Source of the DNA: Actinocatenispora comari
Lineage (GTDB): Bacteria; Actinomycetota; Actinomycetes; Mycobacteriales; Micromonosporaceae
Length of the DNA stretch: 64,000 nucleotides
Assembly: GCF_017312725.1 (NCBI RefSeq)
Contig: NZ_BOPO01000053.1
Location: forward strand, 62,001 to 126,000
Reading direction: 5' to 3'
Shown here: positions 1 to 64,000 of the stretch, piece by piece
How the letters are laid out: every line of letters starts with the position of its first letter
Numbering within the stretch: the first letter of the stretch is position 1
Made by a program: the position numbers and the translations under genes
The notes under the pieces: generated by a model
Database searches by the model: none
Seen by the model: the letters and a program-made list of their open reading frames with translations, nothing else
Told to the model about the DNA's origin: nothing

Positions 1-1029
1 CTGACGGAGGGCGACATCCTCGGCCACGAGGCCATGGGCATCGTGGACCAGGTCGGTAGCGCGGTGCACCACATCGCGCCCGGTGACCGGGTCGTCATCC
101 CGTTCAACATCTCGTGCGGGCACTGCTGGATGTGCCAGCGTGGGCTGTACGCGCAGTGCGAGACGACCCAGGTCCGTTCGGAAGGGTCCGGTGCCGCACT
201 GTTCGGCTACACGAAGCTGTACGGGCAGGTACCGGGCGGGCAGGCCGAACTGGTGCGAGTCCCGCAGGCGCAGTTCGGGCCGATCAAGCTGCCCGCCGAG
301 GGCCCGGACGAGCGGTACGTGTTCCTGTCCGACGTGCTGCCCACGGCGTGGCAGGCGGTGCAGTACGCGGCGATCCCGGACGGCGGCAGCGTCACGGTGC
401 TGGGGCTGGGCCCGATCGGGCAGCTGTGCGTCCGGATCGCCCGGTACCACGGTGCCTCGGTGATCGGGGTGGACCCGGTACCGGAACGGCGGGCGATGGC
501 ACAGCGCTACGGCGCGGAGGTCCTCGACCTGGGCGACGGGTCCGGGGTGGCCGACGCGATCCGGGACCGTACCGACGGGCGGGGCACCGACTCGGTGATC
601 GACGCCGTCGGCATGGAGGCGCACGGCTCGCCGGCCGGGCGTCTCGCCCAGCGGGTCGCGGCGGTGTTGCCGGACGTGGCCGGCCGCACGCTGATGAGGA
701 CCGCCGGGGTGGACCGGCTCGCCGCGCTCTACCTCGCGATCGACGCGGTGCGCCGCGGCGGCACCATCTCGCTGTCCGGCGTGTACGGCGGTGCGGCCGA
801 CCCGCTGCCGATGCTGACCCTGTTCGACAAGGGGGTCCGGCTCGCGATGGGGCAGGCGCACGTACGGCAGTGGACCGACACGCTGCTGCCGCTGGTCACC
901 GACGAGGCGGATCCGTTGGGGGTGTTGGATCTCGCCACCCACCGGCTGCCGCTCGCCGAGGCACCCGAGGCCTACGACATGTTCCAGCACAAGCGTGACG
1001 GCGCCATCAAGGTGCTGCTCACCCCGTGA
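1..1029 (+). CDS. Zinc-dependent alcohol/formaldehyde dehydrogenase (MDR family), 5' end outside window
   Basis: Probably oxidises an alcohol or aldehyde with NAD(P). The frame is open from base 1, so the N-terminus lies outside the window; 342 residues are visible. Residues 8-10 are the GHE motif around a catalytic zinc ligand. Cys39, Cys42, Cys45 and Cys53 have the C-x2-C-x2-C-x7-C spacing of the structural zinc lobe. A GLGPIG nucleotide-binding turn follows near residue 135. The stop overlaps the GTG of the next gene (GTGA), which suggests translational coupling with the exporter. A resemblance to glutathione-independent formaldehyde dehydrogenases is an impression only; the substrate cannot be read from sequence. 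Confidence 0.9.
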   Translation: MTEGDILGHEAMGIVDQVGSAVHHIAPGDRVVIPFNISCGHCWMCQRGLYAQCETTQVRSEGSGAALFGYTKLYGQVPGGQAELVRVPQAQFGPIKLPAEGPDERYVFLSDVLPTAWQAVQYAAIPDGGSVTVLGLGPIGQLCVRIARYHGASVIGVDPVPERRAMAQRYGAEVLDLGDGSGVADAIRDRTDGRGTDSVIDAVGMEAHGSPAGRLAQRVAAVLPDVAGRTLMRTAGVDRLAALYLAIDAVRRGGTISLSGVYGGAADPLPMLTLFDKGVRLAMGQAHVRQWTDTLLPLVTDEADPLGVLDLATHRLPLAEAPEAYDMFQHKRDGAIKVLLTP

Positions 1030-2450
1030 CCGCCGAGCGCGGGCAGTGCGTCGCCGACACCGGGGCCGGCGCCGCCGATCCGGCGCGAACGCGCCGGGTG
1101 GTGGCCACGCTGATCGTCGCGGTGATCGGCTTCGCGGTGCAACAGACCGCGGTGGTGCCGGCGATCCACGACGTGCAGCTCGACCTGCACGCGTCGACCG
1201 AGTGGGCGTCCTGGTTGGTCACCGTGTACCTGATGGTCGCAACGGCGGCGACACCGGCGTTCGGCCGGCTCGGCGACCTGTACGGGCGGCGCCGGATGCT
1301 GCTGGTCGGCCTCGCCGTGTTCGCCGTCGCCTCGGCCGGTGCGGCGGTGGCGCCGAACCTGCCGGTGCTGCTGGCGTGCCGGGCGGTGCAGGGGATCGGC
1401 GGCGCGGTCTACCCGCTCGCGCTCGCGCTGGCCCGCGCCGCAGCCCCCGGCCGTACCACCCGCGCGGTCTCGGCGCTCAGCGCCGCGTTCGGGATCGGTA
1501 CCGCCGTCGGTTTCGTCGGTGGCGGCGTGCTTGCGCAGTACGTGTCCTGGCGGGCGGTGTTCGCCGGCGGTGCGATCCTGGTCGCGGCCGGTTGGGCCCT
1601 CGCGCTGCCGCTGCTGCCGGAGACCCGGGAACGTGCCGCCGGCCGGTACGACCTGATCGGCACGGTGCTGCTCGGGCTCGCCGCGATCGCCCTGCTCGGC
1701 GCGCTGACGCTGGTGGTCTCGCTCGGCGCCGCGGCGCCCGCCACGCTCGGCCTGTTCGCACTCGCCGTACTGGCCGCGGCCGGTTGGGTGTGGCGCGAGC
1801 GCTCGGCCGACGACCCGCTGGTGGATCTGCACATCCTGCGGCACCGGCCGGTCGCGGTCGCGAACCTCGGCACGATCGCGCTCGGCTGGGCCCTGTTCGG
1901 CAGTTACCTGGTGATCCCGCAGCTGGCCCGGGCCGACCCGAGCGCCGCAGGATACGGGCTGGGCGTGGACAGCGCAGCCATCGGCCTGCTGATGCTGCCG
2001 CTCGCGGTGGGGCAGACGTTCGCCGCGCCGATCGCCGGCGTGCTGGAGCGACGGGCCCGGCCCCGCCTGGTGTTCGCCGCCGGGTTGCTGCTGGTGGCGA
2101 TCAGCGCGGTGCTGCTGGCCGTCGACCGCAGCTCGGTGCCGCTGACGCTGGTGGCCAGCCTGGTGCTGGGGCTCGGCGCGGGTGCCGGGCTGCAGGCCAG
2201 CAGCGCGGTGGCGACCGCGGGCGTGTCCGCCGACGTCGCGGCCGCCTCGACCGCGCTGAACAGTACGGTACGTCGGCTGGCCGGCGGCACCGGCGGGCAG
2301 GTCGGCACGATCATCCTGGCCACCTTCGCCGGCTCCGCGGCGGCCACCCCACCGTTCCGCGGCTACCGGGTGGTGTTCCTGGTCGAGGTGGTGCTGTGCC
2401 TGGTCGGCGCGGCGTTCGTCGTGCGCCCGGCCGGCGGCCGGCGGGAATGA
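1026..2450 (+). CDS. MFS drug-type exporter
   Basis: A 474-residue integral membrane protein of the major facilitator superfamily, EmrB/QacA-like in length and layout. Hydrophobic helices run from about residue 25 to 465. The loop between helices 2 and 3 carries the MFS signature GRLGDLYGRRR near residue 80, and a second conserved patch (GIGGAVYPLALA) follows in helix 4. The start is GTG at 1026, inside the stop codon of the dehydrogenase, so the two genes form one transcription unit. Proton-driven efflux is the family role. The pairing with a dehydrogenase hints at export of a related small molecule, but the substrate is unknown. Confidence 0.88.
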   Translation: MTAERGQCVADTGAGAADPARTRRVVATLIVAVIGFAVQQTAVVPAIHDVQLDLHASTEWASWLVTVYLMVATAATPAFGRLGDLYGRRRMLLVGLAVFAVASAGAAVAPNLPVLLACRAVQGIGGAVYPLALALARAAAPGRTTRAVSALSAAFGIGTAVGFVGGGVLAQYVSWRAVFAGGAILVAAGWALALPLLPETRERAAGRYDLIGTVLLGLAAIALLGALTLVVSLGAAAPATLGLFALAVLAAAGWVWRERSADDPLVDLHILRHRPVAVANLGTIALGWALFGSYLVIPQLARADPSAAGYGLGVDSAAIGLLMLPLAVGQTFAAPIAGVLERRARPRLVFAAGLLLVAISAVLLAVDRSSVPLTLVASLVLGLGAGAGLQASSAVATAGVSADVAAASTALNSTVRRLAGGTGGQVGTIILATFAGSAAATPPFRGYRVVFLVEVVLCLVGAAFVVRPAGGRRE

Positions 2451-2469
2451 ACGCCGCGGCGCCGGGTAG
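2445..2469 (+). promoter_or_regulatory. SigB-like promoter, GAAT-N15-GGGTAG
   Basis: GAAT at 2445-2448, 15 nt spacer, GGGTAG at 2464-2469. It overlaps the end of the upstream MFS gene and lies about 45 nt before the small acidic gene at 2515. The spacing is the same as in the other motifs of this window; the -35 is the weaker GAAT form. Confidence 0.45.
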
Positions 2470-2514
2470 CCGCCAGACGGCTCAAATCAGAACGCGGCTG
2501 ACGAGGAGAGGGAC

Positions 2515-2709
2515 ATGGCACGGGAGAACGACGCCGAGCTCGGCGACGCCGAGCCGCCCGCCGAGTACCGGCGGGAAGCCTCGGACGACTTCGCCGAAGA
2601 GCACTCGGACACCGACGTGGAACCCGAGGACGAGGGCGGCCCGGAGCCGCGCCCGCGGTCGGCGAAGCACCGACCGTCGTCGGAGGGTCCGCGTCATCCG
2701 GTGGTGTGA
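2515..2709 (+). CDS. Small acidic hydrophilic protein
   Basis: A 64-residue protein rich in Glu, Asp, Pro and Arg with no hydrophobic segment, so probably soluble and disordered. An excellent ribosome site (GAGGAGAGG) sits 5-6 nt before the ATG. I do not recognise a family. It lies between an MFS gene and a stress-type SDR and is preceded by a SigB-like promoter motif, so a stress-related role is possible but only by context. Small acidic proteins of similar composition occur at 6104 and 45176, each with a comparable promoter. Confidence 0.65.
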   Translation: MARENDAELGDAEPPAEYRREASDDFAEEHSDTDVEPEDEGGPEPRPRSAKHRPSSEGPRHPVV

Positions 2710-2729
2710 CCGGCCGCCGGCGGCCGGCA

Positions 2730-2754
2730 GTTTGTGCGGACCGATCATGGGTAG
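2730..2754 (+). promoter_or_regulatory. SigB-like promoter, GTTT-N15-GGGTAG
   Basis: GTTT at 2730-2733, exactly 15 nt, then GGGTAG at 2749-2754. The ATG of the SDR gene begins only 9 nt after the -10 box, so the predicted transcript would start at or within a few bases of the start codon (leaderless). Confidence 0.7.
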
Positions 2755-2763
2755 GCCGCCGGC

Positions 2764-3618
2764 ATGAGCACGCAGCAGACGCCAGCACAGCAACAGGACT
2801 ATCCGGGAACGACCGGCGAGATGCAGCCGCCGCCGGACGACCAGATGCGCGACTACCAGGGGCGTGACCTGCTGTCCGGGCGGCGGGCGCTGATCACCGG
2901 GGGAGACTCGGGTATCGGTCGCGCGGTCGCGGTGGCCTTCGCCAAGGAGGGCGCCGACGTCGCCGTCTCGTACCTGTCGGAGCACCGCGACGCCGAGCAG
3001 ACCAGGGCGCTGGTCGAGCAGGAGGGTCGCCGGTGCGTGCTGCTGCCCGGCGACATGGCCGATCCGGCGCACTGCGTGGACGTGGTCGACGGCACGGTGT
3101 CGGCGTTGGGCGGGCTGGAGATCCTCGTCAACAACGTCGCGTACCAGTCGCCGGCCGACTCGCTCACCGACATCGACACCGAGCAGTGGGACCGCACCGT
3201 CGCGGTCAACCTCGGGTCGTTCTTCCACACCACGAAGGCGGCGCTGCGGCACCTGCCGGACGGCGGGGCGATCATCAACACCTCGTCGATCAACGGCCTG
3301 CGGGGCAACAAGACGCTGATCGACTACTCCGCGACCAAGGGCGCCATTCTCGCCTTCACCTACTCGATGGCGCAGTCGCTGACCGAGCGGCGGATCCGGG
3401 TCAACTGCGTCGCGCCCGGTCCGGTGTGGACACCGCTGATCCCGGCCACGCTGTCGGCCGACCACGTGGAGAAGTTCGGCGAGAACGTACCGATGGAGCG
3501 GGCCGCGCATCCCGACGAGATCGCGCCGTCCTACGTGTTCTTCGCCAGTGACCGGCTCTCCTCGTACTACACCGGCGAGGTGCTCGCGCCCATCGGCGGC
3601 GAGACGCTGCCCGGCTGA
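2764..3618 (+). CDS. SDR oxidoreductase, general-stress type
   Basis: A 284-residue short-chain dehydrogenase. After a polar 38-residue N-terminal extension comes the NAD(P)-binding motif TGGDSGIG (about residues 45-52), then NNVA (about 121-124), a catalytic Ser in NTSSING and the catalytic pair in YSATK. The N-terminal extension and overall sequence resemble the glucose-dehydrogenase-like SDRs of the Bacillus general stress regulon (YhdF/YhxC type), recalled from family knowledge. There is no ribosome site at the expected distance, and a SigB-like -10 box ends 9 nt before the ATG, so a leaderless message is likely. The physiological substrate is unknown. Confidence 0.9.
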   Translation: MSTQQTPAQQQDYPGTTGEMQPPPDDQMRDYQGRDLLSGRRALITGGDSGIGRAVAVAFAKEGADVAVSYLSEHRDAEQTRALVEQEGRRCVLLPGDMADPAHCVDVVDGTVSALGGLEILVNNVAYQSPADSLTDIDTEQWDRTVAVNLGSFFHTTKAALRHLPDGGAIINTSSINGLRGNKTLIDYSATKGAILAFTYSMAQSLTERRIRVNCVAPGPVWTPLIPATLSADHVEKFGENVPMERAAHPDEIAPSYVFFASDRLSSYYTGEVLAPIGGETLPG

Positions 3619-3669
3619 CCCCGCGGACCGTTGCTGGTACGGCGATCCGGCAGGGAAGGGGAGGCGGGG

Positions 3670-5154
3670 ATGAGCACGGTCGAGACCGGCACGGTACGCA
3701 CCCGGGTCCCGGCGCGGGTGGACCGGCTGCCGTGGTCGCGGTGGCACTGGATGATCGTGATCGGCCTGGGCACCGTCTGGATCCTCGACGGCCTGGAGGT
3801 CACGATCGTCGGCAACATCGCCGGCGCGATCTCCGCACCGGGCAGCGGCGTACACATCACCGCCGCGCAGGTCTCCGGCCTCGGCGCGGCGATGTACGTG
3901 GCCGGGGCCTGTGCCGGTGCGCTGTTCTTCGGCTGGCTCACCGACCGGTTCGGCCGCAAGAAGCTGTTCATGGTCACGCTCGGGCTCTACCTGGCTGCCA
4001 CCGCGCTGACCGCGATCTCGTTCAGCGCCTGGTGGTTCTTCCTGTTCCGCTTCCTGACCGGGCTGGGCATCGGCGGCGAGTACGCGGCGATCAACTCCGC
4101 GATCGACGAGCTGATCCCGAGCCGGCACCGCGGTCGCGTCGACATCGTCATCAACGGCACGTACTGGCTGGGCGCCGCGTTCGGCGCGCTGGCCACGGTG
4201 CCGCTGCTGGGGGATCTGCCAGCCGGGGTGGGGTGGCGGGTGTGCTTCGGTATCGGCGCGGTGCTCGGCGTGCTGATCCTGCTGGTGCGCCGCAACGTAC
4301 CGGAGAGCCCGAGATGGCTGTTCATCCACGGCCGCGACCGGCAGGCGGAGCGGCTCGTGGACGGGGTGGAGCAGCGCATCGAGCAGGAGCAGCACCTCGA
4401 CCTGCCGCAACCGGAGCAGGAGATCACCATCCGGCAGCGTCGGACGATCGGGTTCGTCACCATCGCCCGCACGATGTTGCGGCTCTACCCGCGCCGATCG
4501 GTCCTGGGCGTGGCCCTGTTCGTCGGGCAGGCCTTCCTGTACAACGCGATCACGTTCGGCTTCGCGACGATCCTGACCACGTTCTTCACCGTGCCCAAGG
4601 GCAGCACCGGCTACTACTACGCGGTGATCGCGGCCGGCAACTTCCTCGGGCCGCTGTTCCTCGGCCCACTGTTCGACACCGTCGGCCGCAAGATCATGAT
4701 CTCCGGAACGTACATCGGCTCCGGCGTGCTGCTGCTCGGCACCGCGCTGCTGTTCGACCGCGGGATGCTCTCGGCGACCACGATGACCGCCTGCTGGTGC
4801 GTGGTGCTGTTCGTCGCCTCCGCCGGCGCGAGCTCGGCCTACCTGACGGTCAGCGAGGTGTTCCCGATGGAGACGCGGGCGCTCGCGATCGCCCTGTTCT
4901 ACGCGGTGGGTACCGCGGTCGGCGGCATCACCGGCCCGCTGCTGTTCGCGCGGTTGGTCGCCACCGGCCACGTGGCCGACACCGCCATCGCGTTCGTCGT
5001 CGGTGCCGCCATGATGATCGTCGGTGGGGTGGTCGAGGCGTTCCTCGGCGTCGACGCCGAACGGCAAGGGCTGGAGAACATCGCGAAACCGTTGACCGCC
5101 GAGGACCCGGACTCGACATCCGGCGGCCCGGGCGTCGAACCGGCCACCGGCTGA
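3670..5154 (+). CDS. MFS transporter, sugar/metabolite:H+ symporter type
   Basis: A 494-residue membrane protein with about 12 helices. It carries the MFS loop motif GWLTDRFGRKK near residue 95 and its second-half counterpart GPLFDTVGRKI near residue 335. The PESPRWL motif after helix 6 (about residue 215) is characteristic of sugar porters and metabolite symporters. Between the halves is a charged central loop of about 45 residues rich in Glu and Gln. ATG at 3670 has GGGGAGGCGGGG directly upstream; the in-frame codon at 3631 has no ribosome site. The substrate is not predictable. Confidence 0.87.
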   Translation: MSTVETGTVRTRVPARVDRLPWSRWHWMIVIGLGTVWILDGLEVTIVGNIAGAISAPGSGVHITAAQVSGLGAAMYVAGACAGALFFGWLTDRFGRKKLFMVTLGLYLAATALTAISFSAWWFFLFRFLTGLGIGGEYAAINSAIDELIPSRHRGRVDIVINGTYWLGAAFGALATVPLLGDLPAGVGWRVCFGIGAVLGVLILLVRRNVPESPRWLFIHGRDRQAERLVDGVEQRIEQEQHLDLPQPEQEITIRQRRTIGFVTIARTMLRLYPRRSVLGVALFVGQAFLYNAITFGFATILTTFFTVPKGSTGYYYAVIAAGNFLGPLFLGPLFDTVGRKIMISGTYIGSGVLLLGTALLFDRGMLSATTMTACWCVVLFVASAGASSAYLTVSEVFPMETRALAIALFYAVGTAVGGITGPLLFARLVATGHVADTAIAFVVGAAMMIVGGVVEAFLGVDAERQGLENIAKPLTAEDPDSTSGGPGVEPATG

Positions 5155-5313
5155 CCGGGGAGGTGACAGCCGTGCAGGACGACATCCGCCCGGTACTGGT
5201 CGCGGTCAGCCCACGACCGGATCGCCGGAGCACCGCGCGTACCGGCGGCGGCTGGTGCGCCGGGCGGTCGCTCGGGCGGCTGCGAGTTCGACCACCCGGG
5301 GCGCCGTGGGAAC

Positions 5314-5553
5314 TCACCGCATGCTGAGGCTGGCGATCTCGCGGAGCGTCTCGCTCTCGGGTACCCCCAGCTCGCGTTCCCGTTGGCGCAGCAGCAGCCG
5401 ACAGAGCTGGATCATGCCGAGGAGCAGGTCTGCCGCCTCGTCCGGCCCGTCGCGCAGCTGGCCGGCGAGGTAGCTGATCAGCAGGGTCGGCTCGGCGTCG
5501 GCCGCGGCGGTCATGGCGCCGACGGCAACCCGCACCTCGTCGTTGCGGCTCAT
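5314..5553 (-). CDS. Small helical protein of unknown function
   Basis: Seventy-nine residues, mostly predicted alpha-helix, with a Leu-rich stretch (DLLLGMIQLCRLLLRQRER) and no transmembrane or signal segment. The ATG at 5553 was chosen because GGAGG lies 8 nt upstream; longer in-frame readings run through the divergent promoter region. No family is recognised. It is divergent from the ChaB-like gene, and its own SigB-like promoter lies about 60 nt upstream. Confidence 0.65.
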   Translation of the reverse strand: MSRNDEVRVAVGAMTAAADAEPTLLISYLAGQLRDGPDEAADLLLGMIQLCRLLLRQRERELGVPESETLREIASLSMR

Positions 5554-5611
5554 CCGGATCACCTCCGATCCGGCCGGGCACCACGTTCCCGGCCGGATGG
5601 TCGGCTGCCGA

Positions 5612-5636
5612 CTACCCACCGGCCACCGGCCGAAAC
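5612..5636 (-). promoter_or_regulatory. SigB-like promoter, GTTT-N15-GGGTAG (reverse strand)
   Basis: On the reverse strand GTTT (5636-5633), 15 nt, GGGTAG (5617-5612), about 58 nt before the start codon at 5553. On the other strand a weaker version, GTTT at 5715-5718 then 15 nt and GGAGAC, faces the ChaB gene. Confidence 0.7.
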
Positions 5637-5770
5637 CGCGGCGCACCGGACGAATCGCGGAATCCCTGCCGCACAGTCGATCCGTCGTCGAACGGGTCGT
5701 TCGGGGCCGGCGCGGTTTAGCCGACCGGACGGTGGAGACACCACCCGTGGCTACGAGTTCGGAGGATGAC

Positions 5771-5995
5771 ATGCCAGCCATGCAGGAGCTGCCCCTGGCG
5801 CTCCAGCAGTCGTCGCGGGCCGCCCGCGAGACCTGGCTGTTGGCGCACGAGGCAGCCATCCGGCGCTTCGGCGACGGGAGGCGGGCCTACGAGTACGCCC
5901 GCGCGGTTCTGCAACGCGGCTTCGACCGCGTCGGCGACCACTGGGAGGAGCGGCCGCACGGCGGCGGCCCGGACGCGGCGGCGCCCGGGCCGTGA
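5771..5995 (+). CDS. ChaB family protein
   Basis: Seventy-four residues. The core (LPLALQQSSRAARETWLLAH, then AYEYA, then FDRVGDHWEER) matches the ChaB family, whose members were named as regulators of the ChaA cation antiporter and are often stress-induced in actinomycetes. The C-terminal 12 residues are Gly, Ala and Pro only. ATG at 5771 is preceded by GGAGGATGAC, with GGAGG 5 nt away. The molecular function of actinobacterial ChaB proteins is not established. Confidence 0.8.
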   Translation: MPAMQELPLALQQSSRAARETWLLAHEAAIRRFGDGRRAYEYARAVLQRGFDRVGDHWEERPHGGGPDAAAPGP

Positions 5996-6103
5996 GTCGC
6001 ACGAGTCACCCCCCGCCCGGCGAGGGTGCTGATCCACCGCGGTGCGCGGCCCGTCGAGCTGGCGCGGGCCGCCGTCACCGCGGGCCGAACCCGAGCGCTC
6101 CGG

Positions 6104-6295
6104 TCAGCGACCGTCGTCGTCCTCGGCCGCATCGCGCGAACCGCGCGGCTGCTGCTCGTCCGCGTCCTCGTCGCCGTCCGGCAGGGCGTCCGCGCCGGCC
6201 CGCCCGACCCCGGCGGGGATCTCCTCCGCATAGTTGAAGTCGGGCACGACCGTGTCTTCCACCTTGCGCTCGCGATCCGTGTGGTGCTCGGACAT
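6104..6295 (-). CDS. Small acidic protein
   Basis: Sixty-three residues, strongly acidic in the C-terminal half, with no hydrophobic core, so probably disordered. GGGAGG lies 6 nt before the ATG. No known family. A weaker SigB-like motif (GTTT, 14 nt, GGGCAG) lies on this strand at 6411-6388, giving a 5' leader of about 90 nt. Confidence 0.6.
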   Translation of the reverse strand: MSEHHTDRERKVEDTVVPDFNYAEEIPAGVGRAGADALPDGDEDADEQQPRGSRDAAEDDDGR

Positions 6296-6720
6296 CTCGG
6301 CCTCCCCGCGTTGCGGCGCCGCGGCCGGTCGGCGCGCGGCACGACTGGGCGAGGTCCGGTGCCGTGACCCCGTCCGTCGCCTTCGGCTGCCCGCCGCGAC
6401 CGACGGTAAACCCCGGGCACCTGCTTCGCCTCGCCCCGACGTGTGGCTGCCCTGCGACCGGGTAGCGCGATGGCATGCGGTTTCCCGGCGCCGACGTGCT
6501 CGTCCCCGCCTTCCTCGGCACCGCCTGCCACCGGCGGCCGGAACGCGAGGGCGCGGTGACGAGCTGACATGGCCGCTCTGCTGCGGCGGATCGGGCGAGG
6601 CCTCGCGGACCCGGGACGGCGCGCGCTCGCGCGGGTGCGATGCTGCTGGAACTGCGGCGGGCGATGGACGCGCTGTCCCGGCCCGATGCCGCCGACTGAA
6701 CGGTGTCGCGGCTCGGGCCG
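6296..6720. other. Intergenic region without a convincing gene
   Basis: Besides the weak SigB-like motif at 6388-6411 (reverse strand), I see no open frame with a ribosome site and family resemblance. A 19-codon reading near 6640-6699 is too short to support. Confidence 0.5.
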
Positions 6721-7176
6721 TCAGTCCCGCCGGGCGAAGGCGACCACGCCACCCACCAGGCAGCCGCTCCGGGCGGCGCGGGTGAGCTGATCGAACTCGG
6801 CGGACTCGCGGGACAGGCCCAGCTCCACGCCGGCGAACAGCAGTACCTGGCTGCTGCGATCGGCGATCGCACGCCACCGCTCCGGAACGGCCGTGGCCCG
6901 CACCGCGAGCGACGGTGGTTCCGGCGGGCAGATGGTCAGCTGGGCACCGTTGCCGCGCACGAACCACCCGGACAGCTCCGGCAGCGAAGGGTTCAACACG
7001 TCGGCGACCAACGACATCCCCTCGCCCAGCAGGTCGGCGACGAACGAGCTGACGTCCTCGCCGGCGTCGGTACCGAGGGTGAGGTGCCGCGAGTCCTCCA
7101 GCACCACCACGGCGTGATCGCCGCGGGAGTCGTCCTCCCACACCGACAGTTGGAGCCGCAGATCGGTACACAACAC
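6721..7176 (-). CDS. Conserved-looking hypothetical protein
   Basis: About 151 residues from a GTG at 7176; a TTG immediately follows it, and AGAAG lies a few bases upstream. Alternating hydrophobic and charged residues suggest a soluble alpha/beta protein. Notable pieces are VWEDDSRGDHAVVVLEDSRH near the N-terminus and a Phe-Ala-Gly-Val-Glu-Leu-Gly strand near residue 122. No signal peptide or membrane helix and no family recognised. A weak SigB-like motif (GTTT, 14 nt, GGGAGA) lies at 7272-7249 on this strand. Confidence 0.55.
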   Translation of the reverse strand: MLCTDLRLQLSVWEDDSRGDHAVVVLEDSRHLTLGTDAGEDVSSFVADLLGEGMSLVADVLNPSLPELSGWFVRGNGAQLTICPPEPPSLAVRATAVPERWRAIADRSSQVLLFAGVELGLSRESAEFDQLTRAARSGCLVGGVVAFARRD

Positions 7177-7318
7177 CGCTTCTTCTCCGCTCCCGGACCG
7201 CTCCGCCCCGCCCCGCGACGGCGCTGGCCGGCTCCCGTCCCCCTGGTATCTCCCGCCGGCGCCGACCCAAACGTCCGCGTGCCGGAACGGCGGGGTGGGG
7301 CCGGGCCCACCCCGCCGT

Positions 7319-7684
7319 TCAGCCGCGGTCCGGGACGGCCCGGGCATCGTCGTCCGGGTGCTCGCGTGGTGGGCGGTCGGGCACGGTCGCGTGTCCCGGG
7401 AACCGGTGGTCGATGAGCTGCCGGTACTCGGGATGGTCGGCGATGTAGTCGGCGACGAAGGTGCAGTAGTTGGTGACCGTGAGGTGCTGCTCCCGGATGT
7501 CGTCGAGGGCGTGGCGGACGAGCCGGGCGGCGATGCCCCGGCCGCGGTAGGCGGGATCCACGATGGTGTGTGTCAGCGTGATCCGGTGGTCGCCGCGCGG
7601 GCGATGGTAGACGATCATGCCGACGACCTGCCCGTCGACCACCGCGTCGTAGGATCCTCGGTCGTCGTTCTTCTGTACGTTCAC
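7319..7684 (-). CDS. GNAT family N-acetyltransferase (YjdJ-like)
   Basis: A 121-residue small acetyltransferase. The acetyl-CoA binding loop is seen as YRGRGIAARLVRHALDDIRE (about residues 46-65), preceded by the strand HTIVDPA. The layout matches the short YidJ/YjdJ group of the GNAT fold. The GTG at 7684 overlaps the stop of the Dps gene (GTGA), so the two are translationally coupled. The C-terminal 25 residues are polar and extend beyond the typical domain. Small GNATs of this kind are seen in stress operons; the acceptor is unknown. Confidence 0.8.
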   Translation of the reverse strand: MNVQKNDDRGSYDAVVDGQVVGMIVYHRPRGDHRITLTHTIVDPAYRGRGIAARLVRHALDDIREQHLTVTNYCTFVADYIADHPEYRQLIDHRFPGHATVPDRPPREHPDDDARAVPDRG

Positions 7685-8337
7685 GTCGCTTCCCTCGGTG
7701 TTCCGTCGTGGCGGGATCCTCCCGGGCCCGGCCCGGCATCGGACACGGGCGCGGTTCCGGTGTGCTCGAGCGGGGTGTCCACGAGATGCTCGGCGAGAAA
7801 CCACGCCTGCAGCTCACCGGTACGGATCACGTCCGAGACGAGCACGTCGTTGGTGCCGTCGTCGCCGAGTTCGGCGGTACGCTTCGCGGCGTCGTGCGCG
7901 TCGGCCAGGATGATCTCGTGCGCTTCGAGCAGCCGGGACAGCATCGCGGGTACCTTCTCGACGCCGTCCGGCGGCCGCGGCACCCGGGTGATCTCGGCGA
8001 CGTGCCGCGGATCCCCGACCGCCACGCCACCGAGGGTCTGGACCCGCTCGGCGACCGTGTCGATCAGCGCCAACTGCTCAGCCGCGTGCTTGTCCAGCAA
8101 CAGATGCAGCTGGTAGAACGTCGGACCCCGCATCAGCCAGTGGTGCTTCTTGTACAACGAATGCAGGATCTGGGCGTCGGCGAGCACCCGGTTCAGCCGC
8201 TGGCAGGAGTACATCCGCGCATCGCGCGACAGCCCCAGCGGGAGCAGCCGCACGCTGCCGAACCGCTGGATCTCGTCGCCGTGCTCGTGCAGCCACGGCT
8301 GGCTGGACCCGGTGGTGTGGTTGGTCACCGAACTCAT
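7681..8337 (-). CDS. dps: Dps/ferritin-like DNA-protecting protein
   Basis: A 218-residue member of the Dps group, expected to assemble into a 12-subunit shell that oxidises and stores iron and protects DNA from peroxide. The ferroxidase region is visible as KKHHWLMRGPTFYQLHLLLD (about 69-88) followed by HAAEQLALIDTVAERVQTLGG (about 90-110). The N-terminal 45 residues and the C-terminal 30 residues (Gly, Pro, Arg rich) extend beyond the core and may bind DNA. It is the first gene of a coupled pair with the acetyltransferase. A purine-rich site (GGAAAGGAAATCC) precedes the ATG. Confidence 0.88.
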   Translation of the reverse strand: MSSVTNHTTGSSQPWLHEHGDEIQRFGSVRLLPLGLSRDARMYSCQRLNRVLADAQILHSLYKKHHWLMRGPTFYQLHLLLDKHAAEQLALIDTVAERVQTLGGVAVGDPRHVAEITRVPRPPDGVEKVPAMLSRLLEAHEIILADAHDAAKRTAELGDDGTNDVLVSDVIRTGELQAWFLAEHLVDTPLEHTGTAPVSDAGPGPGGSRHDGTPREAT

Positions 8338-8393
8338 GGATTTCCTTTCCCTGGCGGTGTTCTGGCGAAGCCGCAACGGCGGCCGACCGACGA

Positions 8394-8723
8394 TCAGCGG
8401 TACCGGCCGGCGTAGTGGGCGCCGCTGCGGGTGTCCGTGAAGCCGACCCCGACCCGCGCTCCGTCCGCCACGATCCAGCGCACCGCGTACGTCGCCCGGT
8501 ACGCCGGCGGCCAGAACGAGGCGAAGGATCCGTCGCCGGCCACCGACCACTCGCCGTCGGAGGGCACTCCGTTCTCGACGTAGGTCGTTCGGCCCGCCGC
8601 CGTGAAGGACTGGGTCGCGCCGTCCTCGAACACGAACTGCGCGGCGGTCAGCGCCGCGACCATGTCCACCGCGGCGACCGGTTGGCCGTCGACGACGTCG
8701 CTGCCGGAAGGAAGGCGGTCCAT
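8394..8723 (-). CDS. Small beta-rich hypothetical protein
   Basis: A 109-residue protein with repeating short strands separated by turns (TAAQFVFEDGATQSFTAAG, then GEWSVAGDGSFASFWPPAYR, then WIVADGARVGVGFTD), consistent with a small beta-barrel or lipocalin-like fold similar to MoaF-type domains. That fold assignment is inference. No signal peptide. GAGGAGACC lies just before the ATG. It is the gene upstream of dps on the same strand with 56 nt between, so the three may be cotranscribed. Confidence 0.6.
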   Translation of the reverse strand: MDRLPSGSDVVDGQPVAAVDMVAALTAAQFVFEDGATQSFTAAGRTTYVENGVPSDGEWSVAGDGSFASFWPPAYRATYAVRWIVADGARVGVGFTDTRSGAHYAGRYR

Positions 8724-8845
8724 CGAGGTCTCCTCACATCGGGGCTCGTCCGCGCCCCATCGGGTCGGTCGGGGGATCCGTCGGCCGGGCACAGCGGCGG
8801 GCACAGCGGCCAGGCACAGCGGCCGGGCCGGTTCGTGGCGCCGGC

Positions 8846-9763
8846 TCACGGCCGTACGCGGATGATCGTCTTTCCCTTGCGACGCTCGGTCGGGTTGAGC
8901 ACGGCGACCGCGTCGTCGAGGTCGCCGACGGTGCCGATGTTGGTGCGCAGCCGGCCGTCTCGTACTCGCCGCACGATCTCGTCCAGCTGGGCGCGGTCGG
9001 ACTCGACCACGAAGTCGATCGCCACGCCCTCGGGCGGCCGCGCCTCGACCGGGCCGACGATGGACACCAACCGTCCGCCGGGCCGCACCAGTGGTGCGGA
9101 GCGCTTCTGCACCTCGCCGCCGATGCCGTCGAGGACCAGATCGACGGCACCGACGTCCTCCAACGCGTCGCTGTCGAGATCGACGAACTCCTGCGCGCCG
9201 TACTCGAGGGCCTTCGAGCGATCGGCGGCGCGCCCGGTGCCGACGACGTGGCCGCCGAACTCCCGTGCCAGCTGCGTCGCCATCGTCCCGACCGCGCCGA
9301 CCGCGCCGTGCACCAGGATCCGCTGCCCGGCCCGCAGGTGTCCGTGGTCGAACAGGCCCTGCCATGCGGTCAGGCCGGAGATCGGGAGGCTCGCGCCGAT
9401 CGTGAAGTCGAGGTCACCGGGCAGGGCGGCGAGGTTGCGCGCCTCGACCGCCACGTACTGCGCCAGCGTGCCGTCGCGATGCCAGTCCGCGATGCCGCAC
9501 ACCCGCTGCCCGACCGACAGCCCCGTCGTACCGTAGCCGAGGGAGGCGACCACCCCGGCCAGCTCGTGCCCGAGTACCGACGGGGTCCGGTCCCGGCCGG
9601 CGCGATCGACCCAGGTGGAGGGCCAGTCCAGCTCGTCCGGTACGTATCCCGCCGCGTGCACGCGAACGACGACGTCGTTGATCGCCGCCGCGGGCTCGGG
9701 GCGTTCCACCAGCCTCATCCCGGCGGTTCCCGCCGCCTCGTCGGTCGCCACGATCGCCTTCAT
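8846..9763 (-). CDS. NADPH:quinone oxidoreductase-like MDR protein
   Basis: A 305-residue medium-chain reductase without zinc ligands, so of the quinone/enone reductase type. The N-terminal GroES-like part contains the fragment VLGHELAGVV, and the Rossmann part starts with RILVHGAVGAVGTMATQLAR (AxGxxG turn). The internal ATG at 9763 was chosen because GAGGGGG precedes it and MKAIVATDE is the normal N-terminus of the family. It probably reduces quinones or reactive carbonyls with NADPH. A promoter-like motif shared with the SDR at 14593 lies 53 nt upstream. Confidence 0.85.
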   Translation of the reverse strand: MKAIVATDEAAGTAGMRLVERPEPAAAINDVVVRVHAAGYVPDELDWPSTWVDRAGRDRTPSVLGHELAGVVASLGYGTTGLSVGQRVCGIADWHRDGTLAQYVAVEARNLAALPGDLDFTIGASLPISGLTAWQGLFDHGHLRAGQRILVHGAVGAVGTMATQLAREFGGHVVGTGRAADRSKALEYGAQEFVDLDSDALEDVGAVDLVLDGIGGEVQKRSAPLVRPGGRLVSIVGPVEARPPEGVAIDFVVESDRAQLDEIVRRVRDGRLRTNIGTVGDLDDAVAVLNPTERRKGKTIIRVRP

Positions 9764-9815
9764 CCGGCCCCCTCTGCCTGCCACCCCGCGTACTCGACGA
9801 CGTCGGGTCGTCTCT

Positions 9816-9845
9816 GTCTAGTGACCGCGCAGCGCGGTGTCTTAC
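9816..9845 (-). promoter_or_regulatory. Shared promoter-like motif GTAAGAC-N15-CACTAGAC
   Basis: On the reverse strand GTAAGAC (9845-9839), 15 nt, CACTAGAC (9823-9816). Almost the same pair, with 16 nt between, precedes the other reverse-strand oxidoreductase gene at 15456-15486. TAGAC at a -10 position with AAGAC(A/C) about 18 nt upstream could be a sigma-70 or ECF promoter. Confidence 0.4.
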
Positions 9846-9924
9846 CCTGCCTCCCGGTGCCAGCCGGCTCGCTCGTCGTGCCGGACCGGAACGACGAGCG
9901 CCGTTCGTCTGCCAGACTGGGGCC

Positions 9925-10395
9925 GTGCCCGCCATCGTTCAGTTGCTCGCCTCGCCCGTGCACCGCTTCGAGGGGCGCCCGGGCGACGGCCCGGCGCCGG
10001 CACCCGGGCCCGAGATCGTCGACGAGATCGAGATTCGCGGCGGGCTCGGCATCGTCGGCGACCGCTACTTCGCCCGGCCCGCACACCGGGACGCGGCCGT
10101 CACCATCATGGCCGCGGAGTTCCTGCCCGACGACGTGGATCTGACCCGGACGCGGCGCAACATCCTGGTGCGGGAGATCCCGGTGGACGACATGGTCGGG
10201 CGCACGCTGACCCTCGACTCCGGGCTCGGCCCGGTGGTGTTCGCGGTGCACCGGCCCGCCCGCCCGTGTGCCTGGATGGACGTCACGATCGGGCCGGGTG
10301 CCCGCAAGAACCTGCGGGGGCACGGCGGGGTCCGGACCCGCCCACTGACCGACGGGCGGCTGCGGGTCGGCCCGGTCACGTTCACGGTGGACTGA
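9925..10395 (+). CDS. MOSC domain-containing protein
   Basis: A 156-residue single MOSC domain protein; the family binds sulfur or molybdenum cofactor and includes proteins that act in sulfur transfer or reduction of N-hydroxylated compounds. Visible family features are GIVGDRYF (about 42-49), the segment TRTRRNILVRE (about 75-85) and a conserved Cys in ARPCAWMD (about 116), the candidate sulfur carrier. The start is GTG at 9925. The convergent neighbour is a molybdopterin sulfite-oxidase-like enzyme, which fits a molybdenum context. Confidence 0.82.
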   Translation: MPAIVQLLASPVHRFEGRPGDGPAPAPGPEIVDEIEIRGGLGIVGDRYFARPAHRDAAVTIMAAEFLPDDVDLTRTRRNILVREIPVDDMVGRTLTLDSGLGPVVFAVHRPARPCAWMDVTIGPGARKNLRGHGGVRTRPLTDGRLRVGPVTFTVD

Positions 10396-10434
10396 CCGCC
10401 GTCGCCGGGAACGCCGCAGCCAGGCAGGCCCGGG

Positions 10435-11034
10435 TCAGTCGCCGGCGTACCGCTGCTCCCGCCACGGGTCGCCGTAGTTGTGGTAGCCCCGCATCTCCCA
10501 GAATCCCGGCTCGTCGTGGTCGAGCAGGTGCATGCCTCGGACCCACTTCGCCGACTTCCACAGGTACAGGTGCGGCACGAGCAGCCGGGCGGGCCCGCCG
10601 TGCCGGGGGTCGAGTTCCGCGCCCTCGTAGCGGTACGCGAGCCACGCCTTCGCGCCGAGCAGGTCGCCGAGCGGAACGTTGGTCGTGTAGGCGTCGTAGG
10701 TGTGCACCAACGCGTGGTCGGCGACCGCCGGTACCGACTCGAACAGCGTGTCCAGCGACACGCCTTCCCACCGGGTTCCGAGCTTCGACCACTTCGTGAC
10801 GCAGTGGATGTCGGCGGTGATCTGCTCGCGCGGCAGGCGCATCAGCTCGTCCCACGACCAGGTGTGCCGGCGGCGGGCGGCGTCGGTGATCACGAACCGC
10901 CACGTGTCGGTGGGTACCCGCGGCGTCGGCCCCGCCGTCAGGACGGGGAAGCCGTCGGCCAGGTGCTGTCCGGGCGGCAGCCTGTCGTCACCCGGCTGGC
11001 GGCGCGACCGGAACCCGCGGTTGAGGATGGGCAC
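10435..11034 (-). CDS. Molybdopterin-dependent sulfite oxidase-like oxidoreductase
   Basis: A 199-residue protein of the SUOX/YedY fold with only the cofactor domain. The likely molybdenum ligand is the Cys in ITADIHCVTKWSK (about residue 78). The motifs FESVPAVADHALVHTYD, YEGAELDPRHGGPARL and LYLWKSAKWVRGM (about 160) are typical of short actinobacterial members. There is no Tat signal, so it is probably cytoplasmic, unlike E. coli MsrP/YedY. Substrate unknown; protein methionine sulfoxide or sulfite are the family precedents. CAGGAGCATCAGG precedes the ATG at 11034. Confidence 0.85.
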   Translation of the reverse strand: MPILNRGFRSRRQPGDDRLPPGQHLADGFPVLTAGPTPRVPTDTWRFVITDAARRRHTWSWDELMRLPREQITADIHCVTKWSKLGTRWEGVSLDTLFESVPAVADHALVHTYDAYTTNVPLGDLLGAKAWLAYRYEGAELDPRHGGPARLLVPHLYLWKSAKWVRGMHLLDHDEPGFWEMRGYHNYGDPWREQRYAGD

Positions 11035-11147
11035 CTGATGCTCCTTTCAGCGTCGAACGGACGATGATGCGTTCGCACCGGGCGACCTCACCGGTCGGCC
11101 GGTGCGCTCGGGGCCCTGCCGTTCCGGGCCCGGATGCCGCCGCGCGG

Positions 11148-12860
11148 TCAGGCATCGTCGCGTCCCTCCTCGCGCGTGGGCAGCGGTGCGAGGTCCCCGA
11201 CGAGTTCCGGGTACTTGAGGTCGAAGGCGGGGCGCTCGCTGCGGATGCGCACCATCCGGTCGAAGTTGCGCAGCGGCGGCGGGCAGCTGGTGGCCCACTC
11301 GAGTGAGGCGCCGTAGCCCCACGGGTCGTCGACCTCGACGACCGGTCCGCTCTTGTACGACTTGTAGACGTTCCACAGGAACGGCAGCAGCGACAGTCCG
11401 AGGATGAACGCGCCGATGGTCGAGACCATGTTCAGCGTGGTGAAGCCGTCGCCGGCCTGGTAGTCGGCGTACCGGCGGGGCATGCCCTTCGCACCCAGCC
11501 AGAACTGGACCAGGAAGGTGGCGTGGAAGCCGATGAACGTCAGCCAGAAGTGCAGTTTGCCGAGTCGGTCGTCCATCATCCGGCCGGTCATCTTGGGAAA
11601 CCAGAAGTACACGCCGGCGTAGACGGCGAACACGATGGTGCCGAACAGCACGTAGTGGAAGTGCGCGACGACGAAGTAGGTGTCCGAGACGTGGAAGTCG
11701 ATCGCGGGGGAGGCGAGCAGCACCCCGGTCAACCCACCCAGCAGGAAGGTGATCAGGAACCCGAGGGAGAACATCATCGGTGACTGGAAGGTGAGCTGGC
11801 CGCGCCACATGGTGCCGATCCAGTTGAAGAACTTCAGTCCGGTCGGCACCGCGATCAGGAAACTCAGCAGCGAGAAGAACGGCAGCAGCACCTGCCCGGT
11901 GGCGAACATGTGGTGTGCCCACACCGTCATCGACAGCGCGGCGATCCCGATGATGGCGCCGACCATCCCTTTGTAGCCGAACAGCGGCTTGCGGCTGAAC
12001 ACCGGGATCACCTCGGAGATGATCCCGAAGAACGGCAACGCGACGATGTACACCTCGGGGTGGCCGAAGAACCAGAACAGGTGCTGCCAGAGGATCGGGC
12101 CGCCGGTGTCGGAGTCGAACACGTGCGCGCCCAGCTCCCGGTCCGCCAGTACGGCCGCGTAACCGGCCGCCAGGAGCGGGAAGACGAGCAACGCGAGCAG
12201 TGCGGTCACCAGGATCGACCAGGTGAACAGCGGCAGCCGGAACATCGTCATGCCCGGCGCGCGCAACGTCAGCACCGTGGTGACCAGGTTGACCGAACCG
12301 AGGATCGTGCCCAGCCCGGACAGGATCAGCCCCGCGAACCACAGGTCCACTCCGGGCCCGGGAGAGTTCGCGACACCGGCGAGCGGCTGGTAGGCGGTCC
12401 AGCCGAACGCCGCGCTCCCGCCGGGCGTGGCCAGCCCGGCGACCACGATGCTCCCGCCGAACAGGTACAGCCAGTACGCGAACGCGTTCAGCCGCGGGAA
12501 CGCGACGTCCGGTGCGCCGATCTGCAGCGGCACGATGTAGTTGGCGAAGGCGAACAGGATCGGTGTGGCGAACAGCAGCAGCATGATCGTGCCGTGCATG
12601 GTGAACAGCTGGTTGTACTGCTCGGGCGACAGGAACTGCATGCCCGGCCGGGCCAGCTCGGCGCGCATCAGCAGCGCCAGGAAGCCACCGACGATGAAGA
12701 AGCCGAACGCGGTGACCATGTACATGATCCCGATCTGCTTCGCGTCGGTGGTCCGGATCGTGCGGGCCAGCCAGGAGCCGCGCGGCGCGGTGCGCAGCGG
12801 CCACGGACGCGCGACGATCGGCCGGGGGACCGGCACGGGTTTGTTCGAAACGGTGCTCAC
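11148..12860 (-). CDS. ctaD: Cytochrome c oxidase subunit I (first of two copies)
   Basis: A 570-residue catalytic subunit of an aa3-type oxidase in the cytoplasmic membrane, with 12 helices. Metal ligands are visible: [10 protein letters not shown] (heme a His), [17 protein letters not shown] (CuB His and the cross-linked Tyr), [11 protein letters not shown] (two CuB His) and AHFHYVLFG (heme a3 and heme a His). GTG at 12860 was chosen because AAGGAG lies 6 nt upstream; the longer reading from 12896 would start inside the hairpin at 12894-12945. No other oxidase subunit gene is adjacent. The second copy is at 25849. Confidence 0.93.
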
Positions 12861-12893
12861 ACGGCGCTCCTTGACGTTCGTGGCGTGGAGCTT

Positions 12894-12945
12894 CACGGCG
12901 TGGGGCGGGAGGCAGTGGCATCCGCTGCCTCCCGCCCACGCCGTG
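12894..12945 (-). terminator. Strong hairpin, terminator of msrBA
   Basis: Arms 12894-12915 and 12925-12945 are complementary over 21 bp with one bulged G and a 9-nt loop. It lies between the msrA stop and the ctaD start on the reverse strand. There is no U-tract, as is usual for hairpin terminators in high-GC actinomycetes. Confidence 0.7.
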
Positions 12946-12972
12946 TCCCTTGCGGACCCGGGGCGAAGGCGG

Positions 12973-13500
12973 CTACGCGGAGTCCGCCGGCGCCTGCGGG
13001 GACCGCGACGGCAGCCGCCACTCGGGCCGGATGAAGTGGCAGGTGTACCCGGACGGGAAGGTCTCCAGATAGTCCTGGTGCTCCGGCTCGGCTTCCCAGA
13101 ACGGGCCGGCCGCGGTCACCTCGGTGACGACCTTGCCCGGCCACAACCCCGACGCGTCGACGTCGGCGATGGTCTGCTCGGCGACGTTCTTCTGCTCGTC
13201 GTCGAGGTAGAAGATCGCCGACCGGTACGACGTGCCGACGTCGTTGCCCTGCCGGTTCCTGGTGGTCGGATCGTGGATCTGGAAGAAGAACTCCAGAATT
13301 CGCCGATAGCTGGTGACCGACGGGTCGAACAGGATCTCGATGGCCTCTGCATGGGTGCCGTGGTGGCGGTACGTCGCGTGCGGGACGTCGCCGCCGGTGT
13401 AGCCGACTCGGGTCGACACGACGCCGGGCTGCCTGCGGATCAGATCCTGCATCCCCCAGAAACAGCCGCCGGCCAGGATCGCCTTGTGCGGGCCGTGCAT
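12973..13500 (-). CDS. msrA: Peptide methionine-S-sulfoxide reductase
   Basis: A 175-residue MsrA repairing the S-epimer of methionine sulfoxide in the cytoplasm. The catalytic motif GGCFWGMQ lies at about 12-19, followed by [20 protein letters not shown]. The start is the ATG at 13500, placed 9 nt after AGGAGG; an ATG three codons earlier lies directly on that ribosome site. The ribosome site itself lies within the last codons of msrB, so the two are cotranscribed and coupled. The hairpin at 12894-12945 probably ends the message. Confidence 0.95.
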
Positions 13501-13501
13501 G

Positions 13502-13954
13502 CTACGCATCCTCCTTCTCGAACAGGTGCCGGTAGGCGCCGTATCCCTGGGCCTCCAGCTCGGCCGCGGGGACGAACCGCAGAGCCGCGGAGTTCATGCA
13601 GTACCGCAGCCCGCCGTCGGCGACCGGCCCGTCGTCGAACAGGTGCCCGAGATGGCTGTCGCCGTGCGCCGACCGCACCTCGGTACGGACCATGCCGAGG
13701 CCGACGTCCGGCTTCGTCACGACGTTGTCGGCCTCGAGCGGCCGGGTGAAGCTCGGCCAGCCCGTGTGGCTGTCGTACTTGTCGGTCGAGGCGAACAACG
13801 GCTCACCGGACACCACGTCGACGTAGATCCCCGGCTCCTTGTTGTCCCAGTACTCGTTCTGGAAGGCCGGTTCGGTCCCGGCGTCCTGGGTGACCCGCCG
13901 CTGCTGGCTGGTCAGTCGGGCAACCGCCTCCGGGTCCTTGTGATAGGTCACCAT
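13502..13954 (-). CDS. msrB: Peptide methionine-R-sulfoxide reductase
   Basis: A 150-residue MsrB acting on the R-epimer. The catalytic Cys is in [14 protein letters not shown] (about 120), with [13 protein letters not shown] and GWPSFTRPL as further family blocks. The paired CxxC motifs of zinc-binding MsrBs are absent, so this is the non-zinc type. AGAGGAG precedes the ATG at 13954. It is the first gene of the msrBA unit. Confidence 0.95.
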
Positions 13955-13992
13955 CGTGAGTCTCCTCTGCGTGCGTGGGTAGGGCCGCGGGC

Positions 13993-14445
13993 TCAGAAGT
14001 CGTCGTCCTGCTCGCGTTCGGATACCACGTGGATGGCCGCCTCCTCGGCGGAGGCGGCACCGCCGTCGACTCCCACGTCCAGGGCCCACTGGTCGGAACC
14101 GGCATCGGCCGGATCCAGGTCGGCGGCGATCAGGCGGCCGGAGCGTGCCCCGCCGACCTGGTCGTCGAGCGGCTCGCCGTCGGTGTCGGTGCTGTCCCCG
14201 ATGCCGTCACCGTCGACCTCGTCCACCCGGTCCGGCAGTTCCCGGGCGAGCCGGTGGGCAAGGTCCTCCCCGCGCGCCGCCTCGGCCGCCGTCAGCCCCC
14301 ACCGGTCGATCTCCCACGGCCGCTCGTTGGGCGAGTAGCCGGTGTCCGGGTCGTACTCGGTCTCCTCGTCGTCGAGACTCTCCTGCGGGCGCAGCAGGCT
14401 CACGTCACCGTCGGGTTCGGCGTCTGGCTCGGTCGCCGATGTCAT
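13993..14445 (-). CDS. DUF5709 family acidic protein
   Basis: A 150-residue, very acidic, hydrophilic protein. The core ([20 protein letters not shown], then [21 protein letters not shown]) matches DUF5709, an actinobacterial family with no known function. No membrane or signal segment. TAGGAGGAG lies 5 nt before the ATG. It lies 38 nt upstream of msrB on the same strand and may be cotranscribed with it. A second DUF5709 protein is encoded at 22946. Confidence 0.78.
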
Positions 14446-14592
14446 CGGAACTCCTCCTACGGCATGCGCACGCCCGCGTCGTGGGCGGCGGTTTCCCGGT
14501 TCTCGTCGGTGCGTTCTCGTCGATGTCGAGGGTGGCGACGCACAGCGCGCCCGCCTGCTCGGCGGCACCCACTCGTACGGCAGCGACGAGGC

Positions 14593-15366
14593 TCAGTTGC
14601 GGCCGGCCATCACACCGCCGTCGACGTCCCAGATGGCGCCGGTGACCCAGTCCGCCTCGCCGGACAGCAGGAAACTTGCGGTCGAGGCGATGTCGCGGGC
14701 CGTGCCCACCCGGCCGGCAGGGTGGAAGTCGTCGAACCCGGCCAGCGTCTGATCGATCTGGTCCTTGGGGATGAAACCCTCGTACAGCGGGGTCTTGACC
14801 ACCGCCGGCGCCACCGCGTTGACCCGGATGTGGTGTGCTGCCAGCTCGATCGCGAGGTTCTTGGTGAGCGCGTGCAGCCCGGCCTTGGCCATCGAGTACC
14901 CCGACGACGGGGTGGCACCGATCGCCTGATGGGCCCACATGCTGCCGATGTTGACGATGGATCCGCCGGCGGAGTGGTCGATCATGCCCCGCACGACGGT
15001 CTGGGTGAGGAAGAAGATCGCCCGGCTCAGTTCGAGGTAGGAGTCGTAGAAGTCGCCGTCGTAGTCGAGAAACGGCTTGGGTACGAAGAACCCGGCCGCA
15101 TTGAGCAGGAGCGTCGCGTCGGCGTGCTCGGCGGCGAGTTGCGCCCGTACGTCGGTGACCTGGGTACGGTCGGCGAGATCGGCCACGATGCCGTACGCGG
15201 CACCGTCCTTGCTCAGTTCGGTGACGGTCTCGTCGACGCGGGCGGGATCGCGCCCGATGATCACGACGCTGCCGCCGCCGGCGACCACGTCGATCGCCGT
15301 CTGCCTGCCCATTCCGCTGCTGCCGCCCACGGCGACCAACTTGCGTCCTTCGAAACGGCCTGCCAT
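14593..15366 (-). CDS. SDR family oxidoreductase
   Basis: A 257-residue classical short-chain dehydrogenase. It shows GGSSGMGRQ (about 14-22) for NAD(P) binding, NAAG (about 88), the catalytic Ser in NIGSMW and the pair YSMAK (about 155-159), followed by the substrate-loop region [22 protein letters not shown] precedes the ATG at 15366. The promoter-like motif at 15456-15486 is shared with the quinone oxidoreductase at 8846. Substrate unknown. Confidence 0.87.
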
Positions 15367-15455
15367 CGCTGCTGCTCCTCGGTTGATCGGCGGCACCGCG
15401 ATCGGTGACGGGTACCGGGCGGTGCCGCTGGTTGCCGTGTCCATCCCGTCCACCC

Positions 15456-15486
15456 GTCTAGTGGCACCGAGCGCGCCCGGTCTTAC
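15456..15486 (-). promoter_or_regulatory. Shared promoter-like motif GTAAGAC-N16-CACTAGAC
   Basis: Reverse strand: GTAAGAC (15486-15480), 16 nt, CACTAGAC (15463-15456), about 90 nt before the SDR start at 15366. It is the sister of the motif at 9816-9845. Apart from this motif I see nothing else in 15367-15700. Confidence 0.4.
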
Positions 15487-15700
15487 GGACCGGATGACCG
15501 GCGCTCCGCCTCGCTCGCCGCAACCGGCACGGGTAAGAACCCCGACGAACCTGACACCAATCCTCAGGCGGCAGGGTGCAGGCCCCCCGCCGTCGGCCGG
15601 GTGCTCGACCGGGTCGACGATCCGCGCCGGTCGCCCGACGACGACTGCGGCATGCTTCACCTCCGAGGACGCAGGAACGGACATCGAGCAGGGAGCAGGC

Positions 15701-15979
15701 GTGGACAAGGATGCGCAGAACGGGACGGACGGTGATCGACCGGGTGATCATTGGTCTCGGCTCGACGCGTTCCTGGCGACCGATGCCCGTGACGCCGGCT
15801 GTGACCGGGCCCGGGAGATGCTCGACGTGTATGCGGAGTTGCTCGCCGCCGGCGCCGATGCGGGTACGCGATTTCCCGAGCTGCGCCCCCACTTCCTGGC
15901 ATGCGGTTCCTGTGCCGGTGACCTGGCGGGGCTGCTCCACGCCATCACCGATGGGCCGGCCGCGCCGGGGCCCTCGTAG
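15701..15979 (+). CDS. Zinc-finger anti-sigma factor candidate
   Basis: A 92-residue protein beginning at GTG 15701, with GGGAGC 4 nt upstream. Near the C-terminus is [10 protein letters not shown], a H-x3-C-x2-C zinc motif as in ZAS-type anti-sigma factors, preceded by a Cys and a helix ([17 protein letters not shown]). It lies directly upstream of an ECF-like sigma gene, in the arrangement usual for cognate pairs. No membrane helix, so it would be a cytoplasmic, possibly redox-sensitive, partner. The pairing is inference from motif and position. Confidence 0.68.
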
Positions 15980-16060
15980 TACGACCGCTGCTGCTGCCCG
16001 GGACTTCGCCTGAGCACGGCCGGCGGTCGGGCTGGTACCTACCGCACCTCGACTCTTGGA

Positions 16061-16076
16061 TGGTCTATGGAGTCCA
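16061..16076. promoter_or_regulatory. Operator-like palindrome, left copy
   Basis: TGGTCTATGGAGTCCA, an imperfect inverted repeat sharing both outer half-sites (TGG-CT and AGTCCA) with the perfect 16-bp palindrome at 16114-16129. The two centres are 53 bp apart, close to five helical turns. Confidence 0.55.
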
Positions 16077-16113
16077 GTTTGCAGATCTGAGCTTCGGCTC
16101 ACGCGCGCTTGCA

Positions 16114-16129
16114 TGGACTATATAGTCCA
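16114..16129. promoter_or_regulatory. Operator-like perfect palindrome, right copy
   Basis: TGGACTATATAGTCCA reads the same on both strands. It is AT-rich in a very GC-rich region and lies 82 nt before the GTG of the sigma gene. Together with 16061-16076 it looks like a pair of sites for a dimeric repressor or activator. Confidence 0.65.
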
Positions 16130-16210
16130 GCCTACGGTGGGCGTGCGAGGTGCCTGGAGCGACCGGCCAGCGCGTTCACGGCACGTGACGCACCGGCGAA
16201 AGAGGCGGCA

Positions 16211-16849
16211 GTGGACTACCCAGAGATCGATCAAGAGAGTCGCCGGTGGCTACGTGATCTTGCCCCGCGAGGGCCCGCCCGGGAAGCGGCATGCCGGGAG
16301 CTTTACCCGCTGTTGCTGCGCATCGCGAAGTTCGAGGTCCGCCGGCGCGCCCCGCTGCTGGCGTTGAACGGCCCGGAACTGGAGGACATCGCCCACCAGG
16401 CCGCCGCCGACGCGCTGATGGCGGTGAGCGAACGCCTCGACAGGTACCGCGGCGAGGCGAGATTCACCACCTGGGCGGGCAAGTTCGTGATCTTCAACGT
16501 CGCCACCAAGATGAACCGGCATTTCTGGCGGCGCCATGAGGTTTCCTACGAGATGGAGGACTGGTCCAGGCTCGCCGCCAGGTTCGAGGCAGGGCCCGCG
16601 GACGAGGTCCAGGCGAAGGAGTTCGCTGCCGTGGTCTCGTCGGCCGTCGAGGAGAACCTCTCCGAGCGTCAGCGCCTGGTGTTCGTCGCCACGGTCCTCG
16701 ACGGGATGCCGATGAACGTCCTCGCCGAGCAGCTGGGCTCGAACCAGAACGCGCTGTACAAGGTGCTCTTCGATGCGCGGAAGAAGCTGCGGACCGCGCT
16801 CGTGGCAAGCGGCCACCTGCCCGGCGAGACCGGAAGCCGCTCCGCCTGA
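16211..16849 (+). CDS. ECF-like RNA polymerase sigma factor
   Basis: A 212-residue two-domain sigma factor. Region 2 is seen as DRYRGEARFTTWAGKFVIFN (about 77-96), the core-binding and -10-recognising helix. Region 4 is LSERQRLVFVATVLDGMPMN followed by the helix-turn-helix LAEQLGSNQNALYKVLFDAR. There is no region 1.1 or 3, as in ECF factors. The GTG at 16211 follows GAGGCGGCA. The zinc-finger gene upstream is the likely anti-sigma, and the two palindromes between them are likely control sites. Confidence 0.82.
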   Translation: MDYPEIDQESRRWLRDLAPRGPAREAACRELYPLLLRIAKFEVRRRAPLLALNGPELEDIAHQAAADALMAVSERLDRYRGEARFTTWAGKFVIFNVATKMNRHFWRRHEVSYEMEDWSRLAARFEAGPADEVQAKEFAAVVSSAVEENLSERQRLVFVATVLDGMPMNVLAEQLGSNQNALYKVLFDARKKLRTALVASGHLPGETGSRSA

Positions 16850-16856
16850 CCGGCCC

Positions 16857-16878
16857 GGCCGCCGTTCAACCGGCGGCC
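16857..16878. terminator. Short hairpin between convergent genes
   Basis: GGCCGCCG and CGGCGGCC flank a 6-nt loop. The hairpin sits between the sigma gene stop and, overlapping, the stop of the convergent TetR gene, so it could act in both directions. Confidence 0.45.
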
Positions 16879-17495
16879 AGGCTCTCGACGTGAGCGAGCG
16901 CCATGTCCAGCGACGTCGCCATCGGCGTGACGTCGCCCGCGGTCTGAGCCAGCAGGTAGCCGCCCTGGAGGGCGCCCATCAGCCCGATCGCGAGCCGGTC
17001 GACCGGCGCGTCCGCCCGAAGCTCGCCGCTGTCTCGAAGCCGGCGCAACACCGTCGTCAGCAGTGCCTGCCACTCGATGAACAGGGCGGCCAGCGCCTTG
17101 CGGGCGAGATCGTCGTGATCGGAGATCGCGGCGGCCAACGAACCCAGCGCGCATCCGTACGCCCCGTGCCGCAGCGCGTTGTTCTGCACCAGCGCGTCGC
17201 GCCAGCGCCGCAGGCCACGCATCGTGGAGACGTGGCCGAGCGAGGCGCGCTCGCGTTCGAGGATGCGTTCCCCGACGAGGTCGACGACCGCCCGCACCAG
17301 CGCGTCCTTACCCTCGAAGTGGTGGTACAGCTGGGACTTGCTCACGCCGCTCGCGGCGATGACGTCGTCGAGGGTGGTCCCACCGGCGCCCTGGACGAAC
17401 ATCAGGTCGGCCGCCGCCGTCACGATCCGCGCCCGCGTCTTCGCGCCACGCGCGGTCAGGCGCCGGCCGTCGTGCGGGTCGGTGGTCGTGCTCAC
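16866..17495 (-). CDS. TetR/AcrR family transcriptional regulator
   Basis: A 209-residue repressor-type regulator. The N-terminal helix-turn-helix is clear: TRARIVTAAADLMFVQGAGG then TLDDVIAASGVSKSQLYHHF (about 20-60). The ligand domain follows, with RHGAYGCALGSLAAAI (about 115) as in the YxaF/LmrA subgroup. The start used is GTG at 17495; an ATG three codons upstream is possible but has no better ribosome site. Its target is unknown. It is convergent with the sigma gene and upstream of the YCII gene region on the opposite side. Confidence 0.88.
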   Translation of the reverse strand: MSTTTDPHDGRRLTARGAKTRARIVTAAADLMFVQGAGGTTLDDVIAASGVSKSQLYHHFEGKDALVRAVVDLVGERILERERASLGHVSTMRGLRRWRDALVQNNALRHGAYGCALGSLAAAISDHDDLARKALAALFIEWQALLTTVLRRLRDSGELRADAPVDRLAIGLMGALQGGYLLAQTAGDVTPMATSLDMALAHVESLAAG

Positions 17496-17619
17496 GGCTC
17501 CATGCTACTGACCGCGCTCCGCGGCGCCTGTCCATTATGTAGCAGTTCTTCCGCATCTCCGGGCAGGTGACCGGCCGGGCCCCGACCTCGTACTCGCGCG
17601 GTCGGGGCGCCGACCGATG

Positions 17620-18006
17620 TCAGCCGCGGTCCTGCCGCTGCCGGTCGATGATCTCCTCGACCCCGGCGCCGAACCGGTGCACCTCCTGCGGCCAGTCGAG
17701 GCTCTGGGCCATCCGACCCGCCCACTCGCGGGCCGTCTCGTCGTCGGGCACGTCGATGACGGTGAACCCGCCCAGGTGCTCCTTGGTCTCGACGAAGGGC
17801 CCGTCGGTGAAGACCGGCTGCCCGTCCCTGGTCTCGACGCTGAACAGCGCGGTCGACGCGTCGATGCCGCCCTCGGCGTACACGAAGACGCCGGCCGCCT
17901 TCATCTCGTCGACCAGGGCGTGCGAGGCCGCGCTCTTGGTACGCAGATCGTCCGGCGTCTGCTCGGGCACCCAGTCGTCGTTGAACATGATCAGGTATTC
18001 CGGCAT
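17620..18006 (-). CDS. YCII-related (DGPF) domain protein
   Basis: A 128-residue protein beginning MPEYLIMFNDDW, with FTDGPFVETKEHLGGFTVID (about 83-102), the DGPF signature of the YCII-like family. These small ferredoxin-fold proteins are often linked to sigma factors or regulators in actinomycetes, and their activity is not settled. GAGGAGAGG lies 5-6 nt before the ATG. The 237-nt gap upstream to the AraC gene contains no other gene I can support. Confidence 0.82.
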   Translation of the reverse strand: MPEYLIMFNDDWVPEQTPDDLRTKSAASHALVDEMKAAGVFVYAEGGIDASTALFSVETRDGQPVFTDGPFVETKEHLGGFTVIDVPDDETAREWAGRMAQSLDWPQEVHRFGAGVEEIIDRQRQDRG

Positions 18007-18243
18007 GGCCCTCTCCTCTTGGTCACGACGTCCGTCGTCTCCGCAGCTCCGATGGTGGCTGCCGGGACGGGCGCCACCCGGCTACTCCACGAACGGCAAC
18101 CGTCCGATACGACACCCGCCCGCGCGAAACCCGGCCGCGACACCCCGGGTGTGCCCGATTTGACCGGGAAACCCCGGCCAGGTGACCGGCTGATCCCACC
18201 GTGCAGGAAGTGGTCGCGGCGCGGCGTCGGTGATACTGCGGGC

Positions 18244-19083
18244 GTGGAGTACGTGTCCAGAGTGCCGCGGCCGCCGCTGGACGGGCTGATCGACGACCTG
18301 TACCACCTGGCGGGTGCGTCACCGTACGCCCGGCTGATGCTGCCGCCGATGCCCGCGGCGTTGCTGATCGTCAACCTCGGGGCACCGTTTCGCATCCGCG
18401 GCGGTACCGACATCGAGGCGGCGGAGTACGCCGACGGCTGCGTGGTCAGCGTGCCCACCCGCGCGTTCGAGTTCGGCTACCCGCCCCGGACCCGGTCGGT
18501 GGGCGTGCACTTCAAGCCGTGGGGGCTGGCGCCGTTCCTGCCGATGCCCGCGGCCGAGCTGTGCGACCGGCCGGTGGCGGTCGAGCAGGTGTGGGGCCGG
18601 GCCGCCGTCACCGAACTGCGCGACCGGCTCGCCGCGGCGGACGGGCCGCAGGAGATGCTGACGCTGCTCGAACGGGAGCTGCTGCGCCGGCTGGGCGAGA
18701 CCGACGGCCTGCGGCTGGTCGGCCGTACCAGCAGCGTCATCGCGGCGCGCAGCGGAGCGGTGCCGATCGGCGAGCTGAGCGCGGCGGCCGGTGTCAGCAG
18801 CACCCACCTGGCACAGCGGTTCAAGGGGCTGGTCGGTGTCACGCCGAAGCGGTTGGCCCGCACCTACCGCTTCGCCGCCACCGTGTTCGCCATCGACCCG
18901 ACCGCACCGGTCGACTGGGGTGAGCTCGCCGCCGACGCGGGCTACTTCGACCAGGCCCACTTCGGCCACGAGTTCCGGGCGTTCACCGGGCTCACCCCGA
19001 CCCGGTACGTCGAGGTACGGCGGCGGTTCCTGCGCGAACATCCCGGCCACGTGCTGGACAGCTGGCCGCTGCCGGCCGATTGA
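18244..19083 (+). CDS. AraC family transcriptional regulator
   Basis: A 279-residue regulator. The N-terminal 160 residues form a ligand-type domain (VGVHFKPWGLAPFLPMPA is conserved in DUF6597-like AraC regulators). The C-terminal 100 residues hold two helix-turn-helices: ELSAAAGVSSTHLAQRFKG and then WGELAADAGYFDQAHFGHEF, the AraC signature. The GTG at 18244 was chosen; a GTG three codons later is also possible. The gene downstream (DHFR-like) starts 66 nt after the stop and may be cotranscribed or regulated. Confidence 0.88.
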   Translation: MEYVSRVPRPPLDGLIDDLYHLAGASPYARLMLPPMPAALLIVNLGAPFRIRGGTDIEAAEYADGCVVSVPTRAFEFGYPPRTRSVGVHFKPWGLAPFLPMPAAELCDRPVAVEQVWGRAAVTELRDRLAAADGPQEMLTLLERELLRRLGETDGLRLVGRTSSVIAARSGAVPIGELSAAAGVSSTHLAQRFKGLVGVTPKRLARTYRFAATVFAIDPTAPVDWGELAADAGYFDQAHFGHEFRAFTGLTPTRYVEVRRRFLREHPGHVLDSWPLPAD

Positions 19084-19148
19084 TTTCGTACAAGAGCGAC
19101 GGCACACGGCCCGCTAACTTGGGGGCATCCCAGGCAGAGGAGAGCCCC

Positions 19149-19730
19149 GTGGGCAAGGTGGTGCTGTACGGCTCGGTGTCGGTGGACGGCTTCATCGCCG
19201 ACGACAACGACCAGCCCGGTCCGCTGTTCGACTGGTTGACCGGGGGCGACGTCCCGCTGGACGAGAGCGGCGCGCTGCGGGTGTCGCAGGCCTCCTACGA
19301 CCACACCCGGGCGTACTGGGACCGGATCGGGGTGACGGTCGCCGGCCGCCACGTCTTCGACCTGACCGACGGGTGGGACGGGACGCCGCCGAGCGGGATC
19401 GACCACGTGGTCGTCGTGACGCACCGGCCCCCGCCCGAGGGCTGGGATCCTGCGGCGCCGTTCCACTTCGTCGACGGGGTCGAGGCGGCTGTGGCCACGG
19501 CGCAGGAGCTCGCGGGTGACCGCGTGGTCGAGGTCGCCGCCGGCGACGTCGGCGGGCAGGTGCTGGCCGCGGGGCTGGTCGACGAGGTGCGCATGGACGT
19601 CGTGCCGGTGGTGTTCGGGTCGGGCAAGCGCTACTTCGGGTCGGTCGACGTGCAGCACCTGCTGGCGGATCCCGACGTGGTGGTGTCCGGCAACCGGGTG
19701 CTGCACCTGTGCTACCGGGTGCGCCGCTGA
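19149..19730 (+). CDS. Dihydrofolate reductase family (RibD C-terminal-like) protein
   Basis: A 193-residue reductase-fold protein. It starts GKVVLYGSVSVDGFIADDN, the normal N-terminus of the family, and has the NADPH-region motif VVEVAAGDVGGQVLAAGLVDE (read as two blocks, about 135-155) and ELRMDVVP-like DEVRMDVVPVVFGSGKRYF. The start is GTG at 19149 after AGAGGAGAG. Its biochemical role is unknown; the family includes folate and riboflavin reductases but this orphan type has no defined substrate. Confidence 0.85.
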   Translation: MGKVVLYGSVSVDGFIADDNDQPGPLFDWLTGGDVPLDESGALRVSQASYDHTRAYWDRIGVTVAGRHVFDLTDGWDGTPPSGIDHVVVVTHRPPPEGWDPAAPFHFVDGVEAAVATAQELAGDRVVEVAAGDVGGQVLAAGLVDEVRMDVVPVVFGSGKRYFGSVDVQHLLADPDVVVSGNRVLHLCYRVRR

Positions 19731-19779
19731 CCGTTCGGCAGGTACCTCGGGAGCCGCATGCCGCCGGGGGGCCGGTGGG

Positions 19780-20442
19780 TCAGCGGTTGCGTTTGAGCAG
19801 GGCGTCGGCGAAGGCGGCGGCGGCCTCGCCCAGCCGCAGCCCGATGACGTCGAGCCGGCGCAGCAACTCCCGTCGTTTCAGCGACTCCCGGTCGACCGGG
19901 CGGCGGAACAGCTCGGCCAACCCCTCCTGGTACTGCCGGCGCAGGGTGTTCGCCGCGTGCCGGGCCGGCAGGGTCGCCTCGGCGCTGCCGCGCCGCGCCC
20001 CGTCCAGGCTGTCCAGGCCGGCCGAGAAGCCGGTCAGCCCCTCGCGCAGGGTACGGATCGGTTCCACCGCGAACGACAGCTCGTCCGGCCGGTACAGGTC
20101 GGCCTCGCGGACGAAGTCGCGCAGGTTGTCCAGCACGTCGTCGATGCAGCGGGAGACGCGGAACAGGTCCTCGGGATCCACCGGCGTCGCGAGCACCTGA
20201 CCGAGTTCCTCGATCAGCGTCGCGCGGGCGTCGTCGCCGCGGTGCTCGATGTCCCGGATCTCCTCGTACGCGGCGGCGGGCGTGACCCGGCCCAGCGCGA
20301 GCCTTTCGACCAGCTCGGCGCCGTCCGCGGTGTGGGTGAGCTGGCCGTCGAGCAGCCGCAGCAGCCGGCGTCCGGACCGCCCGGTCAGGTCCTCGATCAG
20401 CCGGTGCGCCCGCCGGGCCACCCGACCACGCCGGGCGCTCAT
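19780..20442 (-). CDS. DUF47 family phosphate-transport accessory protein
   Basis: A 220-residue all-helical cytoplasmic protein of the PhoU-like DUF47 family. It shows the family patterns EEIRDIEHRGDDARATLIEE (about 61-80) and EDLFRVSRCIDDVLDNLRDF (about 92-111). Members are coded with Pit phosphate carriers and are thought to tune their activity. Here the ATG overlaps the pit stop by four bases (20439-20442), confirming the partnership. Confidence 0.87.
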   Translation of the reverse strand: MSARRGRVARRAHRLIEDLTGRSGRRLLRLLDGQLTHTADGAELVERLALGRVTPAAAYEEIRDIEHRGDDARATLIEELGQVLATPVDPEDLFRVSRCIDDVLDNLRDFVREADLYRPDELSFAVEPIRTLREGLTGFSAGLDSLDGARRGSAEATLPARHAANTLRRQYQEGLAELFRRPVDRESLKRRELLRRLDVIGLRLGEAAAAFADALLKRNR

Positions 20443-21392
20443 CCCGCCCACCGCACCAGTACGCCGCCCAGCGCGGCCGCCGCGATGCTCGCCGGCAACG
20501 TGACCAGCCAGGCGCCGGCGAGCCGGAGTGCCGTCGCCCAGCGGACCCGGGCCGGCGATTCGCTGGCGCCGGCGCCGATCAGACCGCCGCTGACCGCCTG
20601 GCTCATGGTCAGCGGGATCCCGGCCAGGCCGCCGCCCGCGACCACCACCGACGAGCAGACCTCGGCCACCAACGCGTGCCGCAGGTGCACCGCCAGGACA
20701 CCCCGGCTCAGGTTGGCCGCGGCGCGCCGCACGCCCCCGACCAGCCCCAGCCCGAACAGGCCGGTCGCGGCCAGGGCGAACGCCCAGTCGGCCGAGCCGA
20801 CCGTACCGGCCGTCGCGATCGCGAAGACCGCCAGCATCTTCTGCCCGCCGTTGGCGGAGTAGGCCAGGCACTGCAGGCAGTACGCGCCGAGGTGCAGCCG
20901 CCGCGCGCGCCGGGTCGCCCGCCAGCCGCCCACCACCCGCAGGCCGCCACGGGTCAGCGCGAAGCCGAGGGCGCCGGCGAGCACCGGCGCCAGGATGCCC
21001 GCGAGCGCGACCTCGCCCAGTACCGGAAGCTGCACCGGGAGCCCGGCGCCCAGGCCGGCTCCGGTGATCGCGCCCATCAGCGCCAGCGTCAGGCTGGTCG
21101 GCAGGCCGGCCCGCGCCAGCGTGAAGACGACCCCGACCGACACCACGATGGCGACCAGGACCACGCCCTGCTGCTGGCCGCCGAACGGCACCAGCCGCTC
21201 GGCGAGCGTGCTGGCCACCCTGGTACCGAACAGGACGGTGGGGCCGAGCACCAGCGCCGCGAGCAGCAGTCCGATCTGGGTGATCGGCCGCAGTCCCGGT
21301 ACCCGCAGCCCGGCCGCGACGATGGCACTGCCGTCGTTCGCCCCGGCCACGACGGCGAACAGGGCGGCCAGCGCCAGCAGTACGACCGGCAC
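20439..21392 (-). CDS. pit: Pit-family inorganic phosphate transporter
   Basis: A 317-residue membrane carrier for phosphate (symport with cations). It has the two inverted Pit signatures: GANDGSAIVAAG (about 18-29) in the first half and the related YSANGGQKMLAVFAIA region (about 173-188) in the second, with some ten hydrophobic segments. It starts with GTG at 21392; AAGGGG lies upstream. Low-affinity uptake is the family role. A GAAT-N15-GGGTAG motif lies 43 nt upstream on this strand. Confidence 0.9.
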   Translation of the reverse strand: MPVVLLALAALFAVVAGANDGSAIVAAGLRVPGLRPITQIGLLLAALVLGPTVLFGTRVASTLAERLVPFGGQQQGVVLVAIVVSVGVVFTLARAGLPTSLTLALMGAITGAGLGAGLPVQLPVLGEVALAGILAPVLAGALGFALTRGGLRVVGGWRATRRARRLHLGAYCLQCLAYSANGGQKMLAVFAIATAGTVGSADWAFALAATGLFGLGLVGGVRRAAANLSRGVLAVHLRHALVAEVCSSVVVAGGGLAGIPLTMSQAVSGGLIGAGASESPARVRWATALRLAGAWLVTLPASIAAAALGGVLVRWAG

Positions 21393-21434
21393 GACACCCC
21401 TTTCCGGATCGGACGGGACGTACCCGCTGGGCGA

Positions 21435-21459
21435 CTACCCCGCGGGCGGGCCGGTATTC
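21435..21459 (-). promoter_or_regulatory. SigB-like promoter, GAAT-N15-GGGTAG (reverse strand)
   Basis: GAAT (21459-21456), 15 nt, GGGTAG (21440-21435), upstream of pit-DUF47. The -35 is the less common GAAT form seen also at 2445. Confidence 0.45.
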
Positions 21460-21580
21460 GGCCCGGCCGGGTCTGGCATCAGACCGGTCTGGCCGGGTAG
21501 ACGCCCTGCGTGTCAGCAGGGATCGGGTTCGCCGCGGCCCCGGCACCACGTCGGTCGTCGGCCTCGCGGTCGGTGGGCCG

Positions 21581-22933
21581 ATGACGGCCGGTACGGCACG
21601 CATCGCCGTGCTGTTCGGCGCGACGCTGGGGCTCAGCGGTGCCGCCACCGCGACGATCTCGGCGACCACCGACGACATCGAACACGCGTTCGGTGTCGGC
21701 AACGCCGAGGTCGGCCTGCTGGTGTCGGTCGTGACCCTGCTGGGTGCGCTGTTCGCCATCCCGGTCGGGGTGGTCGCCGACCGGTTCCGCCGTACCCGGC
21801 TGCTCGCGGCCAGCGTCGCCTGCTGGGCGGTGGCCCTGGTGCTGTCCGGCACCGCCCAGTCGTACTGGTGGATGCTGGCCGCCCGGTCGCTGCTGGGCGT
21901 GGTGACCGCCGCGGCCGGCCCGTTGATCGCCTCGCTGGTCGGTGACTACGTCCCCGGGTACCGCCGGGGCCGGGTCTACGGGGTGATCCTCGGCGGCGAG
22001 CTGATCGGCACCGGCTGCGGGTTCGTGGTGTCCGGCGAGATCGCCGGGCTGGTCTCCTGGCGCCTCGCGATGCTCTGGCTGGTACCGGTGGGGGCGCTGC
22101 TCGCGTGGCTGATCCACCGGCTGCCGGAACCGGCCCGCGGCGGCCCCACCCGTACCGCCGACCGCGCCGATCGTGACCCGATGCCGGGGATGCTGGCCGA
22201 GCGCGGCATCCGGCCGGTCGAGCGGATGGTGCTGCACGACGATCCCGCCAAACGCTCGCTGTGGTGGGCGATCGGTTACGTGCTCCGGGTGCGGACCAAC
22301 GTGGTGATCATCGTCGCGTCCGCGCTGGGGTACTTCTTCTTCGCCGCGATCCGGTCCTTCGCGATCGTCTACGCGATGCGCCAGTACTCGCTCCCCAAGT
22401 CGGTGGCGAGCCTGCTGGTCGTGGTGATCGGCGCCGGTGCGGTGGTCGGGGTGCTCGCCGGCGGCCGGCTGACCGACCGGCTGCTGCGGCGTGGCCACCC
22501 GCGGGTCCGGGTCGCCGTGCCGGCCGTGTGCCTGCTGATCCTCGCCCCGGTGCTGGCCGCGGCCGTCGCGTCGACCGACGCGCTGCTTGCGGTGCCGCTG
22601 CTCGCGATCGGTACCGCCGTCCTCGCCGCCGCGAACCCGCCGTTCGACGCGGCCCGGCTGGACATCATGCATCCGCGGCTGTGGGGGAGGGCGGAGGCGG
22701 TGCGGACCGCGCTGCGCTCGATCGCCGAGACCAGCGGGCCGGTCGGGCTGGGGCTGGTCGCCGACGCGCTGCACACCGTGCCGCAGGGCTGGACGTACGC
22801 GGTGCTGCTGTTCATGGCGCCGCTGCCGGTCGCCGGGCTCATCGCCCTGCTCGGCCTGCGCACCTACCTGCGCGACGTGGCCACCGCCCTCGCCTCGGTC
22901 CGGGCGACCTCACCCGGAACCGCGGCCCGGTGA
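21581..22933 (+). CDS. MFS transporter
   Basis: A 450-residue, 12-helix membrane transporter. The helix 2-3 loop reads GVVADRFRRTRLL (about 66-78) and a second-half equivalent is GGRLTDRLLRRGHPR (about 294). A charged central loop spans about 185-225. The ATG at 21581 has only a weak upstream purine run. No substrate can be assigned, and neighbours (phosphate uptake on the other strand, DUF5709 convergent) give no clue. Confidence 0.83.
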   Translation: MTAGTARIAVLFGATLGLSGAATATISATTDDIEHAFGVGNAEVGLLVSVVTLLGALFAIPVGVVADRFRRTRLLAASVACWAVALVLSGTAQSYWWMLAARSLLGVVTAAAGPLIASLVGDYVPGYRRGRVYGVILGGELIGTGCGFVVSGEIAGLVSWRLAMLWLVPVGALLAWLIHRLPEPARGGPTRTADRADRDPMPGMLAERGIRPVERMVLHDDPAKRSLWWAIGYVLRVRTNVVIIVASALGYFFFAAIRSFAIVYAMRQYSLPKSVASLLVVVIGAGAVVGVLAGGRLTDRLLRRGHPRVRVAVPAVCLLILAPVLAAAVASTDALLAVPLLAIGTAVLAAANPPFDAARLDIMHPRLWGRAEAVRTALRSIAETSGPVGLGLVADALHTVPQGWTYAVLLFMAPLPVAGLIALLGLRTYLRDVATALASVRATSPGTAAR

Positions 22934-22945
22934 TCCGCGCCGCGA

Positions 22946-23572
22946 TCACCGGCCGGGGCCCTCGTCCCGGACCGCGTCGGACTCCGGTGCCGGGTCGGTT
23001 CGGTCGCTCTGCCGGGCGATCTCGTCGCGTTCCCGGTCCGGATGGGCGCCCTCGTCCGGAGCCACCAGCTCGCCGACCGGCTCGCCGGTGGCGGCGGCGC
23101 GGTCCATCCGGTCGTAGACCGACACCGGCGACTCGGTCCGCGGGTCGTCGCCCTCCATGGTCGCGTCCAGGGCGGGGTCCTCCGCCGTGCCGCCGCCGAG
23201 TACGTCGGCGTCCACCGACGCCTCCGCGACCTCGTCGGTACCGGTCGGCTCGGCGCGCATCGTCCGGTCGTACGCCCGTTCGTCCGGCACCGTGTCCTCG
23301 CCCACGTCCGGGCGTTCCCGGGCGAGCCGGCCGGACAGCGGCTCACCGCGCCTGGTCTCGGTGGCGGTGGTGCCGTAGTCGTCGGACGCGATCGGCCCGT
23401 CTCCGGGCACCGGCAGCCGCCGCGGCTCCGGCACCTGCCGGTTCGCCGGCGTGTCGTCGTCGGCGTGTTCCGGGATGCCCTCGCGTTCCGGATCCGCGCC
23501 CGGGTCGTCGCGCTCGATGTCGTTGCCGGCGGCCTGCTGCTGGGTCGCCGGATTCCGCTCCTGGCCGGTCAT
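22946..23572 (-). CDS. DUF5709 family acidic protein (second copy)
   Basis: A 208-residue hydrophilic, strongly acidic protein. The family core DDYGTTATETRRGEPLSGRL then ARERPD (about 64-90) matches that of the 13993 protein, but this copy has long extra N- and C-terminal tails rich in Asp, Glu, Arg and Pro. GAGGTGGAGG lies just before the ATG. Function unknown. A weak motif, ACAT-N15-GGGTAG, lies upstream on this strand but lacks the initial G of the other sites. Confidence 0.72.
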   Translation of the reverse strand: MTGQERNPATQQQAAGNDIERDDPGADPEREGIPEHADDDTPANRQVPEPRRLPVPGDGPIASDDYGTTATETRRGEPLSGRLARERPDVGEDTVPDERAYDRTMRAEPTGTDEVAEASVDADVLGGGTAEDPALDATMEGDDPRTESPVSVYDRMDRAAATGEPVGELVAPDEGAHPDRERDEIARQSDRTDPAPESDAVRDEGPGR

Positions 23573-23667
23573 GGGCCCTCCACCTCGCCTCGGCTCGCGG
23601 TGCCGGGCCCGCGCCCGGCCTCCTCGACCGCACTACCCCGGCGTCGGCCGAGCATGTCCCGTGCCGG

Positions 23668-25272
23668 TCACCGAGATGCCTCCTGCTCGGCGTCGGCGGG
23701 CGCGCCCTGCGCGTCACGTTCGAGCTGCTTCGTGCGTGGCGCCGGCTCGACGCTGACGAAGAACCCCTTCGGCGCGGCTTCGACGATGCCCAGATCGCCC
23801 GGGGTGACCGGCACCCGGCCGCCCCGGTAGGTGTCCTCGTCGGCCTCGCCGGCCACGACCGGCTGGTGCACCTCGCTCATCTCACCGGACGGCGACTGCA
23901 CGACCAGGCCGGTCTCGACCCCCTCGAACAGGGTCTGCCGGTCGTGCTGCTGGGCCGACAGGCACAGCCGGTACGCGAGGAACCAGGCCGCCGGCGGGAT
24001 CACCAGCAGGCCGATCCGGCCGGCCCACACCATGGCGTTGAGGCTGATGTCGAACTTGTCGGCGATCACGTCGTTCACGCCGTTGAGGGTCAGGACGACG
24101 AAGAACGCCACCGCCATCACGCCCAGCGCGGTGCGCTGCGGGTTGTCCCGCGGCCGCTGCAACAGGTTGTGCAGCTGCTGATCGCGGTGCATCCGGTTCT
24201 CCACCAGCGGCCAGGCCATGGCGAGCACCGTGAGCACTCCCGGCAGTACCACCGCGGCCCAGAACACCGGCGGGACCGTGTAACCGTGCCCGGCGACGTG
24301 CACCCGGATCTCCCACGCCGGCATCGCCCGCATCGAGCCTTCCAGGAACATCACGTACCAGTCGGGCTGGCTCGCCGAGGAGACCGCGGACGCCTGGTAC
24401 GGCCCCCACAACCAGACCGGGTTGATCTGGACCAGCCCCGCCATCAACGACAGCACCGCGAACACGCACAGGAACAGCCCGGTGGAGCGCCCGGCGAAGC
24501 CGGGGATCATGCGGTGGCCGACCACGTTGTGCTCGGTGCGCCCGGGTCCCGGCCACTGGGTGTGTTTCAGCACCACGACGAGCACCAGGTGCAGCGCGAT
24601 CAGCGCCGCGATGATCCCCGGTATCAGGAACACGTGCGCGATGTAGAGGCGCTCGATGATCAGGGTGCCCGGGAACTCCCCGCCGAACAGGGCGAACGAC
24701 GCCCAGGTGCCGATCAGCGGGATGGACAGGACGATCGAGTCCGCGATGCGCAGGCCGGTACCGGACAGCCCGTCGTCGGGCAGCGAGTAGCCGGCGAAGC
24801 CCTCGACGAAGGCCAGCCAGAACAGCAGCAGGCCGATGAACCAGTTCATCTCCCGGGGCCGACGGTAGGCGCCGGTGAAGAAGATCCGCAGCATGTGCAC
24901 GACGATCGCGGCGACGAACAGGTTGGCCGCCCAGTGGTGCAGCTGGCGCACCAGCAGCCCACCGCGTACGTCGAAGGACAGGTCCAGGGTCGACCGGTAC
25001 GCCTCGGACACGGTGATGCCGCGCAGCGGCACGTAGCTGCCGTGGTAGACGATCTCGTGCGACGACGGCGTGAAGAACATCGCCAGGAACGTGCCGGTCA
25101 GGATCAGCACCACGAACGAGTAGAGCGCGATCTCGCCCAGCAGGAACGACCAGTGGTCCGGGAAGACCTTGTTGAACACGCTGCGCGCCAGCCCGGCAGC
25201 ACCCAGCCGGTCGTCGCCCCACCGGCTGAGCCGGCGCGCCACCGCCGAGGGACGCGGATCGGGTACTCGCAT
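23668..25272 (-). CDS. qcrB: Cytochrome b of a bc1-type complex (QcrB-like)
   Basis: A 534-residue membrane protein, subunit b of a menaquinol:cytochrome c reductase. Heme ligands are visible: RQLHHWAANLF and VVHMLRIFFTGAYRRPRE in helix B, and the His residues of IAHVFLIPG and LIALHLVLVV in helix D. GYSLPDDGLSGTGLRIA is the actinobacterial loop after helix C, and PDWY replaces the mitochondrial PEWY quinol-site motif. The C-terminal 110 residues are a polar extension usual in actinomycetes. qcrA and qcrC are not adjacent, so this may be a second copy. AGGAGG precedes the ATG. Confidence 0.9.
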   Translation of the reverse strand: MRVPDPRPSAVARRLSRWGDDRLGAAGLARSVFNKVFPDHWSFLLGEIALYSFVVLILTGTFLAMFFTPSSHEIVYHGSYVPLRGITVSEAYRSTLDLSFDVRGGLLVRQLHHWAANLFVAAIVVHMLRIFFTGAYRRPREMNWFIGLLLFWLAFVEGFAGYSLPDDGLSGTGLRIADSIVLSIPLIGTWASFALFGGEFPGTLIIERLYIAHVFLIPGIIAALIALHLVLVVVLKHTQWPGPGRTEHNVVGHRMIPGFAGRSTGLFLCVFAVLSLMAGLVQINPVWLWGPYQASAVSSASQPDWYVMFLEGSMRAMPAWEIRVHVAGHGYTVPPVFWAAVVLPGVLTVLAMAWPLVENRMHRDQQLHNLLQRPRDNPQRTALGVMAVAFFVVLTLNGVNDVIADKFDISLNAMVWAGRIGLLVIPPAAWFLAYRLCLSAQQHDRQTLFEGVETGLVVQSPSGEMSEVHQPVVAGEADEDTYRGGRVPVTPGDLGIVEAAPKGFFVSVEPAPRTKQLERDAQGAPADAEQEASR

Positions 25273-25335
25273 GCTCGCCTCCTGTCGCGAATCCGGTTAA
25301 CCAGACCGGCGGCCTCGAAACCTCCGAAGCGTCGC

Positions 25336-25360
25336 GCATGACGCCGCGGAAGGTGGGTAG
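25336..25360 (+). promoter_or_regulatory. SigB-like promoter, GCAT-N15-GGGTAG
   Basis: GCAT (25336-25339), 15 nt, GGGTAG (25355-25360), 60 nt before ctaF in the qcrB-ctaF divergent region. Confidence 0.5.
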
Positions 25361-25420
25361 CCGGCGGCGGAGCCGTGCTGGGTGCGGGTGGCGTCGGACA
25401 GCGGGAGGCGGGGCCCAGGC

Positions 25421-25852
25421 ATGCGGGTGGAGAAGTGGCTGTTCATGCTGATCGCCGTGTTCATGTACCTGGTGGCGGCGATCTACGCCTACAGCACCTG
25501 GGCGTCCACGCACGTGGAGTGGTCCGGGACGGTCACGCTGGCGCTGGCCGGGACGCTGAGCCTGATCTGCGGCACCTACTTCGGCATGGTGTCGCGGCGG
25601 ATCCGGCCGCGGCCGGAGGACCGGGACGGCGACGTCGCCGAGCGTGCCGGTCGGCTCGGGTTCTTCGCCCCGCGCAGCTACTGGCCGTTCGCCATCGGCC
25701 TGGGTACAGCGATCGCGGCCACCGGCATCGCGCTACGCCAGGCCTGGCTGCTGGCCGTGGGCCTGCTGCTCGCGATCGCCACCGCCGGCGGGCTGGCGTT
25801 CGAGTTCTACCACCGCACCGATCCGCCGTCGGAGGACGGGAGACAGCAGTGA
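25421..25852 (+). CDS. ctaF: Cytochrome c oxidase subunit IV, actinobacterial type
   Basis: A 143-residue membrane protein with four hydrophobic segments. It starts [20 protein letters not shown], the normal N-terminus of actinobacterial CtaF, with [20 protein letters not shown] in the middle (about 79-98). It is a small structural subunit of the aa3 oxidase. Its stop overlaps the GTG of ctaD2 (GTGA at 25849), so the two are coupled. The divergent partner is cytochrome b, consistent with a respiratory island. Confidence 0.88.
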
Positions 25853-27717
25853 CCAGGTCGTCGGAGCATCCCGCCACCGCGGCACCGTCGGGCGCCCGCA
25901 CCCCTCGTCTGGTGGTGTCCGGCGACGAACGGCTGATCGTGGTACCGCGGGGAATCAACGGCCGCCGCGGCCCCACCCGGGCCGAACCGCCGGGTTCCGC
26001 GCTGGGGCGGATCCTGTCCACGACCGACGCCAAGCAGGTCGGCCTGCTCTACCTCATCACGTCGTTCTCGTTCTTCTCGGTGGGCGGGATCCTCGCGCTG
26101 CTGATGCGCGCCGAACTCGCCCGGCCGGGACTGCAGTTCCTGTCGCCCGAGCAGTACAACCAGCTGTTCACCATGCACGGCACGATCATGCTGCTGCTGT
26201 TCGCCACGCCGCTGGTGTTCGGGTTCGCCAACTACGTGGTGCCGCTGCAGATCGGGGCGCCCGACGTGAGCTTCCCGCGGCTCAACGCGCTGTCCTACTG
26301 GCTGTACCTGTTCGGCGGGCTGCTGGTGCTCAGCGGCTTCCTGATGCCGGGCGGGGCGGCGGACTTCGGCTGGTTCGCGTACGCGCCGCTGACCGAGATC
26401 GCCAACTCGCCGGGCGCCGGCGGCGACGTGTGGACGATGGGCCTGATCGTGGCCGGCTTCAGCACGGTGCTCGGCTCGGTCAACATCATCACCACGATCC
26501 TCACGCTGCGCGCGCCGGGCATGACGATGTTCCGGATGCCGATCTTCACCTGGAACATCCTGATCACCGCGCTGATGGCGATCATGGCGTTCCCGGTGCT
26601 GACCGCGGCGCTGTTCGCGCTGGAGGCCGACCGGCAGCTCGGCGCGCACGTGTACAGCGGGGCGGGCGGCGCGATCCTGTGGCAGCACCTGTTCTGGTTC
26701 TTCGGCCACCCCGAGGTCTACATCGTGGCGTTGCCGTTCTTCGGCATCGTCACCGAGACCATCCCGGTGTTCAGCCGGAAACCGCTGTTCGGCTACAAGG
26801 AGATGATCTTCGCGACGTGCCTGATCGCGGTGCTGTCGATGACCGTCTGGGCGCACCACATGTTCGCCACCGGACAGGTGTTGCTGCCGTTCTTCTCGCT
26901 GCTGAGCTTCCTGATCGCGGTGCCCACCGGGGTGAAGTTCTTCAACTGGATCGGCACCATGTGGCGCGGCCAGCTCGTGTTCACCAGCTCGATGCTGTTC
27001 GCGATCGGCTTCCTGGTCACCTTCCTGCTCGGTGGGCTGTCCGGGGTGCTGCTCGCCTCACCGCCGATCGACTTCCACGTCACCGACACGTACTTCGTCG
27101 TCGCGCACCTGCACTACGTGCTGTTCGGCACGATCGTGTTCGCCGCCTTCTCCGGCATCTACTTCTGGTTCCCGAAGATGACCGGCCGGATGATGAACGA
27201 GAAGCTCGGCAAGCTGCACTTCTGGTTGACCCTCGTCGGCTTCAACACCACCTTCCTGGTACAGCACTGGCTCGGCAACGAGGGCATGCCCCGGCGCTAC
27301 GCCGACTACCTGTCGACCGACGGCTTCACGCTGCTCAACACCATCTCCACCATCGGCGCGTTCATCCTCGGCCTGTCCATGTTGCCGTTCGTCTGGAACG
27401 TCTACTCGTCCTACAAGGCCGGCACGCTGGTCGAGATCGACGACCCGTGGGGCTACGGCAACGGCCTGGAGTGGGCCACGAGCTGCCCGCCGCCCCGGCA
27501 CAACTTCGCCCGGCTGCCGCGGATCCGCAGCGAACGTCCCGCCTTCGATCTGCGCTACGCCGAGCTGGTCGACCGAACCGCGGGCCGGGCCGACGAGCAG
27601 CTGAACGATCGCATCCGGGCCGGTGTCGAACCGGGCCGGGGCAGCGGGCCCCGCTCGGCGTCCGCGGCCCGGGACCGGCAGTCGCCGGCCCGCACCCGGA
27701 AGGGAGAACGACGGTGA
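25849..27717 (+). CDS. ctaD: Cytochrome c oxidase subunit I (second copy)
   Basis: A 622-residue aa3 oxidase catalytic subunit with the same ligand motifs as the copy at 11148: [38 protein letters not shown] and AHLHYVLFG. It differs by a 50-residue polar N-terminal extension and a 55-residue Arg, Gly, Ser tail. The start is GTG at 25849, inside the ctaF stop. Subunits II and III are not nearby, so it may exchange into the main oxidase or form a stress-specific variant, given the SigB-like motif upstream of ctaF. Confidence 0.92.
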
Positions 27718-28112
27718 CCGAGCAGCAACCGCGCGGACCCGAACAGGCCGCGCAGCGCCTCGCGGCGGACAGCGCCGAGCTGGTGCACGCCGAACTGCAA
27801 CACATCCGTACCGACGCGCTCGAACTGGCCCGCCGATCGGCCGGCGGCCTGGCCCTCGCCGCGATCGCCGGCGCGGGCGCGGCGCTCGCCCTGCACGCCT
27901 TCGCCTCGGCGGTACTGCGGGGTGCCGACCGGCTCCTGCCCCCACGCGCCGCGGCGCTGACGCTCACCGGTGTCTACCTGGCCGGCAGCGCCGGGGCCGC
28001 GGTGCTCGCCACGCAGCGGCTGCGGGCGGCCGCGGCCGTCGCCGGCCGAGCGGCGAGCGACCTGCGTACCGATGCGGAGGCGGCCGTGGGCACCGACGAG
28101 CGGGACGGCTGA
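27714..28112 (+). CDS. Phage-holin-like (DUF1469/holin-X type) membrane protein
   Basis: A 132-residue protein with a helical N-terminus ([20 protein letters not shown]) and two hydrophobic segments (about 44-66 and 80-103), the layout of the actinobacterial holin-superfamily proteins that are chromosomal and not phage-borne. GTG at 27714 overlaps the ctaD2 stop (GTGA) after AGGGAGAACGAC. The last 11 codons plus the following DNA are tandemly duplicated downstream (28155-28232). Function unknown. Confidence 0.7.
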
Positions 28113-28232
28113 ACCGCCGGCCTGGTGCCGGCAGCGACGCTCGCCCCGCGGAACGAGGCGGCGGTGGGTACCGACGAGCGGGACGGCTGAACCGCAGACC
28201 GGGTACCGGCAGCGACCGCTCGACCCGCGGGA
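28077..28232 (+). repeat. 78-bp tandem duplication of the gene end
   Basis: Units 28077-28154 and 28155-28232 are mostly identical, for example through GACGAGCGGGACGGCTGAAC. The unit contains the last 12 codons including the stop of the holin-like gene plus downstream DNA, and its length is exactly 26 codons. Confidence 0.75.
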
Positions 28233-28293
28233 CGAGCGGTCGCTGCTGGGTAGCGGCGGTGCCAGCGGCCCCGTTGCCGCGGCCAACGGTGGG

Positions 28294-28737
28294 CTAGCGG
28301 CCCCGTTGCCGGCGGCCGACGTCGTCGGCGCGGCGCGCCCCGGGCTGCCGGCGGACTTCGTCGTTGGTGGCGTCGCCGCCGGCCACGTCGTTGCGGTCCC
28401 GGGTGCCGCTGCGGCTCCGGTCGGCCCGCTGCGCCTCGACGTCGGCCGGATCGAGGCGGCGGGGCGTGTTGTCGTGCGGCGGGTAGGGCCCGCGGCGCAG
28501 GACGAAAAAGGCCACCGCGGCGGCGACGAACACCGCCGCCAGGACGATGCCGACGATCCACTGGAACTCGCCGCGCGAGCTGCGGGAGCCCAGCAGCACG
28601 CCGAGCTCGCCCCCGACCACGCCGGCGACCGCGCAGCCGAACACCTCCGGTGCGGTCGCTCGTGGCCCGAGCATGCGGCCCGCCACCCCGAGCACGATGC
28701 CGATCAGCCCGATTCCGATGCTGCTCGCCAGATCCAT
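28294..28737 (-). CDS. GlsB/YeaQ/YmgE-like membrane protein with polar tail
   Basis: A 147-residue protein. The first half has three hydrophobic segments with the pattern IGIGLIGIVLGVAGRMLGP, then AVAGVVGGELGVLLG, as in the transglycosylase-associated (GlsB/YmgE) family of small stress membrane proteins. The second half is a charged Arg and Asp rich tail of about 65 residues. An ATG three codons upstream (28746) is an alternative start. A related protein is at 34272. It lies downstream of the DUF2795 gene on the same strand (62 nt gap) and probably shares its promoter. Confidence 0.7.
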   Translation of the reverse strand: MDLASSIGIGLIGIVLGVAGRMLGPRATAPEVFGCAVAGVVGGELGVLLGSRSSRGEFQWIVGIVLAAVFVAAAVAFFVLRRGPYPPHDNTPRRLDPADVEAQRADRSRSGTRDRNDVAGGDATNDEVRRQPGARRADDVGRRQRGR

Positions 28738-28799
28738 GATCACCATCCGTCGTGGCCGGTGGAACGGCCGCCGGAGCGGGCCCGGCGGCCGAGAGCGGG

Positions 28800-29204
28800 T
28801 CAGAAGCGCTCGTCGTCGGCTTCGATGCCGTGGCCGAGCGCCTCCCACACCGCGCTGACGTTGACGTACCGGCGCCCGTCGGGCAGCTCGTCGAGCTGGC
28901 CGACGACGTGGTCCGGCGCGTTGTTGTCGCGTGCCGACGCCACCAGCGCCGCCCGGTCACCCGGGAACGCCGACGGCGACACGTACCGGGCGAGTTCGCT
29001 CCGGCCGGCCACGTCCTCGGCGTCCATGCCGGGTGGGCTGCCGCCGACCCCGGCCGACTCGTCGAGTTCGCTCGCCGCGGGCTGGTCCTCGCCGACCCGG
29101 GGCGCGCTGCCGCCACCCTGGGTGTACCCGGAGGTCTCCGCCGCGAGTTCGTCGTCCCGGCGCGGGCTGTTGGTGCTGCTCCCCGGCTGCGGTTCGGTGG
29201 GCAT
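28800..29204 (-). CDS. DUF2795 domain protein
   Basis: A 134-residue protein. The N-terminal 60 residues are polar and probably disordered; the C-terminal part (ARYVSPSAFPGDRAALVASA, then LDELPDGRRYVNVSAVWEAL) is DUF2795, a small helical domain widespread in actinomycetes. GAAGGAGGC lies 4-5 nt before the ATG. A clear SigB-like promoter is 40 nt upstream. Function unknown. Confidence 0.8.
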   Translation of the reverse strand: MPTEPQPGSSTNSPRRDDELAAETSGYTQGGGSAPRVGEDQPAASELDESAGVGGSPPGMDAEDVAGRSELARYVSPSAFPGDRAALVASARDNNAPDHVVGQLDELPDGRRYVNVSAVWEALGHGIEADDERF

Positions 29205-29243
29205 GGCGCCTCCTTCGCGGGCCGATCACGATCGGCCGACCGG

Positions 29244-29268
29244 CTACCCGGCAGCCTGCCGGCCAAAC
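29244..29268 (-). promoter_or_regulatory. SigB-like promoter, GTTT-N15-GGGTAG (reverse strand)
   Basis: GTTT (29268-29265), 15 nt, GGGTAG (29249-29244), for the DUF2795 gene. It is back-to-back with the forward promoter at 29282-29306. Confidence 0.75.
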
Positions 29269-29281
29269 ACCACCGGGGCAC

Positions 29282-29306
29282 GTTTACCCGGCCCGGCCCG
29301 GGGAAA
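29282..29306 (+). promoter_or_regulatory. SigB-like promoter variant, GTTT-N15-GGGAAA
   Basis: GTTT (29282-29285), 15 nt, GGGAAA (29301-29306), 33 nt before the small gene at 29340. GGGAAA is within the Bacillus sigma-B -10 consensus. Confidence 0.6.
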
Positions 29307-29339
29307 CGGGGCAGGAAGAAGACGTGGGAGGCGGATCGG

Positions 29340-29525
29340 ATGTCTGAGGGGAAGGGTGAACAGCCGAGCAAGGATGCCCGGCTTCGTCAGGAGGCAGCCG
29401 ATCTCGGCATCCGGGCCGCCGCCGCGATGTCGGTGGAGGAGCTGGAGAAGGCGATCGCCGAGCGGCGCCGCGGAGCCGATCCGCAGCAGTCCGAGGCGGT
29501 GGCGCGGGGCCGCAGCCACACCTGA
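29340..29525 (+). CDS. Small Rho-N/SAP-like helical protein
   Basis: Sixty-one residues, charged and helical. The segment AADLGIRAAAAMSVEELEKA resembles the Rho N-terminal/SAP helix-extended-helix fold that binds nucleic acid; this is a resemblance only. GGAGG lies 9 nt before the ATG. It stands alone between divergent promoters and katE. Confidence 0.6.
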   Translation: MSEGKGEQPSKDARLRQEAADLGIRAAAAMSVEELEKAIAERRRGADPQQSEAVARGRSHT

Positions 29526-29538
29526 ACCCGGCCGGAGG

Positions 29539-29563
29539 GTTTGCCGGTGGACGGGCCGGGTAG
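29539..29563 (+). promoter_or_regulatory. SigB-like promoter of katE, GTTT-N15-GGGTAG
   Basis: GTTT (29539-29542), 15 nt, GGGTAG (29558-29563), about 99 nt before the katE start codon. Confidence 0.75.
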
Positions 29564-29661
29564 CGGGGCTGCGGCAGCAACGCGTCATCGTGGTGGGTCC
29601 GGACGGTCGGGGGCGGCCGCCGGCTGGTGGCGTACACCTGGCTGACGGTGAGGAGACGGTG

Positions 29662-31824
29662 ATGGCCGACCAGCAGCAGTCCCCGGACGAGCGTCCCGCG
29701 GGCACCGGACCGCAGTCGACCGAGCGCGGGCTCGACAAGCAACAGAACCTGGACGCCGCCCGCAACGACCCGGCCGGCCACCACCTCACCACCGACCAGG
29801 GCGTACGGGTCGCGCAGACGGACGACTCGCTGCGCGCCGGGGACCGCGGTCCCACGCTGCTGGAGGACTTCCACGCGCGGGAGAAGATCACCCGCTTCGA
29901 CCACGAGCGGATCCCGGAACGGGTCGTGCACGCCCGCGGCGCCGGCGCGTACGGCCGCTTCCGGGTCTACGAGTCGATGGCGGACGTGACCCGCGCCGAC
30001 TTCCTGCAGGACCCGGAGCTCGAGACGCCGGTGTTCGTCCGGTTCTCTACGGTGGCCGGCTCGCGCGGCTCGGCCGACACCGTACGCGACGTGCGTGGCT
30101 TCGCGACCAAGTTCTATACCCGACAAGGAAACTACGACCTCGTCGGCAACAACTTTCCGGTCTTCTTCATCCAGGACGGCATCAAGTTCCCGGACTTCGT
30201 GCACTCGGTCAAGCCGGAGCCGAACAACGAGATGCCGCAGGCGGCGTCGGCGCACGACACGTTCTGGGACTTCGTGTCGCTGCAGCCGGAGGCGATGCAC
30301 ACGGTGATGTGGCTGATGTCGGACCGGGCGATCCCGCGCAGCTACCGGATGATGCAGGGCTTCGGCGTGCACACCTTCCGGTTCGTCAACGCCGCCGGGC
30401 AGGGCACGTTCGTCAAGTTCCACTGGCGGCCGCTGCTCGGCGTGCACTCGCTGGTCTGGGACGAGGCGCAGAAGTGCGCCGGCAAGGACCCGGACTTCAA
30501 CCGCCGCGACCTGTGGACGGCGATCGAGAACGGCCAGTACCCGGAGTGGGAGCTGGGCGTGCAGCTGGTCAGCGAGGACGACGAGCACGCGTTCGACTTC
30601 GACCTGCTCGACGCGACGAAGATCATCCCGGAAGAGCAGGTGCCGGTCCGGCCGATCGGTCGGATGGTGCTGGACCGCAACCCGGACAACTTCTTCGCCG
30701 AGACCGAGCAGATCGCCTTCCACACCGCCAACGTGGTGCCGGGCATCGACTTCACCAACGACCCGCTGCTGCAGGCGCGCAACTTCTCCTACCTGGACAC
30801 CCAGCTGATCCGGCTCGGCGGGCCCAATTTCGCCCAGCTGCCGGTGAACCGGCCGGTCGCCCGGGTCACCAACAACCAGCGCGACGGGTACGGCCAGCAG
30901 GACATCCACGTCGGGCAGGCGAACTACACGCCGAACTCGCTGAACCCGGGCGGCTGCCCGGTGACCGCCTCGCCCGACGCCGGCGCGTTCGTGCACTACA
31001 CCGAGACGGTCAGCGGCCGGACCATCCGCGAGCGCAGCCCCAGCTTCCAGGACTTCTACAGCCAGGCGACGCTGTTCTGGAACTCGATGGCCGACTGGGA
31101 ACGCGAACACATCGTCGCCGCGTTCCGGTTCGAGCTCGGCAAGTGCGAACACCGGCACGTGCGGGAACGGGCCGTCGACCGGATCAACGAGATCGACCAC
31201 GACCTCGCGGTGGCGGTGGCGCGGGGGATCGGCGTCGACGAACCGACCGCGGCGACCACCAACCACGGCCGCAGCTCGCCCGCGTTGAGCATGGCGAACC
31301 TGGCCGGCGACAGCGTGCGTACCCGCACGGTCGCGGTGCTGGCCGCCGACGGCCTGGCCGACGGCACGCTGCGCCCGCTGCTCGACACGCTCACCGACCG
31401 CGGCGCCCAGCCGGAACTGCTCGGCCTGCACGACGGTCAGCTGTCCACCGCCGAGGGTGGCACGGTGTCGGCGGATCGCGCGCACACCACCGTGTCCTCG
31501 GTGCTGTACGACGCGGTGCTGGTACCGGACGGTACCGACGCCGTGGCCGCGATCGAGGCCGACGGCGAGGCGAGGCACTACGTGCTGGAGGCGTACAAGC
31601 ACGGCAAGCCGGTCGCCGGCATCGGCGCCGGCGCCGACCTGGTGGCCAGGCTGCTGGATGCCGCGCTGCCGGACGATGCCGGGGCCGACGGTGCCGAACA
31701 GGGTGTCGTGCTGATCGCCGATTCGGCCGACTCCGACGCCCGGAGCCGCTTCGTCGACGACTTCGTGGCGGCGCTGGCCAAGCACCGGATCTTCACCCGC
31801 GACGTCGACGCCGTCTCCGCCTGA
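29662..31824 (+). CDS. katE: Large-subunit catalase, HPII type
   Basis: A 720-residue monofunctional heme catalase with a C-terminal flavodoxin/DJ-1-like domain, the length and plan of HPII. Catalytic residues are in [12 protein letters not shown] (active-site His near residue 94) and [12 protein letters not shown] (Asn near 166); the proximal heme Tyr is in the [12 protein letters not shown] block (about 376). The C-terminal domain spans about 555-715 and includes [25 protein letters not shown] precedes the ATG. The gene is alone between a SigB-like promoter and two tandem hairpins. Confidence 0.96.
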
Positions 31825-31849
31825 GCGAGGCGGCGTCTCGATCCGAGCG

Positions 31850-31880
31850 GGCGCGTCGCGACGGTACCCCGCGACGCGCC
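31850..31880 (+). terminator. katE terminator hairpin 1
   Basis: GGCGCGTCGCG (31850-31860) and CGCGACGCGCC (31870-31880) with a 9-nt loop, followed by TT. It lies 26 nt after the katE stop. Confidence 0.7.
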
Positions 31881-31894
31881 TTCGCCTGGCAGGA

Positions 31895-31932
31895 ATCGAT
31901 GCCCTGCGCGTCGGGTCGGACAGGGCATCGAT
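31895..31932 (+). terminator. katE terminator hairpin 2
   Basis: ATCGATGCCCTG (31895-31906) pairs perfectly with CAGGGCATCGAT (31921-31932) across a 14-nt loop, 14 nt after hairpin 1. Confidence 0.6.
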
Positions 31933-32083
31933 CCGCCGGCGTCATCCGGCGATCGGTGGCACCCCCCAACACCACCTGACGGATGCGCCAACCCGGCCGT
32001 CCTGCCCGGAATCGCCGCCGTCAAACCTCTCCCGTGCCGCGGATCCGTACCCGTCGCCCCGCGGCCCGACCGGCGAGCGGGGC

Positions 32084-32362
32084 TCAGCAGCGGTACCAGC
32101 CGCGGACCACCCAGCCGAGGGCGATGCCGACCGCCGGCAGCGAGCACATCCCGAGGATCGTCACGCCGGTCGCGGCCAGCACGATGCTGACGGTCAGTAC
32201 CGCGATCGTGAGCAGGAAGACGGTGATCCGGCCGGCACCCCAGCGAAGCTCCCGGGGCGCGCACGGCCTGCCGTCCCGGAGGCCGTCGGCGAACCGTCGG
32301 TCGGCGCGCGCGATCTCGGCTGCCATGTCCGCCAGGCGCCGGCGTTCCTCGGAACTGAGCAT
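32084..32362 (-). CDS. DUF3040 family membrane protein
   Basis: Ninety-two residues. The N-terminal MLSSEERRRLADMAAEIARA is the DUF3040 start, followed by a positively charged stretch and two hydrophobic helices (about 46-65 and 68-86). These small actinobacterial membrane proteins have no known function. The GAGGGG run lies 10 nt before the ATG at 32362, and a SigB-like promoter is 39 nt upstream. Confidence 0.78.
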   Translation of the reverse strand: MLSSEERRRLADMAAEIARADRRFADGLRDGRPCAPRELRWGAGRITVFLLTIAVLTVSIVLAATGVTILGMCSLPAVGIALGWVVRGWYRC

Positions 32363-32400
32363 CGTTCGTGCCCCTCGCCTCCGTGCGCTGCGCAGTCGAG

Positions 32401-32425
32401 CTACCCAGCGGCCACCCGGCCAAAC
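32401..32425 (-). promoter_or_regulatory. SigB-like promoter, GTTT-N15-GGGTAG (reverse strand)
   Basis: GTTT (32425-32422), 15 nt, GGGTAG (32406-32401), reading toward the DUF3040 gene. Confidence 0.75.
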
Positions 32426-32457
32426 GACCCGATCGCCCGGATCGGCCCGGCGCCGAG

Positions 32458-32482
32458 GGTTACCGGCGCCGCCGGTGGGTAC
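32458..32482 (+). promoter_or_regulatory. SigB-like promoter, GGTT-N15-GGGTAC
   Basis: GGTT (32458-32461), 15 nt, GGGTAC (32477-32482). The GH15 ATG is 9 nt after the -10 box, again suggesting a leaderless message. Confidence 0.6.
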
Positions 32483-32491
32483 CCGCCGGGC

Positions 32492-34267
32492 ATGCCGGGG
32501 AAGCGGGAAGTCTCGGAGGTGGCACCGCACGTCCTGCGGGAGTACGCGGTACTCGCCGACGGCGAGCGGGCGGCGGTCGTGGGGCCGCGGGGCGACATCA
32601 GCTGGCTGTGCGTGCCGCGCTGGCACGGCGAGGCCGTGTTCAGCACCCTGCTGGGCGGGGAGGGCTGCTACCTGGTCACCCCGGCCGACCGGTACGTGTG
32701 GGGCGGGTACTACGAGGACGGCACGCTGATCTGGCGCAGCCGCTGGATCACCGGTACCGGGATCGTGGAGTGCCGGGAGGTGCTGGCGTTCCCGGGCGAC
32801 CGGAACGAGGTCGTCCTGCTGCGCCAGCTGATCGCCGTCGACGGCCCCGCCCGGGTGCGGGTGATGCTGGATCTGCGTGCCGGCTTCGGCCGGCACCCGT
32901 CCACCGACCTGCACCGTGCCGCGGACGGCTGGCGCGGCACTTCCGGCCCGCTGCGCTGGCACTGGACCGGTGCGCCGGACGCCCGGCCGGACAGCGACGG
33001 TCGGCTCGTCACCGACCTGACGGTACCCGCCGGCGGGCGGCACGACCTGGTGCTGGCGGTCGGCGCGGACGTGACCGCCGCACCGCGGGCGGCGGACTGC
33101 TGGCGCCGGACCGAGGAGGCGTGGCGGTCCGACCGGCTGACCCCGAACACGATCGCCGAGCGCGACGTCCGGCACGCCCACGCCGTCCTGCGGGGGATGA
33201 GCACGGCCGACGGCGGGATGGTCGCGGCCGCGACCGCGAGCCTGCCGGAACGCGCCGAGGCCGGCCGCAACTACGACTACCGGTACGTGTGGATCAGGGA
33301 CCAGTCGATGGCGGCGCAGGCCGCCGCGGCAACCGGGGCGCACTCGGTGCTGGACGGTTCCGTTCGGTTCCTGACCGCGCGGCTGCTGGAGCACGGTGAC
33401 CGGCTCAGCCCCGCGTACACGGTGGACGGTGGGCCGGTGCCGAAGGAACGGCACCTCGGCCTGCCCGGCTACCCGGGCGGCTCGGACGTGGTCGGCAACC
33501 AGGTACGGGACCAGTTCCAGCTGGACGTCTTCGGCGAGGCGCTGCTCGCCCTGGGCGCCGCCGAGCGGGCCGGGCGGCTGGACGCGGCCGGGCGGCAGGC
33601 GATCGACGTCGCCGCCGCCGCGATCGAGAAGCGCTGGCAGCAACCGGATGCGGGCATCTGGGAGCTGGATCCGCGCCGGTGGACGCACAGCCGGCTGATC
33701 TGCGCCGCCGGACTGCGCGCGGTACGCGGACTGGGCGATCGGTGGGAGGGACTCGCCGGTGCCCTGGTCGCCGACGCCGGGCGGTGGGGCACCCACCCCT
33801 CCGGCCGGTGGCAGCGGGCGGCGGACGATCCGACCCTGGATGCGGCGTTGGTGATCGCCGGCATCCGGGATGCCACGCCGGTCAGCGACCCGCGCAACCT
33901 GGCCACGCTGCGGGAGTACGTGCACCGGCTCACCTCCGACGGTTTCGCCTTCCGGTTCGAACACGAGGGCCGCGCGCTGGGTGAGGCGGAGGGCGCGTTC
34001 CTGTTGTGCGGCTTCATGGTGGCCATCGCGGTGCACCGGCACGGCGACGCGCAGGCGGCGGTGCGCTGGTTCGAGCGCAACCGTACGGCGTGCGGGCCGG
34101 CCGGCCTGTTCAGCGAGGAGTACGACGTGACGCAGCGGCAGCTGCGCGGCAACCTGCCGCAGGCGTTCGTGCACGGTGCCCTGATGGAGGCGGCCGCGGT
34201 ACTGAGCCGACCCGTCGCCGCGGACCCGCTGCGGCCGGACCCGGTGGGCATCGCTACCGCCAGCTGA
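32492..34267 (+). CDS. Glycoside hydrolase family 15 (glucoamylase/trehalase-like)
   Basis: A 591-residue enzyme with an N-terminal beta-sandwich and a C-terminal (alpha/alpha)6 barrel. RNYDYRYVWIRDQS (about 261-274) is the GH15 substrate-binding motif, and SEEYDVTQRQLRGNLPQAFV (about 538-557) carries the general-base Glu region. No signal peptide, so it acts in the cytoplasm. Actinobacterial homologues hydrolyse trehalose or alpha-glucans; which one is not decidable here. The ATG at 32492 has no ribosome site, consistent with leaderless translation; GTG at 32519 is an alternative. Confidence 0.88.
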   Translation: MPGKREVSEVAPHVLREYAVLADGERAAVVGPRGDISWLCVPRWHGEAVFSTLLGGEGCYLVTPADRYVWGGYYEDGTLIWRSRWITGTGIVECREVLAFPGDRNEVVLLRQLIAVDGPARVRVMLDLRAGFGRHPSTDLHRAADGWRGTSGPLRWHWTGAPDARPDSDGRLVTDLTVPAGGRHDLVLAVGADVTAAPRAADCWRRTEEAWRSDRLTPNTIAERDVRHAHAVLRGMSTADGGMVAAATASLPERAEAGRNYDYRYVWIRDQSMAAQAAAATGAHSVLDGSVRFLTARLLEHGDRLSPAYTVDGGPVPKERHLGLPGYPGGSDVVGNQVRDQFQLDVFGEALLALGAAERAGRLDAAGRQAIDVAAAAIEKRWQQPDAGIWELDPRRWTHSRLICAAGLRAVRGLGDRWEGLAGALVADAGRWGTHPSGRWQRAADDPTLDAALVIAGIRDATPVSDPRNLATLREYVHRLTSDGFAFRFEHEGRALGEAEGAFLLCGFMVAIAVHRHGDAQAAVRWFERNRTACGPAGLFSEEYDVTQRQLRGNLPQAFVHGALMEAAAVLSRPVAADPLRPDPVGIATAS

Positions 34268-34271
34268 CCGG

Positions 34272-34757
34272 TCAACCGGCGTCGGCGGGCGGCGACTCCG
34301 GCTGCGACGGCCTGACCCGCTCGGCCGGGATCGGGAACGGCAGATCACCGTACGGCGTGTCGGCGCCGGCACCGGTGGCCAGCAGCTCGCTGACCGAGAT
34401 CGGCCCCGGGCGGCCGATCCGGGCCGGGACGTCCGGTTGGGCCGCGGTGCTCGTGTCCAGCAGCGTGCGCCGGGACTGCCGCTCGAGGTACACGGTGTGC
34501 GGGCGGCGGGGCAGCGCGCCGTGCCGCCAGGCGGCCAGGAAGCAGGCACCGGCGATGAACGCACCGGCGAACATCAGGCCGAACAGCCAGTTCGTGTACT
34601 CGTCGGTGGGCCCCAGCCAGGCTCCGAGCTCGCCGCCGACCAGGCCGCAGACGGCGGTGATCGCGCACGCCATCGGGGTCGCCCGGGGCAGCCGCGACCG
34701 GAGAAGCACACCGCCCAGGACGGCGAGGATCCCGACACCGATGTAGCCACCGATCAT
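34272..34757 (-). CDS. Small membrane protein with cytoplasmic tail (GlsB/YmgE-like)
   Basis: A 161-residue protein. Three hydrophobic segments in the first 80 residues (IGVGILAVLGGVLL, then AITAVCGLVGGELGAWLG, then LMFAGAFIAGACFLAAW) are arranged as in the protein at 28294, with the shared VGGELG motif. The remaining 80 residues are polar. Start ATG 34757 after GGGGGCC. Function unknown. Its GCAT-N15-GGGTAG motif and that of the lipoprotein gene lie back-to-back. Confidence 0.65.
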   Translation of the reverse strand: MIGGYIGVGILAVLGGVLLRSRLPRATPMACAITAVCGLVGGELGAWLGPTDEYTNWLFGLMFAGAFIAGACFLAAWRHGALPRRPHTVYLERQSRRTLLDTSTAAQPDVPARIGRPGPISVSELLATGAGADTPYGDLPFPIPAERVRPSQPESPPADAG

Positions 34758-34808
34758 GGCAGGCCCCCTGACTCGCACCGACCCCTGGCTCGCACCGACC
34801 CTGACCGC

Positions 34809-34833
34809 CTACCCAGGCGGGACCGCACCATGC
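34809..34833 (-). promoter_or_regulatory. SigB-like promoter, GCAT-N15-GGGTAG (reverse strand)
   Basis: GCAT (34833-34830), 15 nt, GGGTAG (34814-34809), upstream of the membrane protein gene at 34757. Confidence 0.5.
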
Positions 34834-34845
34834 CTGCCGCCGCGT

Positions 34846-34870
34846 GCATGAAACGGCCGAACGTGGGTAG
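34846..34870 (+). promoter_or_regulatory. SigB-like promoter, GCAT-N15-GGGTAG
   Basis: GCAT (34846-34849), 15 nt, GGGTAG (34865-34870), 100 nt before the lipoprotein gene. It mirrors the reverse-strand copy 13 nt away. Confidence 0.5.
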
Positions 34871-34969
34871 CGCCGGTGCGTCCGGCCGCTGTTCCGCCCG
34901 GCCCACCCGTCGGCCGGGGTCGCGGCGGCCGGGCCCGAGCCGGGCCGTCGTGCCCAGGAAGGGGTCCGG

Positions 34970-35452
34970 ATGCTGCGACGGTTGCTGCTGTCGAGCGGGC
35001 TGGTCGTCGTGCTCGCGACCGCGGTCGCCTGTGGCCGGCACGGGGTCACCGCACCGGCCACCACCAGCCCGACGCCCGGTTTCACCGGCGCGACCCCCGC
35101 CGCGACGCCCACCGCGGCCGAGCCGCGGGCGACTAGCCCGACCGGACTGGGGCTGCACACCGGTTCTGGCACCGGGGACCCGCACGTGGACGTGCTCGTC
35201 CGGGTCGCCTACCGGCGGGAGCGGGTGGTTCCGCCCGCGGGGCTGGTCGACGTCGCGCTCGGCACCCGGATCAGGGTCGTCGTGGCCTCGGACAAGCAGC
35301 AGAAGCTCACCGTCACGTACTACCCGAGCGAGGTGCGGACGGTGCAGCCGGGCAAGCCTGCCTCGATCACCTTTCGTGCCAACGCGAAGGGCATCATGAA
35401 GGTGATCCTCAGCGACGACGAGGCCGTGCTCGTCGCGTTCCGCTCCGGCTGA
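34970..35452 (+). CDS. Putative lipoprotein with cupredoxin-like C-terminal region
   Basis: A 160-residue exported protein. Residues 1-20 form a basic-hydrophobic signal (MLRRLLLSSGLVVVLATAVA) ending at Cys21, so lipid anchoring is likely, although Ala at -3 is not the commonest residue. A Thr, Pro, Ala linker follows to about residue 60, then a beta-rich domain (VPPAGLVDVALGTRIRVVVA-like strands, SDKQQKLTVTYYP). The strand pattern resembles cupredoxin folds, but no His-Cys-Met copper site is seen. AAGGGG lies 5 nt before the ATG. Confidence 0.72.
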   Translation: MLRRLLLSSGLVVVLATAVACGRHGVTAPATTSPTPGFTGATPAATPTAAEPRATSPTGLGLHTGSGTGDPHVDVLVRVAYRRERVVPPAGLVDVALGTRIRVVVASDKQQKLTVTYYPSEVRTVQPGKPASITFRANAKGIMKVILSDDEAVLVAFRSG

Positions 35453-35453
35453 A

Positions 35454-35640
35454 CCGGGAACCCGGGCTCAGCCGGGAACTCGGCCGGCAACTCGGGTTCG
35501 GCCGGGAACCCGGGCTCGGCCAGGAACTCGGGCTCGACCAGGAACTCGGGCTCGGCTAGGAACCGGGTTCGGCTAGGAACCGGGTTCGGCCCGGGTTCGG
35601 CCGGGAACCCGGGCCGAACCGAACTCGGACCGGACCGGGA
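35454..35640. repeat. Intergenic minisatellite, 17-18 bp units
   Basis: About nine degenerate copies of GGAACTCGGGCTCGGCC fill almost the whole gap between the lipoprotein stop (35452) and the convergent F420 gene stop (35642). The right end forms the hairpin at 35583-35620. Confidence 0.75.
35583..35620. terminator. 16-bp perfect hairpin between convergent genes
   Basis: GGTTCGGCCCGGGTTC (35583-35598) pairs with GAACCCGGGCCGAACC (35605-35620) across a 6-nt loop. Position suggests a bidirectional terminator. Confidence 0.65.
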
Positions 35641-35641
35641 C

Positions 35642-36631
35642 TCAGGTCGACGGACCGTCGCCGGGTACCGCCGCCCGCAGCGCCGGCAGCAGGGTGGCGC
35701 CGGCCATGGACAGGAACCGTTCCTGGTTCTCGTCACCGACCTGGCACAGCGCCACGTCGGTGAAGCCGGCGTCGACATAGCCGGTGACCGCGTCGACGAT
35801 GCGTTGTTCGTCCGGGCCGCACGGGATGTTGCCGGCCACGTCGTCGGGCGTCACGAACTGCGTGGCCGCCGCGAACGCCGCCGTTCCCGGCAGTTCCGCG
35901 TTGACCTTCCAGCCGCCGGCGAACCAGCGGAACTGGTCGTGCGCCCGCTTCTTGGCCGCAGCCTCGTCGGTGTCCCAGGACACCGGCTGCTGGCCGATCT
36001 TCCGGTCGCCCGCGCCGCCGTTCGCCTCCCAGCCCCGGCACAGCTCGCCGACGGGTTCGACGGCGATCATCGCGTCGGACACCGGCGCGAACCGCGACAC
36101 CGAGCGAGCGCCCGACACCGCCGTCGCGATCGGTACCCGGGTCTCCGGCAGGTCCCACAGCCGGGCCGAGTCGATCTGGTAGTGCCGCCCCACGTGGTTC
36201 ACGTAGCCGCCGTCGAACAGCGCGCCGATGATGTCGATGGCCTCCGCCAGCATGTCGTGCCGGACGTTGACCGGCGGCCAGGCACGGCCGACCACGTGCT
36301 CGTTGAGGTTCTCCCCGGCGCCGAGACCCAGGGTGAACCGGCCCTCGGACAGCAGCTGCACGGTCGCCGCCTTCTGCGCCACGATGGCGGGGTGGTAGCG
36401 CATCGTCGGGCAGGTCACGTAGGTCATCAGCCCGATGCGCTCGGTGGCCTGCGCGACCGCGCCGAGCACCGACCAGGCGTACGACGCGTGGCCCTGCGAG
36501 TCGAGCCACGGGAAGCTGTGGTCGCTGATGACGGCGAAGTCGAAACCGGCCTGCTCGGCGAGCTGGGCGTAGCGCACCAGCTCGCGCGGACCGGACTGCT
36601 CGCACAGCAGTGTGTAGCCGATGCCGACCAT
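35642..36631 (-). CDS. F420-dependent LLM-class oxidoreductase
   Basis: A 329-residue TIM-barrel enzyme of the luciferase-like monooxygenase superfamily, F420 subgroup (similar to TIGR03557 and F420-dependent glucose-6-phosphate dehydrogenase). It shows GFDFAVISDHSFPW (about 29-42), TYVTCPTMRYHPAIVAQKAA (about 70-89) and FTLGLGAGENLNEHVVG (about 98-114), the cofactor-binding blocks. The natural substrate is unknown. GAGGAGACC precedes the ATG, and a SigB-like promoter is 46 nt upstream. Confidence 0.9.
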   Translation of the reverse strand: MVGIGYTLLCEQSGPRELVRYAQLAEQAGFDFAVISDHSFPWLDSQGHASYAWSVLGAVAQATERIGLMTYVTCPTMRYHPAIVAQKAATVQLLSEGRFTLGLGAGENLNEHVVGRAWPPVNVRHDMLAEAIDIIGALFDGGYVNHVGRHYQIDSARLWDLPETRVPIATAVSGARSVSRFAPVSDAMIAVEPVGELCRGWEANGGAGDRKIGQQPVSWDTDEAAAKKRAHDQFRWFAGGWKVNAELPGTAAFAAATQFVTPDDVAGNIPCGPDEQRIVDAVTGYVDAGFTDVALCQVGDENQERFLSMAGATLLPALRAAVPGDGPST

Positions 36632-36676
36632 GGTCTCCTCCGCTGCTCTCGGTGGGCCGCCGGTCAGGTGAACCGG

Positions 36677-36701
36677 CTACCCGCCTCGGCGGCCGGAAAA
36701 C
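36677..36701 (-). promoter_or_regulatory. SigB-like promoter, GTTT-N15-GGGTAG (reverse strand)
   Basis: GTTT (36701-36698), 15 nt, GGGTAG (36682-36677), reading toward the F420 enzyme gene. Confidence 0.75.
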
Positions 36702-36759
36702 GTGCCCGGGGAACGAAGCGGGAGCGCTGTGACGTTGCGGGTGAGCCGCTGTTCGTTCG

Positions 36760-36784
36760 GTTTGGGGGGCCGTGCCCGGGGTAG
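36760..36784 (+). promoter_or_regulatory. SigB-like promoter, GTTT-N15-GGGTAG
   Basis: GTTT (36760-36763), 15 nt, GGGTAG (36779-36784). The first ATG of the next gene starts 9 nt later, a leaderless arrangement. Confidence 0.75.
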
Positions 36785-36793
36785 TGCGACGAG

Positions 36794-37837
36794 ATGATGC
36801 GGACCCGCGAGGGCAGCGGTGCCTGGGCGACACGCGGGGCGAGGCTCCCCGCGCCGCGCGGCCCGCTGTCCGACTGGCTGGTGGACGTGCTCGCCGAGCG
36901 GACCACCGCCGGGCCGCCGGACGCGGCGCTGCGCGCCCCGGAACCGTTCGGCGCCGATCTCCAGCTCGCCCTGTACACCTGCTACGAGCTGCACTACCGG
37001 TCGTTCGCCGGGGTGCCGGCCGAGCGGGAGTGGGATCTGGGGGTGCTGGCCTTCCGGGCGGCGCTGGAGCGCACCTTCCTGGCCGCGCTGCGTGACGCGG
37101 TGCCGGGTGTCGCCGACCCGCAGGAGGCGCTGGCGCAGCTGCTGGTCGACCCGGTCGACGGCGGCGGCGTGGCGGGCCGGTTGCAGGAGACCGGGCTGCG
37201 CTGGCAGATGCGCGAGTACCTGGTGCACCGCTCGCTCTACCACCTCAAGGAGGCCGACCCGCACGCCTGGGTCATTCCGCGGCTGACGGGTTCGATCAAG
37301 GCGGCGCTGGTGGCCGTCGAGTACGACGAGTTCGGCGGCGGCCGTGGCGAGCGGGTGCACCAGCAGCTGTTCGCCGACCTGATGGCCGGCCTCGACCTCG
37401 ACCCCCGCTACCTGCACTACCTGGACGCGGTACCCGCCCCGATGCTGGCCGTGGTCAACCTGATGTCGCTGCTGGGCCTGCACCGGGCCCTGCGCGGCGG
37501 GCTGGTCGGCCACTTCGCCGCCGCGGAGATCAGTACTCCGCCGAGCGCGAAACGGATGGTCGAGGCGCTGCGCCGGATGGACGCGCCGGCGCAGTGCATC
37601 GAGTACTACACCGAGCACATCGAGGCGGACGCGGTGCACGAGCAGGTGATGCGGCACGACGTGCTCGCGGCTCTGTGCCGGGCGGAACCCGAGCTGGTAC
37701 CCGACGTGGTACTCGGCATCGAGGCCACCGTGCTGGTCGAGGACCGGCTCGCCGCGCACCTGCTGCACGCCTGGGATCACGACTCGTCGTCGCTGCTGCT
37801 GCCGCTGCCGGACGCGCCCAACGGCCCGCGCGAGTGA
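36794..37837 (+). CDS. Iron-containing redox enzyme family (heme-oxygenase-like diiron) protein
   Basis: A 347-residue all-helical protein of the actinobacterial 'iron-containing redox enzyme' family (HO-like diiron oxidase fold). Candidate metal-binding helices include LALYTCYELHYRSFAG (about 55-70), the segment VEYDEFGGGRGERVHQQL (about 176-193) and EYYTEHIEADAVHEQVM (about 276-292). Reaction unknown; characterised relatives oxidise amino-acid or fatty-acid derivatives. ATG at 36794 or the adjacent ATG at 36797 starts the gene. Its 3' end overlaps the CDGSH gene by about 60 bp. Confidence 0.8.
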   Translation: MMRTREGSGAWATRGARLPAPRGPLSDWLVDVLAERTTAGPPDAALRAPEPFGADLQLALYTCYELHYRSFAGVPAEREWDLGVLAFRAALERTFLAALRDAVPGVADPQEALAQLLVDPVDGGGVAGRLQETGLRWQMREYLVHRSLYHLKEADPHAWVIPRLTGSIKAALVAVEYDEFGGGRGERVHQQLFADLMAGLDLDPRYLHYLDAVPAPMLAVVNLMSLLGLHRALRGGLVGHFAAAEISTPPSAKRMVEALRRMDAPAQCIEYYTEHIEADAVHEQVMRHDVLAALCRAEPELVPDVVLGIEATVLVEDRLAAHLLHAWDHDSSSLLLPLPDAPNGPRE

Positions 37838-38037
37838 CGCCGGTGGCTGGTGTCGCACCACGGGTAGCGGCGGCTGCGCCGGCACAGGCACACCGCCACC
37901 ACGAACCGGTCGCTGCGGTGCCGGCTGCCGTCGGGCAGGGTCACCTCGACCGGCCCGTCGACGAGCACCGGACCGTCCGGCGTCACCCGGACCCGTACCG
38001 CCGGCCCGGCGCCGTGCTGCGGCTCAACGGCGGGCAC
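37777..38037 (-). CDS. CDGSH iron-sulfur domain protein
   Basis: An 86-residue protein whose segment CLCRRSRRYPWCDTSH (about 50-65) fits C-x-C-x2-S-x3-P-x-C-D-x-(S/T)-H, the ligand pattern for a redox-active, His-coordinated 2Fe-2S cluster. It begins with GTG at 38037, 14 bp inside the end of the methyltransferase gene, and is thus coupled to it. The 3' end overlaps the convergent diiron-like gene. The three form a recurrent actinobacterial neighbourhood, as I recall it. Confidence 0.85.
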   Translation of the reverse strand: MPAVEPQHGAGPAVRVRVTPDGPVLVDGPVEVTLPDGSRHRSDRFVVAVCLCRRSRRYPWCDTSHRRHSRGPLGASGSGSSSDDES

Positions 38038-38662
38038 GGATCACCACCAGCTCCTCCTCGTACTGGTCCGCCGCGATCCGGTGCCCGGCCAGCAGCCAGT
38101 CGCGCTGCTGCTGCAGGACCGGACCGAACGGCAGCCAACGCCGGTCGACCACCTCGGCGGTGAGACCGGTGGCGCGCAACCGATCGAGCGTGCGCACCTC
38201 GTCCGACAGGCTCGACTGGACGAGCAGCAGCACGCCGCCCGGGGCGAGCATTCTCCCGGTCCTCGCGCACAGCCGGTCCAGCACCGAGCGACCGTCCGGA
38301 CCGCCGGCCCAGTGTCGCTGCGCGCCGCGCGGGATCAGCTCGGCCGGCACGTACGGCGGGTTGGCCACGATCACGTCGAACCGGCTGCCGTCGGTGCTGT
38401 CCACGTCCCCGCGCCGGGCCTGCACCGAGACCCGGCGCAGCAGCGCGTTCAACCGCACGTTCCAGACCGCGTTGGGTCGGATGTCCACCGCGGTCACATC
38501 CGCGGCACCGTGCCGGGCCGCCACCACGGCGAGCGCTCCGGTACCGGTGCACAGATCCAACACCCGCGCGCCCGGCAGGCTCCGCTCGGCGGCCAGCGCC
38601 CGCGCGAGCAGCCAGGTGTCGTGCCACGGTCGGTACACGCCGGGCAGGGTCAGCAGCCACAT
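38024..38662 (-). CDS. HemK2/PrmC-like class I methyltransferase
   Basis: A 212-residue S-adenosylmethionine-dependent methyltransferase. Motif I is VLDLCTGTGALAVVAAR (about 34-50), and the catalytic NPPY is at about 105-108 (VIVANPPYVP), as in N5-glutamine and adenine methyltransferases. It lacks the N-terminal helical domain of PrmC, like archaeal and eukaryotic Mtq2. Substrate unknown. The SigB-like -10 box ends 9 nt before the ATG at 38662, a probable leaderless start. Confidence 0.85.
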   Translation of the reverse strand: MWLLTLPGVYRPWHDTWLLARALAAERSLPGARVLDLCTGTGALAVVAARHGAADVTAVDIRPNAVWNVRLNALLRRVSVQARRGDVDSTDGSRFDVIVANPPYVPAELIPRGAQRHWAGGPDGRSVLDRLCARTGRMLAPGGVLLLVQSSLSDEVRTLDRLRATGLTAEVVDRRWLPFGPVLQQQRDWLLAGHRIAADQYEEELVVIRARR

Positions 38663-38671
38663 CGCCTGGTG

Positions 38672-38696
38672 CTACCGCGATTGCCGGCGGCTAAAC
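38672..38696 (-). promoter_or_regulatory. SigB-like promoter variant, GTTT-N15-CGGTAG (reverse strand)
   Basis: GTTT (38696-38693), 15 nt, CGGTAG (38677-38672), reading toward the methyltransferase-CDGSH pair. Confidence 0.6.
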
Positions 38697-38703
38697 CGCC
38701 CGA

Positions 38704-40059
38704 TCAGGTGTCGCGGGTTCGCGCCGCGAGCCAGTCCACCAGCGCGGCCGGATCCGCCAGCCCGAACCGCCGCTGCCGCGCCGCACCGGTGCCGCCGGTC
38801 AGCAGCGCCTCGACACCGGCGCAGATCCGCCGCTCGTCGCCCAGCTCGGCCAGCGCCGGCCGGACCCGGTGAAGCAGCTCCCGCAGTTGCCGCGCCGCCG
38901 GGATCTGGCGACCGCTGGCCGGGTCGACACCGGGGCCGTCCAGGCCGTACCGGGCGGCCGACCACACCGCCGCCGCCGCGACCTCGGGCGCGACCACCGG
39001 CACCGGGCGGCCGGCCCGCGCCTCCTGCCGGGCGGTACGCACCAGGGCCCGGACCAGGCCGGCCAGCAGCACCGCCTCGTCGACCGAGCCGGCCGCGTCC
39101 GCGACCCGGAACTCCACCGTCGGCAGGTGCTCCGACCGTCGGGCCAGCCAGAACGACATGTGCCGGTCCACCACCGCGCCGGTGTCGACCAACCGCTGCA
39201 GCGCCCGGTCGTACTCGGCCCGGGTGGCACAGTCCGGTGGCAGGCCGAAGCCGGGGAAGCGGGACTGCAACACCACCCGCCAGCTCGCGTACCCGGAATC
39301 GGCCCCGTCCCGGCAGGGCGAGTTGACCAGCGCCGCGACCAGCGTCGGCAACGCCGCGCGTACCCGGCCGAGTACCGGCACGGCCTCGTCGTCGCCGACC
39401 CCGACATGCACGTGGCAACCGCAGGCCTGGTAGTCGGTGACCACGGCGGCGTAGCGTCGCCGGATCCGGGCGTACCGGTCGCCGCCCGTCACCGCGGCCG
39501 TCCCGCCGCCGAGCGGCGGCACCCCCACCGAGACGAGCCGGTCGCCGTGCCGTTCCGCCGCCTCCGCCAGCGCCCGCCGCCCCTCGACCAGCTGGTCGCG
39601 CAGCTCGTCGAGGTCGGTGCACACGCCGCTGGCGAGCTCCACCTGGCTGGTCAGCAGCTCGGGTTTGAGCTCGGCCCGTACCGGTGGGCAGTCGGCCAGG
39701 ACGGCCGCGGCGTCCGGGACCGTCCGCCGGGTCCGCGCGTCGACCAGCAGGAACTCCTCCTCGACCCCCACCGATTCGACCCCGCCCGGCCCGGCCCGGC
39801 CTGATTGCCCCCATCCCGGTTCGGCGCGGCCTGGTTCGGCGCGGCCTGGTTCGGCGCGGCCTGGTTCGGCGCGGCCTGGTTCGGCGCGGCCTGGTTCGGC
39901 GCGGCCTGGTTCGGCGCGGCCCGGTTCGGCGCGGCCCGGTTCGGCGCGGCCCGGTTCGGCGCGGCCCGGTTCGGCGCGGCCCGGTTCGGACCGGCTCGGC
40001 TCGGTTCCGCGCGTCTCGGCTCTGCCCGCCTCGGCCCTGCCCGACTTCGGCTCGTCCAT
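38704..40059 (-). CDS. Carboxylate-amine ligase, YbdK/GCS2 type, with repeat-built N-terminus
   Basis: A putative glutamate-cysteine ligase-like enzyme (ATP-dependent amide bond formation). The family core starts at VGVEEEFLLVD and includes the metal-binding ACGCHVHVGV (about 226-235) and RPPR-free SEHLPTVEFRVADAAGSVDE. From the ATG at 40059 it has 451 residues, but the first 96 are mostly eleven RAEPG repeats encoded by a 15-bp minisatellite. The GTG at 39771 sits exactly where the family normally begins (355 residues) and may be the true start. Which start is used cannot be settled from sequence. Confidence 0.82.
   Translation of the reverse strand: MDEPKSGRAEAGRAETRGTEPSRSEPGRAEPGRAEPGRAEPGRAEPGRAEPGRAEPGRAEPGRAEPGRAEPGRAEPGRAEPGWGQSGRAGPGGVESVGVEEEFLLVDARTRRTVPDAAAVLADCPPVRAELKPELLTSQVELASGVCTDLDELRDQLVEGRRALAEAAERHGDRLVSVGVPPLGGGTAAVTGGDRYARIRRRYAAVVTDYQACGCHVHVGVGDDEAVPVLGRVRAALPTLVAALVNSPCRDGADSGYASWRVVLQSRFPGFGLPPDCATRAEYDRALQRLVDTGAVVDRHMSFWLARRSEHLPTVEFRVADAAGSVDEAVLLAGLVRALVRTARQEARAGRPVPVVAPEVAAAAVWSAARYGLDGPGVDPASGRQIPAARQLRELLHRVRPALAELGDERRICAGVEALLTGGTGAARQRRFGLADPAALVDWLAARTRDT
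39818..39982. repeat. 15-bp minisatellite, eleven perfect units
   Basis: Six copies of GGTTCGGCGCGGCCT (39818-39907) followed by five of GGTTCGGCGCGGCCC (39908-39982). Units differ only in the last base, in two blocks, which indicates recent expansion. On the reverse strand each unit codes RAEPG. Confidence 0.92.
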
Positions 40060-40130
40060 ACCCGCACGATGCCCTCCCGCCGGAAGATACGCAGTTCGTT
40101 CACCCGGTCAGCGGGAACTTCGCCGCGGCC

Positions 40131-40154
40131 GTTTGGGGCGCCGCGACGGGGAAA
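40131..40154 (+). promoter_or_regulatory. SigB-like promoter variant, GTTT-N14-GGGAAA
   Basis: GTTT (40131-40134), 14 nt, GGGAAA (40149-40154), 10 nt before the ATG of the DUF2231-Rieske gene. Confidence 0.45.
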
Positions 40155-40164
40155 CGCGGGCGGG

Positions 40165-41007
40165 ATGAACCTGTCGACACCACTCGACCGGATCGCCGGT
40201 TGGTCGGCGCTGGACGCGGTCGCCCGGCCGATGCGGAAGGCCATCCAGTCCGTACTCCCGTCCGGGCTCGCCGACGTGCTGCACGGGCGCCCGCTGGGCC
40301 ATGCGCTGCACCCCGCCCTGATCGAGCTGCCGGTGGGTGCGTGGACCAGCGCCGCGGTGCTCGACTTCGTCCCCGGGCAACGCCGCGCCGCCGACCTGTT
40401 GATCGCGGTCGGGTGCGCCGGCGCGCTGCCGGCGGCGGTGACCGGCTGGGCCGACTGGGCCGCCCAGCGCCCCGAACAGCAGCGCGTCGGCCTGATCCAC
40501 GCGACGGGCAACGTCACCGCCGTCGCCCTGTACGTCGCCTCGCTGGTCGCGCGGCTGCGTGGGGACCGGCGGCGAGGCCGGCTGCTCGGCGTCGTGGCGT
40601 ACGGCGTGGCCGGTACCGCGGCGTTCATCGGCGGCCACCTGGCGTACCGGCAGGCGGCGGGGGTCAACCATGCCGCCGCGGTGCCGTACCTGGCGCCGTC
40701 CGACTGGACCCCGGTTGCGCTGCTGGCCGACCTGCCCGAGGCAACGCCCGTCGCCGCGCAGGCCGGGCAACTCGCCGTCGTGCTCTACCGCGACGGTGCG
40801 CAGGTGCACGCGCTCGCCGACCGGTGCGCGCATCTCGCCGGTCCGCTGCACGAGGGCACGGTGTCCGACGGCGCGGTCACCTGCCCCTGGCACGGCAGCC
40901 GGTTCGACCTCGCCACCGGGGCACTGGAGAGCGGCCCGGCGACCACGGCGCAGCCGGCACTGGACACCCGGGTACGCGACGGCCGGGTCGAGGTCCGGCT
41001 GGGCTGA
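40165..41007 (+). CDS. DUF2231 membrane domain fused to a Rieske 2Fe-2S domain
   Basis: A 280-residue protein. The first half is a DUF2231 four-helix membrane module (GHALHPALIELPVGAWTSAA is its signature, about 46-65). The second half (about 180-278) is a Rieske domain with CAHLAGPLHEG and CPWHGSRFD, providing the two Cys and two His ligands. It probably passes electrons at the membrane surface; partners unknown. No convincing ribosome site; GGGCGGG precedes the ATG. Confidence 0.88.
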   Translation: MNLSTPLDRIAGWSALDAVARPMRKAIQSVLPSGLADVLHGRPLGHALHPALIELPVGAWTSAAVLDFVPGQRRAADLLIAVGCAGALPAAVTGWADWAAQRPEQQRVGLIHATGNVTAVALYVASLVARLRGDRRRGRLLGVVAYGVAGTAAFIGGHLAYRQAAGVNHAAAVPYLAPSDWTPVALLADLPEATPVAAQAGQLAVVLYRDGAQVHALADRCAHLAGPLHEGTVSDGAVTCPWHGSRFDLATGALESGPATTAQPALDTRVRDGRVEVRLG

Positions 41008-41076
41008 GCGGGTCCGCGGCGCCGATCTGCACCGGGATTCGCCTGCTACGGATCCGGTCCGATGGTCTCGCAACGT

Positions 41077-41190
41077 GGCTCCAACGATGCGCGGCTCCAA
41101 CGGTGCGCGACTCGAACGACGCGCGGCTCGAACGACGCGCGGCTCCAAAGCGCGCGGCTCCAACGACGCGCGGCTCCAACGATGCGCGGT
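41077..41190. repeat. 16-bp tandem repeat, about seven units
   Basis: Copies of GGCTCCAACGATGCGC with substitutions (AAC/AAA, GAT/GAC, CTCC/CTCG); one unit is shortened to 13 bp. The period is not a multiple of three, which argues against coding. Confidence 0.8.
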
Positions 41191-41354
41191 CCCGACGCGC
41201 GCGGCCCGCGGCGATGCGTGGTCCGTCGAGGCGGACGCCGCGCGGCGTGGGGGGACGCGTACGCGACGCCCGCACAGGCCCATGGTGCACCGTTCGGGGG
41301 CCGTTCGCAGGCCGAGGGCGTAATGTCCCGGCGTCCGTGACGGTGCGCTGCCGC

Positions 41355-41394
41355 CCACGGGGTTGCCGGCGGCCGGCCGCCGGCAACCCCGTGG
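41355..41394. terminator. 40-bp perfect palindrome
   Basis: Bases 41355-41374 and 41375-41394 are exact reverse complements, beginning CCACGGGGTTGCC. It can fold into a stem of about 18 bp with a minimal loop. It lies 350 bp after the Rieske gene and 140 bp after the convergent zinc-ribbon gene end, so a bidirectional terminator is plausible. Confidence 0.6.
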
Positions 41395-41423
41395 CGTACG
41401 ACCGGCCAGGTTTCGGTCGTACG
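41395..41423. repeat. Second hairpin, 10-bp arms
   Basis: CGTACGACCG (41395-41404) and CGGTCGTACG (41414-41423) around a 9-nt loop, directly abutting the 40-bp palindrome. Confidence 0.55.
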
Positions 41424-41535
41424 TGCCCCGTGGACCGTTCCGGGCGACGCCGTCTGGCCCGGTCACGGCCGCCGGGGTCGTGCACACCCACCCTCGACTG
41501 CTGGCGGGATCGACCGCTCGATCGGTCGGGATCCG

Positions 41536-41772
41536 TTAGTCGGTGCGGGATGTACCGGCAGTGGACCCGCCGGGCGGCCGGGCCGCGGCGGGACCGATGA
41601 CCGCCTGCACCGGCGGACGTCCGGTCGTGGCCGATGCCGTACCGGCGCGGGGGCAGGTGCACAGCCCGCGTTCGCCGACCAGTACGGCGCGTCGATCGGT
41701 GTACTCGCTCCGGTCCCTGGCCACCAGCGGCCGGTTGCAGCGCCCGCACACCCGGGTGGCTTCCTCGCTCAT
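41536..41772 (-). CDS. Small zinc-ribbon-like protein
   Basis: Seventy-eight residues. CGRC (about 9-12) and CTC (about 38-40) could bind one zinc, as in short zinc ribbons of the DksA or rubredoxin kind, though the second pair is C-x-C. The C-terminal half is Ala, Gly and Pro rich. AGGAGGGACGCGG precedes the ATG at 41772, a strong ribosome site. The 421-bp region upstream (41773-42193) holds only a SigB-like motif for the next forward gene. Confidence 0.6.
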   Translation of the reverse strand: MSEEATRVCGRCNRPLVARDRSEYTDRRAVLVGERGLCTCPRAGTASATTGRPPVQAVIGPAAARPPGGSTAGTSRTD

Positions 41773-42100
41773 CCGCGTCCCTCCTCGTCGGGACGCTCGT
41801 GCGGCACGAAGCCGGGGAGGACCCATGACTCGCTCCTGCACGGGGTTCTCGTCGCCGTCCGCGGGCACCGCAGCGCCAGCCGGTCGTCGAAACCGGCTGC
41901 GGGAACCGCCAGCGCCCCGCGACGCGTCGGGACGAGCAGAACGCTCGACACCGTGCGTGCCGCTGCCTGGGCGCGGGGGCTGTGGTGGTCAGGTGTCCGC
42001 GATGAGCGGCCGCGACTGGTTGCACGGGTAGTGCGTTGATAGCCGATCGTTCGAGCGTGCGCAACCCGACACGCCGGGACGACCGGTTGCCGCGGGTCGG

Positions 42101-42125
42101 GTGTGGGCCGGCAGCCGGCGGGTAG
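42101..42125 (+). promoter_or_regulatory. SigB-like promoter, GTGT-N15-GGGTAG
   Basis: GTGT (42101-42104), 15 nt, GGGTAG (42120-42125), 68 nt before the membrane protein gene at 42194. Confidence 0.45.
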
Positions 42126-42193
42126 CCGACCGTGGTCGCGGCCGATGACACCGGGCGCGTACCGACACCGAGCATCGATCGGGGTGATCGCCG

Positions 42194-42919
42194 ATGAACG
42201 CCGTGACCTCGCAACGCCGTGGTGCCGCTGGCCACCGCGACGCCTCGGGCCCGAACGGGCAGCTGGACCGGGTCCGCATCGTGTTGCGCCCAATGGCGAG
42301 TTCGGCGCCGCTGGGCTTCGTGGCGTTCGGTGTCGGCACCGTTCTGTTGACAGCACTGCAACTGCAGTGGGTGCCGTCGGATCAGACCACCGTGCTGTCG
42401 GTGCTGCTGCTCGCGTTCGTCGGGCCGTTGCAGGCGGTCGCCGGCCTGTTCGCCTACGCCGCCAGGGACGGCGGCCTGGCCACGATGATGCTCACCCTCG
42501 GCGCGGTGTGGATCTCCATGGCGCTCGCGATGCGCTCCGCGCCACCGGGCAGCCGGTCCCCGTTGCTCGGCGTCTTCCTGCTGACCGCGGCGACGATGCT
42601 GCTGGGGATGGGTCTCGTGTCGGTGCCGGTCAGGCCGCTGCTGAGCGGACTCGCCCTGTTGGCGTCGACCCGGTACGCACTGACGGGCTGCTACGAGCTC
42701 ACCGGGGCCACCGCCGTGCAGTACGCCTCCGGCTGGATCGGCGTCCCGCTGGTGCTGGTCGCGCTCTACGGCGCGATCGCCTTCCTGCTCGAGGACACCC
42801 GGCGGCGCAGCGTGCTGCCGTTGGCCCGGCGCCGGGACGCCCGTACCGCCCTGGAGGGCGATCTGTCCGAGCAGGTCGACCAGATCACCCAGGAGGCAGG
42901 CGTGCGCCGCCAGCTCTGA
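42194..42919 (+). CDS. Six-helix membrane protein, GPR1/FUN34/YaaH-like
   Basis: A 241-residue membrane protein with six hydrophobic segments between about 37 and 200. The opening of the core (SSAPLGFVAFGVGTVLLTAL, about 36-55) and LQAVAGLFAYAARDGG with LGAVWISMALA (about 79-112) resemble the acetate/succinate channel family SatP. Polar tails flank the core; the C-terminal 35 residues are charged. The assignment rests on helix order and short motifs and is moderate. Confidence 0.65.
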   Translation: MNAVTSQRRGAAGHRDASGPNGQLDRVRIVLRPMASSAPLGFVAFGVGTVLLTALQLQWVPSDQTTVLSVLLLAFVGPLQAVAGLFAYAARDGGLATMMLTLGAVWISMALAMRSAPPGSRSPLLGVFLLTAATMLLGMGLVSVPVRPLLSGLALLASTRYALTGCYELTGATAVQYASGWIGVPLVLVALYGAIAFLLEDTRRRSVLPLARRRDARTALEGDLSEQVDQITQEAGVRRQL

Positions 42920-43033
42920 GCGATGCCGACGGACGGCACTCGACGCCCGGTCTGGCCGTGGAAACCGCCCGGAACGCTGCCCGCGGCGACCCTAGCCCAG
43001 CGGAGCCCGATGGATGGCTCTTTCGCCGGACTG

Positions 43034-43060
43034 GTTTCAGCGGCGGTCGCTCGGGGGTAC
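43034..43060 (+). promoter_or_regulatory. Possible autoregulatory SigB/SigF promoter, GTTT-N17-GGGTAC
   Basis: GGTTT (43033-43037), 17 nt, GGGTAC (43055-43060), 86 nt before the sigma gene start. The spacer is two bases longer than in the other motifs but fits the mycobacterial SigF spacing I recall. Confidence 0.45.
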
Positions 43061-43145
43061 AGCTGAGATTGTCCAACCACGGGCATGGAACCAGGACGAC
43101 ACCGAGTTTCGACCGGTGTCACAGCGCCGGGGGGTGCCAAGCATC

Positions 43146-43979
43146 GTGGGACGTGTCAGCGACGAACAACTGGACCACTGCGAGGAACTGCTGCTGCGGG
43201 TGGGAAACCTGCCGGACGGCGATCCGGACCGGAACCAGCTGCGTGACGCGGTGGTCGAGACCCTCCTTCCGATGGCGGACGCCATCGCGCGCGCCTTCCC
43301 GCACGGCCGGCAGAGCGTGGACGATCTCGTCCAGGTGGCCAGGCTCGGCTTGGTCAAGGCGGTGGCCGGTTTCGACCCGAAGCTCGGCGGCCTGGCCGGC
43401 TACGCGGTACCGACGATCCGGGGCGAGCTGAAGCGCTACTTCCGCGATCAGTGCTGGGAGGTACGGGTGCCGCGCCGGCTGCAGGAACTGCGCAGCGAGG
43501 TACGCGCCGGTACCGAGCGGGCCGAGCAGCGGCTGGGACACACCCCGCAGGTGGCCGAGATCGCCGACGAGCTCCAGATCGGCGCCGACGAGGTCAACGA
43601 CGGGTTGAAGGCGGACGTGGCGTACAGCGTCGCGTCGCTGAACGCACCGGCCGGCTGGGATCACGACGGTTGCGAGGTCGGCGACCTGGTGGGCGCTCCG
43701 GACGGGAAGGTCGAGCAGGTACCGGAACGGGTCTCCTTGCGCCCGGCGCTGGAGCGCCTGCCGGTGCGGGAACGGCAGCTGATCCGCTGGCGGTTCTTCG
43801 ACGAACTGACCCAGCAGCAGATCGCCGACCGGCTCGGCGTCTCGCAGATGCACGTCTCCCGGCTCCTGTCGTCCACGCTCGCCGCGATCCGCGCCTGGTT
43901 GGAGGGCGACACCGACCAGATCGTGGTCAGCCACCCGCGTCGGCGCACCGGCGCCGTGGCGCTGCGATCTGCCGCCTGA
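43146..43979 (+). CDS. SigB/SigF/SigG-family RNA polymerase sigma factor
   Basis: A 277-residue alternative sigma factor. Region 2 (DAIARAFPHGRQSVDDLVQV then ARLGLVKAVAGFDPKLG) is followed by the hallmark TIRGELKRYFRDQCWEVRVP (about 94-113) of the general-stress/sporulation group, region 3 (RLGHTPQVAEIADELQIG) and region 4 with LTQQQIADRLGVSQMHVSRL (about 221-240). GTG at 43146 is used; GTG at 43134 or an upstream ATG at 43014 are possible. No anti-sigma or anti-anti-sigma gene is adjacent. It is the natural candidate to read the GTTT-N15-GGGTA motifs of this window. Confidence 0.9.
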   Translation: MGRVSDEQLDHCEELLLRVGNLPDGDPDRNQLRDAVVETLLPMADAIARAFPHGRQSVDDLVQVARLGLVKAVAGFDPKLGGLAGYAVPTIRGELKRYFRDQCWEVRVPRRLQELRSEVRAGTERAEQRLGHTPQVAEIADELQIGADEVNDGLKADVAYSVASLNAPAGWDHDGCEVGDLVGAPDGKVEQVPERVSLRPALERLPVRERQLIRWRFFDELTQQQIADRLGVSQMHVSRLLSSTLAAIRAWLEGDTDQIVVSHPRRRTGAVALRSAA

Positions 43980-44136
43980 CCGGGCCACGCGACCTCGCGG
44001 GAAAATATCTCGGGCCGCGATGTTTGCGGTGCCTGTGCCGGGGAAAGCGGTTCACTGTCGGCCGGGGGGTTGCGGCGGGAACGGCACCGTTGCGATGGCC
44101 GGCACGGCGCGCCGCTGGCCGGCCGGCGGGCGCGCA

Positions 44137-44186
44137 CGAACGGAGGCTGCCGGCGGTGCATGCTCACCGCCGGCAGCCTCCGTTCG
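44137..44186. terminator. 22-bp perfect stem hairpin
   Basis: Arms 44137-44158 and 44165-44186 are exactly complementary over 22 bp with loop CATGCT. It lies 158 nt after the sigma gene stop in a 328-bp gap with no other gene and probably ends that transcript; no U-tract follows. Confidence 0.65.
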
Positions 44187-44273
44187 AGGTCCGCCCGACT
44201 GCTCGAGGCCTCGTGCGTGAACCGCCGCCGAGGCGGACGTGGCGGTGCCCGCGCCGGCGCGGGTCGGCTGAGC

Positions 44274-44298
44274 GTTTGCGGCCCCTCGGGCAGGGAAC
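44274..44298 (+). promoter_or_regulatory. SigB-like promoter variant, GTTT-N15-GGGAAC
   Basis: GTTT (44274-44277), 15 nt, GGGAAC (44293-44298), 9 nt before the ATG of the DUF6098 gene. Confidence 0.5.
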
Positions 44299-44307
44299 CG
44301 ATCGCTC

Positions 44308-44727
44308 ATGGTGCCGACTCTCACCAGCCTGGACGACGTCGTCGGGGTACTGCGTGGCCGCCGCGACGTGTACGTGCGTTGGTCCGGTGGGCCCGACCGG
44401 GACCGGTTCGACGGCCGCAGTACCGACGACCTGACCGGCGCCGATCTGCCTGGCCTGTCGGCGAACTCGCTCGATGTCCCCTCGTGGTGGGACGGCACGG
44501 TCCGGCTGTGGGCGGCCCGCCGGCTGCACGACTACAGCCACCTGGCGCACGAGAAGGGCAGCCGGCCTTGGCTGCTGGTGGGCGAGCTGCTCGGCCGCGG
44601 CCCGGACAACGAGCCGCTGGTGCGCTGCCGCGAAGCCCTTGCCTGGGTGGATCGTGCCGTGGTCCGGCAGGCCGGCGCCGAGATCGACCGGCAACAGGGT
44701 CGCTGGGGCCCGCTGCGACGACGGTGA
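44308..44727 (+). CDS. DUF6098 family protein
   Basis: A 139-residue soluble protein of an actinobacterial family of unknown function. Characteristic pieces are SLDDVVGVLRGRRDVYVRWS near the start, GADLPGLSANSLDVPSWW (about 44-61) and RPWLLVGELLGRGPDNEPLV (about 86-105). No ribosome site; the start lies 9 nt after a SigB-like -10, so a leaderless message is likely. Confidence 0.75.
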   Translation: MVPTLTSLDDVVGVLRGRRDVYVRWSGGPDRDRFDGRSTDDLTGADLPGLSANSLDVPSWWDGTVRLWAARRLHDYSHLAHEKGSRPWLLVGELLGRGPDNEPLVRCREALAWVDRAVVRQAGAEIDRQQGRWGPLRRR

Positions 44728-45175
44728 GCTCGGCCGGGTCAGGACCGCGCATCGAAGTGCACGGACGCGGCCTGATCGGCGTCGGGAGACGCGGGGCCGG
44801 CACAGCGGGAGCCGGATGCGGGGCCGGCGTCGGCGGCCACGGATCCCCTGGCGTGCACCAGGATCCGGTCGACGCAGCCGGCCCGAGAGAACGACCGGGC
44901 CCGGTCGGTCTGGCGCCGTGAGGCGACCATCGCGTCCAGCGCCGCCGGGCGGCCGGCGGCACGCCTGGCTGGTCCTGGCACTGGGGGGCGCCCGGTTCAT
45001 CGTGCTCGCGGGGGTGGCGCTGTCTCGGCCCCCGACGATCCGGACCGGGCCAACCAGCAGGTGTAGCCCGATCGAAGCGAATCCGCGCCGGCCGTGGTTG
45101 CCCGGCCGCGGGCTGGGTAGCGCCCGGGAACACGCTCGTACACCGAGCCCTCGGACGAGATCGGAAGTGATCATC
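44728..45175. other. Intergenic region without a convincing gene
   Basis: Only the SigB-like motif at 45096-45120 stands out. An 80-codon reverse reading at 44739-44981 was considered and rejected. Confidence 0.5.
45096..45120 (+). promoter_or_regulatory. SigB-like promoter, GGTT-N15-GGGTAG
   Basis: GGTT (45096-45099), 15 nt, GGGTAG (45115-45120), 56 nt before the small acidic gene at 45176. Confidence 0.55.
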
Positions 45176-45388
45176 GTGTCCCGCCACAAGTCCAGGTACC
45201 AGAAGGGCACCGACACCCTGCTGGACCGCTCCGACGAGGAGGTCGAGCGGCTGTCCCGGGAGGTGCTGTCCAACCGCGCGGGACCGTCGTCACCGTTCGG
45301 CGACCAGCCGCTCCCGATGCCGGTCGAGGACGTGGAGTACCAGCTGCCCGGTGCCGAGGAGCATGCCGAGACGACCGAGCAGTACTGA
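45176..45388 (+). CDS. Small acidic protein
   Basis: Seventy residues, GTG start at 45176 with GGAAGTGAT upstream. The N-terminus is basic (SRHKSRYQKGTDTLLDRSDE), the rest acidic, with no hydrophobic core. Not a family I can name. It precedes the decarboxylase by 43 nt. Confidence 0.6.
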   Translation: MSRHKSRYQKGTDTLLDRSDEEVERLSREVLSNRAGPSSPFGDQPLPMPVEDVEYQLPGAEEHAETTEQY

Positions 45389-45397
45389 CCGGCGAAG

Positions 45398-45422
45398 GTT
45401 TGGGTGGCGGGGCGAGGGGAAG
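45398..45422 (+). promoter_or_regulatory. SigB-like promoter variant, GTTT-N15-GGGAAG
   Basis: GTTT (45398-45401), 15 nt, GGGAAG (45417-45422), 9 nt before the decarboxylase ATG. The -10 overlaps the purine-rich ribosome site, so either reading could explain these bases. Confidence 0.35.
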
Positions 45423-45431
45423 GGCGGCGAC

Positions 45432-46904
45432 ATGGACCAGTCCGAGGCGCCGGTGCTGGAGGCGCTGCGCGACTTCCGGCGGCAGCGGTTCACCCCGTTC
45501 ACCCCGCCCGGCCACAAGCAGGGCCGCGGCGCCGCCCGGAGCACCGTGGACGCGTTGGGGGCCGACGTGTTCGGCTCCGACATCCTCGCGATCTCCGGGC
45601 TGGACGACCGCACCTCCTCGCACGAGGTACTGGCCCGGGCGCAGCAGCTGATGGCCGAGGCGGTCGATGCCGAGCACGCGTTCTTCAGCACCTGCGGGAG
45701 TTCGCTGTCGGTCAAGAGCGCGATGTTGTCGGTGGCCGGACCGCACGAGGAGCTCATCGTCGGGCGCGACGCGCACAAGTCGGTGGTTTCCGGGCTCATC
45801 CTGTCCGGCATCCGGCCGATCTGGGTGGAACCGCAGTGGGACGCGCAGCGCCACCTTGCGCACCCGCCCGCGCCCGAGTCCGTTGCGGCCGCCTTCGCGG
45901 AGCATCCCGACGTCCGTGGCGCGCTGATCACCTCACCCACGCCGTACGGGACCTGCGCCGATCTCGCCGCGCACGCCGACGCCTGCCACCGGTACGGACG
46001 TCCGCTGATCGTCGACGAGGCGTGGGGCGCGCACCTGCCGTTCCACGATCGGCTGCCGACCTGGGCGATGGATGCCGGCGCCGACGTCTGCGTCACCAGC
46101 GTGCACAAGATGGGTGCCGGGCTCGAACAGGGTTCGGTGTTTCATCTGCGCGGCGACCTGATCGATCCGGCGGTGCTGTCCAGCCGGGCCGACCTGCTCG
46201 GTACGACCAGCCCGTCGGTGCTGATCTACGCCGGCCTGGACGGGTGGCGCCGCCAGATGGTGCAGGACGGTACCCGCCTGCTGGGCGACGCGCTCGATCT
46301 TGCCCGCGACGTGCGGGCCCGGCTGTCCGACCTGGACGGTGTGCACCTTGCCGGTGCGGAGTTCGTCGGGCCGGGCCGAGCCGCCGATCTCGACCCGCTG
46401 CAGATCGTGCTGGACATCAGCACGCTGGGCGTGCTCGGCTACCGCGCGGCCGACTGGATCTACGCCAACCACCGCGTCTCCATGCATCTCGCCGATCACC
46501 GGCGGATCAGTGCACAGCTGACGTTCGCCGACGACGAGTCGACCGCCGAGCGGCTGCTGACCGCGGTACGCGACGTCGTCGAGCACGCCGACCAGCTGCG
46601 CGGCGGGCAACGGGTCGAGGTACCGGATCCGGGCGGGCTGCGGTTGGCCCAGGCGATGCTGCCGCGCGATGCGTTCTTCGCCCGTACCGAGCAGATCTCG
46701 GCGAAGCAGGCGGTCGGGCGGGTGTCGGCAGAAATGATCACGCCCTACCCACCCGGCATTCCGGCGATCCTGCCCGGGGAACGCATCACCGAGCCGGTCG
46801 TGCGCTATCTGCGTACCGGAGTCGACGCCGGCATGGTGTGCCCGGACGCGGTCGACTCGACGGTCGAGAGCGTCCGCGTCGTCGCCACCGACGAGGAGGC
46901 CTGA
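45432..46904 (+). CDS. Orn/Lys/Arg decarboxylase-family PLP enzyme
   Basis: A 490-residue fold-type I PLP enzyme decarboxylating a basic amino acid, most likely lysine, ornithine or arginine. FTPPGHKQGRGAA (about 22-34) is the family opening, FFSTCGSSLSVKSAML (about 85-100) surrounds the cofactor and SVHKMGAGLEQGS (about 225-237) contains the Schiff-base Lys. It lacks the N-terminal response-regulator-like wing of the E. coli inducible enzymes, like Bacillus SpeA/YaaO. Polyamine production or pH homeostasis under stress would fit the neighbours. AGGGGAAGGG precedes the ATG. Confidence 0.9.
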   Translation: MDQSEAPVLEALRDFRRQRFTPFTPPGHKQGRGAARSTVDALGADVFGSDILAISGLDDRTSSHEVLARAQQLMAEAVDAEHAFFSTCGSSLSVKSAMLSVAGPHEELIVGRDAHKSVVSGLILSGIRPIWVEPQWDAQRHLAHPPAPESVAAAFAEHPDVRGALITSPTPYGTCADLAAHADACHRYGRPLIVDEAWGAHLPFHDRLPTWAMDAGADVCVTSVHKMGAGLEQGSVFHLRGDLIDPAVLSSRADLLGTTSPSVLIYAGLDGWRRQMVQDGTRLLGDALDLARDVRARLSDLDGVHLAGAEFVGPGRAADLDPLQIVLDISTLGVLGYRAADWIYANHRVSMHLADHRRISAQLTFADDESTAERLLTAVRDVVEHADQLRGGQRVEVPDPGGLRLAQAMLPRDAFFARTEQISAKQAVGRVSAEMITPYPPGIPAILPGERITEPVVRYLRTGVDAGMVCPDAVDSTVESVRVVATDEEA

Positions 46905-46949
46905 CCGCGTCGTTTCCCCGATCGCGAGCGGATCTGGCCGCGGCTGCTG

Positions 46950-46974
46950 GTTTGAGACCTGCCCTGCCGGGTAT
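46950..46974 (+). promoter_or_regulatory. SigB-like promoter of the gas vesicle operon, GTTT-N15-GGGTAT
   Basis: GTTT (46950-46953), 15 nt, GGGTAT (46969-46974), 60 nt before gvpO. It is the copy closest to the textbook sigma-B -10 and the only clear promoter seen for the nine-gene operon. Confidence 0.78.
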
Positions 46975-47034
46975 CCGGCCAACTTCTGCACATCGACGGC
47001 ACTCGATCGATCCGCCGCCCGGGGGTGGTCTGGC

Positions 47035-47346
47035 ATGACCGAGAAAACGGCGAAGCGCGAGACGACGCGATCGTCCGAGAGGCGTGGTCCGGCGCTGGCC
47101 GCGTCACGCGAGGCCATGGCGCAACTGGCCGAGTTGACCGGCCGCACGCCGGACTCGGTGTCCGCACTGGAACCGACCGACGACGGCTGGAGCTTCCAGG
47201 TGGAGATCGTCGAGCTGGAACGCATCCCGCAGACCACGAGCGTGCTCGCCAGCTACCAGGTCGACGCCGATCCCGACGGCAACGTCCTGTCGTACCGCCG
47301 CCTGCACCGCTACACCCGCAACGGAACGGAAGGATCGCGCCAGTGA
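47035..47346 (+). CDS. gvpO: Gas vesicle protein GvpO
   Basis: A 103-residue protein matching GvpO: a charged N-terminus, then ASREAMAQLAELTGRTPDSV (about 24-43), WSFQVEIVELERIPQTTSVL (about 52-71) and YQVDADPDGNVLSYRRLHRY (about 74-93). GvpO is required for or regulates gas vesicle formation and in actinomycetes is the first gene of the operon, as here. Its stop overlaps the GTG of gvpJ. A SigB-like promoter lies 60 nt upstream. Confidence 0.92.
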   Translation: MTEKTAKRETTRSSERRGPALAASREAMAQLAELTGRTPDSVSALEPTDDGWSFQVEIVELERIPQTTSVLASYQVDADPDGNVLSYRRLHRYTRNGTEGSRQ

Positions 47347-47690
47347 CCGTGCAGCAACCGCGCGGGACCACGCTGTCCCCGTCGTCCCGCAGCGGAGACA
47401 CCCTCGCCGACATCCTGGAACGGGTGCTGGACAAGGGCATCGTGATCGCCGGCGACATCCAGGTGAACGTTCTGGACATCGAGCTGTTGACGTTGAAGCT
47501 GCGGCTGCTCGTCGCCTCCGTCGACACCGCCCGCGACATGGGCATCGACTGGTGGAGCCGGGACCCGTTCCTGACCGGGGAAACCGCGCTGCAGCGCGAG
47601 AACCAGGAACTCGCCGACCGGCTGGAGCGGCTGGAACGCGCCACCGGCCGCACGGCCGACTCGGTGCAGGACCCGGACGGGGACCGATGA
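47343..47690 (+). CDS. gvpJ: Gas vesicle protein GvpJ
   Basis: A 115-residue member of the GvpA/J/M family. The core DTLADILERVLDKGIVIAGD then LDIELLTLKLRLLVASVDTA (about 19-64) has the amphipathic helix-strand-strand-helix plan of the vesicle wall protein. A coiled-coil-like tail (LQRENQELADRLERLERATG) distinguishes it from GvpA. Minor structural or nucleating component. GTG start overlaps gvpO; stop overlaps the gvpL ATG. Confidence 0.88.
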   Translation: MTVQQPRGTTLSPSSRSGDTLADILERVLDKGIVIAGDIQVNVLDIELLTLKLRLLVASVDTARDMGIDWWSRDPFLTGETALQRENQELADRLERLERATGRTADSVQDPDGDR

Positions 47691-48694
47691 GACAGGTCGA
47701 CAGCGACGACGTCGCGGAACTGGTGCGGTCCGCCCGCGCCGAGGCCCGCGCGCTCGTGCACGCCGAACTCGTCGAGCAGTTCGCGTCGAGCTACCGCGCG
47801 GCGCTGCGCGACGCGGCCGAGCCGCACGGCGCCCCGCCGGCGGAGGCGGACCCGGCGCGCCCGGCTCCGCCGCGGTCGACCGCGTCGGCCGGCACGACCG
47901 GGGACGAGTCGAAGGCCGTACGGCCGAGCGAACCGCCGGAGGCCGGCGACGGGTGGTACGTCTACGCGCTGGCCCGCGCGGACGCGATCGACGGGTTGAC
48001 CGGCCGACGCGGTATCGACGGTGTCGACACGACGGTGGTCGAGGGCCCCGGCGTCGCCGCGATGTCCGCGGTACTGCCGATCGCGCCGTTTCGGGCCGCG
48101 GAACGGGAACCGGACCTGGCCGAGGACGGCTGGCTCGCGCACGCGCTGCGGGCCCACGACCGCGTCGTGGCCGAGGCGTTCGCGGCGGTACCGCTGCTGC
48201 CGCTGCGGTTCGGCACGCTCTATCCGGACCGGGACGCGGTCGTGTCGATGCTGCGGACCGGTGCCGACGAGCTGCGCGCGGAACTGGACCGGCTGGCCGG
48301 CAGCGCCGAATGGTCGGTCAAGGCGTTCAGCGAGACGCCGGCCGAGCCGGCCGACCAGCTGCCGCCCGACCCCGGGCCGTCCGACGGCACCGGCTGGATG
48401 ACGCACCAGCTGCGCACCGCGACCGCCCGGGAACACCGGCAGCGCCAGCGGACCGCGGCCGCCGCGGCGATCGGCGACCGGCTCGCCGGGTACGCCCGCG
48501 AGACCTGGCAGCGGCGGGCCGCGGACAACGATCCGACCCGGCCGGTGCTCGACACCGTGTACCTGGTCGACGACGACGCCCGGGTGGACTTCCTGGGCGA
48601 ACTGGAACAACTGCGGCGGCGGGAGCTGCGGCTGACCGTCAGCGGCCCGAACCCCGCGTACCACTTCGTCCGGCTGGGTGTCGACGATGGCTGA
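47687..48694 (+). CDS. gvpL: Gas vesicle protein GvpL/GvpF with N-terminal extension
   Basis: A 335-residue GvpL/GvpF family protein. The family domain begins at DGWYVYALARADAIDG (about 88) and includes AEAFAAVPLLPLRFGTLYPD (about 164-183). The preceding 85 residues are extra: a helical stretch (ELVRSARAEARALVHAELVE) followed by a Pro and Ala rich linker. GvpF/L proteins cap or chaperone the growing GvpA rib. ATG overlaps gvpJ (ATGA). I call it gvpL because it follows gvpJ, as in Streptomyces. Confidence 0.85.
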   Translation: MRQVDSDDVAELVRSARAEARALVHAELVEQFASSYRAALRDAAEPHGAPPAEADPARPAPPRSTASAGTTGDESKAVRPSEPPEAGDGWYVYALARADAIDGLTGRRGIDGVDTTVVEGPGVAAMSAVLPIAPFRAAEREPDLAEDGWLAHALRAHDRVVAEAFAAVPLLPLRFGTLYPDRDAVVSMLRTGADELRAELDRLAGSAEWSVKAFSETPAEPADQLPPDPGPSDGTGWMTHQLRTATAREHRQRQRTAAAAAIGDRLAGYARETWQRRAADNDPTRPVLDTVYLVDDDARVDFLGELEQLRRRELRLTVSGPNPAYHFVRLGVDDG

Positions 48695-49346
48695 ACAGCG
48701 GCTGATGCTCGACGACGGCTCGCTGGTCGATCTGCTCGACCGGCTGGTCGACACCGGCGTGGTGGTCGACGGCAACGTGATCATCTCGCTGTCCGGCGTC
48801 GACCTGATCCGGCTCGATCTGCGCGCGCTGGTCGCCGCGCTCGCCACCCTCACCGACGAACCGGTGCCGACTGCGGCCGGCGCCCCCCGTACCGCCACCC
48901 CGGGGCGCCAGGCGCAGCGCGACGCCACGTCGCACGACGGGGCGGAATCCGCGGCCACCCACCGTTTCCGGGACCGAAGTCACCGGGAACCCGACGTGCC
49001 GAACCACCGGCCGGACGGCGTCGCGACACGGCCGGCCACACCGGCGTTGGGCGCGCGTACCGCCGGCGGCCGGGCCGGCAGCGACCCCGCCGACGTCGTC
49101 GGTCGGCTCGGCCGCCAACTCGGGCAGGCACAGAACCAGAGCGGCCTGGCCGGACTGGTGGTCGTGGTCGTCGACCTCGTCCGCCAACTGTTGCAACGCC
49201 AGGCGTTGCGCCGAATGGACGCGGGCAGCCTCACCGACGACGAGGTCGAACGGTTGGGCCGCGCCCTGATGTCACTGCAGCAGCAGGTCGCCGATCTGGT
49301 CGAGGCGCTGGACCTGCACCCGCATGCCGGTGACGACCGTCGCTGA
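48687..49346 (+). CDS. Fused gas vesicle protein GvpS-GvpK
   Basis: A 219-residue protein joining two normally separate proteins. Residues 8-57 (DDGSLVDLLDRLVDTGVVVD then SLSGVDLIRLDLRALVAALA) are a GvpA/J/S wall-type module. Residues 58-130 are a polar, disordered linker. Residues 135-212 (SGLAGLVVVVVDLVRQLLQR, QALRRMDAGSLTDDEVERLG, RALMSLQQQVADLVEALDL) are GvpK. The frame is continuous with no frameshift signal. The start used overlaps the gvpL stop by 8 nt; a GTG three codons upstream is an alternative. Confidence 0.85.
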   Translation: MAEQRLMLDDGSLVDLLDRLVDTGVVVDGNVIISLSGVDLIRLDLRALVAALATLTDEPVPTAAGAPRTATPGRQAQRDATSHDGAESAATHRFRDRSHREPDVPNHRPDGVATRPATPALGARTAGGRAGSDPADVVGRLGRQLGQAQNQSGLAGLVVVVVDLVRQLLQRQALRRMDAGSLTDDEVERLGRALMSLQQQVADLVEALDLHPHAGDDRR

Positions 49347-49395
49347 GGCATCCGCCGCACGGATCGCCGTACCAGCGCAAGGAGAGGAGCACCAG

Positions 49396-49836
49396 ATGAC
49401 CGTCAGTTCGCAGACCCAGAGCATCGATCGGGCACCGCATCCGTCCGGGCTGTACGACGTGCTCGAACTGATCCTCGACAAGGGACTGGTGATCGACGTG
49501 TACGTGCGCGTGTCGCTGGTCGGGATCGAACTGCTGACCATCGACGCCCGCATCGTGATCGCCAGCGTCGACACGTACCTGCGGTTCGCCGAGCGGGTCA
49601 ACCGGCTGGATCTGACCCAGAACAAGGACAGCTCGACCCTGCCCGAGCTGGTCGACGACATGACCGAGAGCGGCGCGCACGGCAAGACCAAGGGCGCGTT
49701 GAGCGGCGCGGCGGAGACCGTGTCGGATGCGTTCAAGCGCGGTCGGGGTGAGGACGACGACGACTCGTCGTCCCGCCGGTCCCGCACCACCCGCAGCCGC
49801 AGCCGCAGCCGCAGCAAGGACGAGGACGAGTCATGA
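49396..49836 (+). CDS. gvpA: Major gas vesicle structural protein GvpA
   Basis: A 146-residue wall protein. The core GLYDVLELILDKGLVIDVYV then LVGIELLTIDARIVIASVDT (about 18-66) is the GvpA rib-forming unit that polymerises into the hydrophobic gas-permeable shell. The second half is an actinobacterial tail ending in acidic residues and Ser-Arg dipeptides. AAGGAGAGGAG lies 6 nt before the ATG. There is a 49-nt gap from the previous gene and the best ribosome site of the operon, fitting high expression. Confidence 0.93.
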   Translation: MTVSSQTQSIDRAPHPSGLYDVLELILDKGLVIDVYVRVSLVGIELLTIDARIVIASVDTYLRFAERVNRLDLTQNKDSSTLPELVDDMTESGAHGKTKGALSGAAETVSDAFKRGRGEDDDDSSSRRSRTTRSRSRSRSKDEDES

Positions 49837-49897
49837 GCCCGCGTGAACCGGTGCTTCAGCGGTGTCGCGCCGTGCCGACCACGGAGGAGGAACGCTC

Positions 49898-50719
49898 ATG
49901 AGGGAGCCGGGGGAGGCGGTGGGCGACGTGCCGCCGACCGGCGAGCCGGCGGCACCGCCGAACGGGGCGCAGCCGGAGGCGGACGAGCCCGACGGAACGT
50001 ACGTGTACGGCATCGTCGCCGCCGACCACCCGTGCCGACTGGACGAGATGGTCGGGGTCGGGGCGGAACCGGGGCCGGTACGCCGGGTGGCGGTCGAGCA
50101 GATCGCCGCCGTGGTCGGTGTGGCGCCGGCGAAGCTGCGCGCCAAGCGCCGTGACCTGGCGGCGCACCACCGACTGCTGACCGCGCTGGCCGAACAGGGC
50201 ACCGTACTGCCGATGCGCTTCGGCGTGGTGGCGCCCGACGACGAGGCGCTCCGCCGCCAGCTGCGCCGGGACGCGGACCGCTACCTGGCCGCGCTGCACG
50301 AGGTGGCGGGTACCGCGGAGTACAACGTGAAGCTGCTGGCCGACGAGGACGCGGTGGTGCGGCGGGCGGCCGAGACGGACCCGGCCGTGCTGCGCGAACG
50401 CGAGGCGGCCGACGCCGGGTACGAGGGACGGATCCGGCTCGGCCAGGCGGTCGCGTCCGCGGTCGAGGAGGCGTTGAGCGCCGACGCGGAACGCATCGTG
50501 GCGACCCTGGCGCCGCTCGCCCGGCGGACCGCGCCGGCCCCGGCGACCGCCGACACCGCGATCAACACGAGCTTCCTGGTGGCGGACGAGCAGTCCGAAC
50601 GGTTCCGCGGCGCGGTCGACGAACTCGCCCGTGCCCTGCGCGGCGACGGCGAGGTGCGCTGCACCGGGCCGCTGCCGCCGTACAGCTTCGTGCCCGGCGA
50701 CGACGGCGGTGACCGGTGA
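49898..50719 (+). CDS. gvpF: Gas vesicle protein GvpF
   Basis: A 273-residue GvpL/GvpF family protein. The domain begins DGTYVYGIVAADHPCRLDEM (about 32-51) and includes LLTALAEQGTVLPMRFGVVA (about 91-110) and YNVKLLADEDAVVRR (about 144). The first 30 residues are Pro and Glu rich. GvpF interacts with GvpA during assembly. ATG at 49898 after GGAGGAGGAAC. Position directly after gvpA is as in Streptomyces. Confidence 0.9.
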   Translation: MREPGEAVGDVPPTGEPAAPPNGAQPEADEPDGTYVYGIVAADHPCRLDEMVGVGAEPGPVRRVAVEQIAAVVGVAPAKLRAKRRDLAAHHRLLTALAEQGTVLPMRFGVVAPDDEALRRQLRRDADRYLAALHEVAGTAEYNVKLLADEDAVVRRAAETDPAVLREREAADAGYEGRIRLGQAVASAVEEALSADAERIVATLAPLARRTAPAPATADTAINTSFLVADEQSERFRGAVDELARALRGDGEVRCTGPLPPYSFVPGDDGGDR

Positions 50720-50973
50720 TGGGTCTGCTGACCGGGCTGCTCACGCTGCCGCTGGCGCCGGTACGCGGTGTCGCGTGGGTCGCCGACCAGATCGACCAGG
50801 CGGCCCGGCGCGAGTACTACGACCCGGCCGCGATCCGCGCCGAGCTGGCGCGGCTGGCCGACGCGGTGGATCGCGGTGAGATCAGCGAGGCCGAGTTCGA
50901 CGCCGCCGAGGACGAGCTTCTCGACCGGCTGGAGGCCGGCGGCACAGATGACTCCGTAAGGAGGAGCCGATGA
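50719..50973 (+). CDS. gvpG: Gas vesicle protein GvpG
   Basis: An 84-residue small helical protein. MGLLTGLLTLPLAPVRGVAW followed by VADQIDQAARREYYDPAAIR and EISEAEFDAAEDELLDRLEA is the GvpG pattern. It is an assembly factor that works with GvpF and GvpL. ATG overlaps the gvpF stop; a GTG one codon earlier is possible. The stop overlaps the gvpY ATG. Confidence 0.92.
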   Translation: MGLLTGLLTLPLAPVRGVAWVADQIDQAARREYYDPAAIRAELARLADAVDRGEISEAEFDAAEDELLDRLEAGGTDDSVRRSR

Positions 50974-51914
50974 ACAACTCGACCAAGGTGGCCGTCGCGG
51001 TCGCTGGCGGATACCTGTTGGGGCGACGGAAGAAGACGAAGCTCGCCATCATGCTCGGTGCGTGGCTGCTGGGTCGCAAGTTCGACTTCGACCCGAAGCG
51101 GCTCGCCCGCGAGGCGCTGTCGATGCTCTCGGCGAGCCCCGGTGTGGAGCAGTTGACCGGCGACGTCCGGGAGAAGCTGGTCAGCGCCGGCAAGGGCGCC
51201 GCGCTGTCGATGGCGGAGAACCGGATGAACCAGCTCGCCGACCGGCTGCACGACCGTACCCAGATCCTGTCCGGCGGCGACGAGGAGGAGGAACCGGAAC
51301 CGGAGGACGAGGAAGGCGAGCCGTCCGGTGCCGCCGAGCAGGACGAGCCGGACGACGAGCCTCGGGGCCGCCGCGGCCGTTCCCGCGCCGACGAGGCCGA
51401 CGAGGCCGACGAGGGCGCAGACGAGGCCGACGAGAGCGACGAGGCCGACGAGAGCGACGAGGCCGACGAGGGCGACGAGGACCGGGGCCGTCGGGGCACC
51501 CGCGCCGGCAGCAAGCGAGCCGGCTCGTCGGGCGGGACCCGCCGCCGCGCGAGCAGGAAGGACGAGCCCGTCGACGAGGACACCGAGCCGAACGAGGAGC
51601 CGGGCCCGGACGATCGGGACGGCGCCGACGAGGAGGAGAAGCCGCAGCGGGCACGGCGTCGGAGCAGCACATCGTCGCGCAGCACATCGACGCGCGGCAC
51701 GTCGTCGCGCAGCTCGTCGTCCCGCGGCACCAAGTCGGGCGCCACGTCGTCGCGCACCAAGTCGGGCGCCACGTCGTCGCGCACCAAGTCGGGTGGTTCG
51801 TCGACATCCGGTACCAAGGCCAAGCGCTCGTCCGGTGGCACCCGATCGAGCAGCAGCCGCAGCTCGACCCGTACCGGGCGGTCGCGGTCCGGCCGTGGAT
51901 CCGCGGACGACTGA
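50970..51914 (+). CDS. gvpY: Gas vesicle cluster protein GvpY-like, long low-complexity tail
   Basis: A 314-residue protein. The N-terminal 100 residues are ordered (VAVAVAGGYLLGRRKKTKLA, AREALSMLSASPGVEQLTGD, REKLVSAGKGAALSMAENRM), as I recall for Streptomyces GvpY. The rest is low complexity: a Glu/Asp block with DEAD/DESD repeats, then a Ser, Thr, Arg, Lys block with two near-identical SGATSSRTK repeats. The tail is thus acidic then basic. TAAGGAGGAGCCG precedes the ATG. Function unknown. Confidence 0.8.
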   Translation: MNNSTKVAVAVAGGYLLGRRKKTKLAIMLGAWLLGRKFDFDPKRLAREALSMLSASPGVEQLTGDVREKLVSAGKGAALSMAENRMNQLADRLHDRTQILSGGDEEEEPEPEDEEGEPSGAAEQDEPDDEPRGRRGRSRADEADEADEGADEADESDEADESDEADEGDEDRGRRGTRAGSKRAGSSGGTRRRASRKDEPVDEDTEPNEEPGPDDRDGADEEEKPQRARRRSSTSSRSTSTRGTSSRSSSSRGTKSGATSSRTKSGATSSRTKSGGSSTSGTKAKRSSGGTRSSSSRSSTRTGRSRSGRGSADD

Positions 51915-51956
51915 CGCCGCGGCTCCAGGTGTCGGCATCGAGGAGGAGAGAGCATC

Positions 51957-53015
51957 GTGAGCGAATCGACCGGTCTGCAGGACATGATCGAGCGGGTCCG
52001 GGACGTCGCGGCGCGCAACCCGGCCGCCGAACGACTGCTCGGCGAGTTGGAGGACTACCTTTCCGCGCAAGGAAAACACGCGCTGGGCAAGGTGGCGGAG
52101 AAGGTCGGTGAGTCGACCCGCAAGCTGACCGACGTGGCCGACGGCAAGGGTGCGCCGGGCGGGCTGCTCGGCGGCACGATCAAGGAGATCGCCGGCGGCT
52201 CGAACCCGGTCACCGGTGCACTGAAGGCCGGCGTCAAGGGCGTCGGCAGCAAGGTCAAGGACGCCCTCGGCGGGGGCGGCGGCAAGGGCGGTGGCGGCGG
52301 GAAGAAGTCGATGAAGATCATCGAGGACCTCGACGTCGGCGTCCCGCTGGAGACCGCGTACAACCAGTGGACCCAGCTGCAGGACGTGCCGAAGTGGTCC
52401 AAGGGCGCGCAGGCGGTCAACCAGGAAGACGAGGTCACCAGTACCTGGAAGGCGAAGGTGTTCTGGTCGACCCGCAACTGGACCGCGAAGATCAGCGAGC
52501 AGATCCCGGACGAACGCATCGCGTGGACCTCGGAAGGCCCGAAGGGCGTGGTCAACGGCGTCGTCACGTTCCACGAGCTGGACGAGCGGCTGACCCGGAT
52601 CCTGGTCGTACTGGAGTACATCCCGGGCGGGTTCTTCGAGAAGACCGGGAACCTGTGGCGCTCGCAGGGGCGCCGGGCCCGGCTCGACCTCAAGCTGTTC
52701 CGGCACTTCCTGATGACCGACCCGGACGCCGGCCAGGAGGGCTGGCGGGGCGAGATCCGGGACGGCGAGGTCGTCGACGACGGCGAGGGCGACGAACGCG
52801 ACGACGAGGACCGCGACGACGAGGGCCGCGACGACGAGGACCGCGACGACGAGGACCTTGAGAACGAGGACGAGGACGAGGCCGACGACGAGCGGGACGA
52901 GGACGAGGAGGAAGAGGAGCGGCCGCGGCGCCGCCACCCTCGCGACGAGGAGGACGAGGACGACGAGGAAGAGGACGAGTACGACGAGGACGAGGACGAG
53001 GACGAGGACAGGTGA
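51957..53015 (+). CDS. gvpZ: Gas vesicle cluster protein GvpZ-like, SRPBCC domain with polyacidic tail
   Basis: A 352-residue protein. After a helical N-terminus and a Gly-Lys linker (GGGGGKGGGGGKK), residues 117-260 form a START/SRPBCC cyclase-like domain (IIEDLDVGVPLETAYNQWTQ, DERIAWTSEGPKGVVNGVVT). The last 90 residues are almost only Asp, Glu and Arg. SRPBCC proteins bind lipids or other hydrophobic ligands. GTG at 51957 after GAGGAGAGAG. It is the last gene before the operon terminator. Confidence 0.85.
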   Translation: MSESTGLQDMIERVRDVAARNPAAERLLGELEDYLSAQGKHALGKVAEKVGESTRKLTDVADGKGAPGGLLGGTIKEIAGGSNPVTGALKAGVKGVGSKVKDALGGGGGKGGGGGKKSMKIIEDLDVGVPLETAYNQWTQLQDVPKWSKGAQAVNQEDEVTSTWKAKVFWSTRNWTAKISEQIPDERIAWTSEGPKGVVNGVVTFHELDERLTRILVVLEYIPGGFFEKTGNLWRSQGRRARLDLKLFRHFLMTDPDAGQEGWRGEIRDGEVVDDGEGDERDDEDRDDEGRDDEDRDDEDLENEDEDEADDERDEDEEEEERPRRRHPRDEEDEDDEEEDEYDEDEDEDEDR

Positions 53016-53038
53016 TCGGCGAGTCGGGGGAGTCGCGG

Positions 53039-53077
53039 GCGCCCGCCCGGCCGCCGAGAGGGCGACCGGGCGGGCGC
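53039..53077. terminator. Bidirectional terminator between gvpZ and tRNA-Sec
   Basis: GCGCCCGCCCGG (53039-53050) pairs with CCGGGCGGGCGC (53066-53077), and the interior pairs further. It is 24 nt after the gvpZ stop and 5 nt beyond the 3' end of the convergent tRNA, so it can serve both. Confidence 0.75.
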
Positions 53078-53081
53078 GGTG

Positions 53082-53173
53082 CGGAGGCGGACGGGAATCG
53101 AACCCGCCAGGTCGAGTTGCTCGGCCTCGACGGTGTTGAGGACCGCGCCGGTCACCAGGCCGGATACGCCTCC
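53082..53173 (-). tRNA. selC: tRNA-Sec (anticodon TCA), selC
   Basis: A 92-nt tRNA on the reverse strand. The acceptor 5' strand GGAGGCG (from 53173) pairs with CGCCTCC near 53083; the T-arm contains GGGTTCGATTCCC; a long variable arm is formed by AGGCCGAG and CTCGACCT. The anticodon loop CCTCAAC has TCA at 53139-53137, reading UGA. The extended acceptor and large extra arm are features of tRNA-Sec. The base before the anticodon is C rather than the near-universal U33. CCA is not encoded. selD, selA and selB follow on the other strand. Confidence 0.9.
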
Positions 53174-53277
53174 ACGGCCCCGCCGCCGGTACGCCGGGCC
53201 GCCACACCCATCGTGCACCCGGACGATTCGGCCCGAAAAGCGGACACGCCGGTGCGGGACGTGACAGGGTCGATGGC

Positions 53278-54282
53278 ATGACCGTGACCGGTACGCGGAT
53301 GACGCAGTACGCGCGGGGCGGCGGCTGCGCCTGCAAGGTGTCGCCCGGTGAGCTGGAACGACTCGTGGCCGGGTTGCCCCTCGCTGCACCGGTGGCGCCG
53401 ACGGTCGGTGAACTGCTGGTCGGGTTGGACAACGGCGACGACGCCGCGGTGGTACGGCTCGACGCCTCGACCGGGCTGGTCGCCACCACCGACTTCTTCG
53501 GCCCGGTCGTCGACGACGCGTACGACTGGGGCCGGATCGCGGCGGCCAACGCGCTGTCCGACGTGTACGCGATGGGTGGCCGGCCGCTGGTGGCGCTCAA
53601 CCTGCTGTGCTGGCCCCGCGACGTGCTGAGCTGGGACCTCGCCGCCGACGTGCTGCGTGGCGGCGCGGACGTGGCCGCCGAGGCGGGCTGCCACCTCGCC
53701 GGCGGGCACAGCATCGACGATCCGGAGCCCAAGTACGGGATGGCCGTGACCGGGCTGGTCGACCCGGCCCGGATGATCCGCAATGACGCCGGCCGGCCGG
53801 GCCTGCCGCTGGTGCTGAGCAAACCGCTCGGGCTCGGCGTGCTCAACAACCGGCACAAGGCGACCGGCGAGGTGTTCCCGGACGCGGTGGCCACCATGAC
53901 CGCACTCAACCGGGACGTGGCGCAGCGGGCGGTCGACGCCGGGATCGACTGCGGTACCGACGTGACCGGCTTCGGCCTGCTCGGCCACCTGTACAAGCTG
54001 TGCCGCGCGGCCGGGGTGTCCGCGGTGCTCGATCACCGTGCGGTGCCGTACCTCGCGGGCGCGCGGGAGGCGGTCGCGGCCGGGTACGTGCCGGGCGGTA
54101 CCCGACGCAATCTCGACTGGGTGACACCGCACTGCGACCTGTCCGCGGTGACCGCCGACGAGGCGCTGCTACTCGCCGACGCGCAGACCTCCGGCGGACT
54201 GCTGCTGGCCGGCGAGCTTCCCGGCCTGCCGGTGATCGGCGAACTCGTCCCGCCCGCCGGCGCCGTGATCCGGGTGCGCTGA
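53278..54282 (+). CDS. selD: Selenide, water dikinase
   Basis: A 334-residue enzyme making selenophosphate from selenide and ATP, the selenium donor for Sec-tRNA. ARGGGCACKVSPGELE contains the catalytic Cys17 and Lys20, so this SelD is the Cys form and not itself a selenoprotein. LDNGDDAAVV, VDDAYDWGRIAAANALSDVYAM-type metal-binding motifs follow in order. It is the first gene of the selD-selA-selB cluster, divergent from tRNA-Sec (105 nt gap). Confidence 0.95.
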   Translation: MTVTGTRMTQYARGGGCACKVSPGELERLVAGLPLAAPVAPTVGELLVGLDNGDDAAVVRLDASTGLVATTDFFGPVVDDAYDWGRIAAANALSDVYAMGGRPLVALNLLCWPRDVLSWDLAADVLRGGADVAAEAGCHLAGGHSIDDPEPKYGMAVTGLVDPARMIRNDAGRPGLPLVLSKPLGLGVLNNRHKATGEVFPDAVATMTALNRDVAQRAVDAGIDCGTDVTGFGLLGHLYKLCRAAGVSAVLDHRAVPYLAGAREAVAAGYVPGGTRRNLDWVTPHCDLSAVTADEALLLADAQTSGGLLLAGELPGLPVIGELVPPAGAVIRVR

Positions 54283-54286
54283 ACCG

Positions 54287-55816
54287 ATGACGCCCCACCA
54301 CGACGAGACGGTCACCCGGCCGACGACGCCGGCCCGCACGTCCCCGGAGTCGACGACGCCGGCCACGTCCCCGGAGCCGACGACGCCGGCCCGCACGCTC
54401 CCGGAGTCGACGACGTCGGCCACGCTCCCGGAGTCGACGACGTCGGCCACGTCCGCGGAGCCGACGATGTCGGCCACGTCCCCGGAGCGGGTGGCGTCGC
54501 GCCAGCGCGACGCGACGGTGGCCGACACGCGGCGGCGGGTGCCGCGAACCGATGCGCTGCTCGCCGACCCGGCCATCGCGGCGCGGATCGCCGAACTGGG
54601 GCGGGATCTGGTGAAGGCCACGGTGACCCGGGTGCAGCAGCGCTGCCGGGACGGCGCGATCGCACCGGAGGCGGTACCGGCCGCGGTGCTCGACGCGCTG
54701 CCCCCGCGGGCCGCCACCGGCCGACCGGTCGTCAACGCCACCGGGGTCCTGTTGCACACCAACCTGGGCCGGGCGCCCCTGTCGCCCGCGGCCCGGGCCG
54801 CGGTCGCCGCCAGTTGCGGCACCAGCGACGTCGAACTCGACCTGGACACCGGCCGCCGCGGGGTTCGCGGTGCCGGGGCGCTCGCCGCGCTGCGCGCCGC
54901 GGTACCGGCGGCCGAGGCGGCGCTGGTGGTCAACAACAACGCGGCCGCGGTCGTGCTGGCCGCCACCGCGCTCGCCGCGGGCCGCGAGATCGTGCTCAGC
55001 CGCGGCGAACTGGTGCAGATCGGCGACGGCTTCCGGCTGCCCGACCTGATCGCGAGCACCGGCGCCCGGCTGCGCGAGGTCGGCACCACCAACTGCACGA
55101 CCGCCGCGGACTACCGTGCCGCGGTCGGCGCCGACACCGGGCTGATCGTCAAGCTGCACCGGTCGAACTTCACCATCGCCGGTTTCACCGCCGAGGCCGG
55201 CATCGACGAGCTGACCGGGCTGGGCGTACCGGTGCTCGCCGACCTCGGGTCCGGGTTGCTCGCGCCGCTGCCGCTGCTGCCGGACGAGCCGGACGCGGCG
55301 ACCGCGCTGCGCGACGGCGCGGACCTCGTCTGCTTCTCGGCGGACAAGCTGCTCGGCGGTCCGCAGGCCGGGGTGTTGCTGGGCCGTGCCGCGACGCTGG
55401 AACGGCTGCGCCGGCACCCGCTCTACCGGGCGCTGCGGCCCGACAAGCTGACCCTGGCGGCGCTGGAGGCGACCCTGCGTGGCCCCGCACCGCCGGTCAC
55501 CGCCGCGCTCGCCGCCACCCCGGCCGACCGGCTGCGCCGGGCCACCGCGATCGCCGAACTGTTGCGCGGCAACGGCATCGACGCCGTCGCCGAACCCAGC
55601 GAGGGTGTCGTCGGCGGTGGCAGCGCGCCCGGCGTGCGGCTGCCGAGCGCCGCCGTCCGGCTGCCCACCCGGTACGGGGAACCGTTACGTGCCCGCGATC
55701 CCGCCGTGCTGGGCCGCCTCGCCGACGACGGCTGCCTGCTGGACGTGCTCGCCGTCGACCCGGCCGACGACCGGCTCCTCGCCGACGCGGTACTGGCGGT
55801 GGCACGGTGCAGGTGA
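54287..55816 (+). CDS. selA: L-seryl-tRNA(Sec) selenium transferase
   Basis: A 509-residue PLP enzyme converting Ser-tRNA(Sec) to Sec-tRNA(Sec). The PLP Lys is in CFSADKLLGGPQAG (about residue 354), and NATGVLLHTNLGRAPLSP (about 147-164) is the SelA signature. The family domain starts at RRRVPRTDALL (about 82). Before it lies a Thr, Pro, Ser, Glu rich segment built of six 27/30-bp repeats. The ATG lies 4 nt after the selD stop. Its end overlaps the selB start by 10 nt. Confidence 0.94.
   Translation: MTPHHDETVTRPTTPARTSPESTTPATSPEPTTPARTLPESTTSATLPESTTSATSAEPTMSATSPERVASRQRDATVADTRRRVPRTDALLADPAIAARIAELGRDLVKATVTRVQQRCRDGAIAPEAVPAAVLDALPPRAATGRPVVNATGVLLHTNLGRAPLSPAARAAVAASCGTSDVELDLDTGRRGVRGAGALAALRAAVPAAEAALVVNNNAAAVVLAATALAAGREIVLSRGELVQIGDGFRLPDLIASTGARLREVGTTNCTTAADYRAAVGADTGLIVKLHRSNFTIAGFTAEAGIDELTGLGVPVLADLGSGLLAPLPLLPDEPDAATALRDGADLVCFSADKLLGGPQAGVLLGRAATLERLRRHPLYRALRPDKLTLAALEATLRGPAPPVTAALAATPADRLRRATAIAELLRGNGIDAVAEPSEGVVGGGSAPGVRLPSAAVRLPTRYGEPLRARDPAVLGRLADDGCLLDVLAVDPADDRLLADAVLAVARCR
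54321..54488 (+). repeat. 27/30-bp coding minisatellite in the selA N-terminus
   Basis: Six consecutive units beginning CGACGACGCCGGCC or CGACGACGTCGGCC and ending CCGGAG(T/C), lengths 30, 27, 30, 27, 27 and 27 bp, all multiples of three. They encode variants of STTPARTSPE. Confidence 0.85.
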
Positions 55817-57861
55817 TCGCCACCGCCGGCCACGTCGATCACGGCAAGTCCACGCTGCTGCGGGCGCTGACCGGCCGGGAACCGGACCGCTGGGCCGAGG
55901 AGCACCGCCGCGGGTTGACCATCGACCTCGGGTACGTGTGGACCACGCTGGCCTCCGGCGCCACCGTGGCGTTCGTCGACGTACCCGGGCATGCCCGCTT
56001 CGTGACCAACATGCTCGCCGGTGTCGGGCCGGTGCCGGCCGTGCTGTTCGTCGTCGCGGCCGACGAGGGCTGGATGCCGCAGTCCGAGGAGCACCTGGCC
56101 GCGCTGGCCGCGCTCGGTGTCCGGCACGGCGTGCTCGCGATCACCCGGTGCGACCGGGCCGATCCGGCCGCGGCGACCGCCGCCGCCCGGGAACGGCTGG
56201 CCGACACCCCGCTGGCCGGGCTGCCCGCGGTCGCCGTGTCCGGCACCACCGGGGCCGGGCTCGACGAGCTGCGGGCCGCGCTGGAGGCGTTGCTGCGTCA
56301 CCTGCCGGCACCGGCACCGGAGGCCGACGTACGGCTGTGGATCGACCGGTCGTTCACCATCCGCGGCGCCGGCACCGTGGTCACCGGGACGCTGCCCGCC
56401 GGTACCGTCCGGGTCGGGGACACGCTGCTGCTGTCGCCGCACGACCGGCCGGTGACGGTACGCGGGCTGCAGTGCCTGGACGAGCCGGTCCGGTCCGCCA
56501 GCGGGGTGGCCCGGGTGGCGCTCAACCTGCGCGGCGTCGACGCCGCCGACGTACCGCGCGGCGCCGTGCTGCTCACCCCCGGCCGGTGGCGACCCACCCG
56601 CACCCTCGACGTACGGCTGGACCGGTCCGACGAGCCGCCGCCCCGGCAGCTGCACCTGCACGTCGGCGCGACCGCGCTGCCGGTACTGGTGCGCCGGCTC
56701 GGCGCTGGTGCCGCCCGGCTCCGGCTTCCGACTCCGCTGCCGCTGCGTATCGGCGATCGGCTGATCCTGCGCGAGCCGGGCCGGCACCGGATCGTGGCCG
56801 GGGCGACGGTCCTCGACCCGATGCCGCCGCCGCTGGGCCGGCCGCGCCCGAGCGACGCCACCGTCGTGGACCGGCCGCGCCGCCCGAACGACCGGGCCGC
56901 CGAGCTGGCCGACCTGACCGGCCGGCCCGACCTGTCCGGTGAACTGCGCCGCCGCGGTCTCGCCCGGGTCGCCGACCTGACCGCCATCGGCGTACCGGTC
57001 GAGCCGCCCGGCACCGGGCAGGGCGGCCCCGCCGACAACCCGCCCGCCGACCCCGCACGCGGCGCCGCGGTCGAGGGTTCGCCGGCCGGCTTCGAGCGCG
57101 GTGGCACGGCCGAGGGCACGTCGGCGGAACCTCCGCGGGGCGCGGCGGCCGATTCCCCGCCTGGCGGCGTGGTGGGCTCCTTGGCCGGTCCTGCCGGTGA
57201 CGTCGTGGGCTCGTTGGCCGGTCCTGCCGGTGGCGTCGTGGGCTCGCTGGCCGGTCCTGCCGGTGGCGTCGTCGACGGTTGGCTCGTCGACCCCGAACTC
57301 TGGCGGCGGCTGCGCGACGCGCTGGCGGCGGAGGTGGACCGGTATGCCCGGGACGACCCGCTGTCGGCCGGTCTGCCGGTCAGCGCCGCCTGCCGTACCT
57401 TGCGGCTGCCCACCCCGGCGCTGGTCCTCGCGCTGGCGGAGGGGCGGCTACCGGTCACCGCCGGCCGGCTCACCCCGCCGCGGCGGGACGCCGACCTGCC
57501 CCGGCCGGTCGAGCAGGCGGTGCGCACGCTGCTCGCGCGGATGCCGCAGCCGTGGGCGGCACCGACCGCGGACGAGCTGGCCGGGCTGCGGCTCGGCCCG
57601 CGCGAGCTCGCTGCCGCGGTACGAACCGGCCGCCTGGTCGAGCTGGCCGCCGGGGTCGTCGTCGCCCCGGGCGCGCTGGACGCCGCGGTCGCGGTGCTGG
57701 CCGAGCTGCCGCAACCGTTCACGCTCAGTACGGCCAGGCAGGCGCTCGGCACCACCCGGCGGGTCGCGGTACCGCTGCTGGAACTGCTCGACCGGCAGGG
57801 CCGTACCCGTCGGCTCGCCGACTCCCGCCGGCACTGCCCGGCTGAGGGCTTCACATCGTGA
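55807..57861 (+). CDS. selB: Selenocysteine-specific elongation factor SelB
   Basis: A 684-residue GTPase delivering Sec-tRNA to UGA codons with a SECIS element. The G1 motif GHVDHGKST (about 8-16), VDVPGH (G3, about 58-63) and TRCDRAD (G4-like, about 117) are in place; EF-Tu domains II/III follow to about 385. A low-complexity linker of about 110 residues with three 11-residue repeats separates these from the C-terminal winged-helix domains (about 500-680) that bind SECIS RNA. GTG at 55807 overlaps selA; GTG at 55813 is an alternative. Confidence 0.94.
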   Translation: MQVIATAGHVDHGKSTLLRALTGREPDRWAEEHRRGLTIDLGYVWTTLASGATVAFVDVPGHARFVTNMLAGVGPVPAVLFVVAADEGWMPQSEEHLAALAALGVRHGVLAITRCDRADPAAATAAARERLADTPLAGLPAVAVSGTTGAGLDELRAALEALLRHLPAPAPEADVRLWIDRSFTIRGAGTVVTGTLPAGTVRVGDTLLLSPHDRPVTVRGLQCLDEPVRSASGVARVALNLRGVDAADVPRGAVLLTPGRWRPTRTLDVRLDRSDEPPPRQLHLHVGATALPVLVRRLGAGAARLRLPTPLPLRIGDRLILREPGRHRIVAGATVLDPMPPPLGRPRPSDATVVDRPRRPNDRAAELADLTGRPDLSGELRRRGLARVADLTAIGVPVEPPGTGQGGPADNPPADPARGAAVEGSPAGFERGGTAEGTSAEPPRGAAADSPPGGVVGSLAGPAGDVVGSLAGPAGGVVGSLAGPAGGVVDGWLVDPELWRRLRDALAAEVDRYARDDPLSAGLPVSAACRTLRLPTPALVLALAEGRLPVTAGRLTPPRRDADLPRPVEQAVRTLLARMPQPWAAPTADELAGLRLGPRELAAAVRTGRLVELAAGVVVAPGALDAAVAVLAELPQPFTLSTARQALGTTRRVAVPLLELLDRQGRTRRLADSRRHCPAEGFTS
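57166..57264 (+). repeat. 33-bp coding minisatellite in the selB linker
   Basis: Three 33-bp units (57166-57198, 57199-57231, 57232-57264), each coding a variant of GVVGSLAGPAG, differing by a few bases. The position is the hinge between the EF-Tu-like part and the RNA-binding winged helices. Confidence 0.88.
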
Positions 57862-58025
57862 TGGCCGGACCGGGTGGCCGGAGCGGTCCATCGCCTGCGG
57901 ATGGATCGGAACCGATCTACGATGGCCGCAGCCGAGACACCGCCGCCGAGCTTCGCGCCGCCAGCCGGCGTGATCACGGTGGGCTCGACACCTGCCGAAC
58001 ACCGAGTCATGTCCGGGGGGATTTC

Positions 58026-58712
58026 GTGGCCGATATCAGAACATCGTCGTCGACCGAGCCCGCCCGTTCCGTCGACATCCTTCGCACCGTGCCTGACCAC
58101 ACGATCCTGCCTGCCGCGATGGCCGCAGCGGCTGCCGGCATTCCCACCGCCGAATCCGTCAGTCTCACCGTCGTCGACGACGTGGGACCGTGGACGGTGG
58201 CGGTCTCGCACCCGATGGCCCGCCGCGTCGACGGGCTCCAGTACCTGCTGAACGAGGGGCCGATCTTCGACGCGATGTCCGTCGACGAGCCGGTGACCTG
58301 CCCGGACCTCGATGCCTCGGCAGGCTGGCCGGAGTTCGCGCCGCGCGCCGTGCTGAACGGGGTGCGCTCGATCCTGTCGGTCCCGTTGCCGACCGAGCAG
58401 GGCGCGGGCGTGCTCAACATCTACTGCTCCGAGCCGGGGGAGTTCGGCGCCGGGACCCGCAGCGCCGCCATCGCGGTCGCCGCCGAGCTGACCGTCACCC
58501 TGGGCAGCGCGCGCCGGATCGCCAACCTGACCATGGCATTGCAGTCGCGGGACCTGATCGGCCAGGCCAAGGGCATCGCGATGGAGCGGTACAAGATCAG
58601 CTCCGACGCCGCGTTCGCGCTGCTGAGCCGCATCTCCCAGGAACGCAACGTCAAGCTGCGCGACCTGGCCGCCGAGATCACCACCACCGGCCTGGTCGAC
58701 CCGCCGCACTAG
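58026..58712 (+). CDS. GAF-ANTAR RNA-binding antiterminator
   Basis: A 228-residue cytoplasmic regulator. A GAF-like sensor (about 25-155; GLQYLLNEGPIFDAMSVDEP, SILSVPLPTEQGAGVLNIY) precedes an ANTAR domain (about 165-222; ALQSRDLIGQAKGIAMERYK and SDAAFALLSRISQERN). ANTAR domains bind paired RNA hairpins and prevent termination. GTG at 58026 follows GGGGGGA. The signal and target RNAs are not visible here. A second protein of this kind is at 61328. Confidence 0.9.
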   Translation: MADIRTSSSTEPARSVDILRTVPDHTILPAAMAAAAAGIPTAESVSLTVVDDVGPWTVAVSHPMARRVDGLQYLLNEGPIFDAMSVDEPVTCPDLDASAGWPEFAPRAVLNGVRSILSVPLPTEQGAGVLNIYCSEPGEFGAGTRSAAIAVAAELTVTLGSARRIANLTMALQSRDLIGQAKGIAMERYKISSDAAFALLSRISQERNVKLRDLAAEITTTGLVDPPH

Positions 58713-58821
58713 GCGACGCGACCCGACCGGCCGAACCGCCGGGCGACCGGCCTACCGATCCAGGTACCACCTCGCCACGGCGTGCCGCCGGCCGTCGCTG
58801 CGCCGTTGCGCCCGTACCGCC

Positions 58822-58858
58822 ACCGAGCCGTGCCCGGACCCTTCGGGCACGGCTCGGT
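58822..58858 (+). terminator. 15-bp perfect hairpin
   Basis: ACCGAGCCGTGCCCG (58822-58836) pairs with CGGGCACGGCTCGGT (58844-58858) over a 7-nt loop, 110 nt after the GAF-ANTAR stop. Confidence 0.7.
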
Positions 58859-58884
58859 CGTTCGTGGCAGCTCGCTATTCGGTG

Positions 58885-58924
58885 TTGCTACCTATCGGTA
58901 CTTGGCAATACTATCTACCGGTAG
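58885..58924 (+). promoter_or_regulatory. Promoter with palindromic operator for padR
   Basis: TTGCTA (58885-58890), 18 nt, TACTAT (58909-58914) is a fair sigma-70 promoter. The perfect palindrome CTACCGGTAG (58915-58924) abuts the -10 and a similar CTATCGGTA (58892-58900) lies in the spacer, positions suited to autorepression by the PadR protein. Confidence 0.5.
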
Positions 58925-58952
58925 TCAACGACACTGAGTAGGAGGTGCGCCG

Positions 58953-59282
58953 GTGGGCAAGCTGGGGACGGAGATGCTCAAGGGCACGCTGGAGGGCATC
59001 GTGCTGGCGATCCTGTCCGGGCGCCCGGCCCACGGCTACGAGATCACCGCGTGGCTGCGCGACCAGGGCTTCACCGACATCGCCGAGGGCACCGTCTACG
59101 CCCTGCTGGTCCGCCTCGAGCGGCACGGGCTGGTCGACGTGCGGAAGGTCGCGTCGGAGAAGGGCCCGCCACGCAAGGTCTACTCGCTCAACGGGCGCGG
59201 CCGCGACCACCTCGACGAGTTCTGGAAGACGTGGGGCTTCCTGTCCACACGACTCGAACGACTCCGCCAGGGAGACGACTGA
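58953..59282 (+). CDS. PadR family transcriptional regulator
   Basis: A 109-residue winged-helix repressor. LKGTLEGIVLAILSGRPAHG then YEITAWLRDQGFTDIAEGTV and YALLVRLERHGLVDV (about 10-65) are the PadR domain; SEKGPPRKVYSLNGRG is the wing. The C-terminal helix for dimerisation is short. GTG at 58953 after AGGAGG. It precedes the broken ABC transporter gene by 2 nt and two DUF1048 genes, the usual companions of PadR regulators of multidrug ABC exporters. Confidence 0.9.
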   Translation: MGKLGTEMLKGTLEGIVLAILSGRPAHGYEITAWLRDQGFTDIAEGTVYALLVRLERHGLVDVRKVASEKGPPRKVYSLNGRGRDHLDEFWKTWGFLSTRLERLRQGDD

Positions 59283-59283
59283 C

Positions 59284-59704
59284 CATGTCCGAAACAGCAG
59301 CCGGCGGCAGCGCACCGCCGGCGATCCGGGCGCGGAACCTGACCAAGCCGTACGGGAAACCGGCGGTGCTGCGCGGTGCGGACCTCGACGTGGCGCGCGG
59401 CGGCAGCGTCGCGCTGCTCGGTTCCGACGGCGCCGGCAAGACCGCGTTCCGGATCTTCACCGACACGACCACCGGGATCTTCGGCCGGTTCCGGTCGATG
59501 CCGATCGCCCGCTCCGGCGTGCTCCGGTCGCACGTACCGACCTCGATCGTGGCCGACGTCGTCTCGGTCGCGGTGGTGTTCGGCGTCGCGTTCGCGATGG
59601 GCTTCCGTACCGGCGCGGGGGTCGGCGCGTGGTTCGCGGTGGCCGGCATCCTCGTCGTCGCCGTCACCGGCGCGACCGGCGGCTACCGCCGCAAGATCTC
59701 CTGA
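59284..59704 (+). pseudogene. ABC transporter remnant: ATPase N-terminus joined to permease C-terminal part
   Basis: The reading frame codes about 139 residues from ATG 59285. The first 55 resemble the start of a DrrA-type ATPase up to the Walker A motif (GSDGAGKT, where GPNGAGKT is usual). At once it continues as FTDTTTGIFGRFRSMPIARS, which is a DrrB-type permease motif, followed by two hydrophobic segments and a YRRK end. The Walker B, signature motif and the first permease helices are missing. An in-frame internal deletion spanning the end of one gene and the start of the next explains this. Transport activity is not expected. Flanking genes are intact. Confidence 0.8.
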
Positions 59705-59733
59705 CGCCGGCGACCACCACACGGAGGCGAGCA

Positions 59734-60090
59734 GTGAACTTCTGGGAAACCATCACGGGAAGCGACCTCACCAGGGACTGGAAGGCGTTCGACGCCCGCG
59801 CCGCGGCGTTGCCCGCCGAGTACGAGCAGGCGTGGCAGCAGGTGCGCGCCAACCTGCTGCCGTACTCGGACTTCACCGGCCGCAACCTGACGCCGATCCT
59901 CGACGGCGCGCTGGGCCTGCTCGAGGAGTCCGCGGCCGAGGGGCTGAGCATCCACGAGGTGCTCGGTGCCGACGTACCGGGGTTCTGCGCGGCGCTGGCC
60001 GGCGGCGCCGGCGCCCGCGACTACCGCGACAAGTGGCGCGACCAGCTCAACCGCACCGTCGCCCGCAAGCTGGCACAGCTGGGAGGCTGA
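59734..60090 (+). CDS. DUF1048 family protein
   Basis: A 118-residue helical soluble protein. The family pattern is seen in the segment FDARAAALPAEYEQAWQQVR (about 18-37) and VLGADVPGFCAAL (about 76-88). DUF1048 proteins are coded next to PadR regulators; their job is unknown. GTG at 59734 with GGAGG 7 nt upstream. Confidence 0.8.
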   Translation: MNFWETITGSDLTRDWKAFDARAAALPAEYEQAWQQVRANLLPYSDFTGRNLTPILDGALGLLEESAAEGLSIHEVLGADVPGFCAALAGGAGARDYRDKWRDQLNRTVARKLAQLGG

Positions 60091-60091
60091 C

Positions 60092-60418
60092 ATGGGCATC
60101 CACGAGATCATCGAGGGCAAGAAGCAGTGGCGCGCGCACCAGGCGCGGGTCAAGGCGCTGCCCCGCGACTACCAGATCGTGTACCGGGAGATCCAGAAGT
60201 ACTTCTTCAAGATCGGGCCGGTCGATCTGGCCGACGGCCCGCTGCTGCCCGGCCTCGTCGAGTTCTTCGAGCAGGGCGCCGCGGCCGGCAAGGGCGTGCT
60301 GGAACTCGTCGGTACCGACGTCGCCGCCTTCTGCGACGACCTGATCAAGGACACCCGTACCTACGCCGAGGTCTACCAGCAGTCGCTCGGCACCAGGAGC
60401 GCTCCGCCGGCGGAGTGA
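60092..60418 (+). CDS. DUF1048 family protein
   Basis: A 108-residue paralogue of the preceding gene, beginning MGIHEIIEGKKQWRAHQARV and containing ALPRDYQIVYREIQKYFFK and VGTDVAAFCDDLI. It starts one base after the upstream stop, with GGGAGG as ribosome site, so the two are cotranscribed. Typical PadR-DUF1048 loci carry one or two copies. Confidence 0.85.
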   Translation: MGIHEIIEGKKQWRAHQARVKALPRDYQIVYREIQKYFFKIGPVDLADGPLLPGLVEFFEQGAAAGKGVLELVGTDVAAFCDDLIKDTRTYAEVYQQSLGTRSAPPAE

Positions 60419-60517
60419 GCCGGGGCCGGGCGCGCTGCTCAGGCCTCGGTACGGCTCCGCGGCAAAAGCACCACGCCCCGTGGATCGGTGCCGGCAAGGG
60501 GGTGTGACCGAGCCCGC

Positions 60518-60548
60518 CGACGGGTACTGTTCCACCCGGTACCCGTCG
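60518..60548. repeat. Inverted repeat upstream of the STAS gene
   Basis: CGACGGGTAC (60518-60527) and GTACCCGTCG (60539-60548) around an 11-nt loop, 86 nt before the STAS gene and 100 nt after the DUF1048 stop. It could be an operator or a terminator. Confidence 0.5.
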
Positions 60549-60633
60549 CGGATCGCAGCGCGGTGGGCGCCGTGTGTGGTGGCGTGGTCAGGCAGTGTGC
60601 CCGCCCCTGGCGTTGATGTGCCGTGGGGGTGCA

Positions 60634-61116
60634 ATGACCGAGTCGTCGTCTTTCTTCATCCGGCAGCGCGTGCTGCGAGGCTGCCCGGTGATCGAGATCT
60701 CCGGGACCATCGATCACGGTGGCGGCAACGGGCTGTGCGCGGCCGTGGTCGAGGCGGCCGGGCTGGCGTTGCTGGTGGTGGTCGACGCGTCCGAGGTGTC
60801 GCGGGTCGACGCGGACGGGCTGCGTTACCTGGCCCGGGCGGCGCTGCTCGTCGAGCAACTCGGTGGCCAGCTACGGGTCGTCGCCGGTCCCGCGCTGCAG
60901 CAGGCTCGCGCGGCCGGAATGATCCGGCGGTTGCGCTGCTACCCGTGCCCCGACGAGGCGGTTGCCGCGCCGCTGACCGCGGCGGCTCCGGCGGCCCCGG
61001 TGGCTCCGGCGGCTCCGGCGGCTCCGGCGGGCCCGGCAACTCCGGTGGCCCCGGTGGCTCCGGCGGCCCCTGCGGCTCCGTCGGGCCCGGCGACTCCGGT
61101 GGCCACGGTGGCGTGA
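60634..61116 (+). CDS. STAS domain (anti-anti-sigma-like) protein with Ala-Pro tail
   Basis: A 160-residue protein. Residues 10-108 form a STAS fold (VIEISGTIDHGGGNGLCAAV, LALLVVVDASEVSRVDADGL, LRVVAGPALQQARAAGMIRR). The residue phosphorylated in SpoIIAA-type proteins is normally a Ser in D-x-S-G-(V/L/I); here the loop reads SRVDADGL, with Asp at that place, so classical phosphoswitch control is doubtful. The last 50 residues are AAP/VAP repeats coded by 9-bp units. GGGGGT precedes the ATG. Confidence 0.78.
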   Translation: MTESSSFFIRQRVLRGCPVIEISGTIDHGGGNGLCAAVVEAAGLALLVVVDASEVSRVDADGLRYLARAALLVEQLGGQLRVVAGPALQQARAAGMIRRLRCYPCPDEAVAAPLTAAAPAAPVAPAAPAAPAGPATPVAPVAPAAPAAPSGPATPVATVA

Positions 61117-61327
61117 CCGGCGTCGAGCTGCCACTCGGGCCGGGCCGCGGGTCCGAGTGCCGGAACCGTGCCCGGTGCCGTGCCCGGCGTTGGATAATCC
61201 TCACCTGACCGCCCGACGTCGAGCGGTGGCAGGCCGCCGGGACTCGCCGCGCGGTGCGCGGACCGTACCGTGCGGCACCGGTACCGGGTCGACGGCGGCC
61301 GGCGGGTGGCAGTCGAGGGGAGTGGCC

Positions 61328-62056
61328 ATGAGCTCCGCGGAACCGGGCCTGATGCAGATCTTCGCGGACATGGCACGGGCGCTGAGCCGACGCGACGGTG
61401 TCGACGCCACCGTCGAGGAGATCTGCCGGCTGGCGGTCGAGACGATCCCCGGGTGCCAGTCGGTCGGGGTGTGCCTGGTGCACCGGGACGGGCGGCTGGA
61501 GACCCCTGCCGCCTCCGACCAGCTGTCCTACGACCTGCACAACCTGCAGTACGACCTGCGGGAAGGCCCGTGCCTGCAGGCGATGTGGACCCAGCACACC
61601 GTGTCGAGCGAGGACCTCGCCGAGGAGACCCGGTGGCCCCGGTTCAGCGCCCAGGCGGTCGATCGCGGCGTGCGCAGCATGTTGTGCTTCCAACTGTTCA
61701 CCGATCGCGGCAGCCTCGGCGCGCTGGACATGTTCTCCCGCGAGCCGCACGGCTTCGGTGAGGAGGCGTGCGAGACCGGGCTGATCTTCGCCTCGCACGC
61801 GGCCGTCGCCCTGTCCGGAGCGCAGTCCCGGGCGCACCTGACCGAAGCGATCAGCAGCCGGCAACGAATCGGGGAAGCCACCGGCATCCTCGCCGAACGG
61901 CACGGGCTGACCACCACCGCCGCGTTCGCCATGCTGGCCCAGACCTCGCAGCGGCACAACATCAAGGTCCGGGAGCTGGCGATGCGGCTGGTCCAGACCG
62001 AGAACGCCGCCCGGCAGCGCCGCGAGTCGCCACCCGACGGGCGACGCCGAGGGTGA
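61328..62056 (+). CDS. GAF-ANTAR RNA-binding antiterminator
   Basis: A 242-residue regulator. The GAF domain spans about 8-165 (VEEICRLAVETIPGCQSVGV, LQYDLREGPCLQAMWTQHTV, FQLFTDRGSLGALDMFS) and the ANTAR domain about 172-225 (AISSRQRIGEATGILAERHG, AFAMLAQTSQRHNIKVRELA). GGGGAG precedes the ATG. Probably independent of its neighbours; the RNA targets are unknown. Confidence 0.9.
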   Translation: MSSAEPGLMQIFADMARALSRRDGVDATVEEICRLAVETIPGCQSVGVCLVHRDGRLETPAASDQLSYDLHNLQYDLREGPCLQAMWTQHTVSSEDLAEETRWPRFSAQAVDRGVRSMLCFQLFTDRGSLGALDMFSREPHGFGEEACETGLIFASHAAVALSGAQSRAHLTEAISSRQRIGEATGILAERHGLTTTAAFAMLAQTSQRHNIKVRELAMRLVQTENAARQRRESPPDGRRRG

Positions 62057-62063
62057 TCGCTCC

Positions 62064-62088
62064 GGTTGAGCCGCCCCGCAGTGGGTAG
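62064..62088 (+). promoter_or_regulatory. SigB-like promoter, GGTT-N15-GGGTAG
   Basis: GGTT (62064-62067), 15 nt, GGGTAG (62083-62088), 9 nt before the GTG of the Fe-S subunit gene, so again a probable leaderless message. Confidence 0.6.
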
Positions 62089-62097
62089 CTCATCCGG

Positions 62098-62622
62098 GTG
62101 GAGACGCAGATCGGCCTGCGGGTGGACGGAACGCGCCATACCGTACGGATCGACACCCGGGAGACGCTGCTGGACGTGCTGCGCGAGCGGCTCGGCAACA
62201 CCAGCCCGAAGAAGGGCTGCGACCACGGGCAGTGCGGTGCCTGCACGGTGCTGCTGGACGGCCGTCGGGTCACCACCTGTCTCGCGCTGGCCGTCAGTCA
62301 CGACGGCGCCGAGCTGACCACCGCCGCAGGCCTGGCGAGCGGTGCGCAGCTGCACCCGGTCCAGCAGGCGTTCGTCACGCACGACGCCTTCCAGTGCGGG
62401 TACTGCACTCCGGGGCAGGTCTGTTCCGCGGTCGGCATGCTCGACGAGGCAAGCCGGGGTTGGCCCAGCGCGTGCACCGAGCCGGGCGAGCTGGTCCGGC
62501 TGAGCGATGCGGAGATCGCCGAACGGATGAGCGGCAACCTGTGCCGGTGCGGTGCCTACGTGAACATCGTCGCGGCCATCAGGCAGGCGGCAGTGGACGC
62601 CGACGCCCCGGACACCCCGTGA
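62098..62622 (+). CDS. 2Fe-2S subunit of a xanthine dehydrogenase-family (PaoA-like) oxidoreductase
   Basis: A 174-residue electron-transfer subunit with two 2Fe-2S clusters. The plant-ferredoxin-type site is [16 protein letters not shown] then TTCLALA (about 40-66); the second is QCGYCTPGQ and NLCRCGAY (about 100-150). No Tat signal, unlike E. coli PaoA, so the enzyme is cytoplasmic. It is the first gene of a three-subunit operon with FAD and molybdenum subunits. The start is GTG at 62098 with no good ribosome site. Confidence 0.92.
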
Positions 62623-62683
62623 ACGGCGCGTCGCGCAGCCGGGCGAGGGTGTCGCGCAACCGGGCGAGGAAGGAGCCGGTGCC

Positions 62684-63673
62684 GTGAAGCCGTTCCGCTA
62701 CGACCGGGCGACGAGCCCCGCAGCGGCGGTGGCCGCGGTCGCCGCCGACCCGCAGGCGAGCTACCTCGCCGGTGGCACGAACCTGGTCGACCACCTGCGC
62801 CTCGGGCTCACCGAACCGGGCCTGCTCGTCGACGTCGGCGGCCTGCCACTGCACGAGATCGAGGAGCTGCCCGACGGCGGGCTGCGGATCGGTGCCGGGG
62901 TGGCGAACAGCGACCTCGCCGCCGACCGGCGGGTCCGGGAACGCTACCCGGTGCTGTCGGTCGCGCTGCTGTCCGGCGCCTCCGGGCAGCTGCGCAACCT
63001 CGCCACCACCGGCGGGAACCTGTTGCAGCGCACCCGTTGTGGCTACTTCCAGGACGTGACCGAGCCGTGCAACAAGCGTGCACCCGGCAGCGGTTGCGCC
63101 GCGCTCGGCGGCTGGAACCGCTACCACGCGATCCTCGGCGCCTCGTCGCACTGCATCGCGGTGCACCCGTCGGACCTGGCGGTGGCGCTCACCGCACTGG
63201 ACGCGAGAGTCCGGGTGCTCGGCGTCGACGGCGAGCGGGCCATCCCGATCGACGACTTCTACCGGCTGCCCGGTGACGAGCCGCAGCGAGACACCGTGCT
63301 CGAACACGGCGACCTGATCACCGCGGTCGACCTGCCGCCGCTGCCGGTCGCCCGCAACTCCGGCTACCGCAAGGTACGCGACCGCGCCTCCTACGCGTTC
63401 GCGCTGGTGTCGGTGGCCGCGGCGATCCGGATCGAGGACGGTACGGTCGCCGACGTGCGGATCGCGCTGGGCGGGGTGGCGCACCGACCGTGGCGCGCGC
63501 ACACCGCCGAGCAGGCGCTGCACGGCGCTCCGTCCACTGTGGAAGGATATGCCGCCGCGGCGGCCCGGGAACTGAGCGCGGCCGATCCGCTGCCCGGCAA
63601 CGCCTTCAAGGTGCCGCTGGCGCGTTCGGTGCTCACCTCGGTGCTCACCCAGCTCGCGGAGGAGGCGCGATGA
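62684..63673 (+). CDS. FAD-binding subunit of a xanthine dehydrogenase-family (PaoB-like) oxidoreductase
   Basis: A 329-residue flavoprotein subunit. [13 protein letters not shown] (about 29-41) and [20 protein letters not shown] (about 105-124) are the FAD-binding motifs. The Cys residues in [18 protein letters not shown] match the extra 4Fe-4S loop of E. coli PaoB (YagS). AGGAAGGAG precedes the GTG at 62684. Its stop overlaps the ATG of the large subunit. Confidence 0.92.
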
Positions 63674-64000
63674 CCGAGCCGGTCACGGTGCGCAGCATCG
63701 GCACCGACCTGGTACGCCGGGACGCCTGGGCGAAGGTGACCGGCACCGCGCCGTACGCGGTGGAGCACCCGGTGCGGCCACGCGCGTACCTGTATCCGGT
63801 GCAGGCGACGGTACCGCGGGGCACGGTCACCGCCATGGACACCGCGGCGGCCGAGGCGGTCGACGGTGTGCTCGCGGTCCTGACCCACCGCAACGCGCCA
63901 CGGCTGGCCGACACCAGCGACGCGGAGCTGGCCGTACTGCAGTCGCCGGCGGTCGGGTTCGCCGGGCAGTTCGTCGCGGCCGTCGTGGCCGAACATCCCG
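63670..64000 (+). CDS. Molybdopterin-binding large subunit (PaoC-like), 3' end outside window
   Basis: The first 110 residues of the catalytic subunit. [20 protein letters not shown] (about 16-35) and [15 protein letters not shown] (about 97-111) are the usual N-terminal blocks of the family; the cofactor site lies beyond the window. ATG at 63670 overlaps the FAD-subunit stop (ATGA). With the two upstream genes it would oxidise an aldehyde, purine or related compound; substrate not determinable. Confidence 0.9.

Follow-up and report, generated by a model that had tools for sequence, protein, structure and literature searches.

A gas-vesicle operon of Actinocatenispora comari with gvpS and gvpK fused in one reading frame

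The gas-vesicle (gvp) operon of Actinocatenispora comari was analysed in a window of 64,000 nucleotides (NZ_BOPO01000053.1, positions 62,001 to 126,000 of the forward strand). One of its genes, designated gvpSK, encodes a GvpS-type wall module followed by GvpK, and the predicted product is confirmed, from domain matches in a single frame and from recurrence in other genomes, as a genuine one-chain S+K fusion. The reading put forward, at a probability of roughly 0.55, is that gvpSK is an inherited fusion with a flexible polar linker, which would act as a tethered vesicle seed carrying S and K at 1:1. The start of the vesicle nucleus is treated as an open question in the portions of two sources drawn on here (PMC10903477, PMC11445434).

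The gvpSK gene and its product

The gene is a single unbroken frame of 219 codons plus stop, and its product has 219 aa and 23.2 kDa (Table 1), as a first-pass annotation of the window had stated. That annotation proposed a domain search of the 219-residue protein, in which both families were above their cut-offs (25 bits each). Gas_vesicle (PF00741) was matched over its whole profile (positions 1–39 of 39), which disposes of the objection that the first half might have no such match, and GvpK (PF05121) was matched over positions 6–71 of 85. No third family was found up to E = 1 in a Pfam-A search. The linker described as polar is so, with a GRAVY of -0.83 over the 96 aa between the Pfam matches.

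The wall module had been described as GvpA/J/S-type and was assigned further with paralogue profiles for J, S and A, each trained on 16 split operons with fused rows excluded. It scored 62.8 bits with the S profile, 25.7 with that of J and 23.4 with that of A, which bears out the name GvpS. The same profiles assigned the window's own J and A, and those of Nostoc sphaeroides (described below), to J and A, and the wall modules of the remaining four fused proteins likewise scored best as S.

An AlphaFold2 model of the protein was built on 68 rows and had moderate confidence (mean pLDDT 66.3, pTM 0.44). The S module was modelled as a helix (10–22), two strands (30–35 and 38–44) and a second helix (45–56), which is a GvpA-like layout; residues 57–133 had no regular structure; and the K side was modelled as helices 134–146 (low confidence), 150–179 and 184–207. 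The module limits of the first-pass annotation, residues 8–57 and 135–212, agree with this model. By ten-residue blocks, pLDDT was 79–95 across residues 151–210 of K, 67–73 in S and 52–55 in helix 134–146. Residues 9–56 matched the GvpA structures 8gbs and 7r1c by sequence search, and a Foldseek search with the model returned no PDB match at E <= 0.001. The model offers no ground for S-K contact.

Table 1. Genes of the gvp operon and segments of gvpSK, in positions of the window
Feature	Coordinates	Strand	Evidence
gvpO	47035..47346	+	Pfam GvpO, 107.9 bits
gvpJ-type gene, separate Gas_vesicle protein	47343..47690	+	Pfam Gas_vesicle, 58.7 bits; J by paralogue profile
gvpF/L family gene ('L' by position, immediately upstream of gvpSK)	47687..48694	+	Pfam GvpL_GvpF, 147 bits
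gvpSK, fused GvpS-GvpK	48687..49346	+	start overlaps 3' end of upstream gvpF/L gene by 8 bases
GvpS-type wall module	48720..48836	+	Pfam Gas_vesicle, residues 12-50, 48.0 bits; S-type by paralogue profiles
polar stretch between Pfam matches	48837..49124	+	96 aa, rich in A, R, G, P, T, D
GvpK module	49125..49322	+	Pfam GvpK, residues 147-212, 73.9 bits
gvpA	49396..49836	+	NCBIfam PRK09368 GvpA, 199.2 bits (cut-off 151); Shine-Dalgarno-like AGGAGAGGAG in front
second gvpF/L family gene ('F')	49898..50719	+	Pfam GvpL_GvpF, 205.3 bits
gvpG	50716..50973	+	Pfam GvpG, 107 bits
gvpY-like ORF	50970..51914	+	relatives in same place in other operons
gvpZ-like ORF	51957..53015	+	Polyketide_cyc PF03364, 54.5 bits; acidic tail; relatives in place

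Operon context

The genes lie in the order O-J-L-SK-A-F-G-Y-Z, with overlaps between O and J, J and L, L and SK, F and G, and G and Y, and with short gaps between SK and A, A and F, and Y and Z. The best NCBIfam match of the gvpJ-type gene was halo_gas_GvpJ, under its cut-off. The two ORFs downstream of gvpG are those we take to be gvpY-like and gvpZ-like. The first had no Pfam or NCBIfam match, and its tail is long and of low complexity, with TKSGATSSR-type repeats; the second has a very acidic D/E tail, and its relatives are equally placed in several operons of the same type. Immediately upstream of the operon (45426–46904) is a gene of the Orn/Lys/Arg decarboxylase family (169 bits), shorter than the enterobacterial enzyme models.

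Twenty-eight operons were annotated. The order O-J-L-S-K-A was found in 18 (5 fused and 13 split, L046 and L118, taken as one record, being counted twice among the split), and locus L051 has this order with no O match. Three (L114, L115 and L119) were Streptomyces-like, A-F-G-O-J-L-S-K, and the rest were incomplete or otherwise arranged. Split S and K are the commoner state even within the O-J-L-S-K-A type (13/18), and fusion is therefore dispensable. Within the window's genus, a further species (G001, locus L119) carries the Streptomyces-like operon with S and K split; the presence of two gvp operon types in one genus suggests whole-cluster replacement or transfer.

Recurrence of the fusion

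Searches of related genomes, as the first-pass annotation had proposed, and of a contig collection found the same one-frame fusion in four further genomes: a second species of the window's genus in an assembly of one contig (G002, 244 aa), another genus of the same family (G1097, 173 aa), another family of the same order (G060, 199 aa) and a Chloroflexi-labelled metagenome-assembled genome (CF83, locus L047, 192 aa). The fused clade thus comprises this MAG and, within a single order, three genera from two families. Both Pfam domains were over cut-off in all five proteins, with 96 aa between the matches in the window, 121 in G002, 56 in G1097, 74 in G060 and 59 in CF83. The C-terminal end of the GvpK profile, unmatched in the window protein, is a stretch for which the family cut-off demands no match; of its 85 positions, the last one matched was 71 in the window and G002, 67 in G1097, 76 in CF83 and 82 in G060. 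GC content was 0.66 at the Chloroflexi-labelled locus, 0.73 in the window and 0.66 in the G060 contig.

A sequencing or assembly error hiding a stop or start between the halves, the other objection raised beforehand, is ruled out by this recurrence in independent assemblies, G002 and three more genomes, with differing linkers. The open frame was itself considered as proof of fusion and discarded. The window linker (91 codons) was free of in-frame stops in 1329 of 2000 dinucleotide shuffles and the G002 linker in 900 of 2000; an open linker frame is likely by chance in such GC-rich DNA, and its openness is therefore no evidence of fusion. Recurrence was used instead.

Frequency and copy number

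The fusion is rare. The frequency samples overlap partly and contain the window genome unless stated, and a fusion was scored where one stop-free match covered both modules or from reading frames. Among 61 genomes of relatives, 10 had GvpK (11 matches) and 3 were fused. The genus sample (4 genomes) had a match in 3, fused in 2; the remaining species had no match to the fusion profile and no GvpK. In the family sample (250 genomes), 54 had a match at E <= 1e-20 and 3 were fused; in the order sample (298 genomes), at least 52 had a match at E <= 0.001, with 2 fused among the matches listed. Of 394 genomes in the class sample, 88 matched at E <= 1e-12, and of 396 in the phylum sample, 33 matched at E <= 0.001; each of these two samples had 1 fusion, the window itself. 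In the four large samples only 7 to 11 candidates were scored for each genome, and a weak fusion could therefore escape. The family of G060 is represented by 2 genomes (window excluded), and the one with a match is fused.

A search of a contig collection of 84,980 species returned 15 loci, of which 1 was fused (L047); the window's own and near genomes are perhaps absent from this collection, and both search patterns lay within the S module. Plasmids gave no match to the window protein. A cyanobacterial query matched four plasmid records, one of them from Streptomyces fungicidicus; of the other three, which were examined, those of Spartinivicinus and Nonomuraea had S and K separate. The same query gave no phage match and no relative among viral contigs.

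The window genome assembly (7.96 Mb, 151 contigs, 96.5% complete) contains a single GvpK, and its three Gas_vesicle genes are the J, SK and A of this operon. No second, free GvpK or GvpS was found in the whole assembly, so gvpSK must do both jobs, if the cluster works.

Linker, start codons and selection

Cleavage of the linker, or an internal start of GvpK, would yield separate S and K in the cell. In favour are the length and polarity of the linker, its largely unstructured state in the model, and in-frame GTG or TTG codons between the Pfam matches in three of the five fused genes: the window has candidates at GTG 60, GTG 104 and TTG 121, and G1097 and G060 have three in-frame GTG/TTG-type codons each. 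By eye, no Shine-Dalgarno sequence was evident before the window's three candidates. The other two genes, G002 and CF83, have no ATG, GTG or TTG between the matches; in these, only an unusual codon or a start inside a module could give a separate GvpK, which argues against this explanation. It is judged improbable.

Selection was estimated between the window and G002 over 217 aligned codons (Nei-Gojobori). dN/dS was 0.20 in S, 0.59 in the variable linker and 0.12 in K, and 0.32 overall. The 30 codons before K (residues 123–152; 49053–49142) gave 0.105 and are constrained like K itself. The protein is near-identical between the two species over these residues, which lie mostly outside the GvpK Pfam match and include the low-confidence helix 134–146; they are possibly a putative binding segment special to this genus.

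The same values bear on whether the cluster is a relic that no longer makes vesicles, the fusion being early decay. GvpN over its cut-off is absent from the window genome (best match 40.6 bits versus 266.8), which would fit decay, as would the one species of four in the genus without GvpK; sub-threshold GvpN matches alone were also the rule in 12 of 14 control genomes. Purifying selection on S and K speaks against decay, as do the gvp frames O, J, L, A, F and G, which are open and match their families, and a relic is considered very improbable.

Evolutionary origin

An operon tree was built from 21 concatenated operons (903 columns) and rooted on the three Streptomyces-like operons. Seven of the 28 operons were left out: L046 (a double), L048, L049, L050 and L120 (other or incomplete layouts), and L052 and L054 (short relatives of retained rows). 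The five fused operons formed one clade (81/83; bootstrap 81), as did the four actinobacterial ones (99/98). With S and K removed (792 columns), the corresponding values were 91/92 (bootstrap 91) and 98/98. S+K alone (111 columns) required two changes, and a single clade was not rejected (p-AU 0.163). A tree of 63 S+K pairs was drawn from 87 K matches after removal of 11 doubles, 6 without an upstream S and 7 with S at more than 400 bases; this tree, which predates G1097 and includes four fused rows, placed them in two places of one clade (bootstrap 99). CF83 and G1097 are long branches. Several independent S-K fusions, hinted at by these short S+K trees, found no support in the longer operon trees. 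From these sequence comparisons, a single origin of the S-K fusion is likely, if not proven.

The position of the two genes bears on a neutral origin, in which stop loss and a frame change would have joined neighbouring, often overlapping genes without benefit, the halves acting as if separate and translation coupling having already given similar amounts. Of the 87 K matches, 81 had an S-type match ending at most 900 bases upstream, and 74 had one ending at most 400 bases upstream (doubles included). In four class genomes (L096–L099) and also in Nonomuraea gerenzanensis (L123), S and K share a frame and are separated by one stop codon, an arrangement from which fusion can be a small step. The chance openness of the 91-codon linker and its fast evolution (dN/dS 0.59) also fit such an origin. 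Against it stand the persistence of the fusion along the clade described above, including the Chloroflexi-labelled MAG, and the fusion of the same pair in opposite order in Nostoc. Fusion without benefit is rated as rather unlikely, and the inherited, tethered seed is the reading carried forward. The in-frame pairs of L096–L099 and L123 belong to another gvp lineage.

Proposed role of the fusion

Where other operons of this type have gvpS and gvpK apart, the gvpSK fusion stands in their place in the window. In the proposed mechanism, the S module, with its GvpA layout, would enter the first, conical part of the vesicle shell, and the tethered GvpK helical hairpin would hold the proteins, GvpL in other organisms, by which GvpA is handed to the growing nucleus. 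S and K would thereby be fixed at 1:1, with K retained at the seed. A 1:1 stoichiometry in the cell, a position at the nucleus and any contact of the fusion with GvpL or GvpA are inferred.

For B. megaterium, the GvpA2-GvpL interaction is described as requiring each of GvpS, GvpK and GvpJ, for which a part in seeding is proposed; the same source counts GvpK among the essential proteins of the four systems it names (PMC11445434). In the same excerpted text, vesicles formed with all GvpS fusions tried, most GvpK fusions are said not to interfere, and the parts used name no direct S-K contact. The gvpK frame overlaps gvpS in this organism (PMC11445434), by 47 bp according to the relevant passage of PMC11223475. 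N-tagged GvpS and C-tagged GvpK attached to vesicles and were released by urea (PMC11223475, in part); the opposite ends were left untagged there because of the 47-bp overlap, and the ends that were tagged (GvpS N-end, GvpK C-end) are those that the S-K order leaves free. Results from haloarchaea weigh against S-K contact: the excerpt of PMC7688916 gives GvpL as the sole split-GFP partner of J, K and the S-like GvpM, and reports pull-downs that recovered M with K; GvpK is absent from the proteins identified in vesicle preparations, as stated in parts of PMC7688916 and PMC11445434.

The first-pass annotation held the fusion to be direct evidence that S and K act together. It is a comparative hint of joint action, for which 'direct evidence' is too strong, and the hint is the stronger because a cyanobacterium fuses both parts in reverse order. 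A more general claim is possible and is held tentatively: S and K may be an obligate 1:1 seeding unit that evolution hard-wired on two or more occasions, in the order S-K in actinobacteria (perhaps also Chloroflexi) and in the order K-S in cyanobacteria. If this were true, free GvpK, regarded by some as a soluble factor, would instead make up the latter half of the first rib subunit, and S/K fusions would be ready-made handles for the vesicle nucleus. Two apparently independent fusions in opposite order mark S and K as a likely working pair. Natural single-chain S/K proteins would offer a means to isolate the nucleus and to probe 1:1 stoichiometry, and a fused S/K might cut one gene from the gas-vesicle sets used as ultrasound reporters.

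Comparison with known systems

Split gvpS and gvpK of Streptomyces, Bacillus megaterium and others belong to the same families as the two halves of the window protein and are likewise adjacent with S before K; they are two proteins, whereas the window has one. The expectation that S and K are separate neighbours in Streptomyces holds for S. coelicolor (gvpOAFG-JLSK, in the part of PMC9501494 consulted), and separate neighbours were the commonest layout in the loci examined. The comparison with Streptomyces stands for the adjacent, split pair and not for the gene order, since the window operon is O-J-L-SK-A-F-G and does not follow the Streptomyces order. Closer to the window, in gene order around S-K and in the S/K clade, are the O-J-L-S-K-A-F operons of Pseudonocardiaceae and Frankia (Kutzneria, Lentzea, Thermocrispum, Frankia and Pseudofrankia); in those examined, S and K are split, unlike in the window.

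The combination of a GvpA-like module with GvpK in one chain is already known, and the idea is not wholly new. According to the relevant part of a 2024 review, the GvpK protein in Anabaena flos-aquae contains a GvpA-like domain and is perhaps a GvpJMS-GvpK fusion, of interest for nucleation (PMC10903477). Searches of the open-licence PMC literature, mostly at the level of listings and passages, found no report of an actinobacterial S-K fusion.

In Nostoc sphaeroides, the 35.8-kb plasmid p4 (L121, NZ_CP031945.1) carries a gas vesicle cluster of A, A, C, N, J, K-S, F/L and more. The K-S protein (WP_118171797.1, 157 aa) matched GvpK at residues 18–99 (116.5 bits) and Gas_vesicle at residues 115–153 (51.1 bits), and its wall module was nearest to S (39.1 bits, versus 23.9 for J and 13.2 for A). 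No separate S was found in the stretch examined, and separate gvpA and J are present.

The cyanobacterial GvpK proteins of Anabaena flos-aquae and Nostoc sphaeroides thus resemble the window protein in joining GvpK and a GvpA-like or Gas_vesicle domain in one chain, the module being of S-type in Nostoc. Nostoc has K then S with 15 aa between, whereas the window has S then K with 96 aa between; the Nostoc GvpK profile was matched to its end and that of the window to position 71 of 85. The window protein is the same kind of fusion as the Nostoc K-S protein and not the same fusion. Since the two orders are opposite, S and K were apparently fused twice, and two independent S/K fusions are apparently the simplest reading of these sequences, with one cyanobacterium examined. 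To the known fusion of a GvpA-like module with GvpK, this analysis adds the order S then K, the recurrence of that order along a single clade, and its pairing with a fusion in the reverse order.
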